From assembly GCF_023051165.1 (NCBI RefSeq), contig NZ_JALKIG010000005.1, positions 1 to 64,000 of the forward strand: a stretch of DNA of 64,000 bases, written 5' to 3'. The position numbers and the translations under genes were made by a program. This stretch comes from Veillonella sp. KGMB01456 (GTDB taxonomy: Bacteria; Bacillota; Negativicutes; Veillonellales; Veillonellaceae). Positions 1-64,000 of the stretch are shown here, one piece after another; position 1 is the stretch's first letter, and every line of letters starts with the position of its first letter. The notes under the pieces were generated by a model. The model saw only the letters and a list, made by a program, of their open reading frames with translations. It was not told where the DNA came from and did no database searches.

Positions 1-32
1 TTTCGTATCTTCAAACCGCATTCTTGTTTTTA

Positions 33-62
33 GGGGTGTATTTCGTTACAGCCCCATTTTTT
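33..62 (+). terminator. Possible rho-independent terminator, plus strand
   Basis: GGGGTGTA at 33-40 pairs with TACA(G)CCCC at 47-55, with one bulged base and the loop TTTCGT, and a T run follows at 57-62. The T run lies on the plus-strand side, so it would end a gene entering from left of the window rather than the aminotransferase. Confidence 0.45.
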
Positions 63-67
63 ACATT

Positions 68-1330
68 TTATAAATGACCTAAGCGGTGCATTACGTCATA
101 TACAATCTTCGCTAAGCCGCGCATTTGTTTTTTAGGAATGCTGCAAGCGGCAATACGAACGCCATGTTTCAAAGCAATAACATACACATGTTCTTTAGTA
201 AGTTCTTCCACGACTTCTTTAGCATGTTCGGTCGGAATGGTTAAGAAGAAACCGCCGCAATATGGCAAGCATGGCAAGCCTAATTCTTTAGCTTCCTCAG
301 TAAAAATGTGAGCACGTTCTTGAACAAGTTCACAGTATTCGGCACGTTCCGCTTCATGAGCTGCCAACTTAGCCGGATCCATAACAATATTGGCCATGGT
401 CCGCATAGCAGGACGGCAAATATTAGACCAAGTAGCACGCGATGTTAACGCATTAATTTCCTTAAATTCAGCAGCAACATCAGCATCGGCGGTAATACCA
501 ATCATAGCCCCTACGCGTTGACCATACATGGTGAAACCTTTAGATAAGCTGTAACATGCTACTACCAAAATTTCTTTTGGCAATTGACTGAATTTTTTGA
601 AGAAACGGCGAACGGTCTGCTTTTCACCGGAATAATCGATATAAGCTACGTCACAAGCGATGATAAATTTATTTTTACCATTGCCGATTAATTCTTTAGC
701 AAAGGCAATAACTTTATCCCAATCTTCATCGGTTAAGCTGAAACCGGTCGGGTTATTCCCCGGTGAGTTGAAGATAGTCACTACGTTTTCCTGTTTAGCC
801 GCTACTTCCAATACTTTAGCCTTGAAACCTTCAAAGTTAAACTTCAATTCCGCATCGAATAAAGGATAGGTTTCCAAGTGGCGATGATTATCACCGCAAA
901 TTTGTTCATACGCGCCCCAATACCAATCGGCGGTCAAGACGATATCTTCAGGATTTGTATAATTGTGTACTAAATGATGAATCCCGCCTGTACCACCGGC
1001 CGTGGCCACAGCTTCTATTAAAGCATCCGGTCTGGATTCGCCAAAACATTCGCTTTTAGCGGCTTCCAAGAATTCAGGTAAACCTGCAATCGGTGCATAT
1101 GCCACATATTCATTACGCGGCAAGTTTAAATATTCTTTTTCTACTGCTTTCAAAAAGACAATATTGCCTTCTTCGTCCATAATGGAGCCCAAGGTACCGT
1201 TAAGCACATTTTCTTTGCCATTAATTTTGGCATCTTCTTGCGCCCGTGCATTCATGACAAAAATATTGTCCTTTGCTTTTTTTCCCCTTGCGTGTGTTGC
1301 TGCCATACTCATAGTCATAACCGACACCAT
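68..1330 (-). CDS. Pyridoxal-phosphate aminotransferase, class I/II (aromatic-type)
   Basis: A fold-type I aminotransferase of 420 aa, probably moving an amino group between an amino acid and a 2-oxo acid in the cytoplasm. The PLP lysine is K264 in SLSKGF. NSPGNNPTG (the substrate/PLP loop) and ACDVAYIDY (the Asp that binds the pyridine nitrogen) are present. The family is clear, but whether the substrate is aromatic, aspartate or another amino acid cannot be told from motifs. The start is uncertain: ATG codons lie at 1330, 1318, 1312 and 1306, and the TAAGGA at 1351-1356 is rather far from the first. The gene stands alone and has its own promoter (1361-1389). Confidence 0.9.
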   Translation of the reverse strand: MVSVMTMSMAATHARGKKAKDNIFVMNARAQEDAKINGKENVLNGTLGSIMDEEGNIVFLKAVEKEYLNLPRNEYVAYAPIAGLPEFLEAAKSECFGESRPDALIEAVATAGGTGGIHHLVHNYTNPEDIVLTADWYWGAYEQICGDNHRHLETYPLFDAELKFNFEGFKAKVLEVAAKQENVVTIFNSPGNNPTGFSLTDEDWDKVIAFAKELIGNGKNKFIIACDVAYIDYSGEKQTVRRFFKKFSQLPKEILVVACYSLSKGFTMYGQRVGAMIGITADADVAAEFKEINALTSRATWSNICRPAMRTMANIVMDPAKLAAHEAERAEYCELVQERAHIFTEEAKELGLPCLPYCGGFFLTIPTEHAKEVVEELTKEHVYVIALKHGVRIAACSIPKKQMRGLAKIVYDVMHRLGHL

Positions 1331-1360
1331 CCCATCTGATATTAATCAATTCCTTACTTA

Positions 1361-1389
1361 ATAATAGCGGAAAAAAAAGCCACTTACAA
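1361..1389 (-). promoter_or_regulatory. Promoter of the aminotransferase gene
   Basis: On the minus strand TTGTAA (1384-1389) is followed after 17 bp by TATTAT (1361-1366). The predicted transcript starts about 25 nt before the first ATG, so the leader is very short. Confidence 0.55.
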
Positions 1390-1436
1390 GAGCAAGACGT
1401 TGAAAAATGACAAAAATATGCTGTTTTTAGAAAAGA

Positions 1437-1452
1437 ATATTGTATACAATAT
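1437..1452. promoter_or_regulatory. 16-bp perfect palindrome upstream of the aminotransferase promoter
   Basis: ATATTGTATACAATAT is self-complementary over all 16 bases. It lies about 50 bp upstream of the predicted -35 element, a position suited to an activator or upstream operator. TTGTATACAA-type cores are typical of GntR-like dimeric regulators; which protein binds here is unknown. Confidence 0.4.
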
Positions 1453-1535
1453 AGGCTATGCATAAATCATGTTTAAGACGCAAGTTAACGTTTACTTTAG
1501 AGCATAAACGAGGCATCTTTTTTCAATTTTTGCAT

Positions 1536-1581
1536 ACAAAAAACCGTGAATATTACCCAAAAGGATAAATATTCACGGTTT
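1536..1581 (-). terminator. Terminator of the ftsZ/outer-membrane-protein transcript
   Basis: A 14-bp stem (AAACCGTGAATATT at 1541-1554 against 1568-1581) with a 13-nt loop is followed on the minus strand by a T run (1536-1543). It lies about 85 nt after the stop of the beta-barrel gene. Confidence 0.75.
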
Positions 1582-1665
1582 AAATTGCTTAAAGCGTGTT
1601 CACAAAGTATGTGACACAAATTCTTTCTCAGTCCTTACATTATCTGTAAGACATCAGTGCAACAA

Positions 1666-2244
1666 TTAGAAGTTGTAACCGATACCGGCATGGAAGCCTT
1701 TAGCCGTTACGTTAGCATCATCTACACTGTATTTATCGTATTGATAGTATACGCTGAGATCGAATTCAGGATTCAATGCATAAGTAGCACCAACTTGGAA
1801 TGTACGTTTAATATCGTTACCGAAACCTACTTTAGCAAAGCCGTCGATACGATCTGTCAATGGCATATGACCGATTACACCGGCTTGTAAACCTGTTTCA
1901 TGATCGCCGGCAGCTTTAATGTAAGTACCGCCAACATAAGCATTGAAATTAGGATGGAAATCATAAACTGCATTTAATTGATGATCTTTAATGTCGCTAC
2001 GGTCATCAAGATTAATTTTGTTAAAGGAATACTGCAAAGCCCATTTGTCAGTTAAACCGGTCTGTAAGTTAACGCCGAAACCGTCAGCATGACCGCTTTC
2101 ACCGGTTACACTCTGGGAGAAGCTGTATTCAACACCAATCTTGCTGTCACCTTCGTTAATGTCTGTTACAGGCACAGCAGCTGCGAAGGCAGCACCTGTT
2201 AACATTGTAGCAGCTAAAGTAGCAACTAACACTTTCTTGTTCAT
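1666..2244 (-). CDS. Outer-membrane beta-barrel protein
   Basis: Predicted secreted protein of 192 aa. The start at 2244 (MNKKVL) is set by a strong GAGGAGGTAATTCT in front; an in-frame upstream codon at 2286 would add 14 residues before the signal peptide and is unlikely. Residues 1-21 form a signal peptide ending in AFA. The rest has alternating polar and hydrophobic strands with many aromatic residues and ends in the aromatic-rich FHAGIGYNF, a C-terminal beta-signal with final Phe typical of BamA-assembled barrels. It resembles small opacity- or OmpA-barrel-like proteins; no periplasmic OmpA domain is present. It starts 43 nt after ftsZ and is probably partly co-transcribed with it. Function beyond barrel is not known. 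Confidence 0.8.
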   Translation of the reverse strand: MNKKVLVATLAATMLTGAAFAAAVPVTDINEGDSKIGVEYSFSQSVTGESGHADGFGVNLQTGLTDKWALQYSFNKINLDDRSDIKDHQLNAVYDFHPNFNAYVGGTYIKAAGDHETGLQAGVIGHMPLTDRIDGFAKVGFGNDIKRTFQVGATYALNPEFDLSVYYQYDKYSVDDANVTAKGFHAGIGYNF

Positions 2245-2287
2245 AGAATTACCTCCTCTGTACACACATACACGCTTAGCAACCAAC

Positions 2288-3289
2288 TTAGCGTTTCATA
2301 AATGTAGGGATTTCAGGGCCTACACCGAATGGAGATTTGACAGCACCTGTTTTAGGTTGTGCGCCGAAGCCCGTAGCTACAACAGTAATCTGTACACGAT
2401 CTCCTAAGTTTTCATCTATAACGGAACCGAAGATAATATTAGCTTCAGGATCCGCTGCTTCGGAAATGATTTCAGCCGCTTCGTTGATTTCGAACAAGCT
2501 CAAATCACCGCTACCGGTAATATTCAAGAGAATGCCTTTGGCACCTTCGATGGAAGTTTCCAACAATGGGCTGTTAATGGCCATTTTGGCAGCGTCAACA
2601 GCGCGGTTTTCACCTTCGCCAATACCGATACCCATAAGAGCTTCGCCTTGGTTAGTCATGATAGTTTTAACGTCAGCGAAGTCAAGGTTAATAAGACCAG
2701 GTACGGTAATCAAATCGGAAATCCCCTTGATACCTTGACGAAGCACGTCATCAGCTGTACGGAAAGCTTCGTTCAAAGGAGTTTTCTTATCAACAACTTG
2801 TAATAATTTATCATTAGGAATTACGATAATGGTATCCACTTTGCTGGTAAGCATTTCAATACCTTTATCAGCCTGGTTTTTACGACGTTTACCTTCAAAT
2901 GTGAACGGTTTAGTTACTACGCCAACAGTTAAGGCGCCCATTTCACGTGCACATTCAGCTACGATAGGAGCCGCACCGGTACCGGTACCGCCACCCATGC
3001 CTGCGGTTACAAAGACCATGTCGGAACCTGAAAGGGCTTTTGTAATTTCTTCACGACTTTCTTGGGCTGCTTCTTCGCCAACCTGAGGGTTAGCACCGGC
3101 GCCAAGACCTTTAGTCAATTTTTCACCTAATTGAATTTTTATATCTGCTTTAGAATTATCCAAAGCTTGTGTTTCTGTATTAGCTACAAGGAAATCTACA
3201 CCTTGAAGACCACTGTCAATCATACGATTTACGGCGTTACTTCCGCCGCCACCAACACCAATAACTTTAATATTTGCGAATTCCGACAT
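2288..3289 (-). CDS. ftsZ: Cell division GTPase FtsZ
   Basis: Tubulin-like GTPase that polymerises into the cytokinetic ring. The start at 3289 follows GGAGGAGGAACGTAA. Visible motifs are [10 protein letters not shown] at 11-20, the tubulin signature GGGTGTG at 99-105, and the T7-loop region near [11 protein letters not shown]. The protein has only 333 aa, shorter than usual, because both ends are reduced: the GTPase fold begins at residue 6, and the linker between the C-terminal subdomain and the conserved tail EIPTFMKR (326-333) is only a dozen or so residues. No ftsA lies beside it. It follows the small-basic-protein gene after 144 nt and has a candidate promoter of its own. Confidence 0.97.
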
Positions 3290-3362
3290 TTACGTTCCTC
3301 CTCCTGTTGCCCGTAAAATTTATATGCCCTTTATTTCAAACAACATGATTATGTTCAATACT

Positions 3363-3368
3363 ATTATA
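3363..3368 (-). promoter_or_regulatory. Candidate -10 element of the ftsZ promoter
   Basis: TATAAT stands on the minus strand at 3363-3368, about 75 nt before the ftsZ start. The -35 region is poor (TGTAAA or GTGTAA, 16-17 bp upstream), so strength is uncertain. An AACAT-N4-ATGTT inverted repeat (3342-3355) lies just downstream in the leader. Confidence 0.4.
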
Positions 3369-3433
3369 ACTAGTTTCATTTCATTTTACACTATTTTTTT
3401 TATTTTTTCTACTCTTTTACAATAAAGTATACC

Positions 3434-3778
3434 TTATTTTGTGCGTCTTGACAAAAGCAAACGTCGAATGGCTGCGGTATTTTGAAATAAACGCAAACCA
3501 AAGCTGATGAGTGCTACATAATAAAGGTCAATGCCCACAAAATTTCCCAGGAATACCAAGAGTGCGGCCAATAGTGAATTGGAAAAGAACCCGGTCAGAA
3601 ATATCGACAAATTAAATATTCGTTCCAAAGCGGCACGAGTGCCACCAAATACACTGTCCAAAGCGGCCAACAAAGCTACCGATGTATACTTGGCATACAC
3701 CGGCGGGATTTCAAGCGGTGACATTACACCGATAATAATACCCACTACCAAGCCTCCGACGATAAATAAGTACATCAT
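3434..3778 (-). CDS. Small basic family membrane protein (Sbp, DUF1290)
   Basis: A 114-aa integral membrane protein with about three hydrophobic segments (residues 2-18, about 23-40 and 58-88) and a basic C-terminus RRLLLSRRTK. Members lie between ftsQ and ftsZ in many Firmicutes, usually beside DUF881 genes as here; their molecular role is poorly known. The start codon overlaps the stop of the DUF881 gene by one base (TAATG), which points to translational coupling. Confidence 0.88.
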   Translation of the reverse strand: MMYLFIVGGLVVGIIIGVMSPLEIPPVYAKYTSVALLAALDSVFGGTRAALERIFNLSIFLTGFFSNSLLAALLVFLGNFVGIDLYYVALISFGLRLFQNTAAIRRLLLSRRTK

Positions 3779-4473
3779 TATTTTTTATCGCCTCCTTGCT
3801 TGACTACCTTTAAATGTTCTTCTTTAAAAGTACCGTTAAAAGCTGGCACAATCATCTGATCTACTTCCTGAATCTTCAGTTCAATGCCCCAATACTTCAA
3901 AGACTCAACCACACCGCCACGCATGGTGAGCGCTGCGGATAAAGTCTTCGGATCCCCGATTGCCTTAATTACAAAGGGCGGTCCAAACACCTTACCGTTA
4001 ACCATGACCGTCGGTCCCGCACAGCGAACTTCCGATGTGCCGGTTAACCGCTGGTCGTTAACCGCAATGGCCTCTGCCCCACCGGCTCGTAATTCATTCA
4101 GAACACGCAAAAGGTCTTCGTCATGAATTAAGTATAGGTTCGGGTTCTCATTGTCTTTTACCGGTATTTTACTGTCATTAATAGTGATTATCACACCGGG
4201 TCCGGTCACATCTGTAAGGCCGGCCCGTTGCTTCAATAAATTGATGTCGCTGACCACACTGGCCGACGCATCACCTTTTTGTATTTTTTCTAATTGTTGC
4301 CGCAGCTCATCACGTTCTTTTTCTGCCGCGGTCAGTTCACGTGCTAAATCTCCTGTTCGCTGCAAATGAATATTGCTTTCCGCTATGCTTTGCGTCATTT
4401 TATATTGACCAACCAACATAATCCCCAGCAACATGCTTACAGCCGCTATTGCCCAACGACCTTGCTTTAACAT
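3778..4473 (-). CDS. DUF881 family protein
   Basis: A 231-aa protein with an N-terminal membrane anchor (residues 8-24), a short coiled coil (about 35-65) and an extracytoplasmic DUF881 domain containing GPGVIITIND and LNELRAGGAEAIAVN. The family is usually found with division genes in Firmicutes and Actinobacteria, but its activity is unknown. It starts 21 nt after ftsQ and overlaps the next gene by one base, so the ftsQ-DUF881-sbp genes form one translation unit. Confidence 0.9.
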   Translation of the reverse strand: MLKQGRWAIAAVSMLLGIMLVGQYKMTQSIAESNIHLQRTGDLARELTAAEKERDELRQQLEKIQKGDASASVVSDINLLKQRAGLTDVTGPGVIITINDSKIPVKDNENPNLYLIHDEDLLRVLNELRAGGAEAIAVNDQRLTGTSEVRCAGPTVMVNGKVFGPPFVIKAIGDPKTLSAALTMRGGVVESLKYWGIELKIQEVDQMIVPAFNGTFKEEHLKVVKQGGDKK

Positions 4474-4494
4474 GCTTCCTCTTCCATTATTCCC

Positions 4495-5466
4495 TTAAGG
4501 CGTCTTAATAAACGGCGCCTTTACATTGACATCCAAATATTGTGCTGCCACACCGCGAGCCTTCACATCACGCAGCATATTTTCAGATAAAGGCCCTTTT
4601 TTATCCATATCCGATGTATCGCCTAAATGAAGCGGCAATCCATCTACCGTATAAGCAATTAACTGATTAACATCACCTATATTAATTTCGGCAATCTCTT
4701 TACGACCTTCATCGCTTAATGAGTTCAAATACGACAAAGCCCCTTTAATGACCGGCGTATCAATTGTATCACCTAATAATACATTGCCCAGTTTGATACC
4801 GGAGATAATCGTAGCTGACGTATCTTCGATGGCCGGGCCAATATTAATAACTTGACCTTTCGCATCCAAGGTGGCAAAACCGAACTGCGTCGCCACTACC
4901 GCCGCCGGCCGACGTTCTGTTACATTCACTTGTAAAGTAAGCGGCAATACATACGTTACTTTAACTGAGTCTACCCGCAAATCATGCTGCAACCGTTCTT
5001 CTAATTGGCCGGCATTAATCTGCAACAGGTTAATCGGATACCGTATATTACCGGCCGCCATCACATCTGATACAGTTACATTTTTACTACCCGTCACTGT
5101 TATTGTGCCAAACGGAATCGGCAAAATAAATAAAAGCAACCATAGTAATAATAAGCCACCGCCGATTAAAACAACGCGACGACGCCATGCATGAGGATGT
5201 TTCGGTGGCTCCGGCGGTTCGCCACCATCGCGATAATACCCGTTTTCACCATTACCGTCCGGTGATGAATAGGCACCATCAAAATCATATAAAGGTCGAT
5301 TCGCCCCACTGTGGTTCCTTGGCGAATGTACCGATTGTTGCTCCCCATGGTAATTCGGCGAAGAATAGCCCCCCGATGATTGTTCACCGGGCGGTCCGAA
5401 TGTGGCCGTTGGATTTGGTTTTACTGCCTCCACCGGACCGGAATATGGCCGATTATCTCTATTCAT
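4495..5466 (-). CDS. ftsQ: Cell division protein FtsQ/DivIB
   Basis: A bitopic division protein linking early and late divisome parts. The order is a long hydrophilic cytoplasmic region (1-96) rich in Pro, Gly, Ser, Asn and Tyr, a basic stretch WRRR and one transmembrane helix (about 98-117), then a POTRA domain (about 119-190, beginning ITVTGSKNV) and the beta domain. The cytoplasmic tail of nearly 100 residues is long for the family, and its low-complexity composition suggests disorder. Only 19 nt separate it from ddl, and the neighbours confirm the assignment. Confidence 0.9.
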   Translation of the reverse strand: MNRDNRPYSGPVEAVKPNPTATFGPPGEQSSGGYSSPNYHGEQQSVHSPRNHSGANRPLYDFDGAYSSPDGNGENGYYRDGGEPPEPPKHPHAWRRRVVLIGGGLLLLWLLLFILPIPFGTITVTGSKNVTVSDVMAAGNIRYPINLLQINAGQLEERLQHDLRVDSVKVTYVLPLTLQVNVTERRPAAVVATQFGFATLDAKGQVINIGPAIEDTSATIISGIKLGNVLLGDTIDTPVIKGALSYLNSLSDEGRKEIAEINIGDVNQLIAYTVDGLPLHLGDTSDMDKKGPLSENMLRDVKARGVAAQYLDVNVKAPFIKTP

Positions 5467-5485
5467 CTCAGTATCTCCAGTTTAC

Positions 5486-6418
5486 TTAAAACTTACCTAA
5501 ACCGGCGGTGAGCAGAATTTTTTCACATAAGGTAGGGAAATCCATCCCCATAGCTTTAGCGGATTTTGGTACCAAGGAGGTCGCCGTCATGCCCGGAATC
5601 GTATTATATTCCAACACAAACGCTTCCCCTGCCTTATTGGTCATGAAGTCGATGCGAATTACGCCGGAGCATTGTAATTCACGATATACAGTTTCACCGA
5701 TAGCCTGTAGTTTTTTAGTTAATGCTTCATCAATCGGAGCCGGTACCAAATAATCGGTAGCGCCGGTCGTATATTTTGAAGTGTAATCATATTCACCGGA
5801 ATGTGGTCTGATTTCGATAACCGGTAAGGCTTTGCCTTCCAATACGGGAACTGTAAATTCATGACCGTCCAAATACTGTTCTACCACCAAAATATTATCA
5901 TATACGAGCGCTTCTTTTACACCTGCCGTAAGTTCGCTATCGTCACGTACAATAGTTACGCCTATGCTGGAACCTTGGGTAGCCGGTTTCAAAACAACCG
6001 GTAATGTAAAGTTAGCTTTAATATCTGCAACAATATCAGCTTCATTTTGTGCTGCTGCATTATAAGATTTTGCTGCAGCCGTCGGGATACCGGCGCCTAC
6101 AAACACATCTTTACTGATTTTTTTATTCATGCCTACGGCTTGCGCCATAACACCGGAACCGGTATACGGAATGCCGGCCATTTCAAGTAAGCCTTGAAGC
6201 GCTCCGTCTTCACCGAACTTGCCGTGCAATGCATTGAATACGATTTCGCCGCCTAATGCTTTAATATCGGCTAACAATTGTTCCGGTACCAATTCCAAAG
6301 TTTGAGCATCATACCCTAAACTACATAACGCTTCCGCAATAGCTGCACCGGTTCGACGAGATACCTCTGCTTCTTTAGAAGGACCACCCATTAATACGAT
6401 AATTTTTTTATTTTTCAT
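5486..6418 (-). CDS. ddl: D-alanine--D-alanine ligase
   Basis: An ATP-grasp enzyme of 310 aa that joins two D-Ala molecules for the muropeptide stem. Typical features are the N-terminal MGGPSKEAEVS, the ATP-grasp segment VVLKPATQGSSIGV, FVLEYNTIPGMT with the metal-binding E and N, and LHGKFGEDG. The start follows GAGGAATAATC two bases after the murC stop. The absence of murB at this junction is notable. Confidence 0.96.
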   Translation of the reverse strand: MKNKKIIVLMGGPSKEAEVSRRTGAAIAEALCSLGYDAQTLELVPEQLLADIKALGGEIVFNALHGKFGEDGALQGLLEMAGIPYTGSGVMAQAVGMNKKISKDVFVGAGIPTAAAKSYNAAAQNEADIVADIKANFTLPVVLKPATQGSSIGVTIVRDDSELTAGVKEALVYDNILVVEQYLDGHEFTVPVLEGKALPVIEIRPHSGEYDYTSKYTTGATDYLVPAPIDEALTKKLQAIGETVYRELQCSGVIRIDFMTNKAGEAFVLEYNTIPGMTATSLVPKSAKAMGMDFPTLCEKILLTAGLGKF

Positions 6419-6420
6419 GA

Positions 6421-7794
6421 TTATTCCTCTTCCAATGCTGCCAATAATTTAGGTCCGTATTGACTAATGCTGCCGGCGCCCATAGTAATTACCAAATCAT
6501 CAGGTTGTAAAATTTGTTTTACCGTTTGCGGCACATCATTTACGTCCGCAATATAATGAACATCCTGACCGGTAGTAGCTTTCACCATATCCGGGATGGA
6601 ATGGCCGTCAATACCGGCAATCGGATCTTCACCGGCACTGTAAATATCGGTAATAAATAATACGTCCGCATTCACAAAAGCTTTACCGAATTCTTTTAAC
6701 AATAAATTAGTACGGGTAAAACGATGTGGTTGGAATACGCAAACTACGCGATGTGATTCCAAAGCTTTGGCCGCACTCAAAGTAGCTGCAATTTCTGTCG
6801 GATGATGTGCATAATCATCAACTACCCATATGCCCTTAACATGACCTTTCGTTTCAAAACGACGTTTAGCACCTGTAAATTTAGCTAATGCGGCCACAAC
6901 TACGTCGGCCGGAATGCCACAATCCGTAGCCATAACAAAAGCGCCCAAGGAATTTAACGCATTATGCGTACCCGGCACTTTAAGGCGAATAGTGGCAATC
7001 ACTTCATCACCCTTCATGGCTTCATAAACCAAAATACCTTTTTCATAATGAATATTGCGAGCCCTGTAATCATTGTCTTCGCCGAGACCATACGTTACGA
7101 AATGACGATCTACACGGGGCATCACTTTCTGAATCGACGGATTATCGCCACAGACAACGGCTTTACCGTCCTTAGGTAATTTACCGACAAACTCACAGAA
7201 AGCATCCAATAAATGCTCCATCGTACCGTAGTGGTCCATATGGTCATTTTCAATATTGGTAATAACGATGGCCTTCGGATTCAATTTTAAAAACGAACCG
7301 TCACTTTCATCGGCTTCGGCGATGCTGTATTCACCGCGGCCCCACTGACTGCTGCCGCCCAAATAATCGACTTCACCGCCGATAATAACCGTCGGATCTA
7401 GGCCGGCTTCCACAAAAATCTGCCCCAGCATAGAGGTAGTCGTGGTTTTGCCGTGCGCACCGGCGACGGCAATGCCCTTTGTTATATCCAACACGGCTTT
7501 AACGATATCGGAGCGATGTAAAATAGGAATCTGTAATTCGTGAGCCGCCATAAGTTCCGGATTATCTGCGTGAATAGCCGTAGAACGAACAACCGCATCA
7601 ACCCCTTTTACATAGTCCGCATTGTGACCGATATGAATGGTGGCGCCCATTTTACGGAAACGCTCTGTCACGGCTGACTCCTGAATATCGGAACCGGATA
7701 CTTCAAACCCCTGACTGATTAAAATGTTGGCAATGGCTCGCATACCTGAGCCGGCAATGCCGATAAGATGTATTTTATGAATACCATTTAACAT
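6421..7794 (-). CDS. murC: UDP-N-acetylmuramate--L-alanine ligase
   Basis: Mur ligase of 457 aa that adds L-Ala to UDP-MurNAc. It shows the MurC N-terminal Rossmann motif GIAGSGMRA (residues 12-20), the ATP loop GAHGKTTTTS, the central domain with EADESDGSF, and the C-terminal domain with DDYAHHPTE and FQPHRFTR. It lies 21 nt after murG and two bases before ddl. Confidence 0.96.
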   Translation of the reverse strand: MLNGIHKIHLIGIAGSGMRAIANILISQGFEVSGSDIQESAVTERFRKMGATIHIGHNADYVKGVDAVVRSTAIHADNPELMAAHELQIPILHRSDIVKAVLDITKGIAVAGAHGKTTTTSMLGQIFVEAGLDPTVIIGGEVDYLGGSSQWGRGEYSIAEADESDGSFLKLNPKAIVITNIENDHMDHYGTMEHLLDAFCEFVGKLPKDGKAVVCGDNPSIQKVMPRVDRHFVTYGLGEDNDYRARNIHYEKGILVYEAMKGDEVIATIRLKVPGTHNALNSLGAFVMATDCGIPADVVVAALAKFTGAKRRFETKGHVKGIWVVDDYAHHPTEIAATLSAAKALESHRVVCVFQPHRFTRTNLLLKEFGKAFVNADVLFITDIYSAGEDPIAGIDGHSIPDMVKATTGQDVHYIADVNDVPQTVKQILQPDDLVITMGAGSISQYGPKLLAALEEE

Positions 7795-7815
7795 GGTGCA
7801 ATCTCTCCTTATTCC

Positions 7816-8922
7816 TTACTTTGCAATTTCCAGCGCTAATTGGGCTATATCGTGAGCCGCCGCCGGTTTACCCAACGTCTTGGCTGCCGCCGACATATGC
7901 CCCAATTCATGCGGATTGTTCATGAAGAATTCGATTTCACCAATCAAATCTTTACCTTGTAACATTTTATCCACAATCATACGAGCCGCTCCGGCACTTA
8001 CCAACGCCCGCGCATTATACGTTTGATGATCTTCCGCCGCATACGGGTACGGAATTAAAATTGACGGAATGCCTCGCACCGTAAGTTCCGCAAGACCAAC
8101 GGCGCCGGCACGAAATACAGCTAAATCGGCAGCCGCCAAGGCTTTCGGCATTTCATGCAAATACGGCAAAATTATTGATGAATCACTGTAGGCCTCACCG
8201 TCTTTAATATGCAATGCTTCAAGGACCCGATCATACTCACCGGACCCGGTTACATGAATCAATTTAATGCCTTTACGGTTTTTAAAATACTCATGTACTT
8301 CAATCATGGCTGTATTAATACTGCGTGCCCCACGTGAGCCGCCGGCAATAAGTACGGCAAACTCATCATCTTTTAAGTTAAAAAACTCACGCCCTTCCGC
8401 TCGGGTATCCACCAATACTTCCGGACGCACCGGATTACCGGTATAGACAAGTCGCTTTGCTTTAGGAAATGCTTTTTTTGCATCTTCAAAACCAACCGCT
8501 ACTACATCGACAAAACGGCTCAGGATTTTATTCGTAATACCGCCGATGGTATTTTGTTCCTGAATAAGAGTCGGCACATTCCGCAGTGCTGCGGCCAACA
8601 AAATCGGACCGCACACATAACCGCCCGTACCGATTACAATATCCGGTTTAAACTCCGAAATAATGCGCGCGGCCTGCCACAAAGAACTAAGCGTTTTGCC
8701 CAAGGTCACCAATGCATGCCATGACAAATTACGATTTAAACCTTCTACCGGCAATGTTTTAAAAGGAATTCCCTCTTTAGGCACCAAGGTAGCTTCGAGG
8801 CCTTTATCGGTCCCGATATATAAGAATTCAGCCTCCGTCATAGCGGCTATTTCTTTATAAATGGTAATGGCAGGATAAATGTGACCACCCGTGCCACCTC
8901 CTGAAATAATTATACGCTTCAT
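7816..8922 (-). CDS. murG: UDP-GlcNAc:lipid II-forming glycosyltransferase MurG
   Basis: Membrane-associated GT-B glycosyltransferase of 368 aa that turns lipid I into lipid II at the inner face of the cytoplasmic membrane. It has GGGTGGHIYPA (8-18), the second G-loop GGSRGARSIN, and the UDP-GlcNAc-binding part FRAGAVGLAEL and PYPYAAEDHQTYNA. It begins two bases after murD; the usual ftsW between murD and murG is missing. Confidence 0.96.
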   Translation of the reverse strand: MKRIIISGGGTGGHIYPAITIYKEIAAMTEAEFLYIGTDKGLEATLVPKEGIPFKTLPVEGLNRNLSWHALVTLGKTLSSLWQAARIISEFKPDIVIGTGGYVCGPILLAAALRNVPTLIQEQNTIGGITNKILSRFVDVVAVGFEDAKKAFPKAKRLVYTGNPVRPEVLVDTRAEGREFFNLKDDEFAVLIAGGSRGARSINTAMIEVHEYFKNRKGIKLIHVTGSGEYDRVLEALHIKDGEAYSDSSIILPYLHEMPKALAAADLAVFRAGAVGLAELTVRGIPSILIPYPYAAEDHQTYNARALVSAGAARMIVDKMLQGKDLIGEIEFFMNNPHELGHMSAAAKTLGKPAAAHDIAQLALEIAK

Positions 8923-8924
8923 GA

Positions 8925-10307
8925 CTAAGACCCCTTCTTATTAGCCAACATATCAGCTAATGCATATACTTCATTTTTAAAATCATCGCCTCGTTCTTCA
9001 AAACAATGATACCAGTCAAAACTGGAGCATGCGGGCGACAATAAAACCACATCACCCGGTTTCGCCAATTCATGACCTTTCGCTACCGCTTCGGCCATAG
9101 AACGGACGCGCACAATGTCTTCAACACCGGCCGCTTTAGCGGATTCTTCAAAACGCGCTGCCGCATCACCCATGAGGACTAACGCTTTGGCATGTTTTTT
9201 GACCATGTTCATAAAATCGGTTAAATCCGTCATCTTATCATAGCCACCGGCCAACAAAACAACGGGCTCCTTAAATGATTCCAATGCTTTAATGGCAGAA
9301 TCTGTATTGGTTGCCTTCGAATCATTAAAATAAGTAGCTCCATCGATAACCGTAACCCGTTCCAGACGATGCTCTACAGCCTTAAAATTAGCGATTACAT
9401 CATGCAGTTGTGTTGCGGTAATACCTAAATCATAAGCCAAAGCAATGACTGCCAAAATATTTTCAATATTATGTCGGCCCGGCAAATGAATATCCGCCGT
9501 GCTGATAACAGCTTCCGCTTCATTATTACGAACGGCAAACAACTGATTATCCGCAAAATACGCTCCATCCGTCACACCATGTTCCTGACTGATGCAAAGT
9601 ACTTTGCCCGGTACGCGCGGTACCATCCCCGCCACTAACGGATCGTCCATATTGAGGACGGTTCGCTCCTTCGATGTTTGTTGCTTAAAAACATTCTCTT
9701 TAGCCGCCTGATAAGCTTCCATGGTTTTATGGCGCTGTAAGTGGTCCGGCGTAATATTCAACATGATGGCACCCAATGGTTTAAATGTTTTTACCGTTTC
9801 CAATTGATAGCTGGAAACTTCTGCCACCAAATAACCATCCGCCGGAATTTCATAGGCTGCTTCACTCAATGAATCGCCAATATTACCGCCCACCATTACA
9901 GGACGACCGGTTTGTTTCATGACTTCGCCCAATAATGTAGTAGTCGTAGTTTTGCCATTTGTACCAGTAATAGCGAGAATAGGTGCTTTGGAAATGTCAT
10001 AGGCCACTTCCACTTCGCCTACAATATCCATGTCCCGTTTAGCCGCTTCCACTAAAATAGGAATGGTAAGAGCAATCCCCGGTGAAACTACAATACGATC
10101 AACAGCCGCCAATAATTCATTATTCTGGCGGCCGGTAATAACGGTTACATGAGCCTCCTCCAATAGTGCCTTTTCAGCCGATGTAAACGCAACTTCTTTA
10201 TAATCGTTTAAAGTAACGTCAGCCCCCATTAATCCCAACACATGAGCGGCACCGATACCGCTCCGACCTGCGCCTAACACTAAAATTCGTTTACCCTTGT
10301 ACTCCAT
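8925..10307 (-). CDS. murD: UDP-MurNAc-L-alanine--D-glutamate ligase
   Basis: Mur ligase of 460 aa that adds D-Glu. Rossmann-type start VLGAGRSGIGAA, ATP loop GTNGKTTTTTLLGE, LNITPDHLQRH in the central domain and FNDSKATNTDSA in the C-terminal domain identify MurD. It is separated by 12 nt from mraY and by two bases from murG. Confidence 0.96.
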   Translation of the reverse strand: MEYKGKRILVLGAGRSGIGAAHVLGLMGADVTLNDYKEVAFTSAEKALLEEAHVTVITGRQNNELLAAVDRIVVSPGIALTIPILVEAAKRDMDIVGEVEVAYDISKAPILAITGTNGKTTTTTLLGEVMKQTGRPVMVGGNIGDSLSEAAYEIPADGYLVAEVSSYQLETVKTFKPLGAIMLNITPDHLQRHKTMEAYQAAKENVFKQQTSKERTVLNMDDPLVAGMVPRVPGKVLCISQEHGVTDGAYFADNQLFAVRNNEAEAVISTADIHLPGRHNIENILAVIALAYDLGITATQLHDVIANFKAVEHRLERVTVIDGATYFNDSKATNTDSAIKALESFKEPVVLLAGGYDKMTDLTDFMNMVKKHAKALVLMGDAAARFEESAKAAGVEDIVRVRSMAEAVAKGHELAKPGDVVLLSPACSSFDWYHCFEERGDDFKNEVYALADMLANKKGS

Positions 10308-10319
10308 GATTACGCCTAC

Positions 10320-11282
10320 CTATCGCATTACATAAATTAACAAACCACATACGGCAAACAAGCAACTGCCAAGCCAAAAACGGCTTACCACTTTTTGCTC
10401 ACTCCAACCGGACAATTCAAAATGATGATGAATCGGACTCATTTTGAAAACGCGTACACCACGTGTTTTAAAGGATACTACCTGAATAATAACGGACAAT
10501 GCTTCCATTACGAAAATGCCGCCGATAATGATGAGCAATAATTCCGTTTTAGTTAAAATAGCCATGCCCGCAAAGGCACCGCCCAATGCCAAGGAACCGG
10601 TATCACCCATGAACACCTTAGCCGGGTTGGAGTTGAAATATAAGAACCCCAGTACGGCACCGCAAAGAGCAATACCGAAGAAGGACACACTCGGCTGTAA
10701 CGCCAGCATACCGATAACGGTATAAGCAATAGCCGCAGCTGCCGACGTACCGGCTGCCAAACCGTCAAGGCCGTCCGTCAAGTTAACCGCATTCGTAGTC
10801 CCCACAATAATGATAAATACCAATACATAGTACATCATGCCTAAATCGAAGGTAGTATTTACAAACGGAACCCAGACGGTGGTAGGAATTACCATCACTT
10901 CCGTTGCAATATAGCAGAATACGGCAGACATAATAATCTGTCCCAATAATTTCTGTTTAGCCGTAAGACCTAAATTACGTTTTTTCACGGACTTAATAAA
11001 ATCATCTAAGAAGCCCAACAGGCCATGACCTAATGTCAAAAACAACAATACCCACGTAGCCATTTGAAACGGTGCAAATACAAGAACTGTTATCACCATA
11101 GCCAAAAGCATGAAAATACCACCCATCGTCGGGGTGCCCGCCTTAGCTAAATGGGCTTGCGGTCCGTCTTCGCGTATGCTTTGTTGTGCATGTAACTGCC
11201 GTAACAACGGTATTCCTATTTTTCCGAGTATTAACGTTATTACCAAGGAAGTAATAAACGCGAATAATAATTGCATGGTCAT
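10320..11282 (-). CDS. mraY: Phospho-N-acetylmuramoyl-pentapeptide transferase
   Basis: Polytopic membrane enzyme of 320 aa that makes lipid I from UDP-MurNAc-pentapeptide and undecaprenyl phosphate. Catalytic and signature motifs are FLDDFIKS, NLTDGLDGLA, MGDTGSLALGG and SPIHHHFELSGWSE; about ten transmembrane helices are visible. The start at 11282 follows AAGGAGCGATAGTTCGA; ATG at 11276 is also possible. A 286-nt gap with its own promoter separates it from murF, so expression need not depend only on the mraZ promoter. Confidence 0.96.
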   Translation of the reverse strand: MTMQLLFAFITSLVITLILGKIGIPLLRQLHAQQSIREDGPQAHLAKAGTPTMGGIFMLLAMVITVLVFAPFQMATWVLLFLTLGHGLLGFLDDFIKSVKKRNLGLTAKQKLLGQIIMSAVFCYIATEVMVIPTTVWVPFVNTTFDLGMMYYVLVFIIIVGTTNAVNLTDGLDGLAAGTSAAAAIAYTVIGMLALQPSVSFFGIALCGAVLGFLYFNSNPAKVFMGDTGSLALGGAFAGMAILTKTELLLIIIGGIFVMEALSVIIQVVSFKTRGVRVFKMSPIHHHFELSGWSEQKVVSRFWLGSCLFAVCGLLIYVMR

Positions 11283-11350
11283 TCGAACTATCGCTCCTTA
11301 CATTACGGCCTTTATGAAGCCGATTAACTCACTATTTTTACATGGTTTTA

Positions 11351-11366
11351 CAGATGTTGTTATCTG
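11351..11366. repeat. Short inverted repeat in the mraY leader
   Basis: CAGAT and ATCTG flank a GTTGTT loop. It is downstream of the predicted mraY promoter and so would be in the transcript. It could be an operator half-site pair or nothing more than a weak hairpin. Confidence 0.25.
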
Positions 11367-11399
11367 CTTTAGCTTTATAGAAAAACAAAGCCGCTATCT

Positions 11400-11428
11400 A
11401 TGGTAGTACATATAAGGCTGTAATGCAA
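11400..11428 (-). promoter_or_regulatory. Internal promoter in front of mraY
   Basis: TTGCAT (11423-11428), 17 bp and TACCAT (11400-11405) on the minus strand. It would give a leader of about 110 nt before mraY and split the cluster into mraZ-to-murF and mraY-to-ddl parts. Confidence 0.45.
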
Positions 11429-11494
11429 ATATAATTCTCGTTTTTTTGAAAAACTTCGGCTACAAACTACCACAACCGGACAAACGTCTTTACT

Positions 11495-11593
11495 GAGGTG
11501 CTTAACGGTCATTGCCAAGGCACTTTACGGTCTTACTTTACGTTCTTCCTTATCATAATTCTTACTGTTTATTGAAGTGCCTCACGGTCTTCA
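11495..11593 (-). repeat. Degenerate repeats of the murF 3' end
   Basis: The last codons of murF (minus strand around 11574-11593, GAAGACCGTGAGGCACTTC) are echoed twice downstream: AAGACCGTAAAGTGCCT at 11518-11534 and ATGACCGTTAAGCACCTC at 11495-11512. The shared core is GACCGTnArg followed by a short pyrimidine-rich block. They may be remnants of local duplication or a repeated protein-binding site. Confidence 0.4.
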
Positions 11594-12945
11594 AATTCAT
11601 TGACTACCCGTTCCATACGAAGGCCACGGGAGCCTTTAACCAAAATAACATCACCTTTAGCGCGCACATCACAATATACATTAACCATATCTAAATGGCT
11701 GTCGCAAATTTTAGCTATGCGAATGCCTGCCGCTTTTGCTTCACGAGCAATAAATTTTGCGGCCTCACCAAAAGTATATACTTGATCGTAACCTTCTGCC
11801 ACCAGTAAACGACCGATTTCACGATGATGTTCTTCGGAAAACTCACCTAACTCCAACATATCACCGAGCATGGCAATTTTTCGTTTACCGTCGAGCTGTC
11901 CCAAGGCTTTAATCGATTCCGCCATGGACATAGGATTGGCATTATAGGCGTCATTGAGGACAACGAAGTCACCAAAGGAAACAATTTCCTGGCGCATCGG
12001 CATACCTTTAAAAGAACCCAATGCCTTAGCAATTTTCTGTGAAGATACACCTAAGGAACGGCCTACCGCAATAGCGGCCAGCGCGTCATATACATTGTGT
12101 TCCCCAATCATCGGCAAGAATACATCAAATACTTCATCAAAACTGCGGCAAGTAAATTTAATGCCGTCTTTTTTATAGCGCAATTTAAAGCCTGAAATAG
12201 TCGCTTTTTCTTTGATGCCGTAATAGATGATTTTACCTTTCGTTAAATTCCCCATCTGACGAACAAATTCATCATCTTCATTTAAAATAGCTGTTCCGTC
12301 AACCGGAATATGTTGAATCAATTCGCTCTTGGCTTTCGCTATGTTTTCACGAGAGCCTAAAAGTTCAATATGACTATTCCCTACATTCGTAATCACACCT
12401 ACCGTCGGTTCGGCGATGCGAGCCAATTCATCAATTTGACCGAGCCCGCGCATCCCCATTTCCACCACACAGGCTTCATGGTCGGCTGTAAGTTGCAACA
12501 ATGTTTTTGGCAAACCGATTTCATTGTTAAAGTTCTTTTCTGTTTTCAGAACATTAAACTTACTGCCCAGTACAGCGGCAATCATTTCCTTCGTCGTAGT
12601 TTTACCGGATGAGCCGGTAACAGCAACTACGGGAATATCAAAACGACGGCGATGATAATTAGCTAATTGCTGATACGCCAATAGCGGTGACGCTACTTCA
12701 ATGCAGATGAGATCGTTGGCAGTATGCCCCGGTTTTACCAAGGCACCGAGCGCTCCGTTAGCCCGGGCTTGCGGCAAAAAATCATGCCCGTCAAAAGTGT
12801 CACCCGTCAAAGCAACAAATAGCGAACCTTCTTCAATGGTACGTGTATCGGTGGATACATTAGTAAATACTGTTGTTTCACTTGCTTTCCCGTTGTAGGT
12901 ACCGCCTGTTACGGTCAACACCTCCCGGAGCGTAAACTCTGCCAT
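11569..12945 (-). CDS. murF: UDP-MurNAc-tripeptide--D-Ala-D-Ala ligase
   Basis: Mur ligase of 458 aa that adds the D-Ala-D-Ala dipeptide made by Ddl. It shows the ATP loop GSSGKTTTKEM, EMGMRGLGQI, LNDAYNANPMSM and the C-terminal ELGEFSEEHH. The start follows AAGGAGAGATAAAA, two bases after murE. Its final codons are the source of the repeats listed just downstream. Confidence 0.96.
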   Translation of the reverse strand: MAEFTLREVLTVTGGTYNGKASETTVFTNVSTDTRTIEEGSLFVALTGDTFDGHDFLPQARANGALGALVKPGHTANDLICIEVASPLLAYQQLANYHRRRFDIPVVAVTGSSGKTTTKEMIAAVLGSKFNVLKTEKNFNNEIGLPKTLLQLTADHEACVVEMGMRGLGQIDELARIAEPTVGVITNVGNSHIELLGSRENIAKAKSELIQHIPVDGTAILNEDDEFVRQMGNLTKGKIIYYGIKEKATISGFKLRYKKDGIKFTCRSFDEVFDVFLPMIGEHNVYDALAAIAVGRSLGVSSQKIAKALGSFKGMPMRQEIVSFGDFVVLNDAYNANPMSMAESIKALGQLDGKRKIAMLGDMLELGEFSEEHHREIGRLLVAEGYDQVYTFGEAAKFIAREAKAAGIRIAKICDSHLDMVNVYCDVRAKGDVILVKGSRGLRMERVVNEFEDREALQ

Positions 12946-12947
12946 TT

Positions 12948-14432
12948 TTATCTCTCCTTTAATGCTTCGCGGGCTACTTCCCGATCGTCAAAATGAATCG
13001 TTTTATCTTTTAAAATCTGATAATCTTCATGGCCCTTGCCGGCGATGATTACCACATCACCTGCTTTGGCATCTTTGATAGCGGCATGAATGGCGCTGCG
13101 GCGATCCGTAATAACGGAATATACCGAACCTTCCCGCAAGCCTTCTTTTACACCCTCTGCCACTTGAGCCACTATTTTTTTAGGATCTTCCGTACGCGGA
13201 TTATCGGAAGTTACGAAGATTTCATCACCATACTGCGCAGCAATGCGGCCCATAATCGGACGCTTCGTGGCATCACGGTCACCACCGCAACCAAATACTA
13301 CGAGAATGTGACGCTCCACAATTTTTTGAGCAGTTTGCAGGATATTTTCCAAACCGTCCGGTGTATGCGCATAATCCACAACAACAGCGAACGGCTGACC
13401 TTCTTCTACCAACTCAAAACGTCCCGGTACGGCCGTGAAATCACTCAACGCTTCAATAATGGCTTCCATCTTCACGCCTTCAAAGAGACAAGCACCGATG
13501 GCCGCCAAGGTGTTATACACATTGAAAAGACCGGTAATACGCATGTGAATCGGATATTCTTTACCTTCATACACAATATCATAGGCGCTCGTCTTAGCCG
13601 TTATGGTAAGGTTTTCACCTTCCAAGGTACCTTTCCCTTTAGTACCGTACGTAATGAGCGGTGCGGAGTTCTTTGTCATAACGCGTTCACCGTGAGGATC
13701 ATCGATATTAATGACAGCCCCTTTATTTTGCTTATGTTGATTTGGCGCACTTACCTGTTCAAACAATTTACATTTGGCCGCCAAGTAATTTTCAAAGGTT
13801 TTATGGAAATCGAGATGGTCTTGTGTCAAATTTGTGAAAACGGCTGTATCGTATTCCACGCCGGCCACTCGGTTGAGCGCCAAAGCGTGCGATGATACTT
13901 CCATGATACAATGCGTTACCCCTTCAGCCACCATTTGGCTCAAAATGTGTTGCAAGTCAACCACATCCGGGGTCGTATTGTGAATCGGATAGGTTTTATC
14001 CCCAATAACTACGTGAACCGTACCGATGATCCCCACTTTATACCCCTGAGCTCGCAAGATGTGGCCGATAATATGGGTCGTTGTAGTTTTACCGTTTGTA
14101 CCGGTTACCCCAATCATACGCATTTTACAACCGGGATAGTCATAAAAAAACGGTACACATTGCTGCATAGCGATTCGTGTATCGTCAACAGTCAGTACAC
14201 TTACCGCAGCCGGCACATCGATCGGTTCTGACGCCAATATAGCTACCGCCCCGGCTTCAACGGCTTTTTGTACATAATCATGACCATTTACATGAGCACC
14301 GGTTAGGCAGATAAATAAACTGCCTTGTTTTACTTCTCGCGAATCCGCCGTAATATGGCTGATAACAGTATCGGTAGCTCCTTTGACGCTTACGCCGCTT
14401 ATCACATTTATTAATTCTTGTACTGTTTTCAC
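12948..14432 (-). CDS. murE: UDP-MurNAc-tripeptide synthetase (meso-diaminopimelate-adding)
   Basis: Mur ligase of 494 aa. The ATP loop GVTGTNGKTTTTH, the carbamylated-lysine region and the C-terminal TSDNPRTEDP are seen. DNPR is the established signature of meso-diaminopimelate-specific MurE, so the peptidoglycan is expected to be of the m-DAP type, as known for Negativicutes. It begins with GTG after GGAGGAAATGTT. The junction with ftsL, where a pbp/ftsI gene is normally found, holds only a hairpin. Confidence 0.96.
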   Translation of the reverse strand: MKTVQELINVISGVSVKGATDTVISHITADSREVKQGSLFICLTGAHVNGHDYVQKAVEAGAVAILASEPIDVPAAVSVLTVDDTRIAMQQCVPFFYDYPGCKMRMIGVTGTNGKTTTTHIIGHILRAQGYKVGIIGTVHVVIGDKTYPIHNTTPDVVDLQHILSQMVAEGVTHCIMEVSSHALALNRVAGVEYDTAVFTNLTQDHLDFHKTFENYLAAKCKLFEQVSAPNQHKQNKGAVINIDDPHGERVMTKNSAPLITYGTKGKGTLEGENLTITAKTSAYDIVYEGKEYPIHMRITGLFNVYNTLAAIGACLFEGVKMEAIIEALSDFTAVPGRFELVEEGQPFAVVVDYAHTPDGLENILQTAQKIVERHILVVFGCGGDRDATKRPIMGRIAAQYGDEIFVTSDNPRTEDPKKIVAQVAEGVKEGLREGSVYSVITDRRSAIHAAIKDAKAGDVVIIAGKGHEDYQILKDKTIHFDDREVAREALKER

Positions 14433-14460
14433 AACATTTCCTCCATCTCAAACAAGGAAA

Positions 14461-14481
14461 GCAGCTCACTTCCGGAGCTGC
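14461..14481 (-). terminator. Hairpin between ftsL and murE
   Basis: GCAGCTC (14461-14467) pairs with GAGCTGC (14475-14481) around a 7-nt loop; on the minus strand it is followed by TTTCCTTG. The U tract is weak, so it may be a partial terminator or a processing/stability element rather than a full stop. Confidence 0.4.
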
Positions 14482-14494
14482 CTCATACCGTAGT

Positions 14495-14911
14495 TTAGTC
14501 CCTGATGCGTGCTGTTACTTTCACATCACGTTCTACAGTAGTACCTTTGCTGTTGTACACAAAAGCATCGGGCAAAACCATTCCCAATTTATCTTGCGCA
14601 ATCTGCTGAATCCGTGTAGGCGACTTCAATTCCGCTACTTCCAGACTCAACTCTTCATTATCTCTGGTCAATTGAACAACCTGTTGTTGCATGCTTACCA
14701 ATTCATAACCGGCACCGGCTTTCACCACACGGCCTCCCAAAACGGTAGCCCCTACAACGCCAACCATGGCTAATAACACTAAAATCTGTTTCAATTCCGG
14801 CGACGCGTTACTAAATACACCAACCTGCTTCGCTCGACGTGTTTTAGTTGGTATATATGGTCTCGCCGTCGGTTGTGCAACGCGTACACCGACTGTCTTT
14901 CTCGCTAACAT
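14495..14911 (-). CDS. ftsL: FtsL-like division protein
   Basis: A small bitopic protein of 138 aa: basic N-terminus (1-40), one transmembrane helix (about 41-60), then a heptad-like coiled coil (about 68-97) and a short tail with KLGMVLPDAF, the usual FtsL/DivIC end motif. It is expected to sit in the divisome with FtsQ/DivIB. Sequence identity in this family is low, so the call rests on architecture and on its place just after rsmH. Confidence 0.85.
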   Translation of the reverse strand: MLARKTVGVRVAQPTARPYIPTKTRRAKQVGVFSNASPELKQILVLLAMVGVVGATVLGGRVVKAGAGYELVSMQQQVVQLTRDNEELSLEVAELKSPTRIQQIAQDKLGMVLPDAFVYNSKGTTVERDVKVTARIRD

Positions 14912-14930
14912 ATAATCAACCCCCCGTTAT

Positions 14931-15863
14931 CTATACCTTTTCGGCTACCCGTAACTTGGCGCTCCGCGCTCGCGGGTTCGCTGTTACTTCCTCATTGCCC
15001 GGCTCAATCGCCTTATTTCTTGCTTTTACGACTGCCACATGATGGCAAACACAAACCGGCAGTTCCGGCGGACAAATACAACCGGTACTCAATTCCTTAA
15101 AGGTTTGCTTCGTAATTCTATCTTCTAATGAGTGGAATGTAATAACACCGATACGACCGCCCGGTTTTAATAAATCCACTGCATCTTTAAAACTGTCTTT
15201 TAAAATAGCCAACTCCTGATTCACTTCAATGCGAATCGCCTGAAATGTTCGTTTAGCCGGATGCGGACCTTCACGGCGTGCCCCGGCGGGAATGGCCTGT
15301 TTGATAATTTTGGTTAATTCACCGGTGGTAGTAATCGGTTTTTCAGAACGAGCCGCTACTATGAATTGTGCAATTCGTTTCGCCCATCGTTCTTCCCCAT
15401 AATCCTGAATGATTCGCACCAAGTCAGCTTCACTGTAGCCATTGACTATATCCGCAGCCGTCAAGTTCCCCTGCCTATCCATGCGCATGTCCAAAGGACC
15501 GTCCTGCATATAGGAGAAACCTCGTTCCGCTGTGTCCAGCTGATAACTTGAAACGCCTAAATCAAAGATAAATCCGTCTACCTCCGTAATGCCGCGGCTC
15601 GTAAGGGCCGTTTTCAAATCTTTGAAATTAGTGGGAATCGTCATAACTCGGCATTTTAAATCAGCCAGTCGTTCCGTCGCGGTCGCCAGCGCCACTTCAT
15701 CTTGATCGAGTCCGATGAGTAAGCCGTCAGCGGCCAATTGCTCGCCTAGCGCATGAGCATGACCGGCTCCGCCTAACGTGCAATCCACGTAAATCCCATG
15801 GGGATTTGTTAATACAGCGTTTACTGTTTCGTTAAGCAATACGCTTACATGATGAAATTCCAT
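14931..15863 (-). CDS. rsmH: 16S rRNA (cytosine-1402-N4)-methyltransferase
   Basis: SAM-dependent methyltransferase of 310 aa (MraW) acting on C1402 of 16S rRNA. The start at 15863 (MEFHHVSVLL) is set by GGAAAGGAGCGGACCC; an in-frame codon at 15911 lacks such a site. Motifs are YVDCTLGGAGHA, GLDQDEVAL, FDLGVSSYQLD and TFHSLEDR. It follows mraZ by about 150 nt in which nothing else is evident. Confidence 0.96.
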   Translation of the reverse strand: MEFHHVSVLLNETVNAVLTNPHGIYVDCTLGGAGHAHALGEQLAADGLLIGLDQDEVALATATERLADLKCRVMTIPTNFKDLKTALTSRGITEVDGFIFDLGVSSYQLDTAERGFSYMQDGPLDMRMDRQGNLTAADIVNGYSEADLVRIIQDYGEERWAKRIAQFIVAARSEKPITTTGELTKIIKQAIPAGARREGPHPAKRTFQAIRIEVNQELAILKDSFKDAVDLLKPGGRIGVITFHSLEDRITKQTFKELSTGCICPPELPVCVCHHVAVVKARNKAIEPGNEEVTANPRARSAKLRVAEKV

Positions 15864-16017
15864 GGGTCCGCTCCTTTCCGACTTCGAAATTATGTTTTCA
15901 CCCTTAATCAAACATTCACTATATCGCTATAGTATTGCATTACTTCGTAATAAATAGCCAAAATACTTCCATTTTTACCATACAGCTTCAACATTCAATC
16001 TTAAATTGCAGCTTAAA

Positions 16018-16452
16018 TTACAAGAAGAAGTCTTCCATGTTTTCTGATAATTGTTCCATATTATCATCCATGTCTTCCTGGTAAGCCAACCAATGTTCAC
16101 GGTTCCAAATTTCTACGTGATCCCCGATACCGAGTACCATTACTTCTTTTTGAAGTTTGGCAAATTCACGCAGTGTAGCCGGCACCAAAATACGACCTTG
16201 ACGATCGAATTCCAACTCGGTGGCATTGGCAAAAAGTTGACGTTTAAGCCCACGAACACCGGCTTTGTTGTTCGGTTGCTTCATCATCTGCATAGCCTTG
16301 GCGGTAAATACTTCGGTCGTATAAATGGCGAGACAATTATCGTAGCTCTTGGACATAATACAGGTTTCGCCTAATTGTTCGCGTAATTTTGCGGGAATAA
16401 TTAAGCGCCCCTTCGTATCAATGGTATGTGAATATTCACCCATGAACATCAT
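16018..16452 (-). CDS. mraZ: Transcriptional regulator MraZ
   Basis: A 144-aa protein with two SpoVT/AbrB-like half domains: MGEYSHTIDTKGRLIIPAKLRE near the N-terminus (split here as GEYSHTIDTKGR and LIIPAKLRE) and FDRQGRILVPATLRE around 79-93. MraZ forms rings and represses its own dcw promoter by binding direct repeats at about 10-bp spacing. The first of two adjacent ATG codons at 16452 is 7 nt from GGAGG. The repeat-rich upstream region fits autoregulation. Confidence 0.95.
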   Translation of the reverse strand: MMFMGEYSHTIDTKGRLIIPAKLREQLGETCIMSKSYDNCLAIYTTEVFTAKAMQMMKQPNNKAGVRGLKRQLFANATELEFDRQGRILVPATLREFAKLQKEVMVLGIGDHVEIWNREHWLAYQEDMDDNMEQLSENMEDFFL

Positions 16453-16468
16453 TGTCTCACCTCCTTTT

Positions 16469-16533
16469 ACACTTTCCCTATCTTATCTACCACTATATGG
16501 TAAATTCTACCACATTCCCCCACTTAATAACAA
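16469..16533 (-). promoter_or_regulatory. mraZ promoter with overlapping MraZ-type boxes
   Basis: On the minus strand TTGTTA (16528-16533) and TAGAAT (16504-16509) are 18 bp apart. GTGG cores at 16520-16523, 16510-16513 and 16490-16493 are spaced by 10 and 20 bp, and a weaker GTGT at 16469-16472 follows after 21 bp. Two boxes fill the -35/-10 spacer. The 10-bp phasing on one strand matches the known layout of MraZ operators. Confidence 0.65.
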
Positions 16534-16677
16534 TAAAATCTGCAAATTTTAGCGAAATTTAGCAAAAAAATCTTTTAACCAAACATTTAATCGCAAATTG
16601 GCGCTACTACAACGATTTTTTGTTCCCTCTTTTAGTCGATATGTGCGAAGAAATAAGGCTTTAATTTTTGAGCCCCT

Positions 16678-16731
16678 CCACTTCACACCACCACAACTAA
16701 AAAATCATTAACAAACACCACTTTTTGCCAC
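16678..16731 (-). repeat. Phased GTGG motifs upstream of mraZ
   Basis: GTGG occurs on the minus strand at 16678-16681, 16688-16691, 16691-16694, 16718-16721 and 16728-16731. Two pairs are exactly 10 bp apart and the two pairs are 40 bp apart, so they keep the same helical phase as the boxes in the mraZ promoter. No open gene explains them. Confidence 0.5.
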
Positions 16732-16767
16732 CGATTATTTTCAAAACTTTCAGCACCTGATAAAAAT

Positions 16768-16863
16768 CCCCCACTTTTTGGGATACAGCAGCCCCCACTT
16801 TTTGGGATACGGCAGCCTCCACTTTTTGGGATACGGCAGCCTCCACTTTTTGGGATACAGCAG
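16768..16863 (-). repeat. 24-bp tandem repeat, four copies plus a decayed fifth
   Basis: Units start at 16768, 16792, 16816 and 16840, each differing at only one to three bases; a diverged fifth begins at 16864. Every unit contains AAAAAGTGGGGG or AAAAAGTGGAGG on the minus strand, close to the promoter box AAGTGGGGGA of mraZ. A minus-strand frame 16697-16894 (65 codons) reads through it as the octapeptide AVSQKVEA/AVSQKVGA four times. That frame has ATG but no clear ribosome binding site, so coding is doubtful. Confidence 0.85.
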
Positions 16864-17038
16864 GGACCACTATTTGATCCTCTAAAATCTCCATATTCGG
16901 TGCACCGACTCTTTTGAGTACGCCAACTCCTAAAACAGAAAGACTATAGTTTTCAGTATTCCTTTACTTCATACGATTGCAGTCTTTTTTCATCATTTAT
17001 GATAATTATCTATATCAGTCAAAAATAATGCTTGCATC

Positions 17039-17047
17039 TGCTATACT
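17039..17047 (+). promoter_or_regulatory. Extended -10 promoter of the exporter gene
   Basis: TGCTATACT is an extended -10 element (TGnTATACT) about 65 nt before the start at 17115. No good -35 is seen at 17 bp, which extended -10 promoters tolerate. Confidence 0.45.
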
Positions 17048-17114
17048 ATACTTAGACAGATAAAAGGATTAAATTAAGCCCCTTACATGCTTACTGATAG
17101 AAAGGACTAATTCT

Positions 17115-18551
17115 ATGAGCATAGAGAAAACCCCTCATACGACTCACGGCTCACGCTCTCACGGAACTACACGGTCGCGCAGTCATCAACATCAAATAAA
17201 ACATGATAAACACTGCTCCCGAGGTCCTTCGGAGTTTCAAATTATGTGCGAACCTTTTGTAGCCATTCACCGCAAAATGGAACTCCTCCTTGATTACGGT
17301 CAGTTGCTCATGCAAAACGGCGCTAACACCAATCACATTCAACGTGATATGATGCGCGCCGCCTCTTACATGGGCATTCCACCTCAATTTGTTCATATTC
17401 ACATAACCTATATGACCTTAATGTTGAATATAAATGACGAAAAACACTCGTATACGGTTTTTCGCAAAACACCGTTACACGGTGTGAATATGACCATTCT
17501 TTCAACCCTTTCTAAATTAACCTGGAAGGCCATTGAAAATAATTACAGTCTTGATGAATTCGAAGATCATTTGAAAACGATTAAGGCCGCACCGCCTAAA
17601 TATCCGACGCCCCTACTCGGTCTGGCAGCGGGTCTTGCGTGCGGTGCTTTCAGCATTTTATTCGGTGCCACTTGGTTAGCCGCTTTAGTAACCGTCATCT
17701 GTGCGGTCATCGGTTTTATAACCCGCTACATTTGTCATCACTATCAAATCAACTTTTATTTTGGCATCGTAGCGGCCTCCTTTGCCGCTACTTTTACAGC
17801 CAATCTGATTAATACAACCTTTGACTCAGGCAGCATCGTATATGCTATGGTCAGTTGTACCCTCTTTCTGATTCCCGGCGTTCCTCTGATCAACGCCGTA
17901 GACGATATGATTAATAACCATATTGTATCCGGAATGACCAGGGCCATGCATACGCTTTTAATTGTTAGCAGCATGTCCGTCGGTATCGCCATGGCTCTAT
18001 ATTTCGACCACGTCTCCACCTTTACCCACCTAAATATTACACCGGTTGTAGTAACACCGATTCAGGCCATCGCCGCTGCAATAGGTGCGGTAAGTTTTGC
18101 CACTATTTTTAATACACCGTATCGGCTACTTTGGATAATCGCTATAGGCGGTACCATCAGCGTCATTACACGAAATATACTCATAGTTGATTTCGGTTTT
18201 ACCATCGTTGGCGCCAGTTTTGTGGCATCCGCTATCATTGGTTTGCTAGCCTTAAAAACATATAAATTATTGCGAACGGCGCCTTTGATTTTATCTATTC
18301 CGTCCGTAATTCCGCTGATTCCGGGCGTACTCTTATATCGTTTCTTGTTCGGCTTACTGACTATTAATTCCCTTACACCGGATAACCTGCTATTCGCCTT
18401 GCGCAGCGGGATTACCGGGGTCTTCACAATAATTTGTATTGCCATCGGCGTAGCCATTGCCCATATTATTGCCAGAAGTTATTTGGATCGCAAAAAGGAG
18501 ATTTCTTTGCACAAAGCGCTTCGCGAACGGCAGAAATCGCTCTCGGAATAA
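17115..18551 (+). CDS. Threonine/serine exporter family (ThrE-like) membrane protein
   Basis: A 478-aa protein with the full ThrE layout: an N-terminal DUF1212 domain (about 50-300; HRKMELLLDYGQLLMQNGANTNH at its front, given here only in part: LLDYGQLLMQNGANT) and a C-terminal ThrE_2-like domain, with about ten transmembrane helices from residue 170 on. Family members export threonine and serine; the substrate here is an inference. The first 40 residues are unusual, rich in His, Ser, Arg and Thr (seven His between 8 and 33). AAAGGACTAATTCT precedes the ATG. It is the only plus-strand gene in the first 55 kb and is divergent from mraZ. Confidence 0.85.
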   Translation: MSIEKTPHTTHGSRSHGTTRSRSHQHQIKHDKHCSRGPSEFQIMCEPFVAIHRKMELLLDYGQLLMQNGANTNHIQRDMMRAASYMGIPPQFVHIHITYMTLMLNINDEKHSYTVFRKTPLHGVNMTILSTLSKLTWKAIENNYSLDEFEDHLKTIKAAPPKYPTPLLGLAAGLACGAFSILFGATWLAALVTVICAVIGFITRYICHHYQINFYFGIVAASFAATFTANLINTTFDSGSIVYAMVSCTLFLIPGVPLINAVDDMINNHIVSGMTRAMHTLLIVSSMSVGIAMALYFDHVSTFTHLNITPVVVTPIQAIAAAIGAVSFATIFNTPYRLLWIIAIGGTISVITRNILIVDFGFTIVGASFVASAIIGLLALKTYKLLRTAPLILSIPSVIPLIPGVLLYRFLFGLLTINSLTPDNLLFALRSGITGVFTIICIAIGVAIAHIIARSYLDRKKEISLHKALRERQKSLSE

Positions 18552-18856
18552 AAATTGCCCGCCTCAGTTCTCAACTAATGGCACTCGGCTATTAACTGTT
18601 TAAGAATAAAAAATAGCACTTTTATAGGCTTGGTTTTTCTACGAAAAAAGACCCTATGGAGGCGATATATTTTTTATATAGAATTATCATACAGCAACAG
18701 CCGTAGTGCCATTTTAGTTCGAGATTCTACGACACGAGCAATTTTTATTCATATCGTGACCTTCTTGCCGGAAACAAGAAGCGCCTTTGAGGCAAAGAAA
18801 TCGGGAGTGGAGGAATATGGGGGATATAAAAAATAAAGGACTGTGCTGTTTTAGGT
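18552..18856. other. Intergenic region without recognised gene
   Basis: No credible gene is seen. A 68-codon plus frame (18630-18836) begins with TTG and has no ribosome binding site. An imperfect hairpin at about 18624-18657 (ATAGG...CCTAT with complementary T- and A-rich arms) has no T run after it. It could be decayed sequence or hold a small RNA; nothing decides. Confidence 0.4.
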
Positions 18857-18889
18857 AAAAAAAAAGGCGCTCACGATTTGTGAACGCCT
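18857..18889 (-). terminator. Terminator of the thioredoxin gene
   Basis: GGCGCTCAC (18866-18874) pairs with GTGAACGCC (18880-18888) around a 5-nt loop with one mismatch. On the minus strand a run of nine T follows (18857-18865). Confidence 0.9.
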
Positions 18890-18927
18890 CTTTCGCATAG
18901 TTTGGATTACTATTTTTTGTTATTAAA

Positions 18928-19248
18928 TTATAACTGAGCTTCGATAGCTGCTTTTAATTCGTTTTGTGGAATGTAACCGATTTTACGGTCTACTACTTCA
19001 CCGTTTTTAATAATAGCGAATGTAGGCAATACTTCAATGCTGAATTCTTTAGCTAATTCTACAACTTCGTCAGTGTTAACTTTAGCGAATACAACTTTGT
19101 CGCCCAATTCTTCAGACAAAGCTTCGAAAATTGGCATCATGCGTACGCAGTAACCGCACCATGGAGCCCAGAAGTCCACGATTGCTACTTCTTTAGAAGT
19201 TACGGTATCTTTAAAGTTTGCTACTGTTAATTCTGTTACGTTTGCCAT
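18928..19248 (-). CDS. trxA: Thioredoxin with WCGYC active site
   Basis: A 106-aa single-domain thioredoxin, a cytoplasmic disulfide reductase. The fold is clear: VDFWAPWCGYC at 25-34, the conserved cis-Pro in VLPTFAI, and a C-terminal helix. The active site is CGYC (31-34), not the canonical CGPC; the residue between the cysteines tunes redox potential, so this protein may be less reducing than standard TrxA. The start follows GGAGGTTATTTAACT. No thioredoxin reductase gene lies nearby. It is monocistronic, ended by the strong terminator at 18857-18889. Confidence 0.93.
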   Translation of the reverse strand: MANVTELTVANFKDTVTSKEVAIVDFWAPWCGYCVRMMPIFEALSEELGDKVVFAKVNTDEVVELAKEFSIEVLPTFAIIKNGEVVDRKIGYIPQNELKAAIEAQL

Positions 19249-19344
19249 AGTTAAATAACCTCCTAAATCAACAAATTTACAAATTGTTGAAAATAAATAT
19301 CAATATATGTGTTAATTATATTAAACTACAAATTTAGTTGCCGG

Positions 19345-19716
19345 TCAAATCTGAACTAAAACACAGTCCTGAATAACTTCAAAACCAAGCTCATTGGCCT
19401 TAGCCACTACGGCCGGTTTATCAGCGCCCGGTTGCAACCAAACTACCGAAATCCCCAGCTTTTGGCAATCCTCCAAAGCCTGTAAACCTACAGCCTCGGG
19501 AACAACAAAGTCCACTACTTCGGGAACTTCCGGTAAATCGTGAAGTGACGCATAACAAGTGGCGCCATCAATCTCATTTACATTAGGGTTCACCGGATAT
19601 ACTTTGTATCCGTGATCACGCAAACAAGCGTATATTTTATAGCCGAATTTTTCTTTACGGCTTGTTGCGCCCAGTACTGCCCAAACTTTTTTAGTCAGTG
19701 CTTCTTTTGGTGTCAT
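19345..19716 (-). CDS. CoA-binding domain protein (YccU-like)
   Basis: A 123-aa single Rossmann-like CoA_binding domain: VWAVLGATSRKEKFGYK at the front, VYPVNPN and VVWLQPGA. The fold is that of the CoA-binding part of succinyl-CoA synthetase alpha, but without a catalytic domain; its cellular role is not established. It stands between gluQ and trxA and is read in the same direction, 26 nt after gluQ. Confidence 0.85.
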   Translation of the reverse strand: MTPKEALTKKVWAVLGATSRKEKFGYKIYACLRDHGYKVYPVNPNVNEIDGATCYASLHDLPEVPEVVDFVVPEAVGLQALEDCQKLGISVVWLQPGADKPAVVAKANELGFEVIQDCVLVQI

Positions 19717-19742
19717 CCTATCACCTCAACTCTCTATATTCA

Positions 19743-20828
19743 TTATATCAAAACATCGAAATTTGTCAATTTAATTTGAGGTTTTTTTAGATAATTATTA
19801 TCAAGACTACAATTCAACAAAGTTTCCCATGTGAGCCCTCCGAATTTGTCTGTTTGAGATGATGAAACTAGTCCTGCCGCCAATGCCAAATGCCCTAAAA
19901 TCATAGACGCACTATAGCCGCTCATTCTCAATTCACGCAAGGTTATACTCTGCTGCCTTTTTGATAATCGATAGCCTTCCTCATCAACAATTAACGGCGC
20001 ATGTGCATAGTGCGGTACCTTGGCACCCAGGCACTCATAGAGCCACAATTGACCGGCCACAGCCGGTAATAAATCATAACCGCGCACAATATGGGTAATG
20101 CCCATGGCTATATCATCCATAACAACGGCTAAATTATAGGCGAACATGCCGTCAGCGCGACGAACAATAAAATCATCTTGCGCCGGAATAAGTTCTTCCC
20201 GCTGCGAACCTTGCCAAAAATCAGTAAATTCATACAATCGTGGTTCTACTTTCATGCGCCACGAAGGATTCTTCCGCTCACCTAAAGTCTGCCGTTCCCC
20301 TTCACTCAAGTGGCGGCAACGACCATCATAATGAGCAATTCCTTCATGACCATGCGGAGCCGATGCAATGCTCTGCAAGCGCGCTCGATTACAGTAACAG
20401 GGGTACACAAGCCCCGATTCTTGCCATTTAGCAATCTGTGCCTCATAGAGAGGATACCGTTCACTTTGCCAATACGATTCATGGGGACCGCCTACGCGTG
20501 GGCCTTCATCCCAAGTCAGGCCAAACCATTCTAAATCATCCAGTAAATCTTCCCCATACTGTCTTTTAGCGCGCTGTATGTCGATATCTTCCATGCGCAA
20601 AACAAAGGTACCTTGTTGCTGTTTCACCTGTAGCCACGACAGCATGGCAATCCACAAATTACCTAAATGAAGATGTCCCGTCGGGCTTGGCGCAAATCGT
20701 CCTTTCATAGGACTAATCAGTGTATCACTCATAGAACTAATCAGTGTATCACTCATAGGCCTAATTGTCGTACCATTTGCTGTATCAACATTACCGCCAT
20801 TATCTGTGTCAATTACGATGTCACTCAT
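19743..20828 (-). CDS. gluQ: Glutamyl-Q tRNA(Asp) synthetase
   Basis: A truncated glutamyl-tRNA synthetase paralogue that attaches glutamate to queuosine at position 34 of tRNA(Asp). RFAPSPTGHLHLGN carries the HIGH-class motif (about 44-57), RLSKRQQS is the KMSKS-like loop, and CYC...CRH form the zinc site; no anticodon-binding domain is present. The ATG at 20828 overlaps the stop of the ABC-F gene (ATGA), which favours this start (361 aa). The catalytic core begins only at residue 41; before it MSDTLIS occurs twice in tandem, giving several possible internal starts. Confidence 0.9.
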   Translation of the reverse strand: MSDIVIDTDNGGNVDTANGTTIRPMSDTLISSMSDTLISPMKGRFAPSPTGHLHLGNLWIAMLSWLQVKQQQGTFVLRMEDIDIQRAKRQYGEDLLDDLEWFGLTWDEGPRVGGPHESYWQSERYPLYEAQIAKWQESGLVYPCYCNRARLQSIASAPHGHEGIAHYDGRCRHLSEGERQTLGERKNPSWRMKVEPRLYEFTDFWQGSQREELIPAQDDFIVRRADGMFAYNLAVVMDDIAMGITHIVRGYDLLPAVAGQLWLYECLGAKVPHYAHAPLIVDEEGYRLSKRQQSITLRELRMSGYSASMILGHLALAAGLVSSSQTDKFGGLTWETLLNCSLDNNYLKKPQIKLTNFDVLI

Positions 20829-22795
20829 TGTGCCAATTGCTCCCAAATTTCATAGAGTTCAGCCAATCTTTTATTGGTAGCTTCCATTTGAGCCGCCGTT
20901 TCTGCCATGGCTTCCGCATCTTCCTGTAAAGCGGGATTTTGTATTTGAACTTCGTACATTTTCAGCGTAGCTTCCAAACGGGCAATTTCGGTTTCCGTTT
21001 CTTCCAATTTCTTGGCTTGCATATAGGAGTTTAGCTTTTTATCTCCGGAACCTTCGTTACCACTTGTACTGCCGGTATTTTTAGCTTCATTCGAATCCAC
21101 CCTGTCGGTCGAGTTCGTATCGTCATTATTGTTGCTGTTGCGTTTATTACTGCTCGAACGTTCTTTATTTTGACCACTTTGTTCAGCTGCCAAGGCGGCC
21201 AAATCCTGCTGTTCTTTGAGCTTCGCCTTATAGTAGCTGTAATTGCCAAGGTATTCTTCCACGCCTTCCGGCTCTAACACCAAGGTCCGTTTGGCCACTT
21301 TATCCAAGAAATACCGGTCATGGGACACAACCAGTAATGTGCCGGTAAAGTTCATCAAAGCCTCTTCCACCACTTCGCGCGTCGGAATATCTAAATGGTT
21401 GGTCGGTTCGTCAAGAATTAAGAAATTATTGCCTTGTAAAAACAAAATCAATAAACTTAAGCGAGCCCGTTCACCACCGGACAAATCACGAATTTCCTTG
21501 AAAACGTCATCCCCTTGGAACAAAAACATGCCCAGTACATTACGGGCTTTTTCCTCACTATAGTTAAAATGACTCATAATTTCATCAATCGGCGTCCAAG
21601 CAGGATGTAATTCTTCGTGTTCCTGTGAAAAATACCCCACCGATACACGGCTGCCGATATCGATAAAACCCGCTTCCGGTGTCAATTCACCGGTAATAGC
21701 TTTTAATAAAGTGGATTTTCCGGCGCCGTTCGGCCCGATTAAGGCCACCGCTTCCCCGCGACGAATCATAAAGGACACATCCTCTACAATATCGCGCTCG
21801 CCGTAGGATAAAAATAACTCTTCCACCGTCAGCACTTTATCGGCGCTGAATTCCGCTTTAGGAAATCTAAACTTCAATGTCTGTGAAGTTTCCGGCGCAT
21901 CCAAACGCTCCAAACGATTCAACTGCGACTGGCGGCCTCTGGCCATTTTAGATTTAATCCCGGCGCGGTACTTATCGATATACTCTTCCGTTTTGCGAAT
22001 ATATTCCTGTTGCTTCTCATAGGCGTTTTGCTGCGCCTTATGTTGAGCTTCACGCTGCTCCACATAACGACTGTAATTACCACGATAGCTGGTTGCCTTA
22101 TGATGCTCCAATTCAACAATACGCGTCGTTACACGATCAAGGAAATAACGGTCATGGCTGATAATTAAGATACCGCCGCCGTAAGAGCTCAAATAATTTT
22201 CCAACCATTCCAACATATCCATATCCAAATGGTTAGTCGGTTCATCCAAAAATAAAAAATCAGGGCGCCGAACTAAAGCTTTTGCCAAATTAATACGTGT
22301 TTTTTGCCCACCGGAAAATTCAGACACAGATTTCGTTAAATCTTCATCGGAAAAACCAAGGCCGTAGGCAATGCGGCGACTTTGGGCCTCATAATCATAA
22401 CCACCAAGCCAATCTAAACGGTCCTGAATGCGGGCGAGCTGTTTGAGCAAACTTTCATCATGAGGATTCGTTTCAAGCTTCGCCGATACTTCCTGTAATT
22501 GTTGTTCCCAATATTGCACATCGGCAAAGGCTTTTTGAATTTCAATAGCTAAACTGTCGTCCCCTAAATTGATATCCTGCTGCAAATAACCGATTGTAGT
22601 AGCACTATCTTTGACAACCTGACCTTCATCATATTCTTCAATGCCCAACAGGCATTTCATGAGCGTCGATTTGCCAGCCCCGTTAGGGCCCACCAAGCCG
22701 ACACGCTCACCATGTTTTATTTCAAAGGATACTTTGTTAAACACTTGGCGCACGCCAAATGATTTACTTAATCCTATTACGCGGATTTGTTCCAT
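20825..22795 (-). CDS. ABC-F type ATPase
   Basis: A 656-aa soluble protein with two ATP-binding cassettes and no membrane domain. Walker A is GPNGAGKST at 36-44 and again near 347; the two LSGGE-like signatures (FSGGQKTR, LSGGERARLS) and FLDEPTNHLD/ILDEPTNHLD are present. The inter-domain linker is followed by a C-terminal extension with an Asn/Ser-rich stretch and a coiled coil (about 590-656), as in YdiF/Uup-type members. ABC-F proteins act on the ribosome; whether this one is a housekeeping or antibiotic-protection type cannot be told. GGAGGCTTAGAGG precedes the ATG. Confidence 0.9.
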   Translation of the reverse strand: MEQIRVIGLSKSFGVRQVFNKVSFEIKHGERVGLVGPNGAGKSTLMKCLLGIEEYDEGQVVKDSATTIGYLQQDINLGDDSLAIEIQKAFADVQYWEQQLQEVSAKLETNPHDESLLKQLARIQDRLDWLGGYDYEAQSRRIAYGLGFSDEDLTKSVSEFSGGQKTRINLAKALVRRPDFLFLDEPTNHLDMDMLEWLENYLSSYGGGILIISHDRYFLDRVTTRIVELEHHKATSYRGNYSRYVEQREAQHKAQQNAYEKQQEYIRKTEEYIDKYRAGIKSKMARGRQSQLNRLERLDAPETSQTLKFRFPKAEFSADKVLTVEELFLSYGERDIVEDVSFMIRRGEAVALIGPNGAGKSTLLKAITGELTPEAGFIDIGSRVSVGYFSQEHEELHPAWTPIDEIMSHFNYSEEKARNVLGMFLFQGDDVFKEIRDLSGGERARLSLLILFLQGNNFLILDEPTNHLDIPTREVVEEALMNFTGTLLVVSHDRYFLDKVAKRTLVLEPEGVEEYLGNYSYYKAKLKEQQDLAALAAEQSGQNKERSSSNKRNSNNNDDTNSTDRVDSNEAKNTGSTSGNEGSGDKKLNSYMQAKKLEETETEIARLEATLKMYEVQIQNPALQEDAEAMAETAAQMEATNKRLAELYEIWEQLAQ

Positions 22796-22834
22796 CCTCT
22801 AAGCCTCCGTTCAATCATATACTCTTCTATTATA

Positions 22835-24025
22835 TCATAGAGGAATGTCCGTTGGCGCCTCCACAGTGTCAGCTTTTACAAAAATACACAATTCAACACT
22901 GTCCTTGGTCTTACGGGCATGTTGAAATAATTTTCCCAATAAAGGAATATCGCCGAGGAGCGGAATTTTTGAAAACTGTTTCCTTTCTCGATTATCCATA
23001 AGGCCGCCGATGACGAGGATTTCGCCGGGCTGTAAGTGAACCCTCGTATGTGCCTCGCGCGTGGTAATACGATAAGCTTTCAGTTCCGAAACCATGGCGG
23101 GACTGCTCACTTCCGCATGAATATCCGCTTCAATACTGTTATCTTCCGTCACAAACGGTGTGCACGTAAGACGAATCCCCGCCTCTTCATAGCGTGTAGT
23201 GATGCGGCTTTCCGTGCCGTCTTTCACCTCTTCCAGCACGGGAATCCGGTCCCCTATTAAAATCTTCGCTTCTTCACCATTCACCGCCATAATAGAAGGT
23301 CTCGCAATTAAGACTGTTTTATTATTTGTTTGCTGCGCACTCAATTCCGGTTTAAACCAAAATGTATAAGGCGTACCTTCCGGAGCTCGACCAAATTGAA
23401 TGCCCCCATAAGAGTTTGTATCATCCTTATTACGCCCGGTCAAACTCTGCCAGGACCATTTTATGCCCGTTTCTTTTACAAAATTATGCTCAATGGCTAC
23501 AACGGCTACTTCTAAGCGAATTTGTTTGGGGCTTATATCCAGCATGGGTAGAATATCATGAACCTGTCGCAACTGAGCCGCCGTGCCATAGACCATAACC
23601 TGATTACTTCCTTTTACCACCTTGATATTCTTCTCCGACACAATGGCAACCAAGGCATCGCCTAAGGCCTTCGGCGAAATATGTCGAGGTGTTAAAACTT
23701 CGGCCACGCGCGCATCTTTATCCCCCATGCCTTGACCATCCACAATCCAGAGCCCGTCCGATTCATACAAACTGAAATGCTTTATCGCCGCCAAGCGCTT
23801 TATTGCGGCAATACCGCTTGTTTCATTAAGGCGTATCGATACGGTTCCTTGCAACGTTTCCGTACCGGTAATGGCAATGCCCTCACTGCGTGCGATGGAC
23901 TGCACTAAACTACTCAAATTGCTGTTATTTACCGTCATAGACAAAGCGGCCACCGATTCGCCGCAAAGATGAAATTGTACGATAACAGCCAAAACTGTTA
24001 AAACCCTTAATACGCTAACTAACAT
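22835..24025 (-). CDS. Secretin-family protein (type II/IV pilus PilQ/GspD-like)
   Basis: A 396-aa exported protein: signal sequence (1-27), a secretin/TonB short N-terminal domain (about 29-95), an N1-like ring domain (about 105-165) and a C-terminal secretin domain with IPVLEEV, PGEILVIGGLMDNRE and IPLLGDIPLLGKLF. These are the features of multimeric outer-membrane gates of type II secretion and type IV pili/DNA uptake. It is small compared with full-length PilQ/GspD. Apart from the gene before it, none of the other parts of such machines is in the window. RBS is AAGGGAGTAATATAGGG. Confidence 0.85.
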   Translation of the reverse strand: MLVSVLRVLTVLAVIVQFHLCGESVAALSMTVNNSNLSSLVQSIARSEGIAITGTETLQGTVSIRLNETSGIAAIKRLAAIKHFSLYESDGLWIVDGQGMGDKDARVAEVLTPRHISPKALGDALVAIVSEKNIKVVKGSNQVMVYGTAAQLRQVHDILPMLDISPKQIRLEVAVVAIEHNFVKETGIKWSWQSLTGRNKDDTNSYGGIQFGRAPEGTPYTFWFKPELSAQQTNNKTVLIARPSIMAVNGEEAKILIGDRIPVLEEVKDGTESRITTRYEEAGIRLTCTPFVTEDNSIEADIHAEVSSPAMVSELKAYRITTREAHTRVHLQPGEILVIGGLMDNRERKQFSKIPLLGDIPLLGKLFQHARKTKDSVELCIFVKADTVEAPTDIPL

Positions 24026-24051
24026 CCCTATATTACTCCCTTACCCCAGAC

Positions 24052-24807
24052 TTATTCCACATATAACCAACGACTGCCACCGGCGCCACTTATTAAAACT
24101 GCATGGTCCGCTATCTGTTTCACTGTCACACCACGCGGTCCCTCGCCAACACCATAGCAACCTTCGCTGCCATCGTTTGTCAAAATCGCCATCGGCGTGG
24201 GGCCCGTGATAATACCGGTGACTTTTATATCAGTCATAGAATTTTGCCGATTCCCATAGCTCCCCTTACTTTCCGTACCGGATCCGCCGGTATAAGCCCC
24301 GCCACTGCGACCATAATTGTTACCACTATATTCGGCATAATTATTTGTGCGCCGGCCCCTATTAGAACCATTCACATATGAAGTGTTGAATGTATCAGTT
24401 TGCCCATAACTATTACCTATACCGGGATTTCCCGACCTTCCCTTTTGTGCGATTTGAGGCGCACCGGCTATGACTGTGCTATCCTCATTTAACAGCAAAT
24501 GCGTAAACGGATCATCTAGCGGGTGACCTCTTAAAACACCGGCTAAGCTAATTACCGGTGCTACAAATGTACCTTCGTTTTTACCCTTCCCAATAGCCCC
24601 GCCACGGCCTTCTTTAGCGTCTAAACTCACAGTTTTAGACGATGAATCAGGTGCCGCATTATCCGCTGCCAAATCACTTACCCTTGTCCACTGAGATGTA
24701 TATAAACCATAGAGGCAAACGAGGCAAAATAAAAAGACCGCCCCGTACAAGAGGCGACCTTTCTTAATTAATAAATTTCGCATTTCTTGTAGAGACAGTC
24801 TATTCAT
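24052..24807 (-). CDS. PilP/GspC-like inner-membrane partner of the secretin
   Basis: A 251-aa protein with one N-terminal membrane helix (about 17-37), a long low-complexity Gly/Asn/Ser/Tyr-rich linker and a C-terminal domain of about 55 residues beginning DIKVTGIITGPTPMAIL, which resembles the homology region of GspC or PilP. Such proteins contact the secretin periplasmic domains. The start at 24807 (MNRLSLQEM) follows AAGGACTGTGATATT. It lies 16 nt after galE and 26 nt before the secretin gene. Function is inferred from layout and a weak domain match. Confidence 0.6.
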   Translation of the reverse strand: MNRLSLQEMRNLLIKKGRLLYGAVFLFCLVCLYGLYTSQWTRVSDLAADNAAPDSSSKTVSLDAKEGRGGAIGKGKNEGTFVAPVISLAGVLRGHPLDDPFTHLLLNEDSTVIAGAPQIAQKGRSGNPGIGNSYGQTDTFNTSYVNGSNRGRRTNNYAEYSGNNYGRSGGAYTGGSGTESKGSYGNRQNSMTDIKVTGIITGPTPMAILTNDGSEGCYGVGEGPRGVTVKQIADHAVLISGAGGSRWLYVE

Positions 24808-24823
24808 AATATCACAGTCCTTA

Positions 24824-25810
24824 TTATTTTTTATAACCGTTTGGATGGTTTTTGTGCCATTGCCAAGCATCACCGATAACCTGGGAGACCTCGCTGTGGA
24901 TCGGCTTCCAGCCTAAAACAGTTTGCGCTTTTTCAGAAGACGCAATCAAAGTGCCCGGATCACCGGCACGACGTTCGCCGATAACAACCGGGAAGTCTAC
25001 GCCGGTTACGGATTTAGTGGCATCTACAATTTCTTTTACACTGAAACCATTACCGGTTCCCAAGTTAAAATAATTAGATTCACCACCGTCGCGCAAATAT
25101 TCCATACTGAGAATATGGGCCGAAGCTAAATCGGTAACATGGATATAATCGCGCACACAAGTGCCGTCAGCCGTATCATAGTCAGTACCGAAAATTGAAA
25201 TATTGGCGCGCTTGCCTAAAGCAGCTTCCAAAATGAGGGGAATCAAATGTGTTTCCGGGGTATGATCTTCACCGATTTCACCGCTTTGGTCGGCACCCGC
25301 TGCATTAAAATAACGCAAAGCCACATAGCGCAGACCGTAAATATCACTATAATCGCGCAACATTTGTTCAATCATGAGCTTCGTACGACCGTATACATTA
25401 GTCGGAGCTAAACGTGCATCTTCTTTAATCGGTACAACTTCAGGTTCGCCATAAACGGCGGCAGTAGAGGAGAATACAAAATATTTGACACCGGCTTTAC
25501 GGACAGATTCAATGAGACGGAATGAACCTACTACATTGTTTTCATAATAAATCATAGGATCTTTCATGGATTCGCCAACCTGTGAATGAGCCGCAAAATG
25601 CATAACCCCTTCAATGCCTTTAGCCTTTAATACATCGGCTAAACCGGCATCAGCAATATCCATATTAATAAATTCAACGCCTTCCGGCAAAGATTCTACA
25701 TGACCACGCGATAAATTATCCAAAACAATTGGCGTATGACCTGCTTTTTGCAAAGCTCGCACAGTATGACTGCCGATATAGCCGGCTCCACCGGTAACCA
25801 AAATTTTCAT
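24824..25810 (-). CDS. galE: UDP-glucose 4-epimerase
   Basis: A short-chain dehydrogenase-type epimerase of 328 aa that interconverts UDP-Glc and UDP-Gal, likely for lipopolysaccharide or other surface sugars. NAD-binding GGAGYIGS (7-14), the SSTAAVYG Ser and the YGRTK Tyr/Lys pair form the catalytic triad; NYFNLGTGNGFSV is typical of GalE. RBS is AGGGAGGATTATT. It is followed closely by the secretin pair. Confidence 0.93.
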   Translation of the reverse strand: MKILVTGGAGYIGSHTVRALQKAGHTPIVLDNLSRGHVESLPEGVEFINMDIADAGLADVLKAKGIEGVMHFAAHSQVGESMKDPMIYYENNVVGSFRLIESVRKAGVKYFVFSSTAAVYGEPEVVPIKEDARLAPTNVYGRTKLMIEQMLRDYSDIYGLRYVALRYFNAAGADQSGEIGEDHTPETHLIPLILEAALGKRANISIFGTDYDTADGTCVRDYIHVTDLASAHILSMEYLRDGGESNYFNLGTGNGFSVKEIVDATKSVTGVDFPVVIGERRAGDPGTLIASSEKAQTVLGWKPIHSEVSQVIGDAWQWHKNHPNGYKK

Positions 25811-25904
25811 AATAATCCTCCCTAAATCGAAACTGCCACTGCTTGCCGCAACCTTTAATTATGTCCGCGAACGGGAAAGGATCGGCAAAAACTACATGAC
25901 CTGA

Positions 25905-27344
25905 TTATTTTTCCGCTTGATGAGCTGCCAATTTAGGCCCCAACAATTTTTTATACACTTCAACGCCCGGCTGATCAAACGCATCTACACCGGCCAATTG
26001 ACCTTCGTAGAAAATAGCCCAGCAAAGCATAAACATAAATTCACCTAAATGATAGGCTGACAAGGTCGGCAATTCATAAGTTACATTGAAGCGCTTATCG
26101 CCTGTTAAAGCTTCGCTGTTAGCTTCTAAAGCAGTATTTAAAATTACCCCTAAGTCCAAGCCACTGAATGCTTTAAGCGGTTTATATTCATCGTAAGTAT
26201 GAGGCACAATCGCTTTTGTTTCCCAATCTTTTACTTTTACAAAAGACACGATTTTGTTCAAGCGCCCTTCTTGATGTTCCTGTGTCTGTGCATGCATATC
26301 CGTAGTTCCCACCGCAACTACCGGCGTGCGACCGTAACGGCCGTCAGTTTTCGGCTGATGTTTACCTAATGATTCAGCTAAAAGTTGTACATACCATTCA
26401 GCCAAGGATTTCAAAGAATCGCCGTAAGGCATCATGATTTCAATAATACGGCCGTATTTTTCAGCAGCAATATATTTCAAAACTGCATTCAACAAAGCCG
26501 GATTCTTAAGCAAATCGCCACCCTGACAGGCTTCATCCATGCCTTTGGCTCCGTCTAAAAATTCACGAATATTGAAGCCTACCACGGCACCGATAATAAG
26601 ACCTACTTCCGTAAATACGGAAAAACGTCCGCCCACCCCATCAGGCACAGCAAACGTCGGCCAGTTCTGCTGAACCGCCAATTTATGAAGCAACGTTTCT
26701 TTTTCATCGGTACGAGGATCCGTAACAGCTACGACTTCCACTTTAATACCGGCCGCTGCCAACGCTTCTTGCACCACCATGAAATTGGACATCGGTTCAA
26801 TGGTAGACCCGGACTTAGAAATTAAAATGAGCATTACCGTATAAGGAGATCCTTTATGGGCCGCACTGCGTTTTAACGTTTCAATCAAATCATTAGTGCG
26901 ATGAGGATCCACATTATTGCCACTGAAGTATAATTTTGGATACCCGTCGCGTTCCGCTTCGGATTTCTGATTCCAAAATTCACCGCAATGAACATCAAAG
27001 AGTACTTTACCGCCTAAATAAGAGCCGCCGATACCGAAGCTTACTACGGCATCTACAGACTCTTTAGCATGTTGCCCCAAGTCTTCCAAACGTTTTAAAA
27101 CTGTTTCGTTATTGAGATTTTTATCTTCAATATACGGCAATTGCGGGAATAATACAGCTTCCGGCTGACCGTCTTTAAACAAATGGCCTTCCACAACGCC
27201 TGTAGTACGTACGCGAACGGCCGCTTTTACGGCATTGGCAATAGAATCGAAATAAGTATGAACATCAGCTTCGGTTACGCCCCAAGCTGAAAATAAATTA
27301 GTATAATCAAATATAAAACCGGATGGTAAAATGATTTTTTTCAT
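25905..27344 (-). CDS. pgi: Glucose-6-phosphate isomerase
   Basis: A cytoplasmic enzyme of 479 aa that interconverts glucose-6-phosphate and fructose-6-phosphate. Motifs include FGIGGSYLGGK, SKSGSTIEP (phosphate binding), GGRFSVFTEVG and the C-terminal QPGVEVYKK with the catalytic Lys. RBS AAAGGAGGAGTTTCA sets the start, and a well-formed promoter precedes it. In organisms of this group it probably serves gluconeogenesis and surface sugar synthesis; that is inference. Confidence 0.95.
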   Translation of the reverse strand: MKKIILPSGFIFDYTNLFSAWGVTEADVHTYFDSIANAVKAAVRVRTTGVVEGHLFKDGQPEAVLFPQLPYIEDKNLNNETVLKRLEDLGQHAKESVDAVVSFGIGGSYLGGKVLFDVHCGEFWNQKSEAERDGYPKLYFSGNNVDPHRTNDLIETLKRSAAHKGSPYTVMLILISKSGSTIEPMSNFMVVQEALAAAGIKVEVVAVTDPRTDEKETLLHKLAVQQNWPTFAVPDGVGGRFSVFTEVGLIIGAVVGFNIREFLDGAKGMDEACQGGDLLKNPALLNAVLKYIAAEKYGRIIEIMMPYGDSLKSLAEWYVQLLAESLGKHQPKTDGRYGRTPVVAVGTTDMHAQTQEHQEGRLNKIVSFVKVKDWETKAIVPHTYDEYKPLKAFSGLDLGVILNTALEANSEALTGDKRFNVTYELPTLSAYHLGEFMFMLCWAIFYEGQLAGVDAFDQPGVEVYKKLLGPKLAAHQAEK

Positions 27345-27373
27345 TGAAACTCCTCCTTTAAACCACTCTTCTT

Positions 27374-27402
27374 ATTGTACCGTTCTATAAATTATGGCGC
27401 AA
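27374..27402 (-). promoter_or_regulatory. Promoter of pgi
   Basis: TTGCGC (27397-27402), 17 bp, TACAAT (27374-27379) on the minus strand, about 30 nt before the start codon. Confidence 0.65.
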
Positions 27403-27551
27403 TAGAAAAACTGAAGAGCATCATACATTTTATTCATAACTCAATCAACTTTAGCCCCATTCATACCTTAAGCAAATATAACTTTTCAAAGTTAAAAGTC
27501 TAATACCTTTATCCTCTACCTATACCATGAGAATGCTGTATCCCGAACAAT

Positions 27552-27566
27552 TTCAACTCAGTTGAA
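27552..27566. repeat. 15-bp palindrome after the RNase H gene
   Basis: TTCAACT-C-AGTTGAA is symmetric over 15 bases directly behind the stop codon. It is not followed by a T run and is too AT-rich for a good terminator, so an operator for pgi or a mild hairpin are both possible. Confidence 0.3.
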
Positions 27567-27567
27567 C

Positions 27568-28308
27568 TTATAATTCGATTACCTTTTTGGTGCCTGCTTT
27601 AGCTAATTCATCGGCTTTTTCATTATAGGTTACACCCGTATGAGCCGCTACCTTGTGAAATACTGTTTTAATAAGGCGACGGCTGTTTAACATAAATTCC
27701 GCATACTGCTGTGTAAGCGGATTATTCGCCTTCCAACGTCCCGTAGCCCACATTTCAATGCCCATATAATCATAGTAAATGTGAATTTCTTTAGCTTCCT
27801 TAGCTACAGCCCACTCAATGACATGCATGGCCCCTAAAAGTTCACCCGCCACATTCCAATAGGCCGTATATATTTCTTTATCGGTACCGTATGAAAACGT
27901 TTCTTCTTGCCCCTCATAGAAAATAACGCCGCCGGTGCCGACCACTTTGTTTGTTTTGTCAAAACTTCCATCAATAAAGGCTACCGCGCTTTTTGCTCCT
28001 AAATCAGCAAAAATAGTATCCGAGGCATTGGAATCCTGAGCCGATTTATTGCTTACGCCCGTACCGGTAGCTCTGCGACGACGCGGCGTACGGCGCTGAC
28101 TGGCCTTGGCGGTAGCTAAATATTCTTCCATGGACATGCCTTTAATAGGCGCAATATCTTCCTCCATAAAAGCTTCCGCTTCCTGTTTTGACATAAAAGA
28201 TTTGTAAATGGCACCACCATAGCCCTTTACTTGGCGTTCACAAGCCGCCCAAGAATCATAAATTCCCCGCACTCTCCCCTCTCTTACGGCATAATACTTT
28301 TTACCCAT
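27568..28308 (-). CDS. Viroplasmin-domain ribonuclease H
   Basis: A 246-aa protein with an N-terminal caulimovirus-viroplasmin-like domain (residues 1-48: KYYAVREGRVRGIYDSW) that binds RNA/DNA hybrids, a linker rich in Arg/Ser/Ala, and a C-terminal RNase HI domain. Catalytic acidic residues are seen in FIDGSFD, AGELLGAM, YYDYMGIEMW and NEKADELAK. It cuts RNA in RNA-DNA hybrids, as in R-loops. RBS is AAGGAGCTTAT. Confidence 0.92.
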   Translation of the reverse strand: MGKKYYAVREGRVRGIYDSWAACERQVKGYGGAIYKSFMSKQEAEAFMEEDIAPIKGMSMEEYLATAKASQRRTPRRRRATGTGVSNKSAQDSNASDTIFADLGAKSAVAFIDGSFDKTNKVVGTGGVIFYEGQEETFSYGTDKEIYTAYWNVAGELLGAMHVIEWAVAKEAKEIHIYYDYMGIEMWATGRWKANNPLTQQYAEFMLNSRRLIKTVFHKVAAHTGVTYNEKADELAKAGTKKVIEL

Positions 28309-28337
28309 ATAAGCTCCTTGTTCTAGAATAACTGCAA

Positions 28338-28832
28338 TCAGTTCATCGTTAATGTTTCGAAATGAGCATTTACTACTGTCTGTAAATCGTTTGGATTAAC
28401 TTTAATCTGCATGCCTCGCAAACCGGCACTTACATAAATCTGATCAAACGTTGCCATGGTCGCATCAAAATAGGTGGGAAATAATTTCTTCATCCCCACC
28501 GGCGAACAACCGCCCCACAAATAACCGGTAAGCCCCAATAAATCCTTCACAGCGATAAGCTCAACTGATTTATTGCCACTCACCCGTGCCGCCTGTTTTA
28601 AATCCAATTCAGCGGCAACAGGAATACAAAACACGACCGGCCCCGTCACATTGCCTTTCCCCACCAATGTTTTGAAAACCTGTGCTTCCGGTAAATGCAG
28701 TTCTTCTGCTACATGGACGCCTGCACCACGTCCTTCTTCCCATTCATAGGCTAATACTTCATAACCGATTTTATGCGTGTCCAGCATGCGCATAGCATTT
28801 GTTTTTTTATGCTCTTTCTTACTCACGACCAT
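28338..28832 (-). CDS. ybaK: Cys-tRNA(Pro) deacylase YbaK/EbsC
   Basis: A 164-aa trans-editing enzyme that hydrolyses cysteine wrongly attached to tRNA(Pro). Typical YbaK features are TNAMRMLD at the front, VFKTLVGKG with the catalytic Lys, LDLKQAARVSGNKSVEL, and GYLWGGCSPVGMKK. It lies 29 nt before the RNase H gene and may be co-transcribed with it. Confidence 0.92.
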   Translation of the reverse strand: MVVSKKEHKKTNAMRMLDTHKIGYEVLAYEWEEGRGAGVHVAEELHLPEAQVFKTLVGKGNVTGPVVFCIPVAAELDLKQAARVSGNKSVELIAVKDLLGLTGYLWGGCSPVGMKKLFPTYFDATMATFDQIYVSAGLRGMQIKVNPNDLQTVVNAHFETLTMN

Positions 28833-28881
28833 CGTTCCTTTTTTATTTTACTACAGTTTCATTTAAAATATTACTACAAAA

Positions 28882-28898
28882 CAGCTGAAAAACAGCTG
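28882..28898. repeat. Two CAGCTG sites 11 bp apart upstream of ybaK
   Basis: CAGCTG palindromes at 28882-28887 and 28893-28898 lie in a tandem duplication of an 11-bp unit (AACAGCTGAAA). Their spacing of one helical turn would put two dimers on the same face of DNA. Confidence 0.3.
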
Positions 28899-28976
28899 AA
28901 TATTTATGAAATTTTTCGCATTATTTATCAAATATAATTATGAATTATAATTATTTATTCAAATTTTTGCTTATTG

Positions 28977-29975
28977 TTACTTGTTCAATATTTTATTAAT
29001 GTTTTTAAGTTCTATACGCAAAGTTCCGTCAGGATTCGTCACGATTTCAATGAATTCACTGTTTTGCATATATTCAACGGGAAAACTAATCTCAATTCCC
29101 GTGTCAGTTTTTATTTTATGCTTTTCCCCTACCTTGGCGGCAAATTCACGATTTACCGGCAAAGGTCGTAACATATCCTGCTCTGCCAATGCTTTTTTAG
29201 CCGCTTCTTTTTGTTGCGGCTGATTGGCAAAAACCGTATCCACAATGGTTTCCGGATTCAACGTATCGGATACTTCCGCATTTTTGGAAATCATGGAGCG
29301 AACCTTAACCAACTCTTCCACGCCATCGCCCTCATGCGCTTTAGCCACCTTATCCACGATGCGTCGCACTTTGGCCACCGTATCACGGGATGACGGATTC
29401 GTACCGATTTGTAAAACTTTATCTCCTAAAATATAAACAGCTTCACCGTCATATTCACCTTTTGGTTCAAACAGACGCACCGAAAAATCCTCTAAATCAA
29501 TAGCACAAAATGAGCGAAGCTTTTGGGTCGGACTCGGTAACACCGCTCGATTCGGAATCAATTCCGTAGTTAAAGTGCCGTCTTCTTCATTAAACAGTTG
29601 GTGCGTATACGCATCATGGGCCTGACAAAGGAGAATACATAAATAGCGATGATTTTCAGCCGCTTCACAGATAATTGTATCAATAATAACCGGATCCGTC
29701 GCCTGTTTCATATAATTGAACATCGTTTCGCCCAATTCCTTGCCTAAGGTGGTAATATCGGTAAGACCGTCGCGATATTGCACCAACATTTGACCTAATT
29801 TACTCGTCTCATTTATATAGCCCGTTCTAAGTCCCGGGTCTTTAATCCCCTTAGTTACATGAGCACTGACATAGTCCTGTAAGGCTTCCTCGCCCATATT
29901 CAGTTCATTTTCCGAATAAACGGCTAAAGAAGATGAAAAATCAAGAATTTGTAATACAGCCCGATTGATTTGCAT
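28977..29975 (-). CDS. Nucleoid-associated protein (NA37/YejK family)
   Basis: A 332-aa protein that matches the 37-kDa nucleoid-associated family: it opens with INRAVLQILD, has the mid-region CAIDLEDFSVRLFEP, and ends with VTNPDGTLRIELKNINKI. Proteins of this family bind the nucleoid, but their precise function is unclear. The gene stands alone and is preceded by the terminator of the rubredoxin-DUF2231 gene, so it needs its own promoter in about 20 nt or read-through. Confidence 0.75.
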   Translation of the reverse strand: MQINRAVLQILDFSSSLAVYSENELNMGEEALQDYVSAHVTKGIKDPGLRTGYINETSKLGQMLVQYRDGLTDITTLGKELGETMFNYMKQATDPVIIDTIICEAAENHRYLCILLCQAHDAYTHQLFNEEDGTLTTELIPNRAVLPSPTQKLRSFCAIDLEDFSVRLFEPKGEYDGEAVYILGDKVLQIGTNPSSRDTVAKVRRIVDKVAKAHEGDGVEELVKVRSMISKNAEVSDTLNPETIVDTVFANQPQQKEAAKKALAEQDMLRPLPVNREFAAKVGEKHKIKTDTGIEISFPVEYMQNSEFIEIVTNPDGTLRIELKNINKILNK

Positions 29976-29993
29976 ATTTGCTCCTTAGTGGAT

Positions 29994-30039
29994 AAAAAAG
30001 TGTCTTGCCTCGTATTTAACAACACGAAAACAAGACACT
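29994..30039 (-). terminator. Terminator of the rubredoxin-DUF2231 gene
   Basis: AGTGTCTTG (29999-30007) pairs with CAAGACACT (30031-30039), with a further ACGA/TCGT pairing inside. On the minus strand a run of T follows (29994-29999). Confidence 0.8.
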
Positions 30040-30080
30040 CCAACGATATTTAATGCATTTTACAATGCATATGATTAAGT

Positions 30081-30680
30081 TTAGCCTTGTACGTATGGTC
30101 CGAATAAACCGGCAAACAAGTGAGAACCTTTTTTGCCCAAAATAGCGGCACAAAGCGATGCTAAAGCACCTATGACGGCAATAACCAGTGCATTGCCTGC
30201 GGTGACATTATACGAATATGCCACATAGGCCTGTATCAGCGTCAGGGCGAAATACACTACGGATAAGTAGATTTTGAATTTTAAAACCGGCGCTGTCGTT
30301 GTTTTATAACGAAGTTTACCGCCAATATAACCGGAAATACCGCCAATTAATACCAATAAAGGCATTACGAGACAAACCATCATAGCGAAATCGAATAAAC
30401 GGTAGCCCAAGCTGTAAGGCACGAGTAAACCTAAAATAGGCAAGCCCACAGTTAAAGCGGAACCGGCAATCGGAAAATGAACCGCAATCGGATGCAAATG
30501 TAAATCCAATAAACGTTTACGGGTAGGATTCAATTTGCGTGGTGTGTATTCAGCCCAAACGGTTTTCGGAAAGCCGCAAGCCGGGCATGGTTTATCCGCA
30601 TTATCGGCTGTTTCGATATAGCCGCACACACGACAAATTATATACTGAATCTTTTTCTCTTCTTGTTTTTTTGTTTCCAT
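30081..30680 (-). CDS. Rubredoxin-like domain fused to a DUF2231 membrane protein
   Basis: A 199-aa protein. Residues 11-48 form a rubredoxin-like zinc/iron ribbon with C16, C19, C32 and C35. After a linker the motif LHPIAVHFPI (61-70) opens a DUF2231 domain with four transmembrane helices. The ribbon would face the cytoplasm and may pass electrons to or from the membrane part, as proposed for similar fusions; this is inference. The gene is monocistronic with its own terminator. Confidence 0.75.
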   Translation of the reverse strand: METKKQEEKKIQYIICRVCGYIETADNADKPCPACGFPKTVWAEYTPRKLNPTRKRLLDLHLHPIAVHFPIAGSALTVGLPILGLLVPYSLGYRLFDFAMMVCLVMPLLVLIGGISGYIGGKLRYKTTTAPVLKFKIYLSVVYFALTLIQAYVAYSYNVTAGNALVIAVIGALASLCAAILGKKGSHLFAGLFGPYVQG

Positions 30681-30767
30681 GTCAATCTCCTCACAAGAAC
30701 AACTACTTCTCTTACCATTGTACCATAATCTCTATTTATTCGACTACAGTAAATCACTCATTAATAA

Positions 30768-31688
30768 TTACTTTTTATTATGAAAGTATTCATAGGTCGT
30801 TGTCAAGCCTTTATCTAATTTAACTGTAGCTGATAAACCTAATTCATTTATCATTTTTTTTGTACTTAATAACGAGTGTTTGATATCCCCTTGCCGTGCC
30901 TCTTCGTAGTGCACGTTAAATTCATGGTCCACAATTTTTTTAAATTGTGCTACCAATTTATTCAGCGAAGTACCTCTCTCGGTACTCACATTGATAACCC
31001 CCACAAGGTCCGGTTTATGCAAAGCCGCCATATTAGCTGCCACTACATCGTCTACATAGACGAAATCGCGAGTTTGTTCACCGTCACCGAATATACTTAT
31101 ATCTTTATGAGCCTGTAAACGTTCACAGAAAATACTGATTACGCCGCCTTCACCGCCATTGCCTTGACGCGGTCCATACACATTTGCATAGCGAAAACAG
31201 ATGTAAGGTAAGCCGAATGCTTCATGATAAATGCGCAGATAACTTTCCGTAGTCAATTTGGTAAGTCCGTAAAACGAGGACGGCTGCCCCGCCATCGTTT
31301 CTGTGAGCGGTAATGTATCGAGATCACCATATACGGCGGCTGACGAAGGCATGATAATTTTTTTTACTCCCACGCTGCGGCAAGCATTAAGCACATTAAT
31401 GAGTCCCAATAAATTAACATCACAATCAAATGCAGGATCTTTCATTGATTCCGGCACCATTGTCTGAGCGGCTTCATGAAATACATACTCCGGTTTAAAC
31501 TCGGCCATTTTAGCGGCAAGTTCTTTATCGCGAATATCCATTTCCACGAAGTCAGCCTTAGAATTTACAAAATCTCGACAACCGGTACTTAAATTATCTA
31601 TAACCATTACCTTGTGCCCTTCATTAATGAGAGCATCTACAAGATGGGAACCGATAAAACCGGCCCCGCCGGTCACGCAAATATTCAT
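30768..31688 (-). CDS. NAD-dependent sugar-nucleotide epimerase/dehydratase
   Basis: A 306-aa extended short-chain dehydrogenase: GGAGFIGSH (7-15), SSAAVYG and YGLTK carry the catalytic Ser, Tyr and Lys, and GDGEQTRDFVYVDD is the substrate-loop motif. It resembles UDP-glucose 4-epimerases but is distinct from the galE at 24.8 kb, so substrate may be another UDP-sugar (for example UDP-GlcNAc). It is 4 nt downstream of brnQ, probably co-transcribed by position only. Confidence 0.85.
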   Translation of the reverse strand: MNICVTGGAGFIGSHLVDALINEGHKVMVIDNLSTGCRDFVNSKADFVEMDIRDKELAAKMAEFKPEYVFHEAAQTMVPESMKDPAFDCDVNLLGLINVLNACRSVGVKKIIMPSSAAVYGDLDTLPLTETMAGQPSSFYGLTKLTTESYLRIYHEAFGLPYICFRYANVYGPRQGNGGEGGVISIFCERLQAHKDISIFGDGEQTRDFVYVDDVVAANMAALHKPDLVGVINVSTERGTSLNKLVAQFKKIVDHEFNVHYEEARQGDIKHSLLSTKKMINELGLSATVKLDKGLTTTYEYFHNKK

Positions 31689-31692
31689 TACC

Positions 31693-33042
31693 CTAACCTC
31701 CCTTAGTTTTTACAACTGCTATATAAATAAGACCCAATACAAAGCCGATAGCGGACGGCACTACCCAGCCCATACCTAAATCAAAGAACGGCAACATCTT
31801 ATATACGCCTACAGTTTGCTGTACCCAAGCTGCTTGCCCTAAAAATTCAGGCAAAGTATTGAGCATATCACCGATAGCCGCAATCAAGGCAAATACTGTA
31901 GTGATGAAATATACAGCTTGACGACCGTTAAAAAGCGGTGCCAAGAATGTTAACAAAATAATGGTAATCGTCAACGGATACAATAACATCAAAATAGGAA
32001 TCGCCAGCGATATAATCTGAGTTAAGCCTACATTACCGATTAAGAAAGAAATAATAGCGAATGCATAGGCATATTTTTTATAACTGATGGAATTCGGAAA
32101 TAAATCGACGAATGTTTCCGAACATGCACAAATAAGGCCTACCGCCGTTTTCAAACAAGCCAAGGTTACGGTAATTGCCAATAATACGGCACCGATTGGT
32201 CCGAAATAATAATGGGCAATTTGTGCCAACGCAATACCGCCGTTAGCGGATAAGGCGAAAACGCCGAGGCTGGAGGCACCCACGTAAGCTAAGAATGCAT
32301 AGATAATGGCCATCAAGACTACCGTAACGATACCGGCTTTTACCATGCCCGCCGCAATATCCTTAGGCTCGGTAACACCTACGCTCTGCATGGCGCGGAC
32401 TACGATGATACCGAAGGCTAACGCCGCCAAAGCATCCATCGTATTGTAACCTTCCGTAAAGCCTTTGAAGAACGGCATGGTCAAATAATCACCGCTCACC
32501 GGTGCCGTCGCCACGGATCCCATTGGATTAATCAAGGCCACTACCAAGAGAATAGCCAAGAAGATTAAGAACAACGGATTTAAAATTTTACCGATGTAGG
32601 TCATTAACTTACCCGGGTTCATGGAGAAAAACAGACCCAAGACGAAGAACACAAAGGTAAAGGCCGCCAAGGCTACCGTCTGCATATCATCACCGATATA
32701 CGGTGCCAAGCCGATTTGATAAGAAACCGTGGCCGTACGCGGTAAAGCAAAAGCCGGCCCTATGGTTAAATATAAAAGAATAGTAAATAATTTCGCATAG
32801 GTCGGATGTACGCGAGATGCCAAATCAAATAAACCGTTACTCCGTGAAATACCGATAGCAACAACACCTAAGAACGGCAAGCCAATGGCCGTAATAAGAA
32901 AACCTACCGTAGCCGGCCACATGTCGGCCCCTGCTTCCTGCCCCATATGAACCGGGAAAATCAGATTGCCTGCGCCGAAGAACATACCGAACAACATTGA
33001 GCCAATAACTATGGCTGAACTTAATGACAATTTTCCTTGCAA
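31693..33042 (-). CDS. brnQ: Branched-chain amino acid:cation symporter BrnQ
   Basis: A 449-aa polytopic carrier of the LIVCS family that imports Leu, Ile and Val with Na+ or H+. FGAGNLIFPVHMGQ near the N-terminus, ALPRTATVSYQIG and about twelve hydrophobic helices support it. The start codon is TTG, placed 8 nt after GGAGG. A 7-bp inverted repeat lies just upstream of the ribosome binding site. Confidence 0.92.
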   Translation of the reverse strand: MQGKLSLSSAIVIGSMLFGMFFGAGNLIFPVHMGQEAGADMWPATVGFLITAIGLPFLGVVAIGISRSNGLFDLASRVHPTYAKLFTILLYLTIGPAFALPRTATVSYQIGLAPYIGDDMQTVALAAFTFVFFVLGLFFSMNPGKLMTYIGKILNPLFLIFLAILLVVALINPMGSVATAPVSGDYLTMPFFKGFTEGYNTMDALAALAFGIIVVRAMQSVGVTEPKDIAAGMVKAGIVTVVLMAIIYAFLAYVGASSLGVFALSANGGIALAQIAHYYFGPIGAVLLAITVTLACLKTAVGLICACSETFVDLFPNSISYKKYAYAFAIISFLIGNVGLTQIISLAIPILMLLYPLTITIILLTFLAPLFNGRQAVYFITTVFALIAAIGDMLNTLPEFLGQAAWVQQTVGVYKMLPFFDLGMGWVVPSAIGFVLGLIYIAVVKTKGG

Positions 33043-33060
33043 GATAGTACCCTCCTACCG

Positions 33061-33076
33061 AATGGCAGTTGCCATT
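33061..33076. promoter_or_regulatory. Candidate operator in front of brnQ
   Basis: AATGGCA-GT-TGCCATT is an inverted repeat with 7-bp arms, 19 nt from the brnQ start. A possible promoter (TATATT at about 33087-33092 on the minus strand, -35 TTGTGT 18 bp upstream) places the repeat at about +10, where a repressor would block transcription. Confidence 0.45.
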
Positions 33077-33116
33077 ACTCTACAAAATATAACACTACCG
33101 TAAAACCCAACACAAA

Positions 33117-33154
33117 GGATACACTGCCTGAAGCCAAGCGCTGACAATGTATCC
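33117..33154 (-). terminator. Likely terminator after uvrC
   Basis: GGATACACTG (33117-33126) pairs with CAATGTATCC (33145-33154) with one mismatch and an 18-nt loop holding a second small stem. On the minus strand only TTTGTGTT follows, so efficiency is doubtful. Confidence 0.5.
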
Positions 33155-33197
33155 CATATGTTACTTACAATGTTACTTATAAAATCCGCTATAACTG

Positions 33198-35033
33198 CTA
33201 GCGGTCTCCTTCAATGGTAGCACGCTTTTCATCTTTAGACAAACGGAAAAATCGATACACTTCCGCCGCCGTTTTTTGATTCATTCCCGGCACGGCTGCC
33301 AATTCCTCTTCCGTAGCCGCCTTAATACCTTCTAAATTGCCAAAAGCCTGCCACAATGCTTTACGCCGTTTTGGTCCGATACCTTCAATATGATCCAGAA
33401 TCGACTCCAAATTGCGCTTGCCCCGTAATTTACGATGATACGTAATGGCAAAGCGGTGAGCTTCGTCACGAATTTGTTGCAATAACTGCAATTCCGGCGA
33501 ATGATGAGATAATATGATACTTTCCGACTGACCTTCCACAAAAACTTCTTCAATTCGTTTAGCCAGCGAAATAACCGGCACATCCGTCACACCGACTGCT
33601 CTGATTAAAGGCAAGGCTGCGTTGAGCTGCCCCTTACCGCCATCGATGATAATTAAATCCGGCATAGGCCAATCCGTTTCATTGCCGTAACGGCGTTCCA
33701 TAATTTCAGCCATGGATTTAAAGTCATCCGGTTTGCCCTGAACCGTCTTTAATTTAAAACGACGATATTCCTTCTTCGCCGGTTTACCGTCTTCAAAGAC
33801 AACCATGGAAGCCACCGTTTCACTGCCCTGCGTATGGGATATATCGATGCATTCCATACGTTCCGGGAGTCTCGGCAAGTCGAGGACTTCCGCCAATTTC
33901 TTAACGGCGCCGCCGCTCTTATCCAAATCATATTGCCATTGACGACGACGCTCTTCCAGGAAGTTCTGGGCGTTTTCCGCCGCCATCTTAATCAAATCAT
34001 GCTTATAACCTCGTTGTGGCACCGAAACCTCAACATTTTGGCCCTTCATTTCGGTGAACCACTCCACAAAGAGTTCCCGTTCTTCCGTTTCATAAGGCAA
34101 CAATACTTCTTTTGGCACGAATGTGGTGCCGCCATAGTATTGTTTTATAAATTCCGTCATAACCGTAGCGGCGTCATCACCTTCATTTTTAATGAAAAAG
34201 TTTTCACGCCCCAACATACGGCCGGAACGGATGAAAAAGACCTGCACACAGGCCATGAGGCCTTCCATGGCGATACCGACTACGTCAATATCACCGCGTT
34301 GGGTTACCATGCGCTGTTTTTCACGAAGCTTTTCCAATGCCTGCAATTGATCGCGCAGTTGAGCCGCCTTTTCAAAATCAAGCTCTTCCGCCGCCGCTTC
34401 CATTTGCTGCTTCAATTCGCCTAAAAGAGGAATCGGTTTACCCTCCAATACCTGTACGATTTGATCGATATAGGAGCGGTATTTTTCCGGTGATACCAAG
34501 CCTTGACAAGGAGCCTCACAATAACCCAAATGATACTGCAAGCATGGTCGCGGTACATTCATATTTGAACAAGTGCGCAAGGGGAAATGACGGCGGAACA
34601 ATTTTAAAGTCTGATGTACGGCCGTCACATCCGTAAACGGTCCAAAATACTTGGCCCCGTCACGCACCATGCGGCGCACCATGAGCACCCGCGGATACTC
34701 CTCCTGCACCGTCACCTTCACATAGGGATAGGTCTTATCATCGCGGAGCATAATATTATACTTCGGATGATGTTCCTTAATGAGCGTATTTTCCAAAATT
34801 AACGCTTCCATTTCCGTCTTGGTCTGAATGACCTCCACATCAACGGCGCGTCGCATCATGGCTGTTACCTTTGGAGCCCGATTGATATCATTGCGCACAT
34901 AGGAACGGACGCGATTGCGCAGATTTATGGCTTTGCCCACATAAATGATACGTTTATATTGGTCCCGCCATAAATATACGCCCGGCGTGGTCGGCAAATG
35001 GCTGATTTTCTCCAATACTTCTTCCGTAACCAT
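33198..35033 (-). CDS. uvrC: Excinuclease ABC subunit C
   Basis: The nuclease of nucleotide excision repair, 611 aa. Order: GIY-YIG domain (PGVYLWRD...RIIYVGKAINLRNRVRSY, about 16-48), Cys-rich patch CSNMNVPRPCLQYHLGYCEAPC, UVR motif (about 210-240), RNase H-like domain with IDISHTQGSETVAS and IIDGGKGQL, and C-terminal helix-hairpin-helix pair (IEGIGPKRRKAL). Its ATG overlaps the uvrA stop by one base (TAATG). Confidence 0.97.
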   Translation of the reverse strand: MVTEEVLEKISHLPTTPGVYLWRDQYKRIIYVGKAINLRNRVRSYVRNDINRAPKVTAMMRRAVDVEVIQTKTEMEALILENTLIKEHHPKYNIMLRDDKTYPYVKVTVQEEYPRVLMVRRMVRDGAKYFGPFTDVTAVHQTLKLFRRHFPLRTCSNMNVPRPCLQYHLGYCEAPCQGLVSPEKYRSYIDQIVQVLEGKPIPLLGELKQQMEAAAEELDFEKAAQLRDQLQALEKLREKQRMVTQRGDIDVVGIAMEGLMACVQVFFIRSGRMLGRENFFIKNEGDDAATVMTEFIKQYYGGTTFVPKEVLLPYETEERELFVEWFTEMKGQNVEVSVPQRGYKHDLIKMAAENAQNFLEERRRQWQYDLDKSGGAVKKLAEVLDLPRLPERMECIDISHTQGSETVASMVVFEDGKPAKKEYRRFKLKTVQGKPDDFKSMAEIMERRYGNETDWPMPDLIIIDGGKGQLNAALPLIRAVGVTDVPVISLAKRIEEVFVEGQSESIILSHHSPELQLLQQIRDEAHRFAITYHRKLRGKRNLESILDHIEGIGPKRRKALWQAFGNLEGIKAATEEELAAVPGMNQKTAAEVYRFFRLSKDEKRATIEGDR

Positions 35034-37888
35034 TATTGACCTGCTTTCTTAGCTTCATCCATAAATCGTTTTGTTTTTGCCAAAACAGGCCCCAAGAACT
35101 TTCCGGTATAACTGCCTTCCATTTTGACGATTTGTTCCGGCGTGCCCGTACCGACAATGGTACCGCCGCGTACACCCCCTTCAGGACCTAAGTCGATAAT
35201 ATGGTCCGCCGTTTTAATAACGTCCAAATTATGCTCGATAACGACTACTGTATCGCCGGCGTCAACTAATTTTTGTAACACATCGAGCAGCTTGCGAATA
35301 TCTTCCGCATGCAAGCCCGTTGTCGGTTCGTCCAGGATATATAAAGTCTTACCCGTACTGCGACGAGCCAATTCGGTAGCCAGTTTTACACGCTGTGCTT
35401 CACCACCGGACAAGGTTGTGGCCGGCTGGCCCAAACGAATATACCCCAAACCTACCTGTTGTAACGTTTCAAGCTTGCGATGGATTTTCGGAATGGATTT
35501 AAAAAACTCAACTGCCTCATCCACCACCATATCCAATACATCGGCAATGGATTTACCTTTATATTTAACTTCCAAAGTTTCCCGATTATAACGAGCTCCT
35601 TTGCAGACTTCACAAGGCACATACACGTCCGGTAAGAAATGCATTTCAATTTTGATGATACCGTCACCGCGACAAGCTTCGCAGCGACCGCCACGGACGT
35701 TAAAGCTGAAACGCCCCTGCTTATAGCCCCGCATTTTAGCTTCCGGCGTTTGACTGTACAATTCACGAATGGAATCGAATACACCCGTATAAGTGGCCGG
35801 ATTGGAACGCGGCGTACGTCCGATCGGACTCTGGTCAATATTGATGATTTTATCGATATTTTCAGTGCCGCGAATCTCTTTATGAGCCCCTACCTTGTGA
35901 TAGGAGCGATATAAATGATTCGCCATGCCCTTGTAGAGAATCTCATTAATTAAGGTGGATTTACCGGAGCCGCTCACACCGGTTACCACCGTGAAAACGC
36001 CAAGTGGGAATTTTACATTAATATTCTTTAAGTTATTTTCCGAGGCACCGCGAATTTCCAACACATTGCCGTTGGACTTGCGTCTGGTTTCCGGCAACGG
36101 TATAAATTTACGACCGCTCAGATACTGCCCCGTAATGGAGTTTTCATTGGCCATTACTTCCTGAGCCGTCCCTTGGGCGATGATCTCCCCTCCGTGCTCA
36201 CCGGCGCCCGGTCCGATATCTACCAAATAGTCGGCCGCTAACATGGTGTCTTCATCATGTTCCACGACCAATAAGGTATTACCGAGGTCACGAAGACCCT
36301 TCAAAGTCCCGATTAAGCGATCATTATCGCGTTGATGGAGACCAATAGACGGTTCGTCGAGAATGTATAAAACGCCTACCAAGCCTGAACCGATTTGGGT
36401 AGCCAAGCGAATACGCTGAGCTTCACCGCCCGACAAAGTTCCGGCATTACGATTCATGGTGAGATAATCGAGACCCACATTATTGAGGAACATGAGGCGT
36501 GCTTTGATTTCTTTTAAAATCTGGTTACCGATAAACTGTTCGCGCTCCGTAAGCGGCACGGTATCAAAGAAGTTCACCGCATCACTGATGGTGAGCTGCG
36601 TCACTTCGTTGATGTTTTTATCGCCTACGCGCACGGCTAAGGCTTCCGGTTTTAAGCGGGCACCGCCGCAAGTTTTACATGGTTTGATGGACATGAATTC
36701 TTCAAAGGCTTCACGCATAGAGTCGGTAGAAGCTTCGCTGTGACGACGTTTTACCATAGGCAAAATACCTTCGTACTCCGTGTGGAACGTCTTTACTTCA
36801 CCGCGCATATTTTCATACTCGAAGGTTACTTTATCGGTACTGCCGTTCATCACCATTTGTTGTAATTTCTTCGGTAGTTCATTATACGTAGCCGATAAAT
36901 CATAGCCATGAGCCTTCAATAAACCTTCCAATTGACGCATAAACCATGCATTCGGATTGGAACTTAAAGGCAATACGGCGCCGTCCGCAAAAGACACATC
37001 GCCATCCGGAATTACCCGCTCTTCGTCCACTTCCATGGTGCTGCCGATACCCAAGCAGGCCGGACAAGCACCGAACGGGCTATTGAAGGAGAACATGCGC
37101 GGCTCGATAGCCGGTAAAGAAATATGGCAATCGGGACAGGCAAAATGCTGGCTGTACATATGTGACGGTCCATCCACTTCCTGCACCACCACAATGCCTT
37201 CGCCCCATTTGGCAGCTGTTTCCATGGAGTCTGATAAACGGCTCTCAATGCCTTCTTTCACTACCAAACGGTCAATCACGATTTCTATATCATGCTTTTT
37301 AGTCTTTGCCAATTCAATATCTTCGTCCAAGGTGCGAATATCACCATCTATGCGGACACGGGCAAACCCTTCTTTGCGAAGACGTTCCAATAATTGCTTA
37401 TGTTCCCCTTTTTTGCCGCGCAATATAGGCGCCATAATGAGCAATTTAGTGCGTTCCGGCAAGGTCATTACGTCATCGGCCATCTGCTCGATAGATTGCT
37501 GCGTAATTGGCTTACCGCACTGCGGACAAAAGGCATGGCCCACACGAGCAAACAATAAGCGTAAATAGTCATATATTTCCGTCACTGTCCCCACCGTAGA
37601 TCGAGGGTTGCGACTGGTTGTTTTCTGATCGATAGAGATGGCCGGTGACAAACCTTCAATATAATCCACATCCGGTTTATCCATTTGGCCCAAAAATTGA
37701 CGCGCATAGGCCGACAAGGATTCTACATAGCGTCGCTGCCCTTCCGCATAAATCGTATCGAAAGCGAGCGACGATTTACCGGAGCCGCTAAGCCCGGTAA
37801 TGACAATAAACTTGTCCCGTGGCAAGGCCACATCTATATTCTTAAGGTTATGCTGACGCGCCCCTTTTACTATAATTTGTTCTTTCAC
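35033..37888 (-). CDS. uvrA: Excinuclease ABC subunit A
   Basis: DNA-damage sensor ATPase of 951 aa, partner of UvrB. Two ABC cassettes: Walker [10 protein letters not shown] near residue 34 and GVSGSGKST near 640; two LSGGEAQR signatures; zinc modules with [16 protein letters not shown] and [12 protein letters not shown] with CEVCKG. The length is normal. It is 86 nt downstream of uvrB, so uvrB-uvrA-uvrC form one unit. Confidence 0.97.
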
Positions 37889-37974
37889 GATAACCTCCCG
37901 ATTATCAAATTAACGGACAAATAGGCAAGACAGAATGCCTTGCCCATAAGTTCCTATTTTTTACGACGTACATC

Positions 37975-40179
37975 CTATAAGTCAGACAATTGCTGCCTTA
38001 AAATACCGAGTTCATCACGAAGTTCGGCTGCTTTTTCGAATTCAAGCTGTTTAGCGGCCGCCTTCATGAGACGCGTAGTTTCTTCAATCTTGTTAAATAC
38101 ATCTTCCACGGTTAATTCCGGTGCCGCTTCATAAGTAGCGGTGCCATCAGCCACAGCTTGTACCCCTTTAGCCTTGCCTGACGTTTTGGCGCCGCCTTTA
38201 TTACCCGCTTTAGCGCCTGTTTTGGCAGTGCGCCCTTTTTTAGCGGAAGCAACAGCCGCTGCGCCGTCATCGTAGCCATCATTTTTACCGCGACCGGTGC
38301 GCTTAGCACTACCGGCTTTACTACCGGCCTCTTCTTCTTCCAATTTAGTCAATTCAATCAATTCTTTAACTTCTTTATGAATCGATTTTGGCGTAATATT
38401 GTGTTTCTTATTGTAGGCGTTCTGTACTTCACGACGGCGTTCCGTTTCAGTGATTGCCCGATCCATAGAACCTGTAATACGGTCCGCATACATAATAACA
38501 CGACCATTTTCATTACGCGCCGCACGACCGATAGTCTGAATCAAAGAGGTATCACTGCGGAGGAACCCTTCCTTATCCGCATCAAGAATAGCCACCAAGG
38601 AAACTTCCGGCATATCCAGACCTTCACGAAGTAAGTTAATACCCACCAACACATCAAAAACACCGGCCCGCAGGTCACGAATAATATCGGCACGCTCAAT
38701 GGTGGCAATATCGGAATGTAAGTAGCGCACACGAATGCCCACTTCTTTGAGAAACTCCGTCAAATCTTCCGCCATTTTCTTCGTCAATGTCGTTACGAGG
38801 ACACGCTCATTCTTAGCGGCCCGCACTTTAATTTCGCCTAACAAATCATCCATTTGCCCTTTAATGGGACGCACTTCAATAAGCGGATCCAATAAACCGG
38901 TAGGACGAATAATCTGCTCCGCAATATTGGTCTGCACTTCCATTTCATACGGGCCCGGTGTAGCCGATACGTATACAATCTGATTAATTCGCTCTTGGAA
39001 TTCTTCAAACTTCAACGGGCGGTTATCCAAAGCGGAAGGCAAACGGAAGCCATACTCGATTAAGTTTTCCTTACGAGCCCGGTCGCCATTATACATGGCC
39101 CGCAATTGTGGAATCGTTACATGGGATTCGTCAATCAAAATCAAAAAATCATCCGGAAAATAATCAATCAACGTATACGGTGCTTCCCCCGGTTTACGAT
39201 TGGATAAAAGGCGGGAATAGTTTTCGATGCCTGAGCAATAGCCCATTTCCTGCATCATTTCAATATCGTAACGAGTTCGTTGCTCCAAACGCTGGGCTTC
39301 CAGTAAACGGTCCCGTGATTTAAGAAATTCCAACTGCTCCGCCAATTCTGTTTCAATACGCTCAATGGCGAGTTGCAATTTTTCACGGGTCGTTACATAG
39401 TGAGAGGCCGGATAAATGGCCACATGCTTGCGATCGGCAATTACTTCACCGGTCAAAACATCCACTTCGGACAAACGGTCAATTTCATCGCCGAATAATT
39501 CAATGCGAACGACTCGTTCACTATTGGCTGCCGGAAATACTTCTATCGTATCGCCGTGGACACGGAAAGTACCACGGGTAAAATTAATATCATTGCGACT
39601 GTATTGAATATCCACCAGTTTTTTCAAAATATCGTCACGACTTCGTTCTTGCCCCAAACGGAGCGATACAACCAAATCGCTGTAGTCTTCCGGGTCACCT
39701 AAGCCGTAAATACAGCTTACAGAGGCCACAATAATCACATCGCGACGCTCAAACAAACTCATTGTAGCCGAGTGACGCAATTTATCGATTTCATCGTTAA
39801 TGGATGCATCTTTTTCAATATATGTATCGGTTGACGCAATATATGCTTCCGGTTGGTAAAAATCATAATAAGACACAAAATATTCCACCGCATTATTGGG
39901 AAAAAAGCTTTTAAACTCACTGCATAATTGCGCAGCCAAGGTTTTATTATGAGCAATAACTAAAGTCGGTTTTTGCACGCCTTCAATTAACTTGGCCATG
40001 GTATAGGTTTTACCCGTACCGGTAGCCCCCAACAGAACCTGTGCCCAGTCGCCGTTATTGACGCCCTGCACCAACGATTGAATGGCTGCCGGCTGATCGC
40101 CCATTGGTTCAAAAGGTGCTTCAACCTTAAAAGGAGTCATATTACCTTCGTAATTACGATGAATATGTGGATGTGCCAT
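37975..40179 (-). CDS. uvrB: Excinuclease ABC subunit B with an inserted low-complexity linker
   Basis: Helicase-like core of nucleotide excision repair. The ATG at 40179 follows GAAGGTAAATAAT and gives 734 aa; an in-frame GTG at 40197 would lie inside the upstream gene. GATGTGKT (Walker A), the [10 protein letters not shown] beta-hairpin, [11 protein letters not shown] and a final UVR motif ([13 protein letters not shown]) are intact. Between the helicase core and the UVR domain lies an unusual stretch at about 614-688, rich in Lys, Ala and Gly ([20 protein letters not shown]). UvrB is usually about 660-680 aa without it. Confidence 0.96.
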
Positions 40180-40180
40180 A

Positions 40181-40627
40181 TTATTTACCTTCTTCACGCA
40201 TGAGGCGTTCTGCTTCGGCCTGAGCCATGGCAGCTTCTTCCGCTCTCACCTTTTCGATATGCTCTTGCAAACGTTGCTTTTCCAATTCATTCATTTCCGT
40301 GCGTTTACCGTCAGCTTCTTGAATGGGTGTATCCACACCTTCCAAGACTTCAATCAATAAGGCTACGGCTTTTTTATCAAGCCCTTCTTTATTGGCAATC
40401 TCAGTTGGTAAAATCCACTCTTCCGGCGTAAAATGTTCGATGCGATCATTCAATTGATTCCAATTTTGAAGCATCAAGCGTGTCACCGGACGATACATTT
40501 CATTGCCGATGTAAGCCAATAAATCGCCTAATGTATCCAGCGCTTCGGATGGTGCGCCGAAATGATTAGCTATATTTTCAGCCCGTGCATAAGCTACCAA
40601 CTCAGCACGGCTCATTTGATTATTCAT
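40181..40627 (-). CDS. Conserved-looking hypothetical protein between ftsY and uvrB
   Basis: Not recognised. A soluble, acidic 148-aa protein, helical, with no membrane segment or cysteine cluster; the last third (about 108-148) is a Glu/Arg/Ala-rich charged helix that may form a coiled coil. It starts inside ftsY (8-nt overlap, ATGAATAA) and ends two bases before uvrB, so it is very likely translated and coupled to both. Codon use looks like its neighbours. Confidence 0.75.
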
Positions 40628-41564
40628 TCGTACTCATTCCTTTATCAAACAAGGCATTGGCAAATTCTTTCGCATTGAATGGTTTTAAGTCATCAATTTT
40701 TTCACCGATGCCAATCCAACGAACGGGAACCCCCAGTTCTTCTTTAATGGAAATTACGACGCCCCCTTTGGCGGTGCCGTCTAATTTAGTCACAATAATA
40801 CCGGTAATCGGTACAGCCTGGCCGAATAATTTAGCTTGGCTAACCGCATTCTGACCGGTGGTGCCGTCCAAAATCAATAGGGTTTGATGCGGCGCTCCCG
40901 GAACCTGACGGTCTGCTACGCGGCCGATTTTCTTCAATTCTTCCATCAAGTTGGTTTTTGTGTGCAAACGGCCGGCTGTATCGATAATCACAATATCTGC
41001 ATTACGTGCTTTCGCCGATGCCAAGGCATCGTATACGACAGCGGCCGGATCGGCCCCTTCCTGATGTTTTACGATAGGCACATCGGCTCGTTCCGCCCAG
41101 ATAGTGAGCTGTTCGGAAGCGGCTGCACGGAACGTATCGGCTGCCGCCAACACCACCTTTTTGCCGGCTTCTTTATAATAATGAGCCAGTTTGGCAATAG
41201 TCGTTGTTTTACCTACCCCATTAACGCCCACTACCAAAATAACTTCCGGCGAATGCATTTCCAAAGTTTCTTCCTGTTCTTCCAGTAACTTCGTAATGTA
41301 TTCTTCAATGTAGTTCATCACTTCATTGGTATGATTGATTTTGCCTTCCGTAACACCGCGACGAATTTCTTTCATCAAAAGTTCCGTCGTCTTACTGCCC
41401 AGGTCGGCGGTAATCATGGCGACCTCCAAATCATCCAAGAAGTCGTCGTCAATCTTGGCATAGCCGATAATGACCGTTTCAATGGCTTCGGTAAACTTCT
41501 TTTTCGTATTTTCTAAGGCATCGCCGAAACCAAGAAATTTCTTGGTTTTATTCCAAAAACTCAT
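40620..41564 (-). CDS. ftsY: Signal recognition particle receptor FtsY
   Basis: SRP-type GTPase of 314 aa that docks ribosome-SRP complexes to the Sec translocon. It has the N domain (about 1-90) and G domain with GVNGVGKTTTIAKLA (P-loop), DTFRAAASEQL, DTAGRLH and TKLDGTAKGG. No acidic A domain is present, as usual in Firmicutes. The start overlaps the smc stop by one base (TAATG). Confidence 0.96.
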   Translation of the reverse strand: MSFWNKTKKFLGFGDALENTKKKFTEAIETVIIGYAKIDDDFLDDLEVAMITADLGSKTTELLMKEIRRGVTEGKINHTNEVMNYIEEYITKLLEEQEETLEMHSPEVILVVGVNGVGKTTTIAKLAHYYKEAGKKVVLAAADTFRAAASEQLTIWAERADVPIVKHQEGADPAAVVYDALASAKARNADIVIIDTAGRLHTKTNLMEELKKIGRVADRQVPGAPHQTLLILDGTTGQNAVSQAKLFGQAVPITGIIVTKLDGTAKGGVVISIKEELGVPVRWIGIGEKIDDLKPFNAKEFANALFDKGMSTNE

Positions 41565-44500
41565 TACATATCCTCCTCTATTTCATCAAAGGCTACTGTT
41601 AACAATCGGGAAACACCTCGTTCCACCATGGTAACACCTTGTAATACCAAGGCCGCCTCCATAGTTCGTTTACGATGCGATACAACAATAAACTGCGTAT
41701 CGTCACCCAGTCGTTGTAAATAGCTGCCAAAACGTTCTACATTGGCTTCGTCCAACGCCGCGTCCACTTCATCGAGCACACAGAACGGTGCCGGTCTGTA
41801 ATCCAAGAAGGAGAACAGCAAGGCTATAACTGTAAGGGCCCGCTCACCACCGGACAACAGCGTTAACTGTTGGCGTTTTTTACCGGGTGGTTGAATATAA
41901 AAATCAATGCCGCTGGTCAAAATATTATCCGGATCGGTGAGCACTATCTGAGCTGTGCCGCCGCCGAACAACTTGCTGAACACGGCCTGAAAACGATCGC
42001 CCACCACTTCAAGGACTTCGCCGAGCTGTAAGGCCATCGCTTTATCAATCTCTGCAATAACCGCTTCCAACTGAGCCTTAGCCTGTTCCAAATCGGATTG
42101 CTGCGTTTCATAAAAAGCCTGTTTCGTCTGCGCCGCTTCATATTCAGCTACCGCTTCCGGGTTAACCGCCCCTAAGGCTTCCAGTTCAGCACTCAACTTA
42201 CCTTCTTCGAGACGCCAATCCGCTACAGCCCCTTCCGGCTGTAAAGCCTGTGCTTCTTCTCGTGAAAAACCGAGTTCGGCGATTTTTTGTAAAGCCTGTT
42301 CGCTATTCATTTCATATTTTGCCAGCTGACCTTCCATCTGCACCAAACGCTGTTGAACCCTTTTTTGACGAGTATCCAAAGTTTCGCGCTCCGTGGAATA
42401 ATCAGCTAACGTTCGCTGCTGTTCACTATGTGATTCATACAGCGCGTCGCGCTGCTTGGCTAATTCCGCCGTCGCCTTAGCTTGGGCTTCATAAGCATGC
42501 TCCAAATCACTCAATTTCTGTGGTAATTCAGTATTTACCTGTTGTTCACGAACATCCAGCTGCATTTGTAACGGCTTCATACGCGCTACATTTTGCTCGA
42601 TAGCGCTTTGCCAATCATTGATTTGCTGTTCACCGTAACTTTGTTGCTGCTTTAATTGTTCATAGTGCAAACGTGCATCTTGACGCACCTGACCGACTTC
42701 GTCCTGCGCTTTTTGACAGCGCTCCAATTCAGCCAGGGTCACCGAATGACCGCCATCAGCCTGAATATTTTCATTCAAAGTCTTAAGAGCACTTTCCGCT
42801 TGTGCCAATGTCATCGTAACACGAGCCTGTTCACCGGTCAAACGGTCCTGCTCCGCCAAATTGTTTTGCAGCACCTGTTCCTTGCGCAACTTTCGTTCCC
42901 GCGTTGTTTTTAAAATGGATTCCGCCGTCAAAAGCAAGGTATGCTGCTCATCCCAACTATTTTGTTTCGCTGCCAACTGTTCACTTAATTCTTCAAACTG
43001 TTTTTCGTAGTCAGCGGCAGCTTGTTGTTTTTTAACTAACTCTGCTTGTAATACCTGCAATTTGGTATTTAACAGGCCCATCTCTTCTTTTTGAGCCATA
43101 ACGGAGGCTTTACGCCGTTTGGTCACACCACCGGCTAAAGAACCGCCCGGTTGGAATTGTTCGCCTCCCAGTGTCACTAAACGAAGCTGTTGCTTATATT
43201 TTTTCTGTAGAGCAATAGCCTGCTCCATCGTTTCCACTACGAGAGTACGCCCCAACAAGTAGGTGAAAACACCACGATACGTTTCATCAAAAGTAATACA
43301 ATCTACGGCCCGCCCCAATACGCCCGATTCATTGAGAGCCGGTGTATTAATGGCCTGACCGTGCACCGTTTCTAACGGTAAAAAAGTAACGCGACCGCCT
43401 TGAGTCCGTTTTAAATAGGCAATACAATCAGCGGCAGCTCGCGAGGTACGCGATACTACATGGTTAATACTGCCCCCTAAGGCAATATCGAGAGCCGTGG
43501 CAAATTCCGGCTTTACCGTAAACAAATCACCGATAGCCCCCAGTAAGTCCTGCTGCCACGGCTCCTTAGCGGCCAGGGCGTTACGCGTACCGTCTGCATA
43601 ACCTTCATGCTGTTCAGCCCACTGCGCCAAGAGTTGTAAACGTCCTTCCATGCGTTGTTCTTCACGGCGCCCGGTTTGAACGTCCCGTTCCAACTGTTGA
43701 CGAAGTTTTCGTAATTCCCCTAATGTTTGCTGCTCTTGGTCCCGTTCGGCGCGATTAGCTTCCTGCTGCTCTTGCAAAGTCTGCTGCTTCGTTAAAGCTT
43801 CCGCTTCTTCGGCCCCCACCGTTTGCAATTCTTCCGTCAAAGTGGTTACCAGTTCGCCTGTTTTGGTAAGTTCGCCGTTTAAAGTTTGTAATTCTACGCG
43901 GAATTTTTCCACTTGACCGACTAACTGTAATTGTTCATCATGGCGTGCGGCCACCGCTTTTTGCGCCGTTTGGAACTCACCTTGAATGCGCTGCAATTCT
44001 TGACGAGCCGCTTCATACGCTTGCTCAGCCGTCTGCAAAGCCGCTTCTTTGGCCGTCAATTCACCGGCACCGTCGGCCAACAGTTTCTGATGGACCAACA
44101 CTTTTTGCTTGTCACCGGCGATAGTCGCTTCTATTTCATGAATACGATCACGCAATTCCTGCAGTTCTTTGTCCGCATTCCGCAATTGCTCGGCCAGCAC
44201 ATTTTTTTCCCCTTCGAGCCGGGCTTCTTCTTTTTGAGCTTTCGCATATAATTCTTCTTGTTGCCGCAAAGCTTGCTGTTGTTCCTCGGATTTTAACTTT
44301 AACTGCTGTTCCCGTGCACCTAAACCGGCCAGTTCCGTATTGATTTCTATTTCTTCCTGCTGCAACGCAATCTTTTCATTTTCCTGTTTTGTGAATAAAC
44401 GATCCGCCACTTTATAATCGTGAAAAGCCAACGCTCCGTCATAGAGGCGTTTCTTTTGACTTAATTCGGCATGAGCCTGTGTCTTGGCCGCCTTCTCTCG

Positions 44501-45115
44501 GAGCGGTTCCATTTGCTCTTCCAAATTCGCCATCAAATCGGCCACCCGTTCCATGTTGCGGTCCGTCTGCCCCATGCGGCGCAATGACTCATCTTTATTC
44601 ATTTTAAAACGGGAAATACCGGCCACTTCTTCAAAAAAAAGGCGGCGATCTTCCGGTTTGCTGTTTAAAATAGCATCTACCCGATTCTGCCCGATAATGG
44701 CCATGGAATCGCGTCCTAAGCCTGTATCAGCCAATAAAGCCTGAATATCCTTCAAGCGACAAGCTTTTTTATTGATAAAAAACTCACTTTCACCGCTACG
44801 GTAGATACGACGCGTCAAGGCAACTTCCGCTAAATCGGGATGTAAACGTTTGTCGCTGTTATCGAACACCAAGGTTACTTCCGCGGTGCTCATGGGACGA
44901 CGCTTTTCCGTACCGGCAAAAATTATATCTTCCGCTTTTTGACCACGTAAATGGCGCACATTGGATTCGCCCAGCACCCAACGCATGGCATCGGTAATAT
45001 TACTTTTGCCGCTCCCGTTAGGACCTACGATAGCCGTCATGCCGGGTGAAAATTTTACAATTGTTTTGTCCGCAAAGGATTTAAATCCTTTTAACTCTAA
45101 TCGTAAGAGTTGCAT
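41564..45115 (-). CDS. smc: Chromosome segregation ATPase SMC
   Basis: Condensin-type ATPase of 1183 aa. N-terminal head with GPNGSGKSNITDAMRWVLGE, two long coiled-coil arms around a hinge (about 505-660), and the C-terminal head with LSGGERALTVIALLFSF and FCVLDEVDAALDEANV. The ATG at 45115 (MQLLRLELKGFKSF) is preferred to a GTG three codons earlier because AAAGGTGG lies 5 nt before it. An extended -10 promoter sits just upstream. Confidence 0.97.
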   Translation of the reverse strand: MQLLRLELKGFKSFADKTIVKFSPGMTAIVGPNGSGKSNITDAMRWVLGESNVRHLRGQKAEDIIFAGTEKRRPMSTAEVTLVFDNSDKRLHPDLAEVALTRRIYRSGESEFFINKKACRLKDIQALLADTGLGRDSMAIIGQNRVDAILNSKPEDRRLFFEEVAGISRFKMNKDESLRRMGQTDRNMERVADLMANLEEQMEPLREKAAKTQAHAELSQKKRLYDGALAFHDYKVADRLFTKQENEKIALQQEEIEINTELAGLGAREQQLKLKSEEQQQALRQQEELYAKAQKEEARLEGEKNVLAEQLRNADKELQELRDRIHEIEATIAGDKQKVLVHQKLLADGAGELTAKEAALQTAEQAYEAARQELQRIQGEFQTAQKAVAARHDEQLQLVGQVEKFRVELQTLNGELTKTGELVTTLTEELQTVGAEEAEALTKQQTLQEQQEANRAERDQEQQTLGELRKLRQQLERDVQTGRREEQRMEGRLQLLAQWAEQHEGYADGTRNALAAKEPWQQDLLGAIGDLFTVKPEFATALDIALGGSINHVVSRTSRAAADCIAYLKRTQGGRVTFLPLETVHGQAINTPALNESGVLGRAVDCITFDETYRGVFTYLLGRTLVVETMEQAIALQKKYKQQLRLVTLGGEQFQPGGSLAGGVTKRRKASVMAQKEEMGLLNTKLQVLQAELVKKQQAAADYEKQFEELSEQLAAKQNSWDEQHTLLLTAESILKTTRERKLRKEQVLQNNLAEQDRLTGEQARVTMTLAQAESALKTLNENIQADGGHSVTLAELERCQKAQDEVGQVRQDARLHYEQLKQQQSYGEQQINDWQSAIEQNVARMKPLQMQLDVREQQVNTELPQKLSDLEHAYEAQAKATAELAKQRDALYESHSEQQRTLADYSTERETLDTRQKRVQQRLVQMEGQLAKYEMNSEQALQKIAELGFSREEAQALQPEGAVADWRLEEGKLSAELEALGAVNPEAVAEYEAAQTKQAFYETQQSDLEQAKAQLEAVIAEIDKAMALQLGEVLEVVGDRFQAVFSKLFGGGTAQIVLTDPDNILTSGIDFYIQPPGKKRQQLTLLSGGERALTVIALLFSFLDYRPAPFCVLDEVDAALDEANVERFGSYLQRLGDDTQFIVVSHRKRTMEAALVLQGVTMVERGVSRLLTVAFDEIEEDM

Positions 45116-45174
45116 GCAAACCACCTTTCCGTGTGTCTTAAGTCACTTTAAATATATCTAATAACGTACCTTTT

Positions 45175-45183
45175 ATTATATCA
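45175..45183 (-). promoter_or_regulatory. Extended -10 promoter of smc
   Basis: TGATATAAT on the minus strand has both the TG and a perfect TATAAT. It overlaps the stop codon of the radical SAM gene and lies about 60 nt before the smc start. Confidence 0.5.
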
Positions 45184-46291
45184 CATTATACCTAAAATTA
45201 TCGATAAAAAGTAGAACATTATCCGAAAATTTGTTTGTCTTTATTCCGAACATAGCTTTCGCTTTTTTTGAGCCCTGTTCATACCATTGCCAAGTGCAGT
45301 CTGTATAGCATTCTGCCAAATATTTCATATTCCGTTGCTTTTCGCCACGCACTTTTGATGTAAGTTGACGCGGATACAGGACGGTCACCGAATGCATTGG
45401 TAAGCTCGCCGCTCTATGGTCCCGTAAGACTTTTAAAAATCGCTGTAACCACTGATAATTCGTCACCAGTTCCCCCATGGCCGGTTCGTAAGGACCGCCT
45501 ACTAAACCGATACCTGCATCCAATTCCGGCGTACTCTGCAGTCCCGTACGAATCACCGTGATATGATGCTCTTCAAAATACTCTTTTAAAAAGGCACTAT
45601 ACGTTACCGCTTCCGCCACCGTTAGCGGCGTGTAGCGACCGGCTCTCACATCATCGGCCAGCTCCGTATCTTCAATGACTAGAACCGGATAAATGCGCAC
45701 AAAATCAGGCATCAACTCAGCCACGGCTACCGCCGTATTCACTAACGTATGCCAGTTTTCACCGGGTAACCCCGGTAATAGCTGAATACCAACGGTAAAA
45801 CCATGTTCTTGCAATCGCTGAACGGCTCCCACAACCTCTGCCGACGAATGACCTCGTTTAGCTCTCGTTAAAATCGTGTCGTCCATGGACTGCACACCAA
45901 TCTCAACGGTGTTCACACCATAGGCTTTTAACAGTGCTATCTCCGTCTCGCCAAGCGCATCAGGACGAGTGGAACAACGTATGGCATCAATCTCACCGTT
46001 TTGCAAGGCCTCATAGGCCGGTTCCAACAAAGAGCGTTGTAAGTCTTCCGGCAACGCGGAAAAACTACCGCCATAGAAGGCCACTTCCCAATATTTTTCA
46101 TGCCGCTCGTTGCCGATATATTCGTCTATGGTAGCTTTCACATCAACCTCAGAAGCTCTTGCTCCGCCGGCGGCAATGCGATGCTGATTACAAAATACAC
46201 ATTGCTGCGGACAGCCTGCATGGGGTATGTAAAAAGGAATCAAACCGTGAGGCTTATCGTTAGCTATGCTGTTATTTTTGTGTTGGTTCAT
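45176..46291 (-). CDS. Radical SAM protein, Elp3-like
   Basis: A 371-aa radical SAM enzyme. The iron-sulfur motif C27-x3-C31-x2-C34 lies in HAGCPQQCVFCNQ; the next conserved pieces are AFYGGSFSALP and IRCSTRPDAL, as in the Elp3/MiaB/NifB domain, followed by GVQSMDD and LPGLPGE. The C-terminal acetyltransferase domain of true Elp3 is absent. Substrate is unknown. It often stands between rnc and smc in related bacteria; here it has its own extended -10 promoter. Confidence 0.85.
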   Translation of the reverse strand: MNQHKNNSIANDKPHGLIPFYIPHAGCPQQCVFCNQHRIAAGGARASEVDVKATIDEYIGNERHEKYWEVAFYGGSFSALPEDLQRSLLEPAYEALQNGEIDAIRCSTRPDALGETEIALLKAYGVNTVEIGVQSMDDTILTRAKRGHSSAEVVGAVQRLQEHGFTVGIQLLPGLPGENWHTLVNTAVAVAELMPDFVRIYPVLVIEDTELADDVRAGRYTPLTVAEAVTYSAFLKEYFEEHHITVIRTGLQSTPELDAGIGLVGGPYEPAMGELVTNYQWLQRFLKVLRDHRAASLPMHSVTVLYPRQLTSKVRGEKQRNMKYLAECYTDCTWQWYEQGSKKAKAMFGIKTNKFSDNVLLFIDNFRYNVI

Positions 46292-46333
46292 TTTTACCTA
46301 CCTCATTTTTGTTAAAAATTTCTACCACTATAC

Positions 46334-46342
46334 ATTATATCA
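46334..46342 (-). promoter_or_regulatory. Extended -10 promoter of the radical SAM gene
   Basis: TGATATAAT on the minus strand, about 45 nt before the start and just behind the rnc terminator. Confidence 0.5.
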
Positions 46343-46349
46343 GAATATG

Positions 46350-46374
46350 AAAAAGGAGCGGATTAGCCGCTCCT
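46350..46374 (-). terminator. Terminator of the fapR-fab-rnc operon
   Basis: GGAGCGG (46355-46361) pairs with CCGCTCC (46367-46373) around ATTAG; five T follow on the minus strand. Confidence 0.88.
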
Positions 46375-46394
46375 CTATTTACCATATACCTGAA

Positions 46395-47156
46395 TTAATC
46401 CTGCGTCAATCGACAAGCATTTTTGCCGATTAAATAATCAAGTGTAACTTGAGCCGCATTTTGTTCAGCTTCTTTTTTACTTTTACCGGTACCGGAACCA
46501 TAGGCCTTGCCTTCAATCCGCACTTCCATGCAGAAAATCTTATCATGGTCGGGTCCCGATTCACTGAGCAAGGTATAGACGATTTGTTTCTCGCCTTCCT
46601 GCTGCACATATTCTTGCAACATAGTCTTATAATCCTTGCCGAGCTTACCGTCTTTCGCTTTTTCCAAATATCCTTGCAAATGACTCAATACGAACTGTGC
46701 CGTTACTTCATAGGAAGTATTTACATATAAAGCACCGATAACGGCTTCAAAGGTGTCCGCTAAAATCGACGCCCGTTCCCGACCGCCCGAAGTCGCTTCG
46801 CCTCGCCCAAGCAATAAATAATTACCAAAATGTAATTTGGAACTACATGTGGCCAACGAGGTTTCGCAAACAGTGGCTGCCTTTATTTTTGTCAGTTCAC
46901 CCTCAGTCATTTGAGGATATGTTTTAAACAGATACTCACCGATGATTAAGTCCAAAACGGCATCGCCCAGAAATTCCAGACGTTCGTTGTGCTTAACGCG
47001 AGCTGCTCTATTTTCATTTGCATAAGACGTATGCGTAAACGCTCTGTCGAGCAAATTTATATCTGTCAAAGGGATACGCAAACGCGCCACAAGCTCTCGA
47101 AGCGCTGCTTCGCGAGCTTGGTGCGAGATTGTCTTATGAGTCTTACGGCCCTTCAA
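46395..47156 (-). CDS. rnc: Ribonuclease III
   Basis: Double-strand RNA endonuclease of 253 aa that matures rRNA and mRNA. Signature ERLEFLGDAVLDL (RNase III domain, about 62-74), a downstream DTFEAVIGALY with the catalytic Glu, and a C-terminal dsRNA-binding domain (about 176-244). No ATG is available: the frame opens with TTG directly after the fabF stop (TAATTG), with GAGGA as the only upstream site, so the exact start remains uncertain. Confidence 0.93.
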   Translation of the reverse strand: MKGRKTHKTISHQAREAALRELVARLRIPLTDINLLDRAFTHTSYANENRAARVKHNERLEFLGDAVLDLIIGEYLFKTYPQMTEGELTKIKAATVCETSLATCSSKLHFGNYLLLGRGEATSGGRERASILADTFEAVIGALYVNTSYEVTAQFVLSHLQGYLEKAKDGKLGKDYKTMLQEYVQQEGEKQIVYTLLSESGPDHDKIFCMEVRIEGKAYGSGTGKSKKEAEQNAAQVTLDYLIGKNACRLTQD

Positions 47157-48401
47157 TTAGTCCTCGTAACGACGAACGAGTAATGTTGCATTATGACCGC
47201 CAAAACCGAAGGAATTGGATAATGCGCAATTCACTTTCAATTCACGAGCCCCTTCTTTAACATAGTCCAAATCGAGTTCAGGATCCGGATTAGTCAAGTT
47301 GATGGTTGGGTGAATTTTACCGGTTTCAATCGCCATAGCCATAACGATGGCTTCAATAGCACCGGCTGCGCCCAATAAATGGCCTGTCATGGATTTAGTC
47401 GAGTTAACTGCCAAGGATTTAGCATGGTCACCGAATAATTCCTTAATAGCCATAGTTTCGTTTTTGTCGTTAAGACCTGTGGAAGTACCATGAGCATTGA
47501 TGTAGTTAATTTCACTAGGATCGATGCCTGCATCTTTAATGGCCAATTCCATACATTTACGAGCTTGTAAACCGCCCGGAGCCGGAGCTGTAATGTGGTA
47601 AGCATCACCATTGCTGCCGTAACCGATTACTTCAGCGTAGATATGAGCACCACGCGCTTTAGCATGTTCTAATTCTTCAAGCACAACGATACCGGCGCCT
47701 TCACCCATAACGAAACCGTCACGATCGGCGTCAAATGGACGGGATGCTTTTTCAGGTTCATCATTGCGGGTAGACATAGCTTTCATAGCTGCGAAACCGG
47801 CCACTGCTGCTGGAGATACAGCTGCTTCAGTACCGCCGGCAAACATAATGTCTGCGTCACCGCGAGCTACGATGCGGAATGCATCACCAATGGAATTTGT
47901 ACCGGATGCACAAGCCGTAATATCCGTAATAGCCGGACCACGAAGACCGAGTTCGATGGACACACGGCCGGATACCATGTTGGCAATCATCATAGGTACT
48001 GCAAAAGGACTTACACGATTAGGTCCTTTCTGGAATAATGTAACATAAACATCGTGGATGGAGTCAATCCCACCGATACCGGTACCAACTACAGTACCGC
48101 AACGGTCGCGATCTTCTTTATCCAAATCGAGATTGGAATCGCGTAAAGCAAGAACTGCTGCGGCGATTGCAAATTGAGAGGAGCGGTCCATACGACGAGA
48201 CTCTTTCTTCTCTACACCATACTGCGTAATATCAAAATCCTTAACTTCACCGGCAATGCGGGTAGCATATTCAGAAGCATCAAAATGAGTAATCGGGCCA
48301 ATCCCGGATTTACCCGCCAATAAAGCTTCATAAAAAGCATCTTTACCGATACCTACAGGCGTTACAGCCCCTAAACCGGTAATAACAACACGTTTTTCCA
48401 A
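47157..48401 (-). CDS. fabF: Beta-ketoacyl-ACP synthase II
   Basis: Condensing enzyme of 414 aa that elongates acyl-ACP with malonyl-ACP. Catalytic Cys164 in TACASGTNS, with His in NAHGTSTGLND and KSMTGHLLGAAG. The start codon is TTG, 7 nt after GAGGTG. It is the last fatty acid gene in the operon and is directly followed by rnc. Confidence 0.96.
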   Translation of the reverse strand: MEKRVVITGLGAVTPVGIGKDAFYEALLAGKSGIGPITHFDASEYATRIAGEVKDFDITQYGVEKKESRRMDRSSQFAIAAAVLALRDSNLDLDKEDRDRCGTVVGTGIGGIDSIHDVYVTLFQKGPNRVSPFAVPMMIANMVSGRVSIELGLRGPAITDITACASGTNSIGDAFRIVARGDADIMFAGGTEAAVSPAAVAGFAAMKAMSTRNDEPEKASRPFDADRDGFVMGEGAGIVVLEELEHAKARGAHIYAEVIGYGSNGDAYHITAPAPGGLQARKCMELAIKDAGIDPSEINYINAHGTSTGLNDKNETMAIKELFGDHAKSLAVNSTKSMTGHLLGAAGAIEAIVMAMAIETGKIHPTINLTNPDPELDLDYVKEGARELKVNCALSNSFGFGGHNATLLVRRYED

Positions 48402-48439
48402 TTATTTCACCTCACATGTAAACTATGCATTGAAATACA

Positions 48440-49396
48440 TTAATCAATCTGAGATACTTCCGCTAACAAACGACGGAAAATCTCCTTAACCGGCAAAATC
48501 TCATCTACTTTGCGCATATTATTGCCGGAGAATACCAAACCGGTTTCCACATCACCTTGCTGTGCCCGTTCTAAGGCTTTAATCAAGCAAAATTTGTGAG
48601 AACAATGCTTTAAGCAACGGTCACATTCAGTTGGTGGCTGTACAGTACCGTCCAATACAGAAGCAGCGAATTTGTTACGAATCGCCTGCCCCGGCAATCC
48701 TACCGGACTCTCTATCAATACAACATCTTCAGGCGCTTTAGCACGTAAGTACATTTTTTTAAGCTCATCCGATGCATTGCATTCTTCACTAGCTGCAAAA
48801 CGACTACCCATTTGTACGCCGTTTGCTCCTAATTTCATCATTTCGACAATGTCTTTCCCGTCGAGAACGCCACCCGCTCCTATTACCGGGATATTTTTAA
48901 CGGCCTTCAACACCTCCGGTACAATCTCACGCGATGAGCGATTTGTACCTAAATGACCACCGGCTTCACTGCCTTCAACGATGACAGCGGCCGCACCCAA
49001 GCCTTCAGAAATACGAGCCAATTTCCCGGAGGACACAATCGGAACAATGGGAGTACCCGATTCTTTCCCCATACCAAACATATCACGAGAAAAACCTGCA
49101 CCGGCTACAACGAGGTCAATACCTTCTTCAATAGCCGTTCGCACTAGGCCAGCAAACTCGGAAGCTGCTACCATTGCATTTATACCAATAATACCCGTAG
49201 GTGATAATTTTCGAGCTAATTTAATTTCATAACGTAATTCATCAAATGGCATACCGGAGGCCGCAATTAGACCGATGCCACCTTCATTAGCTACAGCTGC
49301 TGCAAGACGAGCCGTAGACAATCTGATTGCCATGCCGCCTTGAATGATTGGCACCTTTGCTACCAGATTTCCGATGCGAAGTTCAGGGAGCTTCAC
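48440..49396 (-). CDS. FabK/nitronate-monooxygenase-like flavoprotein with a four-cysteine motif
   Basis: A 318-aa TIM-barrel FMN protein of the NMO/FabK superfamily: IIQGGMAIRLS at the front, VEGSEAGGHLG and GAGGVLDGKDIVEMM, GANGVQMGSRF. It is a paralogue of the fabK at 51.4 kb but carries CDRCLKHCSHKFC (C258, C261, C265, C270), which FabK lacks and which could bind a metal or Fe-S cluster. The start is GTG after GGAGGAATTTATA. Its place between acpP and fabF suggests a job in fatty acid synthesis, but no activity is shown. Confidence 0.8.
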   Translation of the reverse strand: MKLPELRIGNLVAKVPIIQGGMAIRLSTARLAAAVANEGGIGLIAASGMPFDELRYEIKLARKLSPTGIIGINAMVAASEFAGLVRTAIEEGIDLVVAGAGFSRDMFGMGKESGTPIVPIVSSGKLARISEGLGAAAVIVEGSEAGGHLGTNRSSREIVPEVLKAVKNIPVIGAGGVLDGKDIVEMMKLGANGVQMGSRFAASEECNASDELKKMYLRAKAPEDVVLIESPVGLPGQAIRNKFAASVLDGTVQPPTECDRCLKHCSHKFCLIKALERAQQGDVETGLVFSGNNMRKVDEILPVKEIFRRLLAEVSQID

Positions 49397-49465
49397 TATA
49401 AATTCCTCCTGTTACGTATACCGACTAGGAGGCGTTGCCGCCTCCTACCGGTGCACAAGTAAGTC

Positions 49466-49702
49466 TTACGCTTCTTTGATAGAATCGATGTATTCTACCG
49501 TATCTTTCACTGTTTTAATTTTTTCAGCTACATCATCAGGAATTTCAACATTGAATTCTTCTTCGAAAGCCATGATCAATTCAACGATGTCTAAGGAGTC
49601 AGCTCCTAAGTCGTCAATGAATGTAGAATCAATCTTAACTTCAGCTTCGTCAACGCCTAACTGTTCCACAACGATCGCTTTAACTTTATCAAACGTGGTC
49701 AT
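49466..49702 (-). CDS. acpP: Acyl carrier protein
   Basis: A 78-aa four-helix acyl carrier. S36 in [10 protein letters not shown] takes the phosphopantetheine arm. The start at 49702 follows AAAGGAGGTGAAATCACA; an earlier ATG at 49723 overlaps that site and is rejected. It is acidic as usual. Confidence 0.96.
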
Positions 49703-49744
49703 TGTGATTTCACCTCCTTTCATTGTTTGCTCTATATATATTAG

Positions 49745-50488
49745 CTACATTACCATGCCGCCGTCAACATTAATGACTTGACCCGTAATATAACTCGACA
49801 TATCACTGACTAGGAAAGCAGCTACAGCAGCTACTTCATCCGGCTCTGCCATACGGCCCAACGGAATCGTGTGAACCATGGCGTCTTTCACTTTATCAGG
49901 TAAAACATCCGTCATGTCGGTGTGAATAAAACCCGGTGCAATCGCATTCACGGTAATACCGCGGGATGCCAATTCTTTAGCACAAGTTTTAGTAAAACCG
50001 ATTACGCCGGCTTTTGAGGCACTATAGTTGGCCTGGCCTGCATTACCGGTCACACCTACAACCGATGTCATATTAACAATTTTACCGCTGCGCTGTTTCA
50101 TCATAATTTTGGAAACCGCTTTGGTCATCAGATAAACACCTTTCAAGTTGATGTTGATAACATCATCCCAATCGCTGTCTTTCATACGCATGAGCAAACC
50201 GTCACGGGTAATGCCGGCGTTATTTACTAAAATATCGATGCGACCGAAAGTTGTGTGCGCTTCGTCAACCATAGCCGCTACTTCTTCGGCATTGCCTACA
50301 TTAGCTTTAATTTTGATAGCCTTGCGGCCCATAGCCAAAATAGCATCTACGGTTTCTTGCGCAGCCCCTTCGCTGCCGCTGTAATTCACTACTACGTCGG
50401 CACCCTGTTTAGCCATTAACAAAGCAATGGCACGGCCAATACCACGAGAGGCACCGGTAACTAAAGCAACTTTATCTGTTAACTGCAT
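49745..50488 (-). CDS. fabG: 3-oxoacyl-ACP reductase
   Basis: NADPH-dependent short-chain dehydrogenase of 247 aa. TGASRGIGRA (cofactor loop), NNAGITRDGLLMRM, and the catalytic Ser-Tyr-Lys in TSVVG...YSASKAG are present. It is separated by one base from fabD. Confidence 0.96.
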   Translation of the reverse strand: MQLTDKVALVTGASRGIGRAIALLMAKQGADVVVNYSGSEGAAQETVDAILAMGRKAIKIKANVGNAEEVAAMVDEAHTTFGRIDILVNNAGITRDGLLMRMKDSDWDDVININLKGVYLMTKAVSKIMMKQRSGKIVNMTSVVGVTGNAGQANYSASKAGVIGFTKTCAKELASRGITVNAIAPGFIHTDMTDVLPDKVKDAMVHTIPLGRMAEPDEVAAVAAFLVSDMSSYITGQVINVDGGMVM

Positions 50489-50489
50489 T

Positions 50490-51431
50490 TTATCGAACCC
50501 CTTCTAAAAATTCAATAGTTTTCCCTAAGGAATCTACATCTTCTACATTAGCCAATTGCATTTCTTTGTTAATTTTTTTGGTAAAACCGGTCAAAACTTT
50601 GCCCGGACCTACTTCTACGAAGTTGCCTACGCCATAATTAATCATGGTAGCTACGCAATCTTCCCAAAGAACAGGATGAGCCGCCTGGATAACGAGGGAT
50701 TCTTTAATAGCGTTCGCATCGGTCAAAATTTCACCGGTTACGTTAACTACTACCGGAATCTTGGCATCGTTAACAGTTACTTTGTCCAATTCGTCTTTCA
50801 AACGGGCCGCAGCCGGTTCCATCAAACGGCTGTGGAACGGAGCACTTACCGGTAACATAACGGCACGTTTCGCGCCGGCTGCTTTCATTTCTTCAGCAGC
50901 TTTTTCTACGGCAACCGTAGCACCGGCAATTACGATTTGACCCGGGCAGTTGAAGTTTACTGCCTGAACGGAACCGACTTCTTTGTCGATTTTTTCACAA
51001 ATCGCCACTACTTCTTCACGAGGTAAAGCCAAGATAGCCGCCATGGCACCTTCACCCAATGGAACAGCATCCTGCATGAATTCACCGCGTTTATGAACGA
51101 GGTAAACAGCATCTTTAAAATCAAGTACGCCGGCTGCCACTAGAGCGCTGTATTCGCCCAAGCTGTGACCGCCCACGATATCAGGAGTAAAGCCCTTTTC
51201 TTTCAATACTTCATAACAAGCAACGCTGGCTGTTAAAATAGCCGGTTGTGTGTTAGCCGTTTTAACCAATTCGGTATCAGGACCTTCAAAGCAAAGCTTC
51301 GTAATGGAGTAGCCCAATGCTTCATCAGCTTCAGCAAAACGCTGTTTTACAATGTCATAGGCATTATATAAATCTTGAAGCATACCTACTTTTTGAGAAC
51401 CTTGGCCAGGAAATACAAATGCTGTTTTCAC
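50490..51431 (-). CDS. fabD: Malonyl-CoA:ACP transacylase
   Basis: Serine transacylase of 313 aa that supplies malonyl-ACP. PGQGSQKVGM at 8-17, catalytic Ser90 in GHSLGEYS, and the active-site His in PFHSRLM. The start codon is GTG after GGAGGCGTTACTA. Confidence 0.96.
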   Translation of the reverse strand: MKTAFVFPGQGSQKVGMLQDLYNAYDIVKQRFAEADEALGYSITKLCFEGPDTELVKTANTQPAILTASVACYEVLKEKGFTPDIVGGHSLGEYSALVAAGVLDFKDAVYLVHKRGEFMQDAVPLGEGAMAAILALPREEVVAICEKIDKEVGSVQAVNFNCPGQIVIAGATVAVEKAAEEMKAAGAKRAVMLPVSAPFHSRLMEPAAARLKDELDKVTVNDAKIPVVVNVTGEILTDANAIKESLVIQAAHPVLWEDCVATMINYGVGNFVEVGPGKVLTGFTKKINKEMQLANVEDVDSLGKTIEFLEGVR

Positions 51432-51448
51432 TAGTAACGCCTCCTGTA

Positions 51449-52393
51449 TTATTTAATGATCTTTTGTAAGCCGCCGATTACGGTTTCGGTTTCGGCCATA
51501 ATATCGCGAATGATTTGAGCACAAGGTTTTACATCCTGTAACATACCGGAAATCTGCCCAATCATAACGGAACCGTTTTTAACGTCCCCTTCAATAGCCG
51601 CTTTGCGAAGTGCACCGGCACCCAAAGCTTCCAATTCTTCTTTAGGAGCACCGCTGAATTCCAATTCCTGGTACTGATGGGATAATAAGTTTTCTAAAAT
51701 ACGAACCGGATGACCTGTCGTAAGACCAGTCATAACGGTGGAACGGTCTTTTGCCTTTAATACGGCTTCTTTATAGTTAGCATGAGCAATACATTCTTCG
51801 GATAATACAAAACGTGTGCCCATTTGTACCGCACTGGCGCCCAAAGCGAAGGCTGCAGCCGCACCGCGACCGTCAGCAATACCGCCGGCAGCGATAACCG
51901 GTACGTTTACAGCGTCAGCAATCTGAGGAATTAAGCACATAGTTGTGATTTCCCCTACGTGACCGCCCGATTCGGTACCTTCCGCAACTACCGCATCAAT
52001 ACCGCCGCGCAACAAACGTTTAGCGAGCAATACGGAAGCTACTACAGGAATAACTTTAGTACCGATTTCTTTTAATGCAGGCACGTATGTACTCGGATTA
52101 CCGGCACCGGTTGTAATTACCGGAACGCGTTCTTCCAAGACAACTTGCATAACTTCTTTAACAAACGGCGACATCAACATGATGTTACAACCGAAAGGTT
52201 TATTGGTACGTTCTTTTAATTTATGAATTTCATTACGGAATACGTCCGGTGGCATATGTCCGGCACCGATAATACCGAGACCGCCCCCTTCGGACACAGC
52301 CGCAGCAAGTTCAGCGGTACCAAGCCAAGCCATACCACCTTGGAATATAGGATACTCAATCCCTAACAAATCGCAAATATCAGTCTTAATCAT
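51449..52393 (-). CDS. fabK: Enoyl-ACP reductase II (FabK)
   Basis: FMN-dependent enoyl-ACP reductase of 314 aa, the last step of each elongation cycle. Motifs are YPIFQGGMAWLG, VEGTESGGHVGEIT, AAGGIADGRG and GTRFVLSEEC. The ATG at 52393 lies behind AAGGAGGACAACC. No FabI or FabZ gene lies in the operon, so dehydration must be coded elsewhere. FabK enzymes are known to resist triclosan. Confidence 0.93.
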   Translation of the reverse strand: MIKTDICDLLGIEYPIFQGGMAWLGTAELAAAVSEGGGLGIIGAGHMPPDVFRNEIHKLKERTNKPFGCNIMLMSPFVKEVMQVVLEERVPVITTGAGNPSTYVPALKEIGTKVIPVVASVLLAKRLLRGGIDAVVAEGTESGGHVGEITTMCLIPQIADAVNVPVIAAGGIADGRGAAAAFALGASAVQMGTRFVLSEECIAHANYKEAVLKAKDRSTVMTGLTTGHPVRILENLLSHQYQELEFSGAPKEELEALGAGALRKAAIEGDVKNGSVMIGQISGMLQDVKPCAQIIRDIMAETETVIGGLQKIIK

Positions 52394-52407
52394 GATGGTT
52401 GTCCTCC

Positions 52408-53403
52408 TTAGTACCATTTCATTACCAAGCCGGCCCAAGTTAATCCGGCTCCGAAGCCGGAAAAGGCGACTGTATGATCTCGTTCAACAAAGCCGGATCT
52501 CACTGCTTCATCTAAAGCAATAGCTACCGAAGCGGCCGATGTATTGCCGTATTTCGGCAAATTAACAAACACTTTCTCTGCCGGCATTTTCAACCGGTGT
52601 GCTGCGGAATCGATAATCCGTGTATTGGCTTGATGAGGAATGAAACGATCTAAATCTTCTAACTGTAAACCGGCTTTTTCTAACGCGTTAAGCACGGTGC
52701 GTCCCATGATTTTAACCGCGAATTTATAAACTTCGGCGCCATCCATGTGAACATAGGTCAAGCCTTCTTCGATACGTTTATCGTTAGGCACCATCGCCGT
52801 ACCGCTGGATGGAATGCAAATTGCCATACCGCTGGCACCGTTGGCACCCATATCCATACCCAACATGCCATAGCCTTCAGGTACAGATGACACTACTGCT
52901 GCGCCGGCGCCATCGCCGAACAGGATACAAGTACTGCGATCCTTCCAGTTAAGCACGCGGGACATAACTTCTACACCGATTACAAGCACATTTTTGAAGA
53001 AGTTATTATTCACATAACTGCCGGCCGTAATCAATCCATATACAAAGCCGGAGCAAGCAGCGCCTAAATCAAAAGCGGCCGCATTAGTAGCTCCTAAATT
53101 AGCTTGTACTAAACAAGCTGTGGAAGGAACCGACATATCACCGGTTAAAGTTGCTAAAATGATACAATCAATATCTTCCGCCTTCAAGCCGGCTGCGTCC
53201 AAGGCACGTTTAGCCGCTTCCGTTGCCATATCGGAAGCATTCATGCCTTCCGGAGCAACGCGGCGCTCTTCAATGCCGGTGCGTTCACGAATCCATTGGT
53301 CATTCGTGTCTACGATTTTTTCCAAATCAGCGTTGGTTACGATATTATCCGGTACAAAACTTCCGGTACCGATGATACCTACCGGTTTAGTCCACATCGT
53401 CAT
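52408..53403 (-). CDS. fabH: Beta-ketoacyl-ACP synthase III
   Basis: Condenses acetyl-CoA-type primers with malonyl-ACP to begin fatty acid synthesis; 331 aa. Cys117 in GAACSGF, His in FIPHQANTRI and Asn in YGNTSAAS make the triad. The start overlaps plsX by 17 nt, with AAGGAG 9 nt before ATG inside plsX. Confidence 0.96.
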   Translation of the reverse strand: MTMWTKPVGIIGTGSFVPDNIVTNADLEKIVDTNDQWIRERTGIEERRVAPEGMNASDMATEAAKRALDAAGLKAEDIDCIILATLTGDMSVPSTACLVQANLGATNAAAFDLGAACSGFVYGLITAGSYVNNNFFKNVLVIGVEVMSRVLNWKDRSTCILFGDGAGAAVVSSVPEGYGMLGMDMGANGASGMAICIPSSGTAMVPNDKRIEEGLTYVHMDGAEVYKFAVKIMGRTVLNALEKAGLQLEDLDRFIPHQANTRIIDSAAHRLKMPAEKVFVNLPKYGNTSAASVAIALDEAVRSGFVERDHTVAFSGFGAGLTWAGLVMKWY

Positions 53404-54415
53404 ATTTGATAGCTCCTTCTTCTTCTATACTGTGTTGAATGTTTTCAATAATCTTACGATCAACTATATCGCCGGCAATTTTAATAGCTGTCAAAATTTC
53501 TTTAGCCTTGGAACTGCCATGCGAAATCATGAATACGCCGTTTACGCCCAATAATGGTGCGCCGCCGTTTTCCGTATGGTCAAGGCGTTTACGAATCTTC
53601 TTGAACACCGGATAAATCAGGAATGCCCCCAGTTTGGCTAATATACCGCCATCCTTGATGCCTTCCTTAACAAGTTGCGTCATGACCCCTACAAGGCCTT
53701 CTGCCAACTTAAGAACTACATTGCCCGTAAAGCCGTCACATACAACAACATCAACCGTACCTTTAGGAATGTCACGACCTTCCACATTACCTTTAAAGTT
53801 AATGGTTTTAAGTTGTTCCAACAACGGATAGCTGCTTAAACACAATTCATTACCCTTAGTAGATTCTTCGCCGATATTCAACAAACCGACGGTAGGGTTT
53901 TCATGGCCAAACATAAGTCGTGCATATTCGGAGCCCATAATAGCCCCCTGCACCATATGTTTTGGCTTGCAATTCGCGTTAGCACCCGAATCAAGCATAA
54001 CGGTAACACCCTGTGGTGTAGGAATCGGCGTGGCAATCATAGGTCTGTCAATCCCCTTGATACGTCCTAAGCCGAACAAAGCTGCCGCTACGGCTGCCCC
54101 GGTACTGCCCGGCGCAATGACCGCATCGCATACTTTTTGTTTAACTAAACGCGTAGCGACAATGACCGATGCGTCTTTCTTCTTGCGCACAGCTGTGCCG
54201 GGATGTTCATTCATTTCAATTACTTCACTGGCATGGTGAATAATGAGTTGCGGATTTTTTTCCTGCCCGAATTCTTTTAATACTTCATAAATTCGTGCTT
54301 CGTCACCCACCAAAACTACTTCAATATTAGGGAAGGCTTTAACCGCATCAATTGCACCACGCACAATTTCAAACGGTGCAAAATCACCACCCATAGCATC
54401 TAATGCAATTTTCAT
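53387..54415 (-). CDS. plsX: Phosphate acyltransferase PlsX
   Basis: Makes acyl-phosphate from acyl-ACP for phospholipid synthesis; 342 aa. MGGDFAP at 8-14, LDSGANANCKP and GFTGNVVLKL are family motifs. It is 3 nt after fapR, so regulator, PlsX and FabH are coupled, a usual FapR-controlled order. Confidence 0.95.
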   Translation of the reverse strand: MKIALDAMGGDFAPFEIVRGAIDAVKAFPNIEVVLVGDEARIYEVLKEFGQEKNPQLIIHHASEVIEMNEHPGTAVRKKKDASVIVATRLVKQKVCDAVIAPGSTGAAVAAALFGLGRIKGIDRPMIATPIPTPQGVTVMLDSGANANCKPKHMVQGAIMGSEYARLMFGHENPTVGLLNIGEESTKGNELCLSSYPLLEQLKTINFKGNVEGRDIPKGTVDVVVCDGFTGNVVLKLAEGLVGVMTQLVKEGIKDGGILAKLGAFLIYPVFKKIRKRLDHTENGGAPLLGVNGVFMISHGSSKAKEILTAIKIAGDIVDRKIIENIQHSIEEEGAIKYDDVD

Positions 54416-54418
54416 ATT

Positions 54419-54979
54419 TTACACCCTATTCTGAATGGGCTCCATTATGAATTTCGCCCGAAAGACTTCCTTAACTTTATCTTTGATTGTGACCCAAATA
54501 AAATACTTCTCACCTCGTTGTCGCATGACAGAGGCTTTGGCCACCAAATTACAATCTGCTTTAACAGGATTCTTATACTTTATATTGCCGACACCGGCTA
54601 ATGAAGCGGGGATGCCCAGCACAGCCTTGGCTAATGAATCAGCCTGCGCATATAAATACTGAGGCTCCACATAGCCGCTGGAATCGGTCATGTCATCCGT
54701 CGTCCGCAATATACTCAGACCTTGTTCACCGGCGGTGAGATCTATAAGCTCACCAACCACTTCAATATGGCTGTGATTATTGCCACTTGGCGTCAGTCCG
54801 TCTACTCTGGATTTAATGCGCTCCCGTAATTCAGGAATGCCTAACTCCAATCGATCCAAACGAATCGTCGGCACACTGACATTAAAATAGATGGCCAACT
54901 CTTCGTCAGTAACGAAGGGCGTAGTATTCAGTTTTTGTTGCAATAACTGTTGTCGCTCTTGTTTTTTTATCCGACTCAT
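54419..54979 (-). CDS. fapR: Fatty acid biosynthesis repressor FapR
   Basis: A 186-aa repressor that releases DNA when it binds malonyl-CoA or malonyl-ACP. The N-terminal helix-turn-helix (about 20-45: FVTDEELAIYFNVSVPTIRL) is followed by a hot-dog effector domain. The start at 54979 follows AAAAGGTGGTACC. It heads the fatty acid operon, and a palindrome lies at the start of its transcript. Confidence 0.92.
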   Translation of the reverse strand: MSRIKKQERQQLLQQKLNTTPFVTDEELAIYFNVSVPTIRLDRLELGIPELRERIKSRVDGLTPSGNNHSHIEVVGELIDLTAGEQGLSILRTTDDMTDSSGYVEPQYLYAQADSLAKAVLGIPASLAGVGNIKYKNPVKADCNLVAKASVMRQRGEKYFIWVTIKDKVKEVFRAKFIMEPIQNRV

Positions 54980-54998
54980 GGTACCACCTTTTATGACC

Positions 54999-55012
54999 AA
55001 GTAATAATACTT
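54999..55012. promoter_or_regulatory. Candidate FapR operator
   Basis: AAGTA-ATAA-TACTT is an inverted repeat immediately downstream of the fapR promoter. Known FapR sites have half-sites TTAGTA/TACTAA with a 5-bp spacer; this one shares AGTA/TACT but has a 4-bp spacer, so the match is near, not exact. Confidence 0.5.
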
Positions 55013-55019
55013 CGTTACA

Positions 55020-55048
55020 ATTATATGTCACAATGGCCATTTATGCAA
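55020..55048 (-). promoter_or_regulatory. Promoter of the fapR-fab operon
   Basis: TTGCAT (55043-55048), 17 bp, TATAAT (55020-55025) on the minus strand; transcription would begin in the palindrome at 54999-55012. Confidence 0.75.
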
Positions 55049-55258
55049 GTAAAATTTATGAGCCCTAAAAATTCAACAAAAATTCAACAAAAATACGGCG
55101 ATTATGTAGCCTCAGCTACTGAAAACTATTTTCAACTTCATTATAATAAAAACATGATCATAACTCAACCGTTGGGACCATATATTACAACAAAGTATCC
55201 CTATATATATTTTAACTATTAATTGCAGTAATGTGCAACCGAAAAAAGGAGAAGAACT

Positions 55259-56938
55259 ATGACATCTATGAAAACAGCCTTAGGCTTAAACAACAACCAA
55301 CGCCTCGAAAAAATGATTGAAATCAAGGACAGCTATTTAAGTGGTCAGTTAAGTTTAAAAGAAGCCCGTGCCCTGTTAAAAGATCACATCGGCACTTGCA
55401 CACCGGACGAATTTGCTTACGGTGAGCAACAATTAAAAGGTTCTTACACAGACGAAGAAATCACCCACCGCATGGATGAACTTCTCGAATTATTCGACGG
55501 CATCCTTATTCGTGCCGAAAATACCTACCCGGAAAACCATCCGCTTTGGGTATATATGCAAGAAATCCAAGCAGGCCTCGCGGTTATGGATGAAGTAGAC
55601 GCTTTATTAAAAGCACCTCATTTTATTAAAAATCCATGGCTCGGTATTTACGATAAATTAGCACAGTGGTCCCGCCATCTGTCCCGCAAACAAAACCAGC
55701 TCTACCCGGCTCTCGAAAAATACGGTTTTGACCGCCCTACCAAAATCATGTGGACCTTTGACGACAAAGTGCGTGATTTAATCAGCGAAAGCCGTCGCCT
55801 CTTACAAGCCGATGACACCACAAAATTCTTAGAACTCCAACCCAAAATGACCGATGCTTTCCGTGACTTGGCCGACAAAGAACAGGAAGTCCTCTTACCG
55901 ACGGCGTATAAACTGGTGAAGGATGATGAATTCAGCCACATGAGCCGCGGCGACCACGAAATCGGCTTTGCCCTCATTACGCCGCCACCATTCTACGGTA
56001 ATGTGACCGCCAACGGAACCGTCAACGATGCGCCCTCACTCTCAAACGGCAACGAACAAAACTTCATGAGCGAATTAGCTGCTTTACTAGGTAAATACAA
56101 TGTAGCTACAGCCCCATCCCCTGAAACAGAACTCGATGTAGCTACCGGAAAATTATCCCTTGAACGCATCAACCTACTCTTTAAACACATGCCGGTTGAC
56201 CTTTCCTATGTGGACGAAAACGAACTGGTTAAATTCTACAGTGATACGAAACATCGTATTTTCCCTCGCAGTGCCAATGTTATCGGCCGTGAAGTACGCA
56301 ACTGCCATCCTGCAAAGAGCGTTCATTTGGTAGAAGAAATTATTGAAAAATTCCGCTCCGGCGAACAAGATAAAGCTGAATTTTGGATTAATAAGCCGGA
56401 AGCGTTCATCTACATTCTTTACACCGCTGTGCGCGATGAAAAGGGTAACTTCAAAGGGGTTCTTGAAATGATGCAAGATTGCACACGTATCCGTAGTCTT
56501 GAAGGCTCTCGTACCCTCTTAACTTGGGACGATGAAGTTCACGGTAATAAAGAAGAATCAGAAACCGCTGCTGCCGATAGTGCCGCTACACCTATTACAA
56601 GCAGTACCGCTACGGCCGCTGCAGCTAACACCGCTACGACTGATACAAATTTTGCTGACAAGGATCAAAACAGCGAAACTTCAGCTACTATGGGGGACGA
56701 AATTACTGTCAAAGGCATTACCATCACTGGGGACACTCGTCTTTTTGACCTCTTCGATCAAGTACCTGGTCTCCGTCAACATATGCCGGAAATTAACAGC
56801 AATTTTGCTATGCTAAACACCGCTTTCGGCAAAATTATGGCTAAAAAAGCTACCATCGCCAAAGCAGCCGATCGTTCCGGCATGATCCAAGCCGATTTGA
56901 TGAATGCCATTGCTCAATATATTGAAAAACAGGCTTAA
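55259..56938 (+). CDS. DUF438/hemerythrin-like/PAS/DUF1858 protein
   Basis: A 559-aa cytoplasmic protein with a clear domain order: DUF438 (about 15-85), a hemerythrin-like helical bundle (about 85-235; ENHPLWVYM and SRHLSRKQNQLYPALEKYG), a PAS-like domain (about 305-430: LFKHMPVDLSYVDEN, VIGREVRNCHP), an Ala/Thr-rich linker (about 440-475), and a C-terminal DUF1858 domain. Such proteins are thought to sense redox, oxygen or NO in anaerobes; that role is inferred. AAAAAAGGAGAAGAACT precedes the ATG. Confidence 0.88.
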   Translation: MTSMKTALGLNNNQRLEKMIEIKDSYLSGQLSLKEARALLKDHIGTCTPDEFAYGEQQLKGSYTDEEITHRMDELLELFDGILIRAENTYPENHPLWVYMQEIQAGLAVMDEVDALLKAPHFIKNPWLGIYDKLAQWSRHLSRKQNQLYPALEKYGFDRPTKIMWTFDDKVRDLISESRRLLQADDTTKFLELQPKMTDAFRDLADKEQEVLLPTAYKLVKDDEFSHMSRGDHEIGFALITPPPFYGNVTANGTVNDAPSLSNGNEQNFMSELAALLGKYNVATAPSPETELDVATGKLSLERINLLFKHMPVDLSYVDENELVKFYSDTKHRIFPRSANVIGREVRNCHPAKSVHLVEEIIEKFRSGEQDKAEFWINKPEAFIYILYTAVRDEKGNFKGVLEMMQDCTRIRSLEGSRTLLTWDDEVHGNKEESETAAADSAATPITSSTATAAAANTATTDTNFADKDQNSETSATMGDEITVKGITITGDTRLFDLFDQVPGLRQHMPEINSNFAMLNTAFGKIMAKKATIAKAADRSGMIQADLMNAIAQYIEKQA

Positions 56939-56965
56939 AATAGTATTAACTTAAAATTCTATTAA

Positions 56966-57014
56966 TAAAAAAAAAGGAGATTGCAACCGTTACGGATTGC
57001 AATCTCCTTATTTT
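56966..57014. terminator. Bidirectional terminator between the DUF438 gene and padR
   Basis: GGAGATTGCAA (56976-56986) pairs perfectly with TTGCAATCTCC (56997-57007) around a 10-nt loop. A9 before and a T-rich tract after give a U run in both directions. Confidence 0.88.
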
Positions 57015-57564
57015 ACTTTTTACCGGGTAAACGATTATAAGCCTCATGTAGCCAAGTTAAATGATCTTTTTCACGACGAATAGCGCGCTCTAAAATCAAT
57101 GAATGACCAAAGTATCGCTCTTTAGGATTTGTCGTCCCGAACAACATCTGCCAACGAGATTCTAAATAGGTTAATTTTTCTTCGTGCCGCGCAATTTCTT
57201 CCTCAAATAAAGTCACCAATAAAGGCTGATCGGCGGAATCCATAAAATATACTTTCATGGCGAATTCGTCGCGTGTAGGTGGCAATGCATTCAATGATTC
57301 ATTCAGCCATTCACCGAATACGGTGTTACCCGAATCGGTAATGGTATACTTCTTCTTCGTCAGTTTACTCCCTACAATCGCTTCATGACCGCTTATAAGC
57401 CCTTCCTGTTCCATCCGATTAAGCTCGGGATAAATCTGACTATGATTGGAGTACCAAAAATCTCCGATTTCCCCTTCAAACGCTTTTTTTATATCGTAAC
57501 CGGCCATAGGCTCTTTTGACAATAAGCCTAAAATTACATAGCGCAATGTATTTTTTTGAGCCAT
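57013..57564 (-). CDS. padR: PadR family transcriptional regulator
   Basis: A 183-aa repressor: N-terminal winged helix (about 5-80; YVILGLLSKEPMAGYDIKK, HSQIYPELNRMEQEGL) and a C-terminal helical dimerisation region (about 95-180) of the long PadR type. PadR represses phenolic acid decarboxylase and is relieved by hydroxycinnamic acids. It is divergent from padC and shares with it a 211-bp region with a PadR-type operator. Confidence 0.93.
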   Translation of the reverse strand: MAQKNTLRYVILGLLSKEPMAGYDIKKAFEGEIGDFWYSNHSQIYPELNRMEQEGLISGHEAIVGSKLTKKKYTITDSGNTVFGEWLNESLNALPPTRDEFAMKVYFMDSADQPLLVTLFEEEIARHEEKLTYLESRWQMLFGTTNPKERYFGHSLILERAIRREKDHLTWLHEAYNRLPGKK

Positions 57565-57602
57565 GACAACTCACCTCTTTCAACAGTTCTTTAGTATCAA
57601 AA

Positions 57603-57629
57603 TGACAGTTTCCAATGATTAAACTGTCA
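57603..57629. repeat. 9-bp inverted repeat in the padR leader
   Basis: TGACAGTTT and AAACTGTCA are perfect 9-bp arms around a 9-nt spacer. It is 40 nt upstream of padR, so it lies in its transcript. It may be a second operator of different type or an RNA hairpin; no T run follows in the padR direction beyond CATTTTGA. Confidence 0.55.
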
Positions 57630-57687
57630 GTCCATATTTATCGCTTGACTTTTCCTATTACTAAGTATAACATACTAAGTGTAAATA

Positions 57688-57709
57688 AACATGTATTTAT
57701 TTACATGTT
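57688..57709. promoter_or_regulatory. PadR operator between padR and padC
   Basis: AACATGT and ACATGTT form a palindrome whose core is ATGT-N8-ACAT (57691-57706). This is the reported PadR-box layout of padC promoters in Gram-positive bacteria. TATACT on the minus strand at about 57666-57671 would serve padR, with the operator over its -35. Confidence 0.8.
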
Positions 57710-57775
57710 GTTATTTTAATATTAAAACATCAATCAGTCACTTAATCACATGTTAATATGTAGGAGGTTATCACT

Positions 57776-58306
57776 ATGGAATTCAAAGAATTAGACGACT
57801 TTTTAGGCACTCATTTTATTTACACTTATGATAACGGCTGGGAATATGAATGGTATGCCAAAAATGATCACACCGTAGATTATCGTATTCACGGCGGCAT
57901 GGTAGCCGGCCGTTGGGTAACCGATCAAGAAGCCAATATTGTTAAATTAACAGACGGCGTTTTCAAAGTAACCTGGACCGAACCTACCGGTACCGATGTA
58001 GCCCTCGACTTTATGCCTAATGAAAAAATCATGCATGGCACAATTTTCTTCCCTAAATGGGTAGAAGATCATCCGGAAATCACCGTTTGCTATCAAAATG
58101 AACACATTGACTTAATGCATGAATCCCGTGAAAAATACGAAACATATCCTAAATTGTTAGTTCCTGAATTTGCTACCATTACTTACATAAGAAAAGCCGG
58201 CCAAAATAATGAAGAAGTCATTGCCGAAGCACCTTATAAAGGCATGACCGACGATATTCGTGAAGGTCGTTATTTTGATAAAGACTATAAACGCATTAAG
58301 AAATAA
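57776..58306 (+). CDS. padC: Phenolic acid decarboxylase
   Basis: A 176-aa cofactor-free enzyme that decarboxylates ferulic, p-coumaric and caffeic acids to vinyl phenols, a detoxification step. The family's catalytic residues are present: Y16 and Y18 in IYTY, R46 in VAGRW and E69 in WTEPTG (the Tyr11/Tyr13/Arg41/Glu64 set of the Bacillus enzyme). Length is about normal. RBS TAGGAGGTTATCACT is strong. The divergent padR and its operator predict induction by phenolic acids. Confidence 0.96.
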
Positions 58307-58315
58307 GCATGTATG

Positions 58316-58344
58316 ATGCAATTAAGTCCCTATCCCCCTATAAT
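58316..58344 (+). promoter_or_regulatory. Possible promoter of the esterase gene
   Basis: TATAAT at 58339-58344 with a poor -35 (ATGCAA at 58316-58321) 17 bp upstream. Read-through from padC is equally possible, since no terminator lies between them. Confidence 0.4.
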
Positions 58345-58409
58345 ATATAAGTAAAATATTTTAGAGGCTTTTCAAAAATAATATGTAATTTACTAAAAAA
58401 GGTGATACT

Positions 58410-59618
58410 ATGAAATTACAACTGAAAGCCTATTTGGCCGTTTCACTATTGACGACCGGGCTTATCCTCTTCCCTTTAACTAATGACAAGGCCGCTACAA
58501 GCAATGCAGCCAATACGGTGCCAACTATGACAACAACAGCAAACAGTACTCAAAACGACTATATTGCCCCCACCTATCAGGACATCTTAGTCGCTAACGT
58601 ACCGACATATAACAATCAAACCAAAGCCTTGCGATTAAATATATACAAACCGCAAAATACAACCGAACCGGTTCCTGTTTTAGTCTTTGTACATGGCGGC
58701 GGATGGGCTACGGGAACCTATGCGGAACCGACAGCTAATGATACTGCAAACAGCACCGTAAACAATACGCCTACTTCGATGAGCAATCTGCCACCGAATA
58801 CCTACGGCGATGCTACAGGTCAACTTATGGCTAATGACAACCGTTCATCCTTGGAAGTTTTCAAAGAAGTAGTTCGCCACGGAATTGCCCTAGTTTCAGT
58901 AGACTATCGCTTAAATTCCGAAGCCGCCTATCCGGATCAAATTTATGATGTAAAAGGTGCCGTACGCTTCATTCGCGCTCACGCTAAAGAATACAACATC
59001 GATCCTAATCGCATTGCTATCAGCGGCACCTCGGCGGGCGCTCATTTAGCGCTTCTTTTGGCTACCACCAATAACAATCCTGCCTATGAAGGCAATGTGG
59101 GCGGCAACACCGAATACTCTAGTGCCGTTTCGGCTGTCATCGATTATTACGGCCCTACGGACTTGTTGACCATGGCGCCCGAAATGAACCCGGCCCTACA
59201 ATCGACTGCCAAAGCGGCCAAAACTCACGATGCTCCGGATGCCAATGAATCTATTCTTTTAGGCTTCAATAAACCGGGCCAAGGTGTTGGTGTATTACGA
59301 CAGCTTTACGAAACACATAACACACAATCTCCGGATTGGCATTATGTTGAATTAGCTCTAAACGGTAGTCCCGTTTATCAGGTAACACCACAGACCCCGC
59401 CAATGTTCATTGCTCACGGCGGTCGTGATACATTGGTACCGATTGCCCAAAGCTATCGCTTACGGGATGCTTTAAATTCAAATGGTGTGGAAAATTTATT
59501 CATTTCCAATTCCGAGGCACCACACGGTAACCAAGGTCAATTGGTAAACGAAACTATGGTCAAATGGATTGTCGATAAATTAAACGCGCAACCAATAACT
59601 CAATCAAACACTAAATAA
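58410..59618 (+). CDS. Secreted alpha/beta-hydrolase (esterase)
   Basis: A 402-aa exported hydrolase: signal sequence (1-24, no lipobox), an Asn/Thr-rich stretch, then an alpha/beta fold. HGGGW (95-99) is the oxyanion motif; the catalytic triad is likely S208 in GTSAG, D340 in HGGRD and H372 in APHGNQ. This is the layout of the HGGG carboxylesterase/BD-FAE group. A hydrophilic insert lies at about 104-146. Being 103 nt after padC in the same direction, it may free hydroxycinnamic acids from plant esters for PadC; substrate is unproven. Confidence 0.85.
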   Translation: MKLQLKAYLAVSLLTTGLILFPLTNDKAATSNAANTVPTMTTTANSTQNDYIAPTYQDILVANVPTYNNQTKALRLNIYKPQNTTEPVPVLVFVHGGGWATGTYAEPTANDTANSTVNNTPTSMSNLPPNTYGDATGQLMANDNRSSLEVFKEVVRHGIALVSVDYRLNSEAAYPDQIYDVKGAVRFIRAHAKEYNIDPNRIAISGTSAGAHLALLLATTNNNPAYEGNVGGNTEYSSAVSAVIDYYGPTDLLTMAPEMNPALQSTAKAAKTHDAPDANESILLGFNKPGQGVGVLRQLYETHNTQSPDWHYVELALNGSPVYQVTPQTPPMFIAHGGRDTLVPIAQSYRLRDALNSNGVENLFISNSEAPHGNQGQLVNETMVKWIVDKLNAQPITQSNTK

Positions 59619-59651
59619 TGTGTTAAATGCAACAACTCCTTCTATGTACTG

Positions 59652-59660
59652 TGCTATACT
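59652..59660 (+). promoter_or_regulatory. Extended -10 promoter of the glycosylase-like gene
   Basis: TGCTATACT, the same nine bases as before the ThrE gene, about 40 nt before the ATG at 59700. Confidence 0.5.
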
Positions 59661-59699
59661 AAGCCTATAGATAGTCATCATAAAAGGAGTTGTTTTATT

Positions 59700-60356
59700 A
59701 TGTGTGCCAAAAGAGTCAATCAAAACATAGATAAAAATACTGCCAATACTATTGCAGAAACAAGTGCAACACCGGTTGTGGAAAGCATGCCCTTTCCCCC
59801 ATTATTACCCTCCAATGCTACGGTTATGATGATGGGTACCTTTCCACCGGCCGCCGATAAACGGGCCATGCAATTCCATTACCCAAACTTTCAAAACGAC
59901 ATGTGGCGTGTGTACGGCATGATTTTCTTTAATGATCCGGACCACTTCCGTAAAGGTGAAGAAAAAGCCTTCGATGCCGATAAAATCAAAGCATTTTTAG
60001 CCGAAAGAGGTATCGCTTCCTGCCCTACTGTATGGCAAGCTATTCGCGAGCACGGCAATGCGTCGGATGCTTTCTTAAAAGTAGTAAAACCGGTGCCGAT
60101 TGAAGAAGTCTTAGGCAAACTACCGAATTGCAAACATATCGGCACCACCGGCGGCAAAGCGACGGAAGTCTTACTCAGCCTATTACCTGAAAAAACAAAA
60201 CTTCCTAAAACCGGTGAAACCATTACCGTTACCTTTGGGACAAGAACCGTTACCATAACACGTTTGCCATCCACCTCCCGCGCCTATCCGTTAAGCCTTG
60301 CTAAAAAAGCGGCAGCCTATGAAGCTTTTTTCCATGAAATGGGATTGTTGAAATAG
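59700..60356 (+). CDS. Uracil-DNA glycosylase superfamily protein
   Basis: A 218-aa protein with the UDG-superfamily core: the first motif VMMMGTFPPAADKRA (about 41-55), FQNDMWRVYGMIF, and the last motif RLPSTSRAY (about 191-199). It may remove uracil or another damaged base; the subfamily is not clear, so lesion specificity is unknown. RBS AAAAGGAGTTGTTTTATT. The N-terminal 25 residues are Asn/Thr/Ala-rich and outside the fold. Confidence 0.82.
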   Translation: MCAKRVNQNIDKNTANTIAETSATPVVESMPFPPLLPSNATVMMMGTFPPAADKRAMQFHYPNFQNDMWRVYGMIFFNDPDHFRKGEEKAFDADKIKAFLAERGIASCPTVWQAIREHGNASDAFLKVVKPVPIEEVLGKLPNCKHIGTTGGKATEVLLSLLPEKTKLPKTGETITVTFGTRTVTITRLPSTSRAYPLSLAKKAAAYEAFFHEMGLLK

Positions 60357-60403
60357 CCCACCTTGTGTGAATTATAACTAAAAAAATATAAACAGTTAAC
60401 GAC

Positions 60404-60438
60404 AAAAAACGAGCGGAAAAATCCGCTCGTTTCTCTTT
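60404..60438. terminator. Bidirectional terminator between the glycosylase and acyl-CoA dehydrogenase genes
   Basis: ACGAGCGGA (60409-60417) pairs with TCCGCTCGT (60422-60430) around AAAA. A6 before and TTTCTCTTTT after serve both strands. Confidence 0.88.
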
Positions 60439-60474
60439 TAATAGCATTATATTATTGCAATCAAAGCCCCGTTT

Positions 60475-61611
60475 CTAACGCAACAAAGAACCGCCCACAA
60501 CCATCTGCTGGGCTTCGTTAGTGCCTTCATAAATCTGGGTAACTTTGGCATTACGCATTAAACGGGCTACCGGATAATCTTCAGAGAAACCGTAGCCGCC
60601 AAAAAGCTGTACTGCCGCCGTAGTCACTTCCATGGCAATATCACTGCAGAACTTTTTAGCCATAGAAGCAGAAATTGTATACGGTCTACCTTCCGCTTTA
60701 TCTTGGCCGGCATTGTGAAGCATCAGATTAGCTGCTTCTACTTTTATTGCCATATCGGCTAATTTAAACTGTGTATTCTGGAATTTACTGAGCGGTTTAC
60801 CAAACTGAACGCGTTCTTTCGTATACTCAATAGCATGAGCTAATGCAGCTTCCGCAAGGCCCGTAGCCTGAGCAGCTACGCCGATACGACTACTGTCAAG
60901 GGCATACATAGCAATCTTATAGCCTTCCCCTTCATTCCCCAACAAATTAGCTGCCGGAACTTTTACATCTTTAAAAGTAAGACCGGAACAAGTGGATGTG
61001 TGAAGGCCCATCATAGGATCTCGTTTTTCTACCGTAAACCCTTCCATATCAGGCGTTACGATAAAAGCCGAAATACCTTTGGCACCGGCTTCCGCATCGG
61101 TTTTGGCAAACACGATATACATGCCTGCTTCGCCGGAGTTGGTGATATACATTTTTTCACCGTTTAAAATGTAAAAATCACCATCTTTTACAGCCATAGT
61201 CTGTACGCCCGATGCATCAGTGCCTGCTTCTTTTTCAGTCAATGCAAAGGCGCCCAAGATACTGCCTGCAACAAGGGGTTTCAAAAATTTTTCTTTTTGT
61301 TCATCAGTACCATATCGCAATAATGGCTCACAACAAAGCCCCATGCAAACGGACAGAGTAATGGCAAGACCATCATCAAATTTAGCGAGCTCTTTTAAAG
61401 CCACCATATAGCTGATATAATCTTCGCCTAAGCCGCCATACTCTTTAGACCAAGCAATTTTAGGCAAGCCTAAAGCCATTACCTTATCTACCAATTGACG
61501 ATCGAAAATCTGCGCTTTATCCCGTTCAATCACGGTAGGTTCCACAAATTCACGACAAAATTCATTTACTTTTTCCTGCCAAGCTTTTTGATTCGCTGTT
61601 AACGGATGCAT
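60475..61611 (-). CDS. Acyl-CoA dehydrogenase
   Basis: FAD-dependent enzyme of 378 aa of the short/medium-chain type, near butyryl-CoA dehydrogenases. ALTEKEAGTDASG (FAD/substrate loop), YITNSGEAG, and the catalytic Glu in IYEGTNEAQQ are seen. Electron-transfer flavoprotein genes and the usual butyrate genes are absent from the window, so its pathway is open. RBS AAGGAGGTTACT. The leader is long (about 180 nt) if the promoter at 61799-61807 is used. Confidence 0.93.
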   Translation of the reverse strand: MHPLTANQKAWQEKVNEFCREFVEPTVIERDKAQIFDRQLVDKVMALGLPKIAWSKEYGGLGEDYISYMVALKELAKFDDGLAITLSVCMGLCCEPLLRYGTDEQKEKFLKPLVAGSILGAFALTEKEAGTDASGVQTMAVKDGDFYILNGEKMYITNSGEAGMYIVFAKTDAEAGAKGISAFIVTPDMEGFTVEKRDPMMGLHTSTCSGLTFKDVKVPAANLLGNEGEGYKIAMYALDSSRIGVAAQATGLAEAALAHAIEYTKERVQFGKPLSKFQNTQFKLADMAIKVEAANLMLHNAGQDKAEGRPYTISASMAKKFCSDIAMEVTTAAVQLFGGYGFSEDYPVARLMRNAKVTQIYEGTNEAQQMVVGGSLLR

Positions 61612-61798
61612 AGTAACCTCCTTATGCCTCTTCTTATTAAAAACCTATTCGTAGCGCCTAATGCTCATACCGACAGCCATATATATTAAAATACTAATTT
61701 CAGTCCGTTTTATCTAACGGTTATCATCCAAATATTGCTGTCTATATCAACACTAATACAATTAACATACTATGCCTTTAATAAGACATTTCACTGCT

Positions 61799-61807
61799 AC
61801 TATAGCA
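61799..61807 (-). promoter_or_regulatory. Possible extended -10 promoter of the acyl-CoA dehydrogenase gene
   Basis: TGCTATAGT on the minus strand, one base from the extended -10 of two other genes here. The 185-nt stretch to the start holds no gene; a small inverted repeat CCGTT-TTATCT-AACGG lies near 61707-61722. Confidence 0.4.
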
Positions 61808-61850
61808 CAATTAAACTATATCGTCCACAAATCAAATATCCGGACATAGC

Positions 61851-61885
61851 AAAAGCGCGGCTATCCGATGGATAACCGCGCTTTA
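61851..61885 (-). terminator. Terminator of yceD-rpmF
   Basis: GCGCGGCTATCC (61855-61866) pairs with GGATAACCGCGC (61870-61881) with one mismatch and a 3-nt loop; TTTT follows on the minus strand. Confidence 0.8.
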
Positions 61886-61914
61886 TTAAGAGCTATTCAC
61901 TAGCTCAGCAGGTC

Positions 61915-62097
61915 TTATTCAGCGATGTTATTAACAACCTGAGTTCCTTTATAATGACCGCATGTAGGGCAAACCCGATGAGGCATCATAGGTTCGTGGC
62001 ATTGCGGACAAGCTACAAAACCTGGAACAGTTAATTTCCAGTTCGCACGACGACGGTCGCGACGACATTTGGACAATCTACGCTTTGGTACTGCCAT
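61915..62097 (-). CDS. rpmF: 50S ribosomal protein L32
   Basis: A 60-aa basic ribosomal protein. MAVPKRRLSK opens it and a zinc ribbon C30-x2-C33 ... C43-x2-C46 is complete, the zinc-binding form. The start at 62097 follows AAGGAGGTGCAGATA. It follows yceD, the usual order. Confidence 0.96.
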   Translation of the reverse strand: MAVPKRRLSKCRRDRRRANWKLTVPGFVACPQCHEPMMPHRVCPTCGHYKGTQVVNNIAE

Positions 62098-62135
62098 TAT
62101 CTGCACCTCCTTAACATAATCACTGGGACTTTTAA

Positions 62136-62654
62136 TTAATCATCATCTTTTTCATCGAGCAGTGTACGTAACACTGCCAATCGAGGATCCACTACAAAGG
62201 ATTCACAAGAACAAGGTGAAACATTTTTATTTGCTCCGCAATGAACGCACAATCCTTTGCAATCATCCTGACATAACACTTGAGATGGCTCATTGATGAT
62301 TAATGTATCCCGAATGAGATCCGTTAAATCAATGGTCTCACCATCAAAAGGAACAACCTCGGCTTCCTCAACATCGTCCCATTCTTTAAGGACGCCATAG
62401 GTTTCATTGAATGGTGTAGTCTGCGAATACGCTACTTCCGTCAAGCAACGTGTACATTCGTAATCACCATTGGTTGTTACGGTTCCTTCTACGATGAAAT
62501 CCTGTCCATCGTAACGAAAATCACCACTAATGGTTATATCATGACGGCTCCAAGGAAAAGCAGTTACATCCCCCAGCACGGTGGCCGGTTCAGTAAATTG
62601 AAAAGGAAACGATTTTCCTATGTGTTCTTTTGCTTGCTCTACTTGCAGTTTCAT
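62136..62654 (-). CDS. yceD: YceD/DUF177 family protein
   Basis: A 172-aa acidic protein of the family linked with 23S rRNA accumulation; molecular activity is not known. The conserved ECTRCL (beginning of the zinc-like pair) and LCQDDCKGLCVHCGANKN are clear. It is preceded by a perfect consensus promoter and followed by rpmF after 38 nt. Confidence 0.9.
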   Translation of the reverse strand: MKLQVEQAKEHIGKSFPFQFTEPATVLGDVTAFPWSRHDITISGDFRYDGQDFIVEGTVTTNGDYECTRCLTEVAYSQTTPFNETYGVLKEWDDVEEAEVVPFDGETIDLTDLIRDTLIINEPSQVLCQDDCKGLCVHCGANKNVSPCSCESFVVDPRLAVLRTLLDEKDDD

Positions 62655-62674
62655 AATTTTACCTCGACTATAAT

Positions 62675-62703
62675 ATTATAGCTATCTAACATGTCTTTGT
62701 CAA
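62675..62703 (-). promoter_or_regulatory. Consensus promoter of yceD-rpmF
   Basis: TTGACA (62698-62703), exactly 17 bp, TATAAT (62675-62680) on the minus strand. The -10 box sits in the palindrome CTATAATATTATAG (62668-62681). The leader before yceD is only about 15 nt. Confidence 0.85.
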
Positions 62704-62846
62704 ATTGTTATCTACATTCTTGCCGTATTTTTCTAATAAAAATATACTCGTCCGATTTAATATCTATGCTTAAGGAGACAGATAACCGTAGATACACTCG
62801 TAAGAGACCCTCAACGCCTTTAAAAGTGTATTTTAGAATGAAGAGA

Positions 62847-62871
62847 AAAGCCCCCTTTTGCAAGGAGGCTT
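62847..62871 (-). terminator. Terminator of the rubredoxin gene
   Basis: AAGCCCCCTTTTG and CAAGGAGGCTT form a stem with one G-T type mismatch; on the minus strand the 3' side is GGGGGCTTTTC. Confidence 0.65.
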
Positions 62872-62906
62872 CTATATTTTTAGTTTCTGATTAAGATGTC
62901 AATCAA

Positions 62907-63041
62907 TTACATTTTTTCGAATTGATCTTTACCAACGCCACAGATTGGGCAAACATAATCATCAGGTTGATCTTCAAATTTTACACCTTCAACGGCTTCG
63001 TCATAAACCCAACCGCATACTACGCATACGTATTTTTCCAT
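62907..63041 (-). CDS. Short rubredoxin
   Basis: A 44-aa iron protein that passes single electrons in the cytoplasm, often to oxygen- or peroxide-reducing enzymes in anaerobes. Both metal loops are intact: C6-x2-C9-G (CVVCG) and C31-x2-C34-G (CPICG), with [16 protein letters not shown]. Usual rubredoxins have about 52 residues; the loop between the two cysteine pairs is shortened, as in the known 45-aa Desulfovibrio desulfuricans form. RBS GGAGGAACAAGTG. It is monocistronic, between a promoter and a terminator of its own. Confidence 0.93.
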
Positions 63042-63403
63042 CACTTGTTCCTCCTTTCATTTTAGAATAGACACTTGTATCTACATCTTTAGTCTATCAC
63101 AAATATCGATTATGTTCAATATCTTTTTTCAAAATTTGTTAAATCCTTTTTAAGCCTTATTCTATCTATATTGTCAGACTTTTGACATGAAAAACTCGTA
63201 ATAAAATGTAGCATATTGTTATTATTATTTTTGGTGTTTTATCTTAACGTTTTGCTATAAATTTACTAGCCATCGTTCTTTAAGTAAAATATATTTTTAT
63301 CCATTTTAATTTCTTATTCAACTTCATCTACAAAAAGCATTTGATTTATTCTATAATTAAATATAAAGATACTCAATTTTATTTTCAATTAAGGAGTAAA
63401 ACT
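63042..63403. other. AT-rich intergenic region
   Basis: Holds the rubredoxin promoter on the left. The rest is very AT-rich. TTGACA at 63181-63186 has no -10 at proper distance, and no gene or repeat of note was found. Confidence 0.5.
63091..63119 (-). promoter_or_regulatory. Promoter of the rubredoxin gene
   Basis: TTGAAC (63114-63119), 17 bp, TAGACT (63091-63096) on the minus strand, about 50 nt before the start. Confidence 0.6.
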
Positions 63404-63940
63404 ATGAAACGGATATTATTCTTAACATTATTACTGGTGTCTCTCGCTACTTCAGCTTTCGCTATCTCCTTATCCGAACTGCAAAACTCGCCTCAATTCT
63501 TAAAAACAGACGAAACATCCGATGACACCTATTATTTAAACCAAGACTCAATAAAAATACTTCGTTATTCACCACCTTACTATACATTAGAATATACTAT
63601 ATATATCGTTTCCTATAGTAACAAAGCAATAGTAGAAATCAATACTGTTGCTAATTATAACTATGACCGTAGTGTCAATTATATACTGGATAATGTAGAT
63701 ACTAGCACTTTGCCTAAATACAACATAAGGGATGAATTAACCGAAATCCTAATTCAAGAAAAAGATAAAGATAATGGCCTTAGTCTTACGGTCACCGATA
63801 ATGGTTTTTATGATTTGAACGGAAATCTATTACTGCCACCTAGCAATGATCCTCCTAGAGTAATGAAATCGTCTTTTGCTGGTCCAGCATACAATACCGC
63901 ATCAAGTGCATTTAAAAAGGTCTATAGTATTTATTTTTAA
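63404..63940 (+). CDS. Secreted protein of unknown function
   Basis: Not recognised. A 178-aa protein with a signal peptide (1-20, MKRILFLTLLLVSLATSAFA). The mature part is rich in Asn, Tyr, Ser and Asp with no cysteine, and a beta-rich pattern (YTLEYTIYIVSYSNKAIVEI). The start at 63404 is fixed by AAGGAG; a frame open to 63341 has no such site. Base composition is more AT-rich than most of the window, which may mean acquired or fast-evolving sequence. It resembles in type the short exported proteins of this family of bacteria. Confidence 0.75.
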   Translation: MKRILFLTLLLVSLATSAFAISLSELQNSPQFLKTDETSDDTYYLNQDSIKILRYSPPYYTLEYTIYIVSYSNKAIVEINTVANYNYDRSVNYILDNVDTSTLPKYNIRDELTEILIQEKDKDNGLSLTVTDNGFYDLNGNLLLPPSNDPPRVMKSSFAGPAYNTASSAFKKVYSIYF

Positions 63941-64000
63941 TCCAACAACACAACAATCGAAATATTTCTATTTATAGACTTTTTCATTAAATTCCTTTAT

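Follow-up and report, generated by a model that had tools for sequence, protein, structure and literature searches.

MraZ forms rings, and its known operators are, to our knowledge, single clusters of sites at the promoter; in the accessible parts of the open-access literature, we found no described distal MraZ operator or MraZ loop. Phased auxiliary operators are a feature of looping repressor systems such as LacI, GalR and AraC. In Mollicutes, AAAGTG[T/G] direct repeats have been reported at the mraZ/dcw promoters (PMC8475190, with reference to Eraso 2014 and Fisunov 2016). The mraZ locus analyzed here, which lies in a 64,000-nt stretch of Veillonella DNA (the window), resembles the MraZ-box operators of E. 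coli and Mollicutes in the regulator family and in the ~10-bp direct repeats at the mraZ promoter. It differs from known MraZ operators in a second, phased cluster of candidate sites 12-15 turns upstream and in the register of the proximal operator, which is 0/10/30 rather than 0/10/20. With LacI, GalR and AraC, the locus shares two operators (here as sequence sites), one oligomeric regulator and whole-turn spacing, although MraZ, an AbrB-like ring former, has no relation to these regulators and we infer the loop here from sequence.

The mraZ promoter and the MraZ box of Bacillota

The mraZ gene (16018-16452, minus strand) is the first gene of the dcw cluster and encodes the presumed regulator. 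Its product carries the MraZ domain in two copies (profile match to PF02381 in two stretches, E=3.2e-37), is homologous to the solved MraZ structures 1n0e, 9qlr, 9qlg and 9sx6 (found by sequence only) and is 100% identical to the MraZ of V. ratti. A consensus scan located the likely mraZ promoter, TTGTTA -18- TAGAAT, at 16504-16533 on the minus strand. This promoter is near-invariant in the genus, with 98% identity to V. seminalis over -100 to -36.

Relatives were compared using one genome per species, covering 28 Veillonellaceae, 22 species of sister families in the order and 90 other Bacillota. A model of the box was built without Veillonella, from the mraZ upstream regions of the 90 other Bacillota species. 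A 10-bp GTGG pair is present immediately upstream of mraZ in all 90, mostly as three boxes at 0/10/20, and we therefore take GTGG-N6-GTGG, as a sequence motif, to be the MraZ box of the phylum. The flanks in these 90 species are specific as well (A-rich 5´, T/G and then A-rich 3´), and the resulting context, AAAGTGG, is in line with the motif of Mollicutes.

The proximal operator O1 (16484-16523, minus strand) has GTGG boxes at 16520, 16510 and 16490, and, judged on their flanks alone, these are among the top 1.1% of the window's GTGG sites. Overlapping with the mraZ promoter, O1 is predicted to be the ordinary autorepression site. The 0/10/30 layout was found in 28/28 Veillonellaceae, while exactly that layout occurred in 1/90 other Bacillota. 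We also noted an inverted TGGTA/TACCA around the -10 element, made up of the skipped third slot (TTACCATATA) and its neighbours.

Candidate MraZ sites further upstream of mraZ

The earlier note had counted 13 GTGG cores on the minus (mraZ coding) strand (CCAC on the plus strand), and all were found in place between mraZ and thrE, at 16490, 16510, 16520, 16678, 16688, 16691, 16718, 16728, 16771, 16795, 16819, 16843 and 16867; the spacings of 10, 10, 40 and 24 bp that it described hold as well. No plus-strand GTGG was found in this intergenic region. Dinucleotide shuffling of the 662-bp region (5000 rounds) never gave as many as 13 GTGG (mean 3.6) or three 10-bp GTGG pairs (mean 0.017), nor the observed strand bias. 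When the promoter and a 24-bp tandem array were excluded, five GTGG were left in 190 bp (shuffle mean 1.0, P=0.0018), including two 10-bp pairs (shuffle mean 0.005).

These two pairs define the predicted distal operator O2. The first part, O2a (16678-16694, minus strand), comprises the GTGG pair 16688/16678 and an overlapping GTGG at 16691, and its pair scores in the top 4% for context. The second, O2b (16718-16731, minus strand), consists of the pair 16728/16718 and shares the 10-bp register of O2a, with the outer boxes 50 bp apart. The distal cluster thus contains two 10-bp direct repeats with MraZ-box flanks. The flank context of the distal pairs stood out against other GTGG in the window (P=0.0023), as did that of the 24-bp array boxes (P=0.0025, from copies that are not independent), with boxes 16691, 16728 and 16867 unremarkable when scored singly. 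Distal boxes across Veillonellaceae genera also fit the context model of the 90 Bacillota species (P=2.7e-8).

The array (16771-16876, minus strand, detected by TRF) has five GTGG boxes, four of them AAAAAGTGG, and is unique in the genome. Because it is a tandem repeat, its five cores are not independent observations. Five array boxes are present in this genome, four in V. ratti and one in V. seminalis, with the single V. seminalis box in the position of 16771, the ancestral box of the array. Only this genome and V. ratti showed the expansion, which probably arose recently and in tandem from a single conserved outlying box. The array contains no 10-bp pair, and its 24-bp spacing falls outside the 10-bp register and does not amount to whole turns. 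Taken singly, most of its boxes fit the MraZ box model well. An independent 22-bp array of paired boxes occupies the same place in G004, and the varying number of boxes may be under selection or simply tolerated. Thus, of the earlier proposal that the whole GTGG array could serve as a distant MraZ operator, the distal operator itself is well supported as a set of candidate sites, while the 24-bp array has less support as its core. A second 24-bp tandem repeat (2.5 copies, 20705-20765) was noted within the open frame 19743-20846 on the minus strand.

Across the whole 2.47-Mb genome, GTGG-N6-GTGG occurred at chance level (31 pairs versus 38 for the reversed control), and 3 of the 31 fall within 222 bp upstream of mraZ. 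For the 27 pairs inspected elsewhere, 24 were inside long open frames and three outside (one in a tRNA gene); one further pair, at 18016-18029, lies inside the thrE frame. A genome-wide MraZ regulon defined by GTGG pairs was rejected, as pairs outside mraZ are at chance level and mostly in genes. Separately, an intergenic GTGGTATGTAGTGG pair elsewhere in the genome (G000:C20:23751-23764, L140) resembles the G004 array boxes and is a possible second MraZ target.

The distal pair across Veillonellaceae

A second distant site for the same regulator, the mark of an auxiliary operator, is present as sequence sites in 19/28 Veillonellaceae, where a distal 10-bp GTGG pair was detected in direct (13) or inverted (6) orientation. 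The exact 10-bp pair further upstream of mraZ was found in 0/90 other Bacillota and 0/22 sister-family species. By genus, the pair was present in 4/7 species of the window's genus, 1/1 of genus g3, 8/14 of g4 and 6/6 of g2, the last in the opposite orientation, which argues for a DNA site over an RNA or peptide. The O2a 10-bp pair is kept in V. ratti and V. seminalis and has counterparts in g3, g4 and G004 and an inverted one in g2; O2b is kept in V. seminalis, while one of its boxes is lost in V. ratti. The exact pair is absent in 9/28 Veillonellaceae. In the other three relatives of the window's genus, single outer boxes are found with the near-boxes ATGG and GGGG between them, at ~10-bp steps.

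A scan of 300 class genomes for two pairs at this distance returned the direct layout at mraZ in 13 Veillonellaceae genomes (G000, G002 and G006 among them). Nearly all other double-pair matches in the 300 genomes were scattered elsewhere, and those in G029, G032 and G164 run from the promoter pair into mraZ. Among mraZ loci retrieved by similarity as another, smaller set, we observed two Clostridia metagenome-assembled genomes with a distal GTGG pair besides the promoter boxes, L050 (-330/-320) and L052 (-197/-187, inverted). Distal pairs are therefore not strictly unique to Veillonellaceae, and distal operators may also have arisen elsewhere.

Helical phasing, a possible loop and alternative readings

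O1 and O2 are separated by an AT-rich linker (16524-16677, minus strand) with a box-to-box distance of 158 bp, or ~15 turns. Measured between the last distal and the first promoter box, the spacing in five lineages is 158, 148, 138, 126-127 and 147 bp, and these values agree in phase at 10.5 bp with R=0.954 (P ~0.002 against random distances, or 0.006 with the period scanned), in a test that comprises five lineages only and assumes their independence. Turnover of boxes in the 10-bp register could yield the same spacing steps. Predicted operators in helical phase make looping plausible. A linker bent by phased A-tracts was suggestive in some g4 species only and was rejected for this genome.

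Based on these observations, we hold with moderate confidence that O2 is an auxiliary MraZ operator of the Veillonellaceae, most likely looped to the promoter operator, with both binding and loop inferred. MraZ would bind O1 and also O2, which comprises two 10-bp pairs ~160-210 bp further up plus outlying single boxes. One oligomeric MraZ ring, or two touching rings, would then bridge O1 and O2 to form a short loop, bridging being the most likely outcome because both operators are on the same helix face. The loop would make dcw repression tighter when MraZ is scarce, and the 24-bp array would add weak sites.

The linker also contains a degenerate LexA-like element, CGCACATATCGACT (16634-16647, minus strand), with a counterpart, CGAACATA, in the linker of 20/28 Veillonellaceae relatives (L007-L010, L012, L013, L016-L021, L023-L026, L028-L030 and L032) compared with 3/90 other Bacillota and 0/22 sister-family species. 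LexA/SOS boxes of Bacillota are of the CGAACN4GTTCG type. The likeness to these boxes lies in the presence of CGAACATA both at mraZ and, as an 8-mer alongside the palindrome CGAACGAATGTTCG, in Veillonellaceae lexA promoters; the difference is that the CGAAC-N4-GTTCG palindrome is absent at mraZ, where the second half-site is missing and the single one is degenerate in the window. The half-site sits either in between the two MraZ operators or on the upstream side of the promoter operator, and its distances to both operators also step by whole turns, with weaker statistics than for O1 and O2. A search for the LexA palindrome did not exceed the reversed control, and the half-site pattern gave no recurrent intergenic motif genome-wide. 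The lexA promoters revive the half-site reading only, which we treat as a lead and not a result. Many of the lexA upstream regions (L273-L298) have CGAACGAATGTTCG or CGAATAAATGTTCG boxes and a second asymmetric CGAACAT-type site ~50-60 bp off. It is a long shot that the three sites form a phase-locked complex, in which a MraZ ring would bridge the operators and the LexA-like site in the loop would let DNA damage open or close it.

The best surviving alternative, though an unlikely one, is that MraZ binds the distal cluster and the array without a loop, with the boxes buffering or titrating MraZ or nucleating rings and their number shifting the threshold of repression. This would account for the way in which box number varies through tandem expansions that arose independently in two lineages of the genus (a 24-bp array here and in V. 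ratti, a 22-bp one in G004), for the fit of the array boxes to the box model and for a 24-bp period outside the helical register. However, neither a distal pair in helical phase with the promoter nor a site fixed beside that promoter would be needed for titration.

We consider it improbable that the distal boxes serve another promoter, either that of the divergent thrE (17115-18551, plus strand), which has the intergenic region in common with mraZ, or an upstream dcw promoter. One weak promoter-like match (16734-16763) is consistent with such a role, but about as many matches of this kind arise in shuffled sequence (2 found, 2.2 expected) and the boxes stop more than 240 bp short of thrE. Additionally, the distal boxes are kept in genera with co-directional upstream genes, and in several of these a terminator-like hairpin lies between gene and boxes. 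The upstream neighbour of mraZ, named by eye from open frames in the relatives, varies by genus (divergent thrE, another divergent gene, and co-directional surface-protein-like and aminotransferase-like genes), and O2 therefore follows mraZ and not the neighbour. The earlier note had regarded the lack of a GTGG excess upstream of mraZ in close relatives as evidence against its proposal; the excess recurs in four Veillonellaceae genera with these different upstream genes.

Even less credence is due to the reading that the distal boxes are chance or neutral and the array is ordinary slippage happening to include GTGG. Slippage does produce tandem arrays, and overall sequence conservation of the distal region is modest, its identity to V. 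seminalis (75%) being hardly above that of the linker (71%). Loss of the element points the same way: in G025, O2 and most of the linker have been cleanly lost, while the near relative G027 retains both. The element is therefore dispensable, and this pair of genomes, a natural experiment, provides a ready comparison. Chance is nevertheless contradicted by the shuffle tests, the restriction to mraZ within the genome, the lineage restriction and the context match to an independent box model. Finally, the array has next to no likelihood of encoding a small repeat peptide (a 65-aa frame at 16697-16894, minus strand, open and with a repeat of 24, divisible by 3) or a structured RNA, given that the peptide has no family match and V. 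ratti lacks an ATG in the corresponding position, that V. seminalis has no array and that the sole Rfam match is far under its gathering score; Rfam, promoter and terminator scans revealed no rival element.

MraZ is present across most bacteria, and the use that its rings make of DNA repeats is not yet settled. If looping through an auxiliary operator is correct, a distant phased operator would give MraZ a way of bridging separate sites that is invisible in single-cluster operators, and the very conserved operon would have undergone a family-specific rewiring. The distal, phased candidate operator suggests that a DNA loop may control the division genes in Veillonellaceae.
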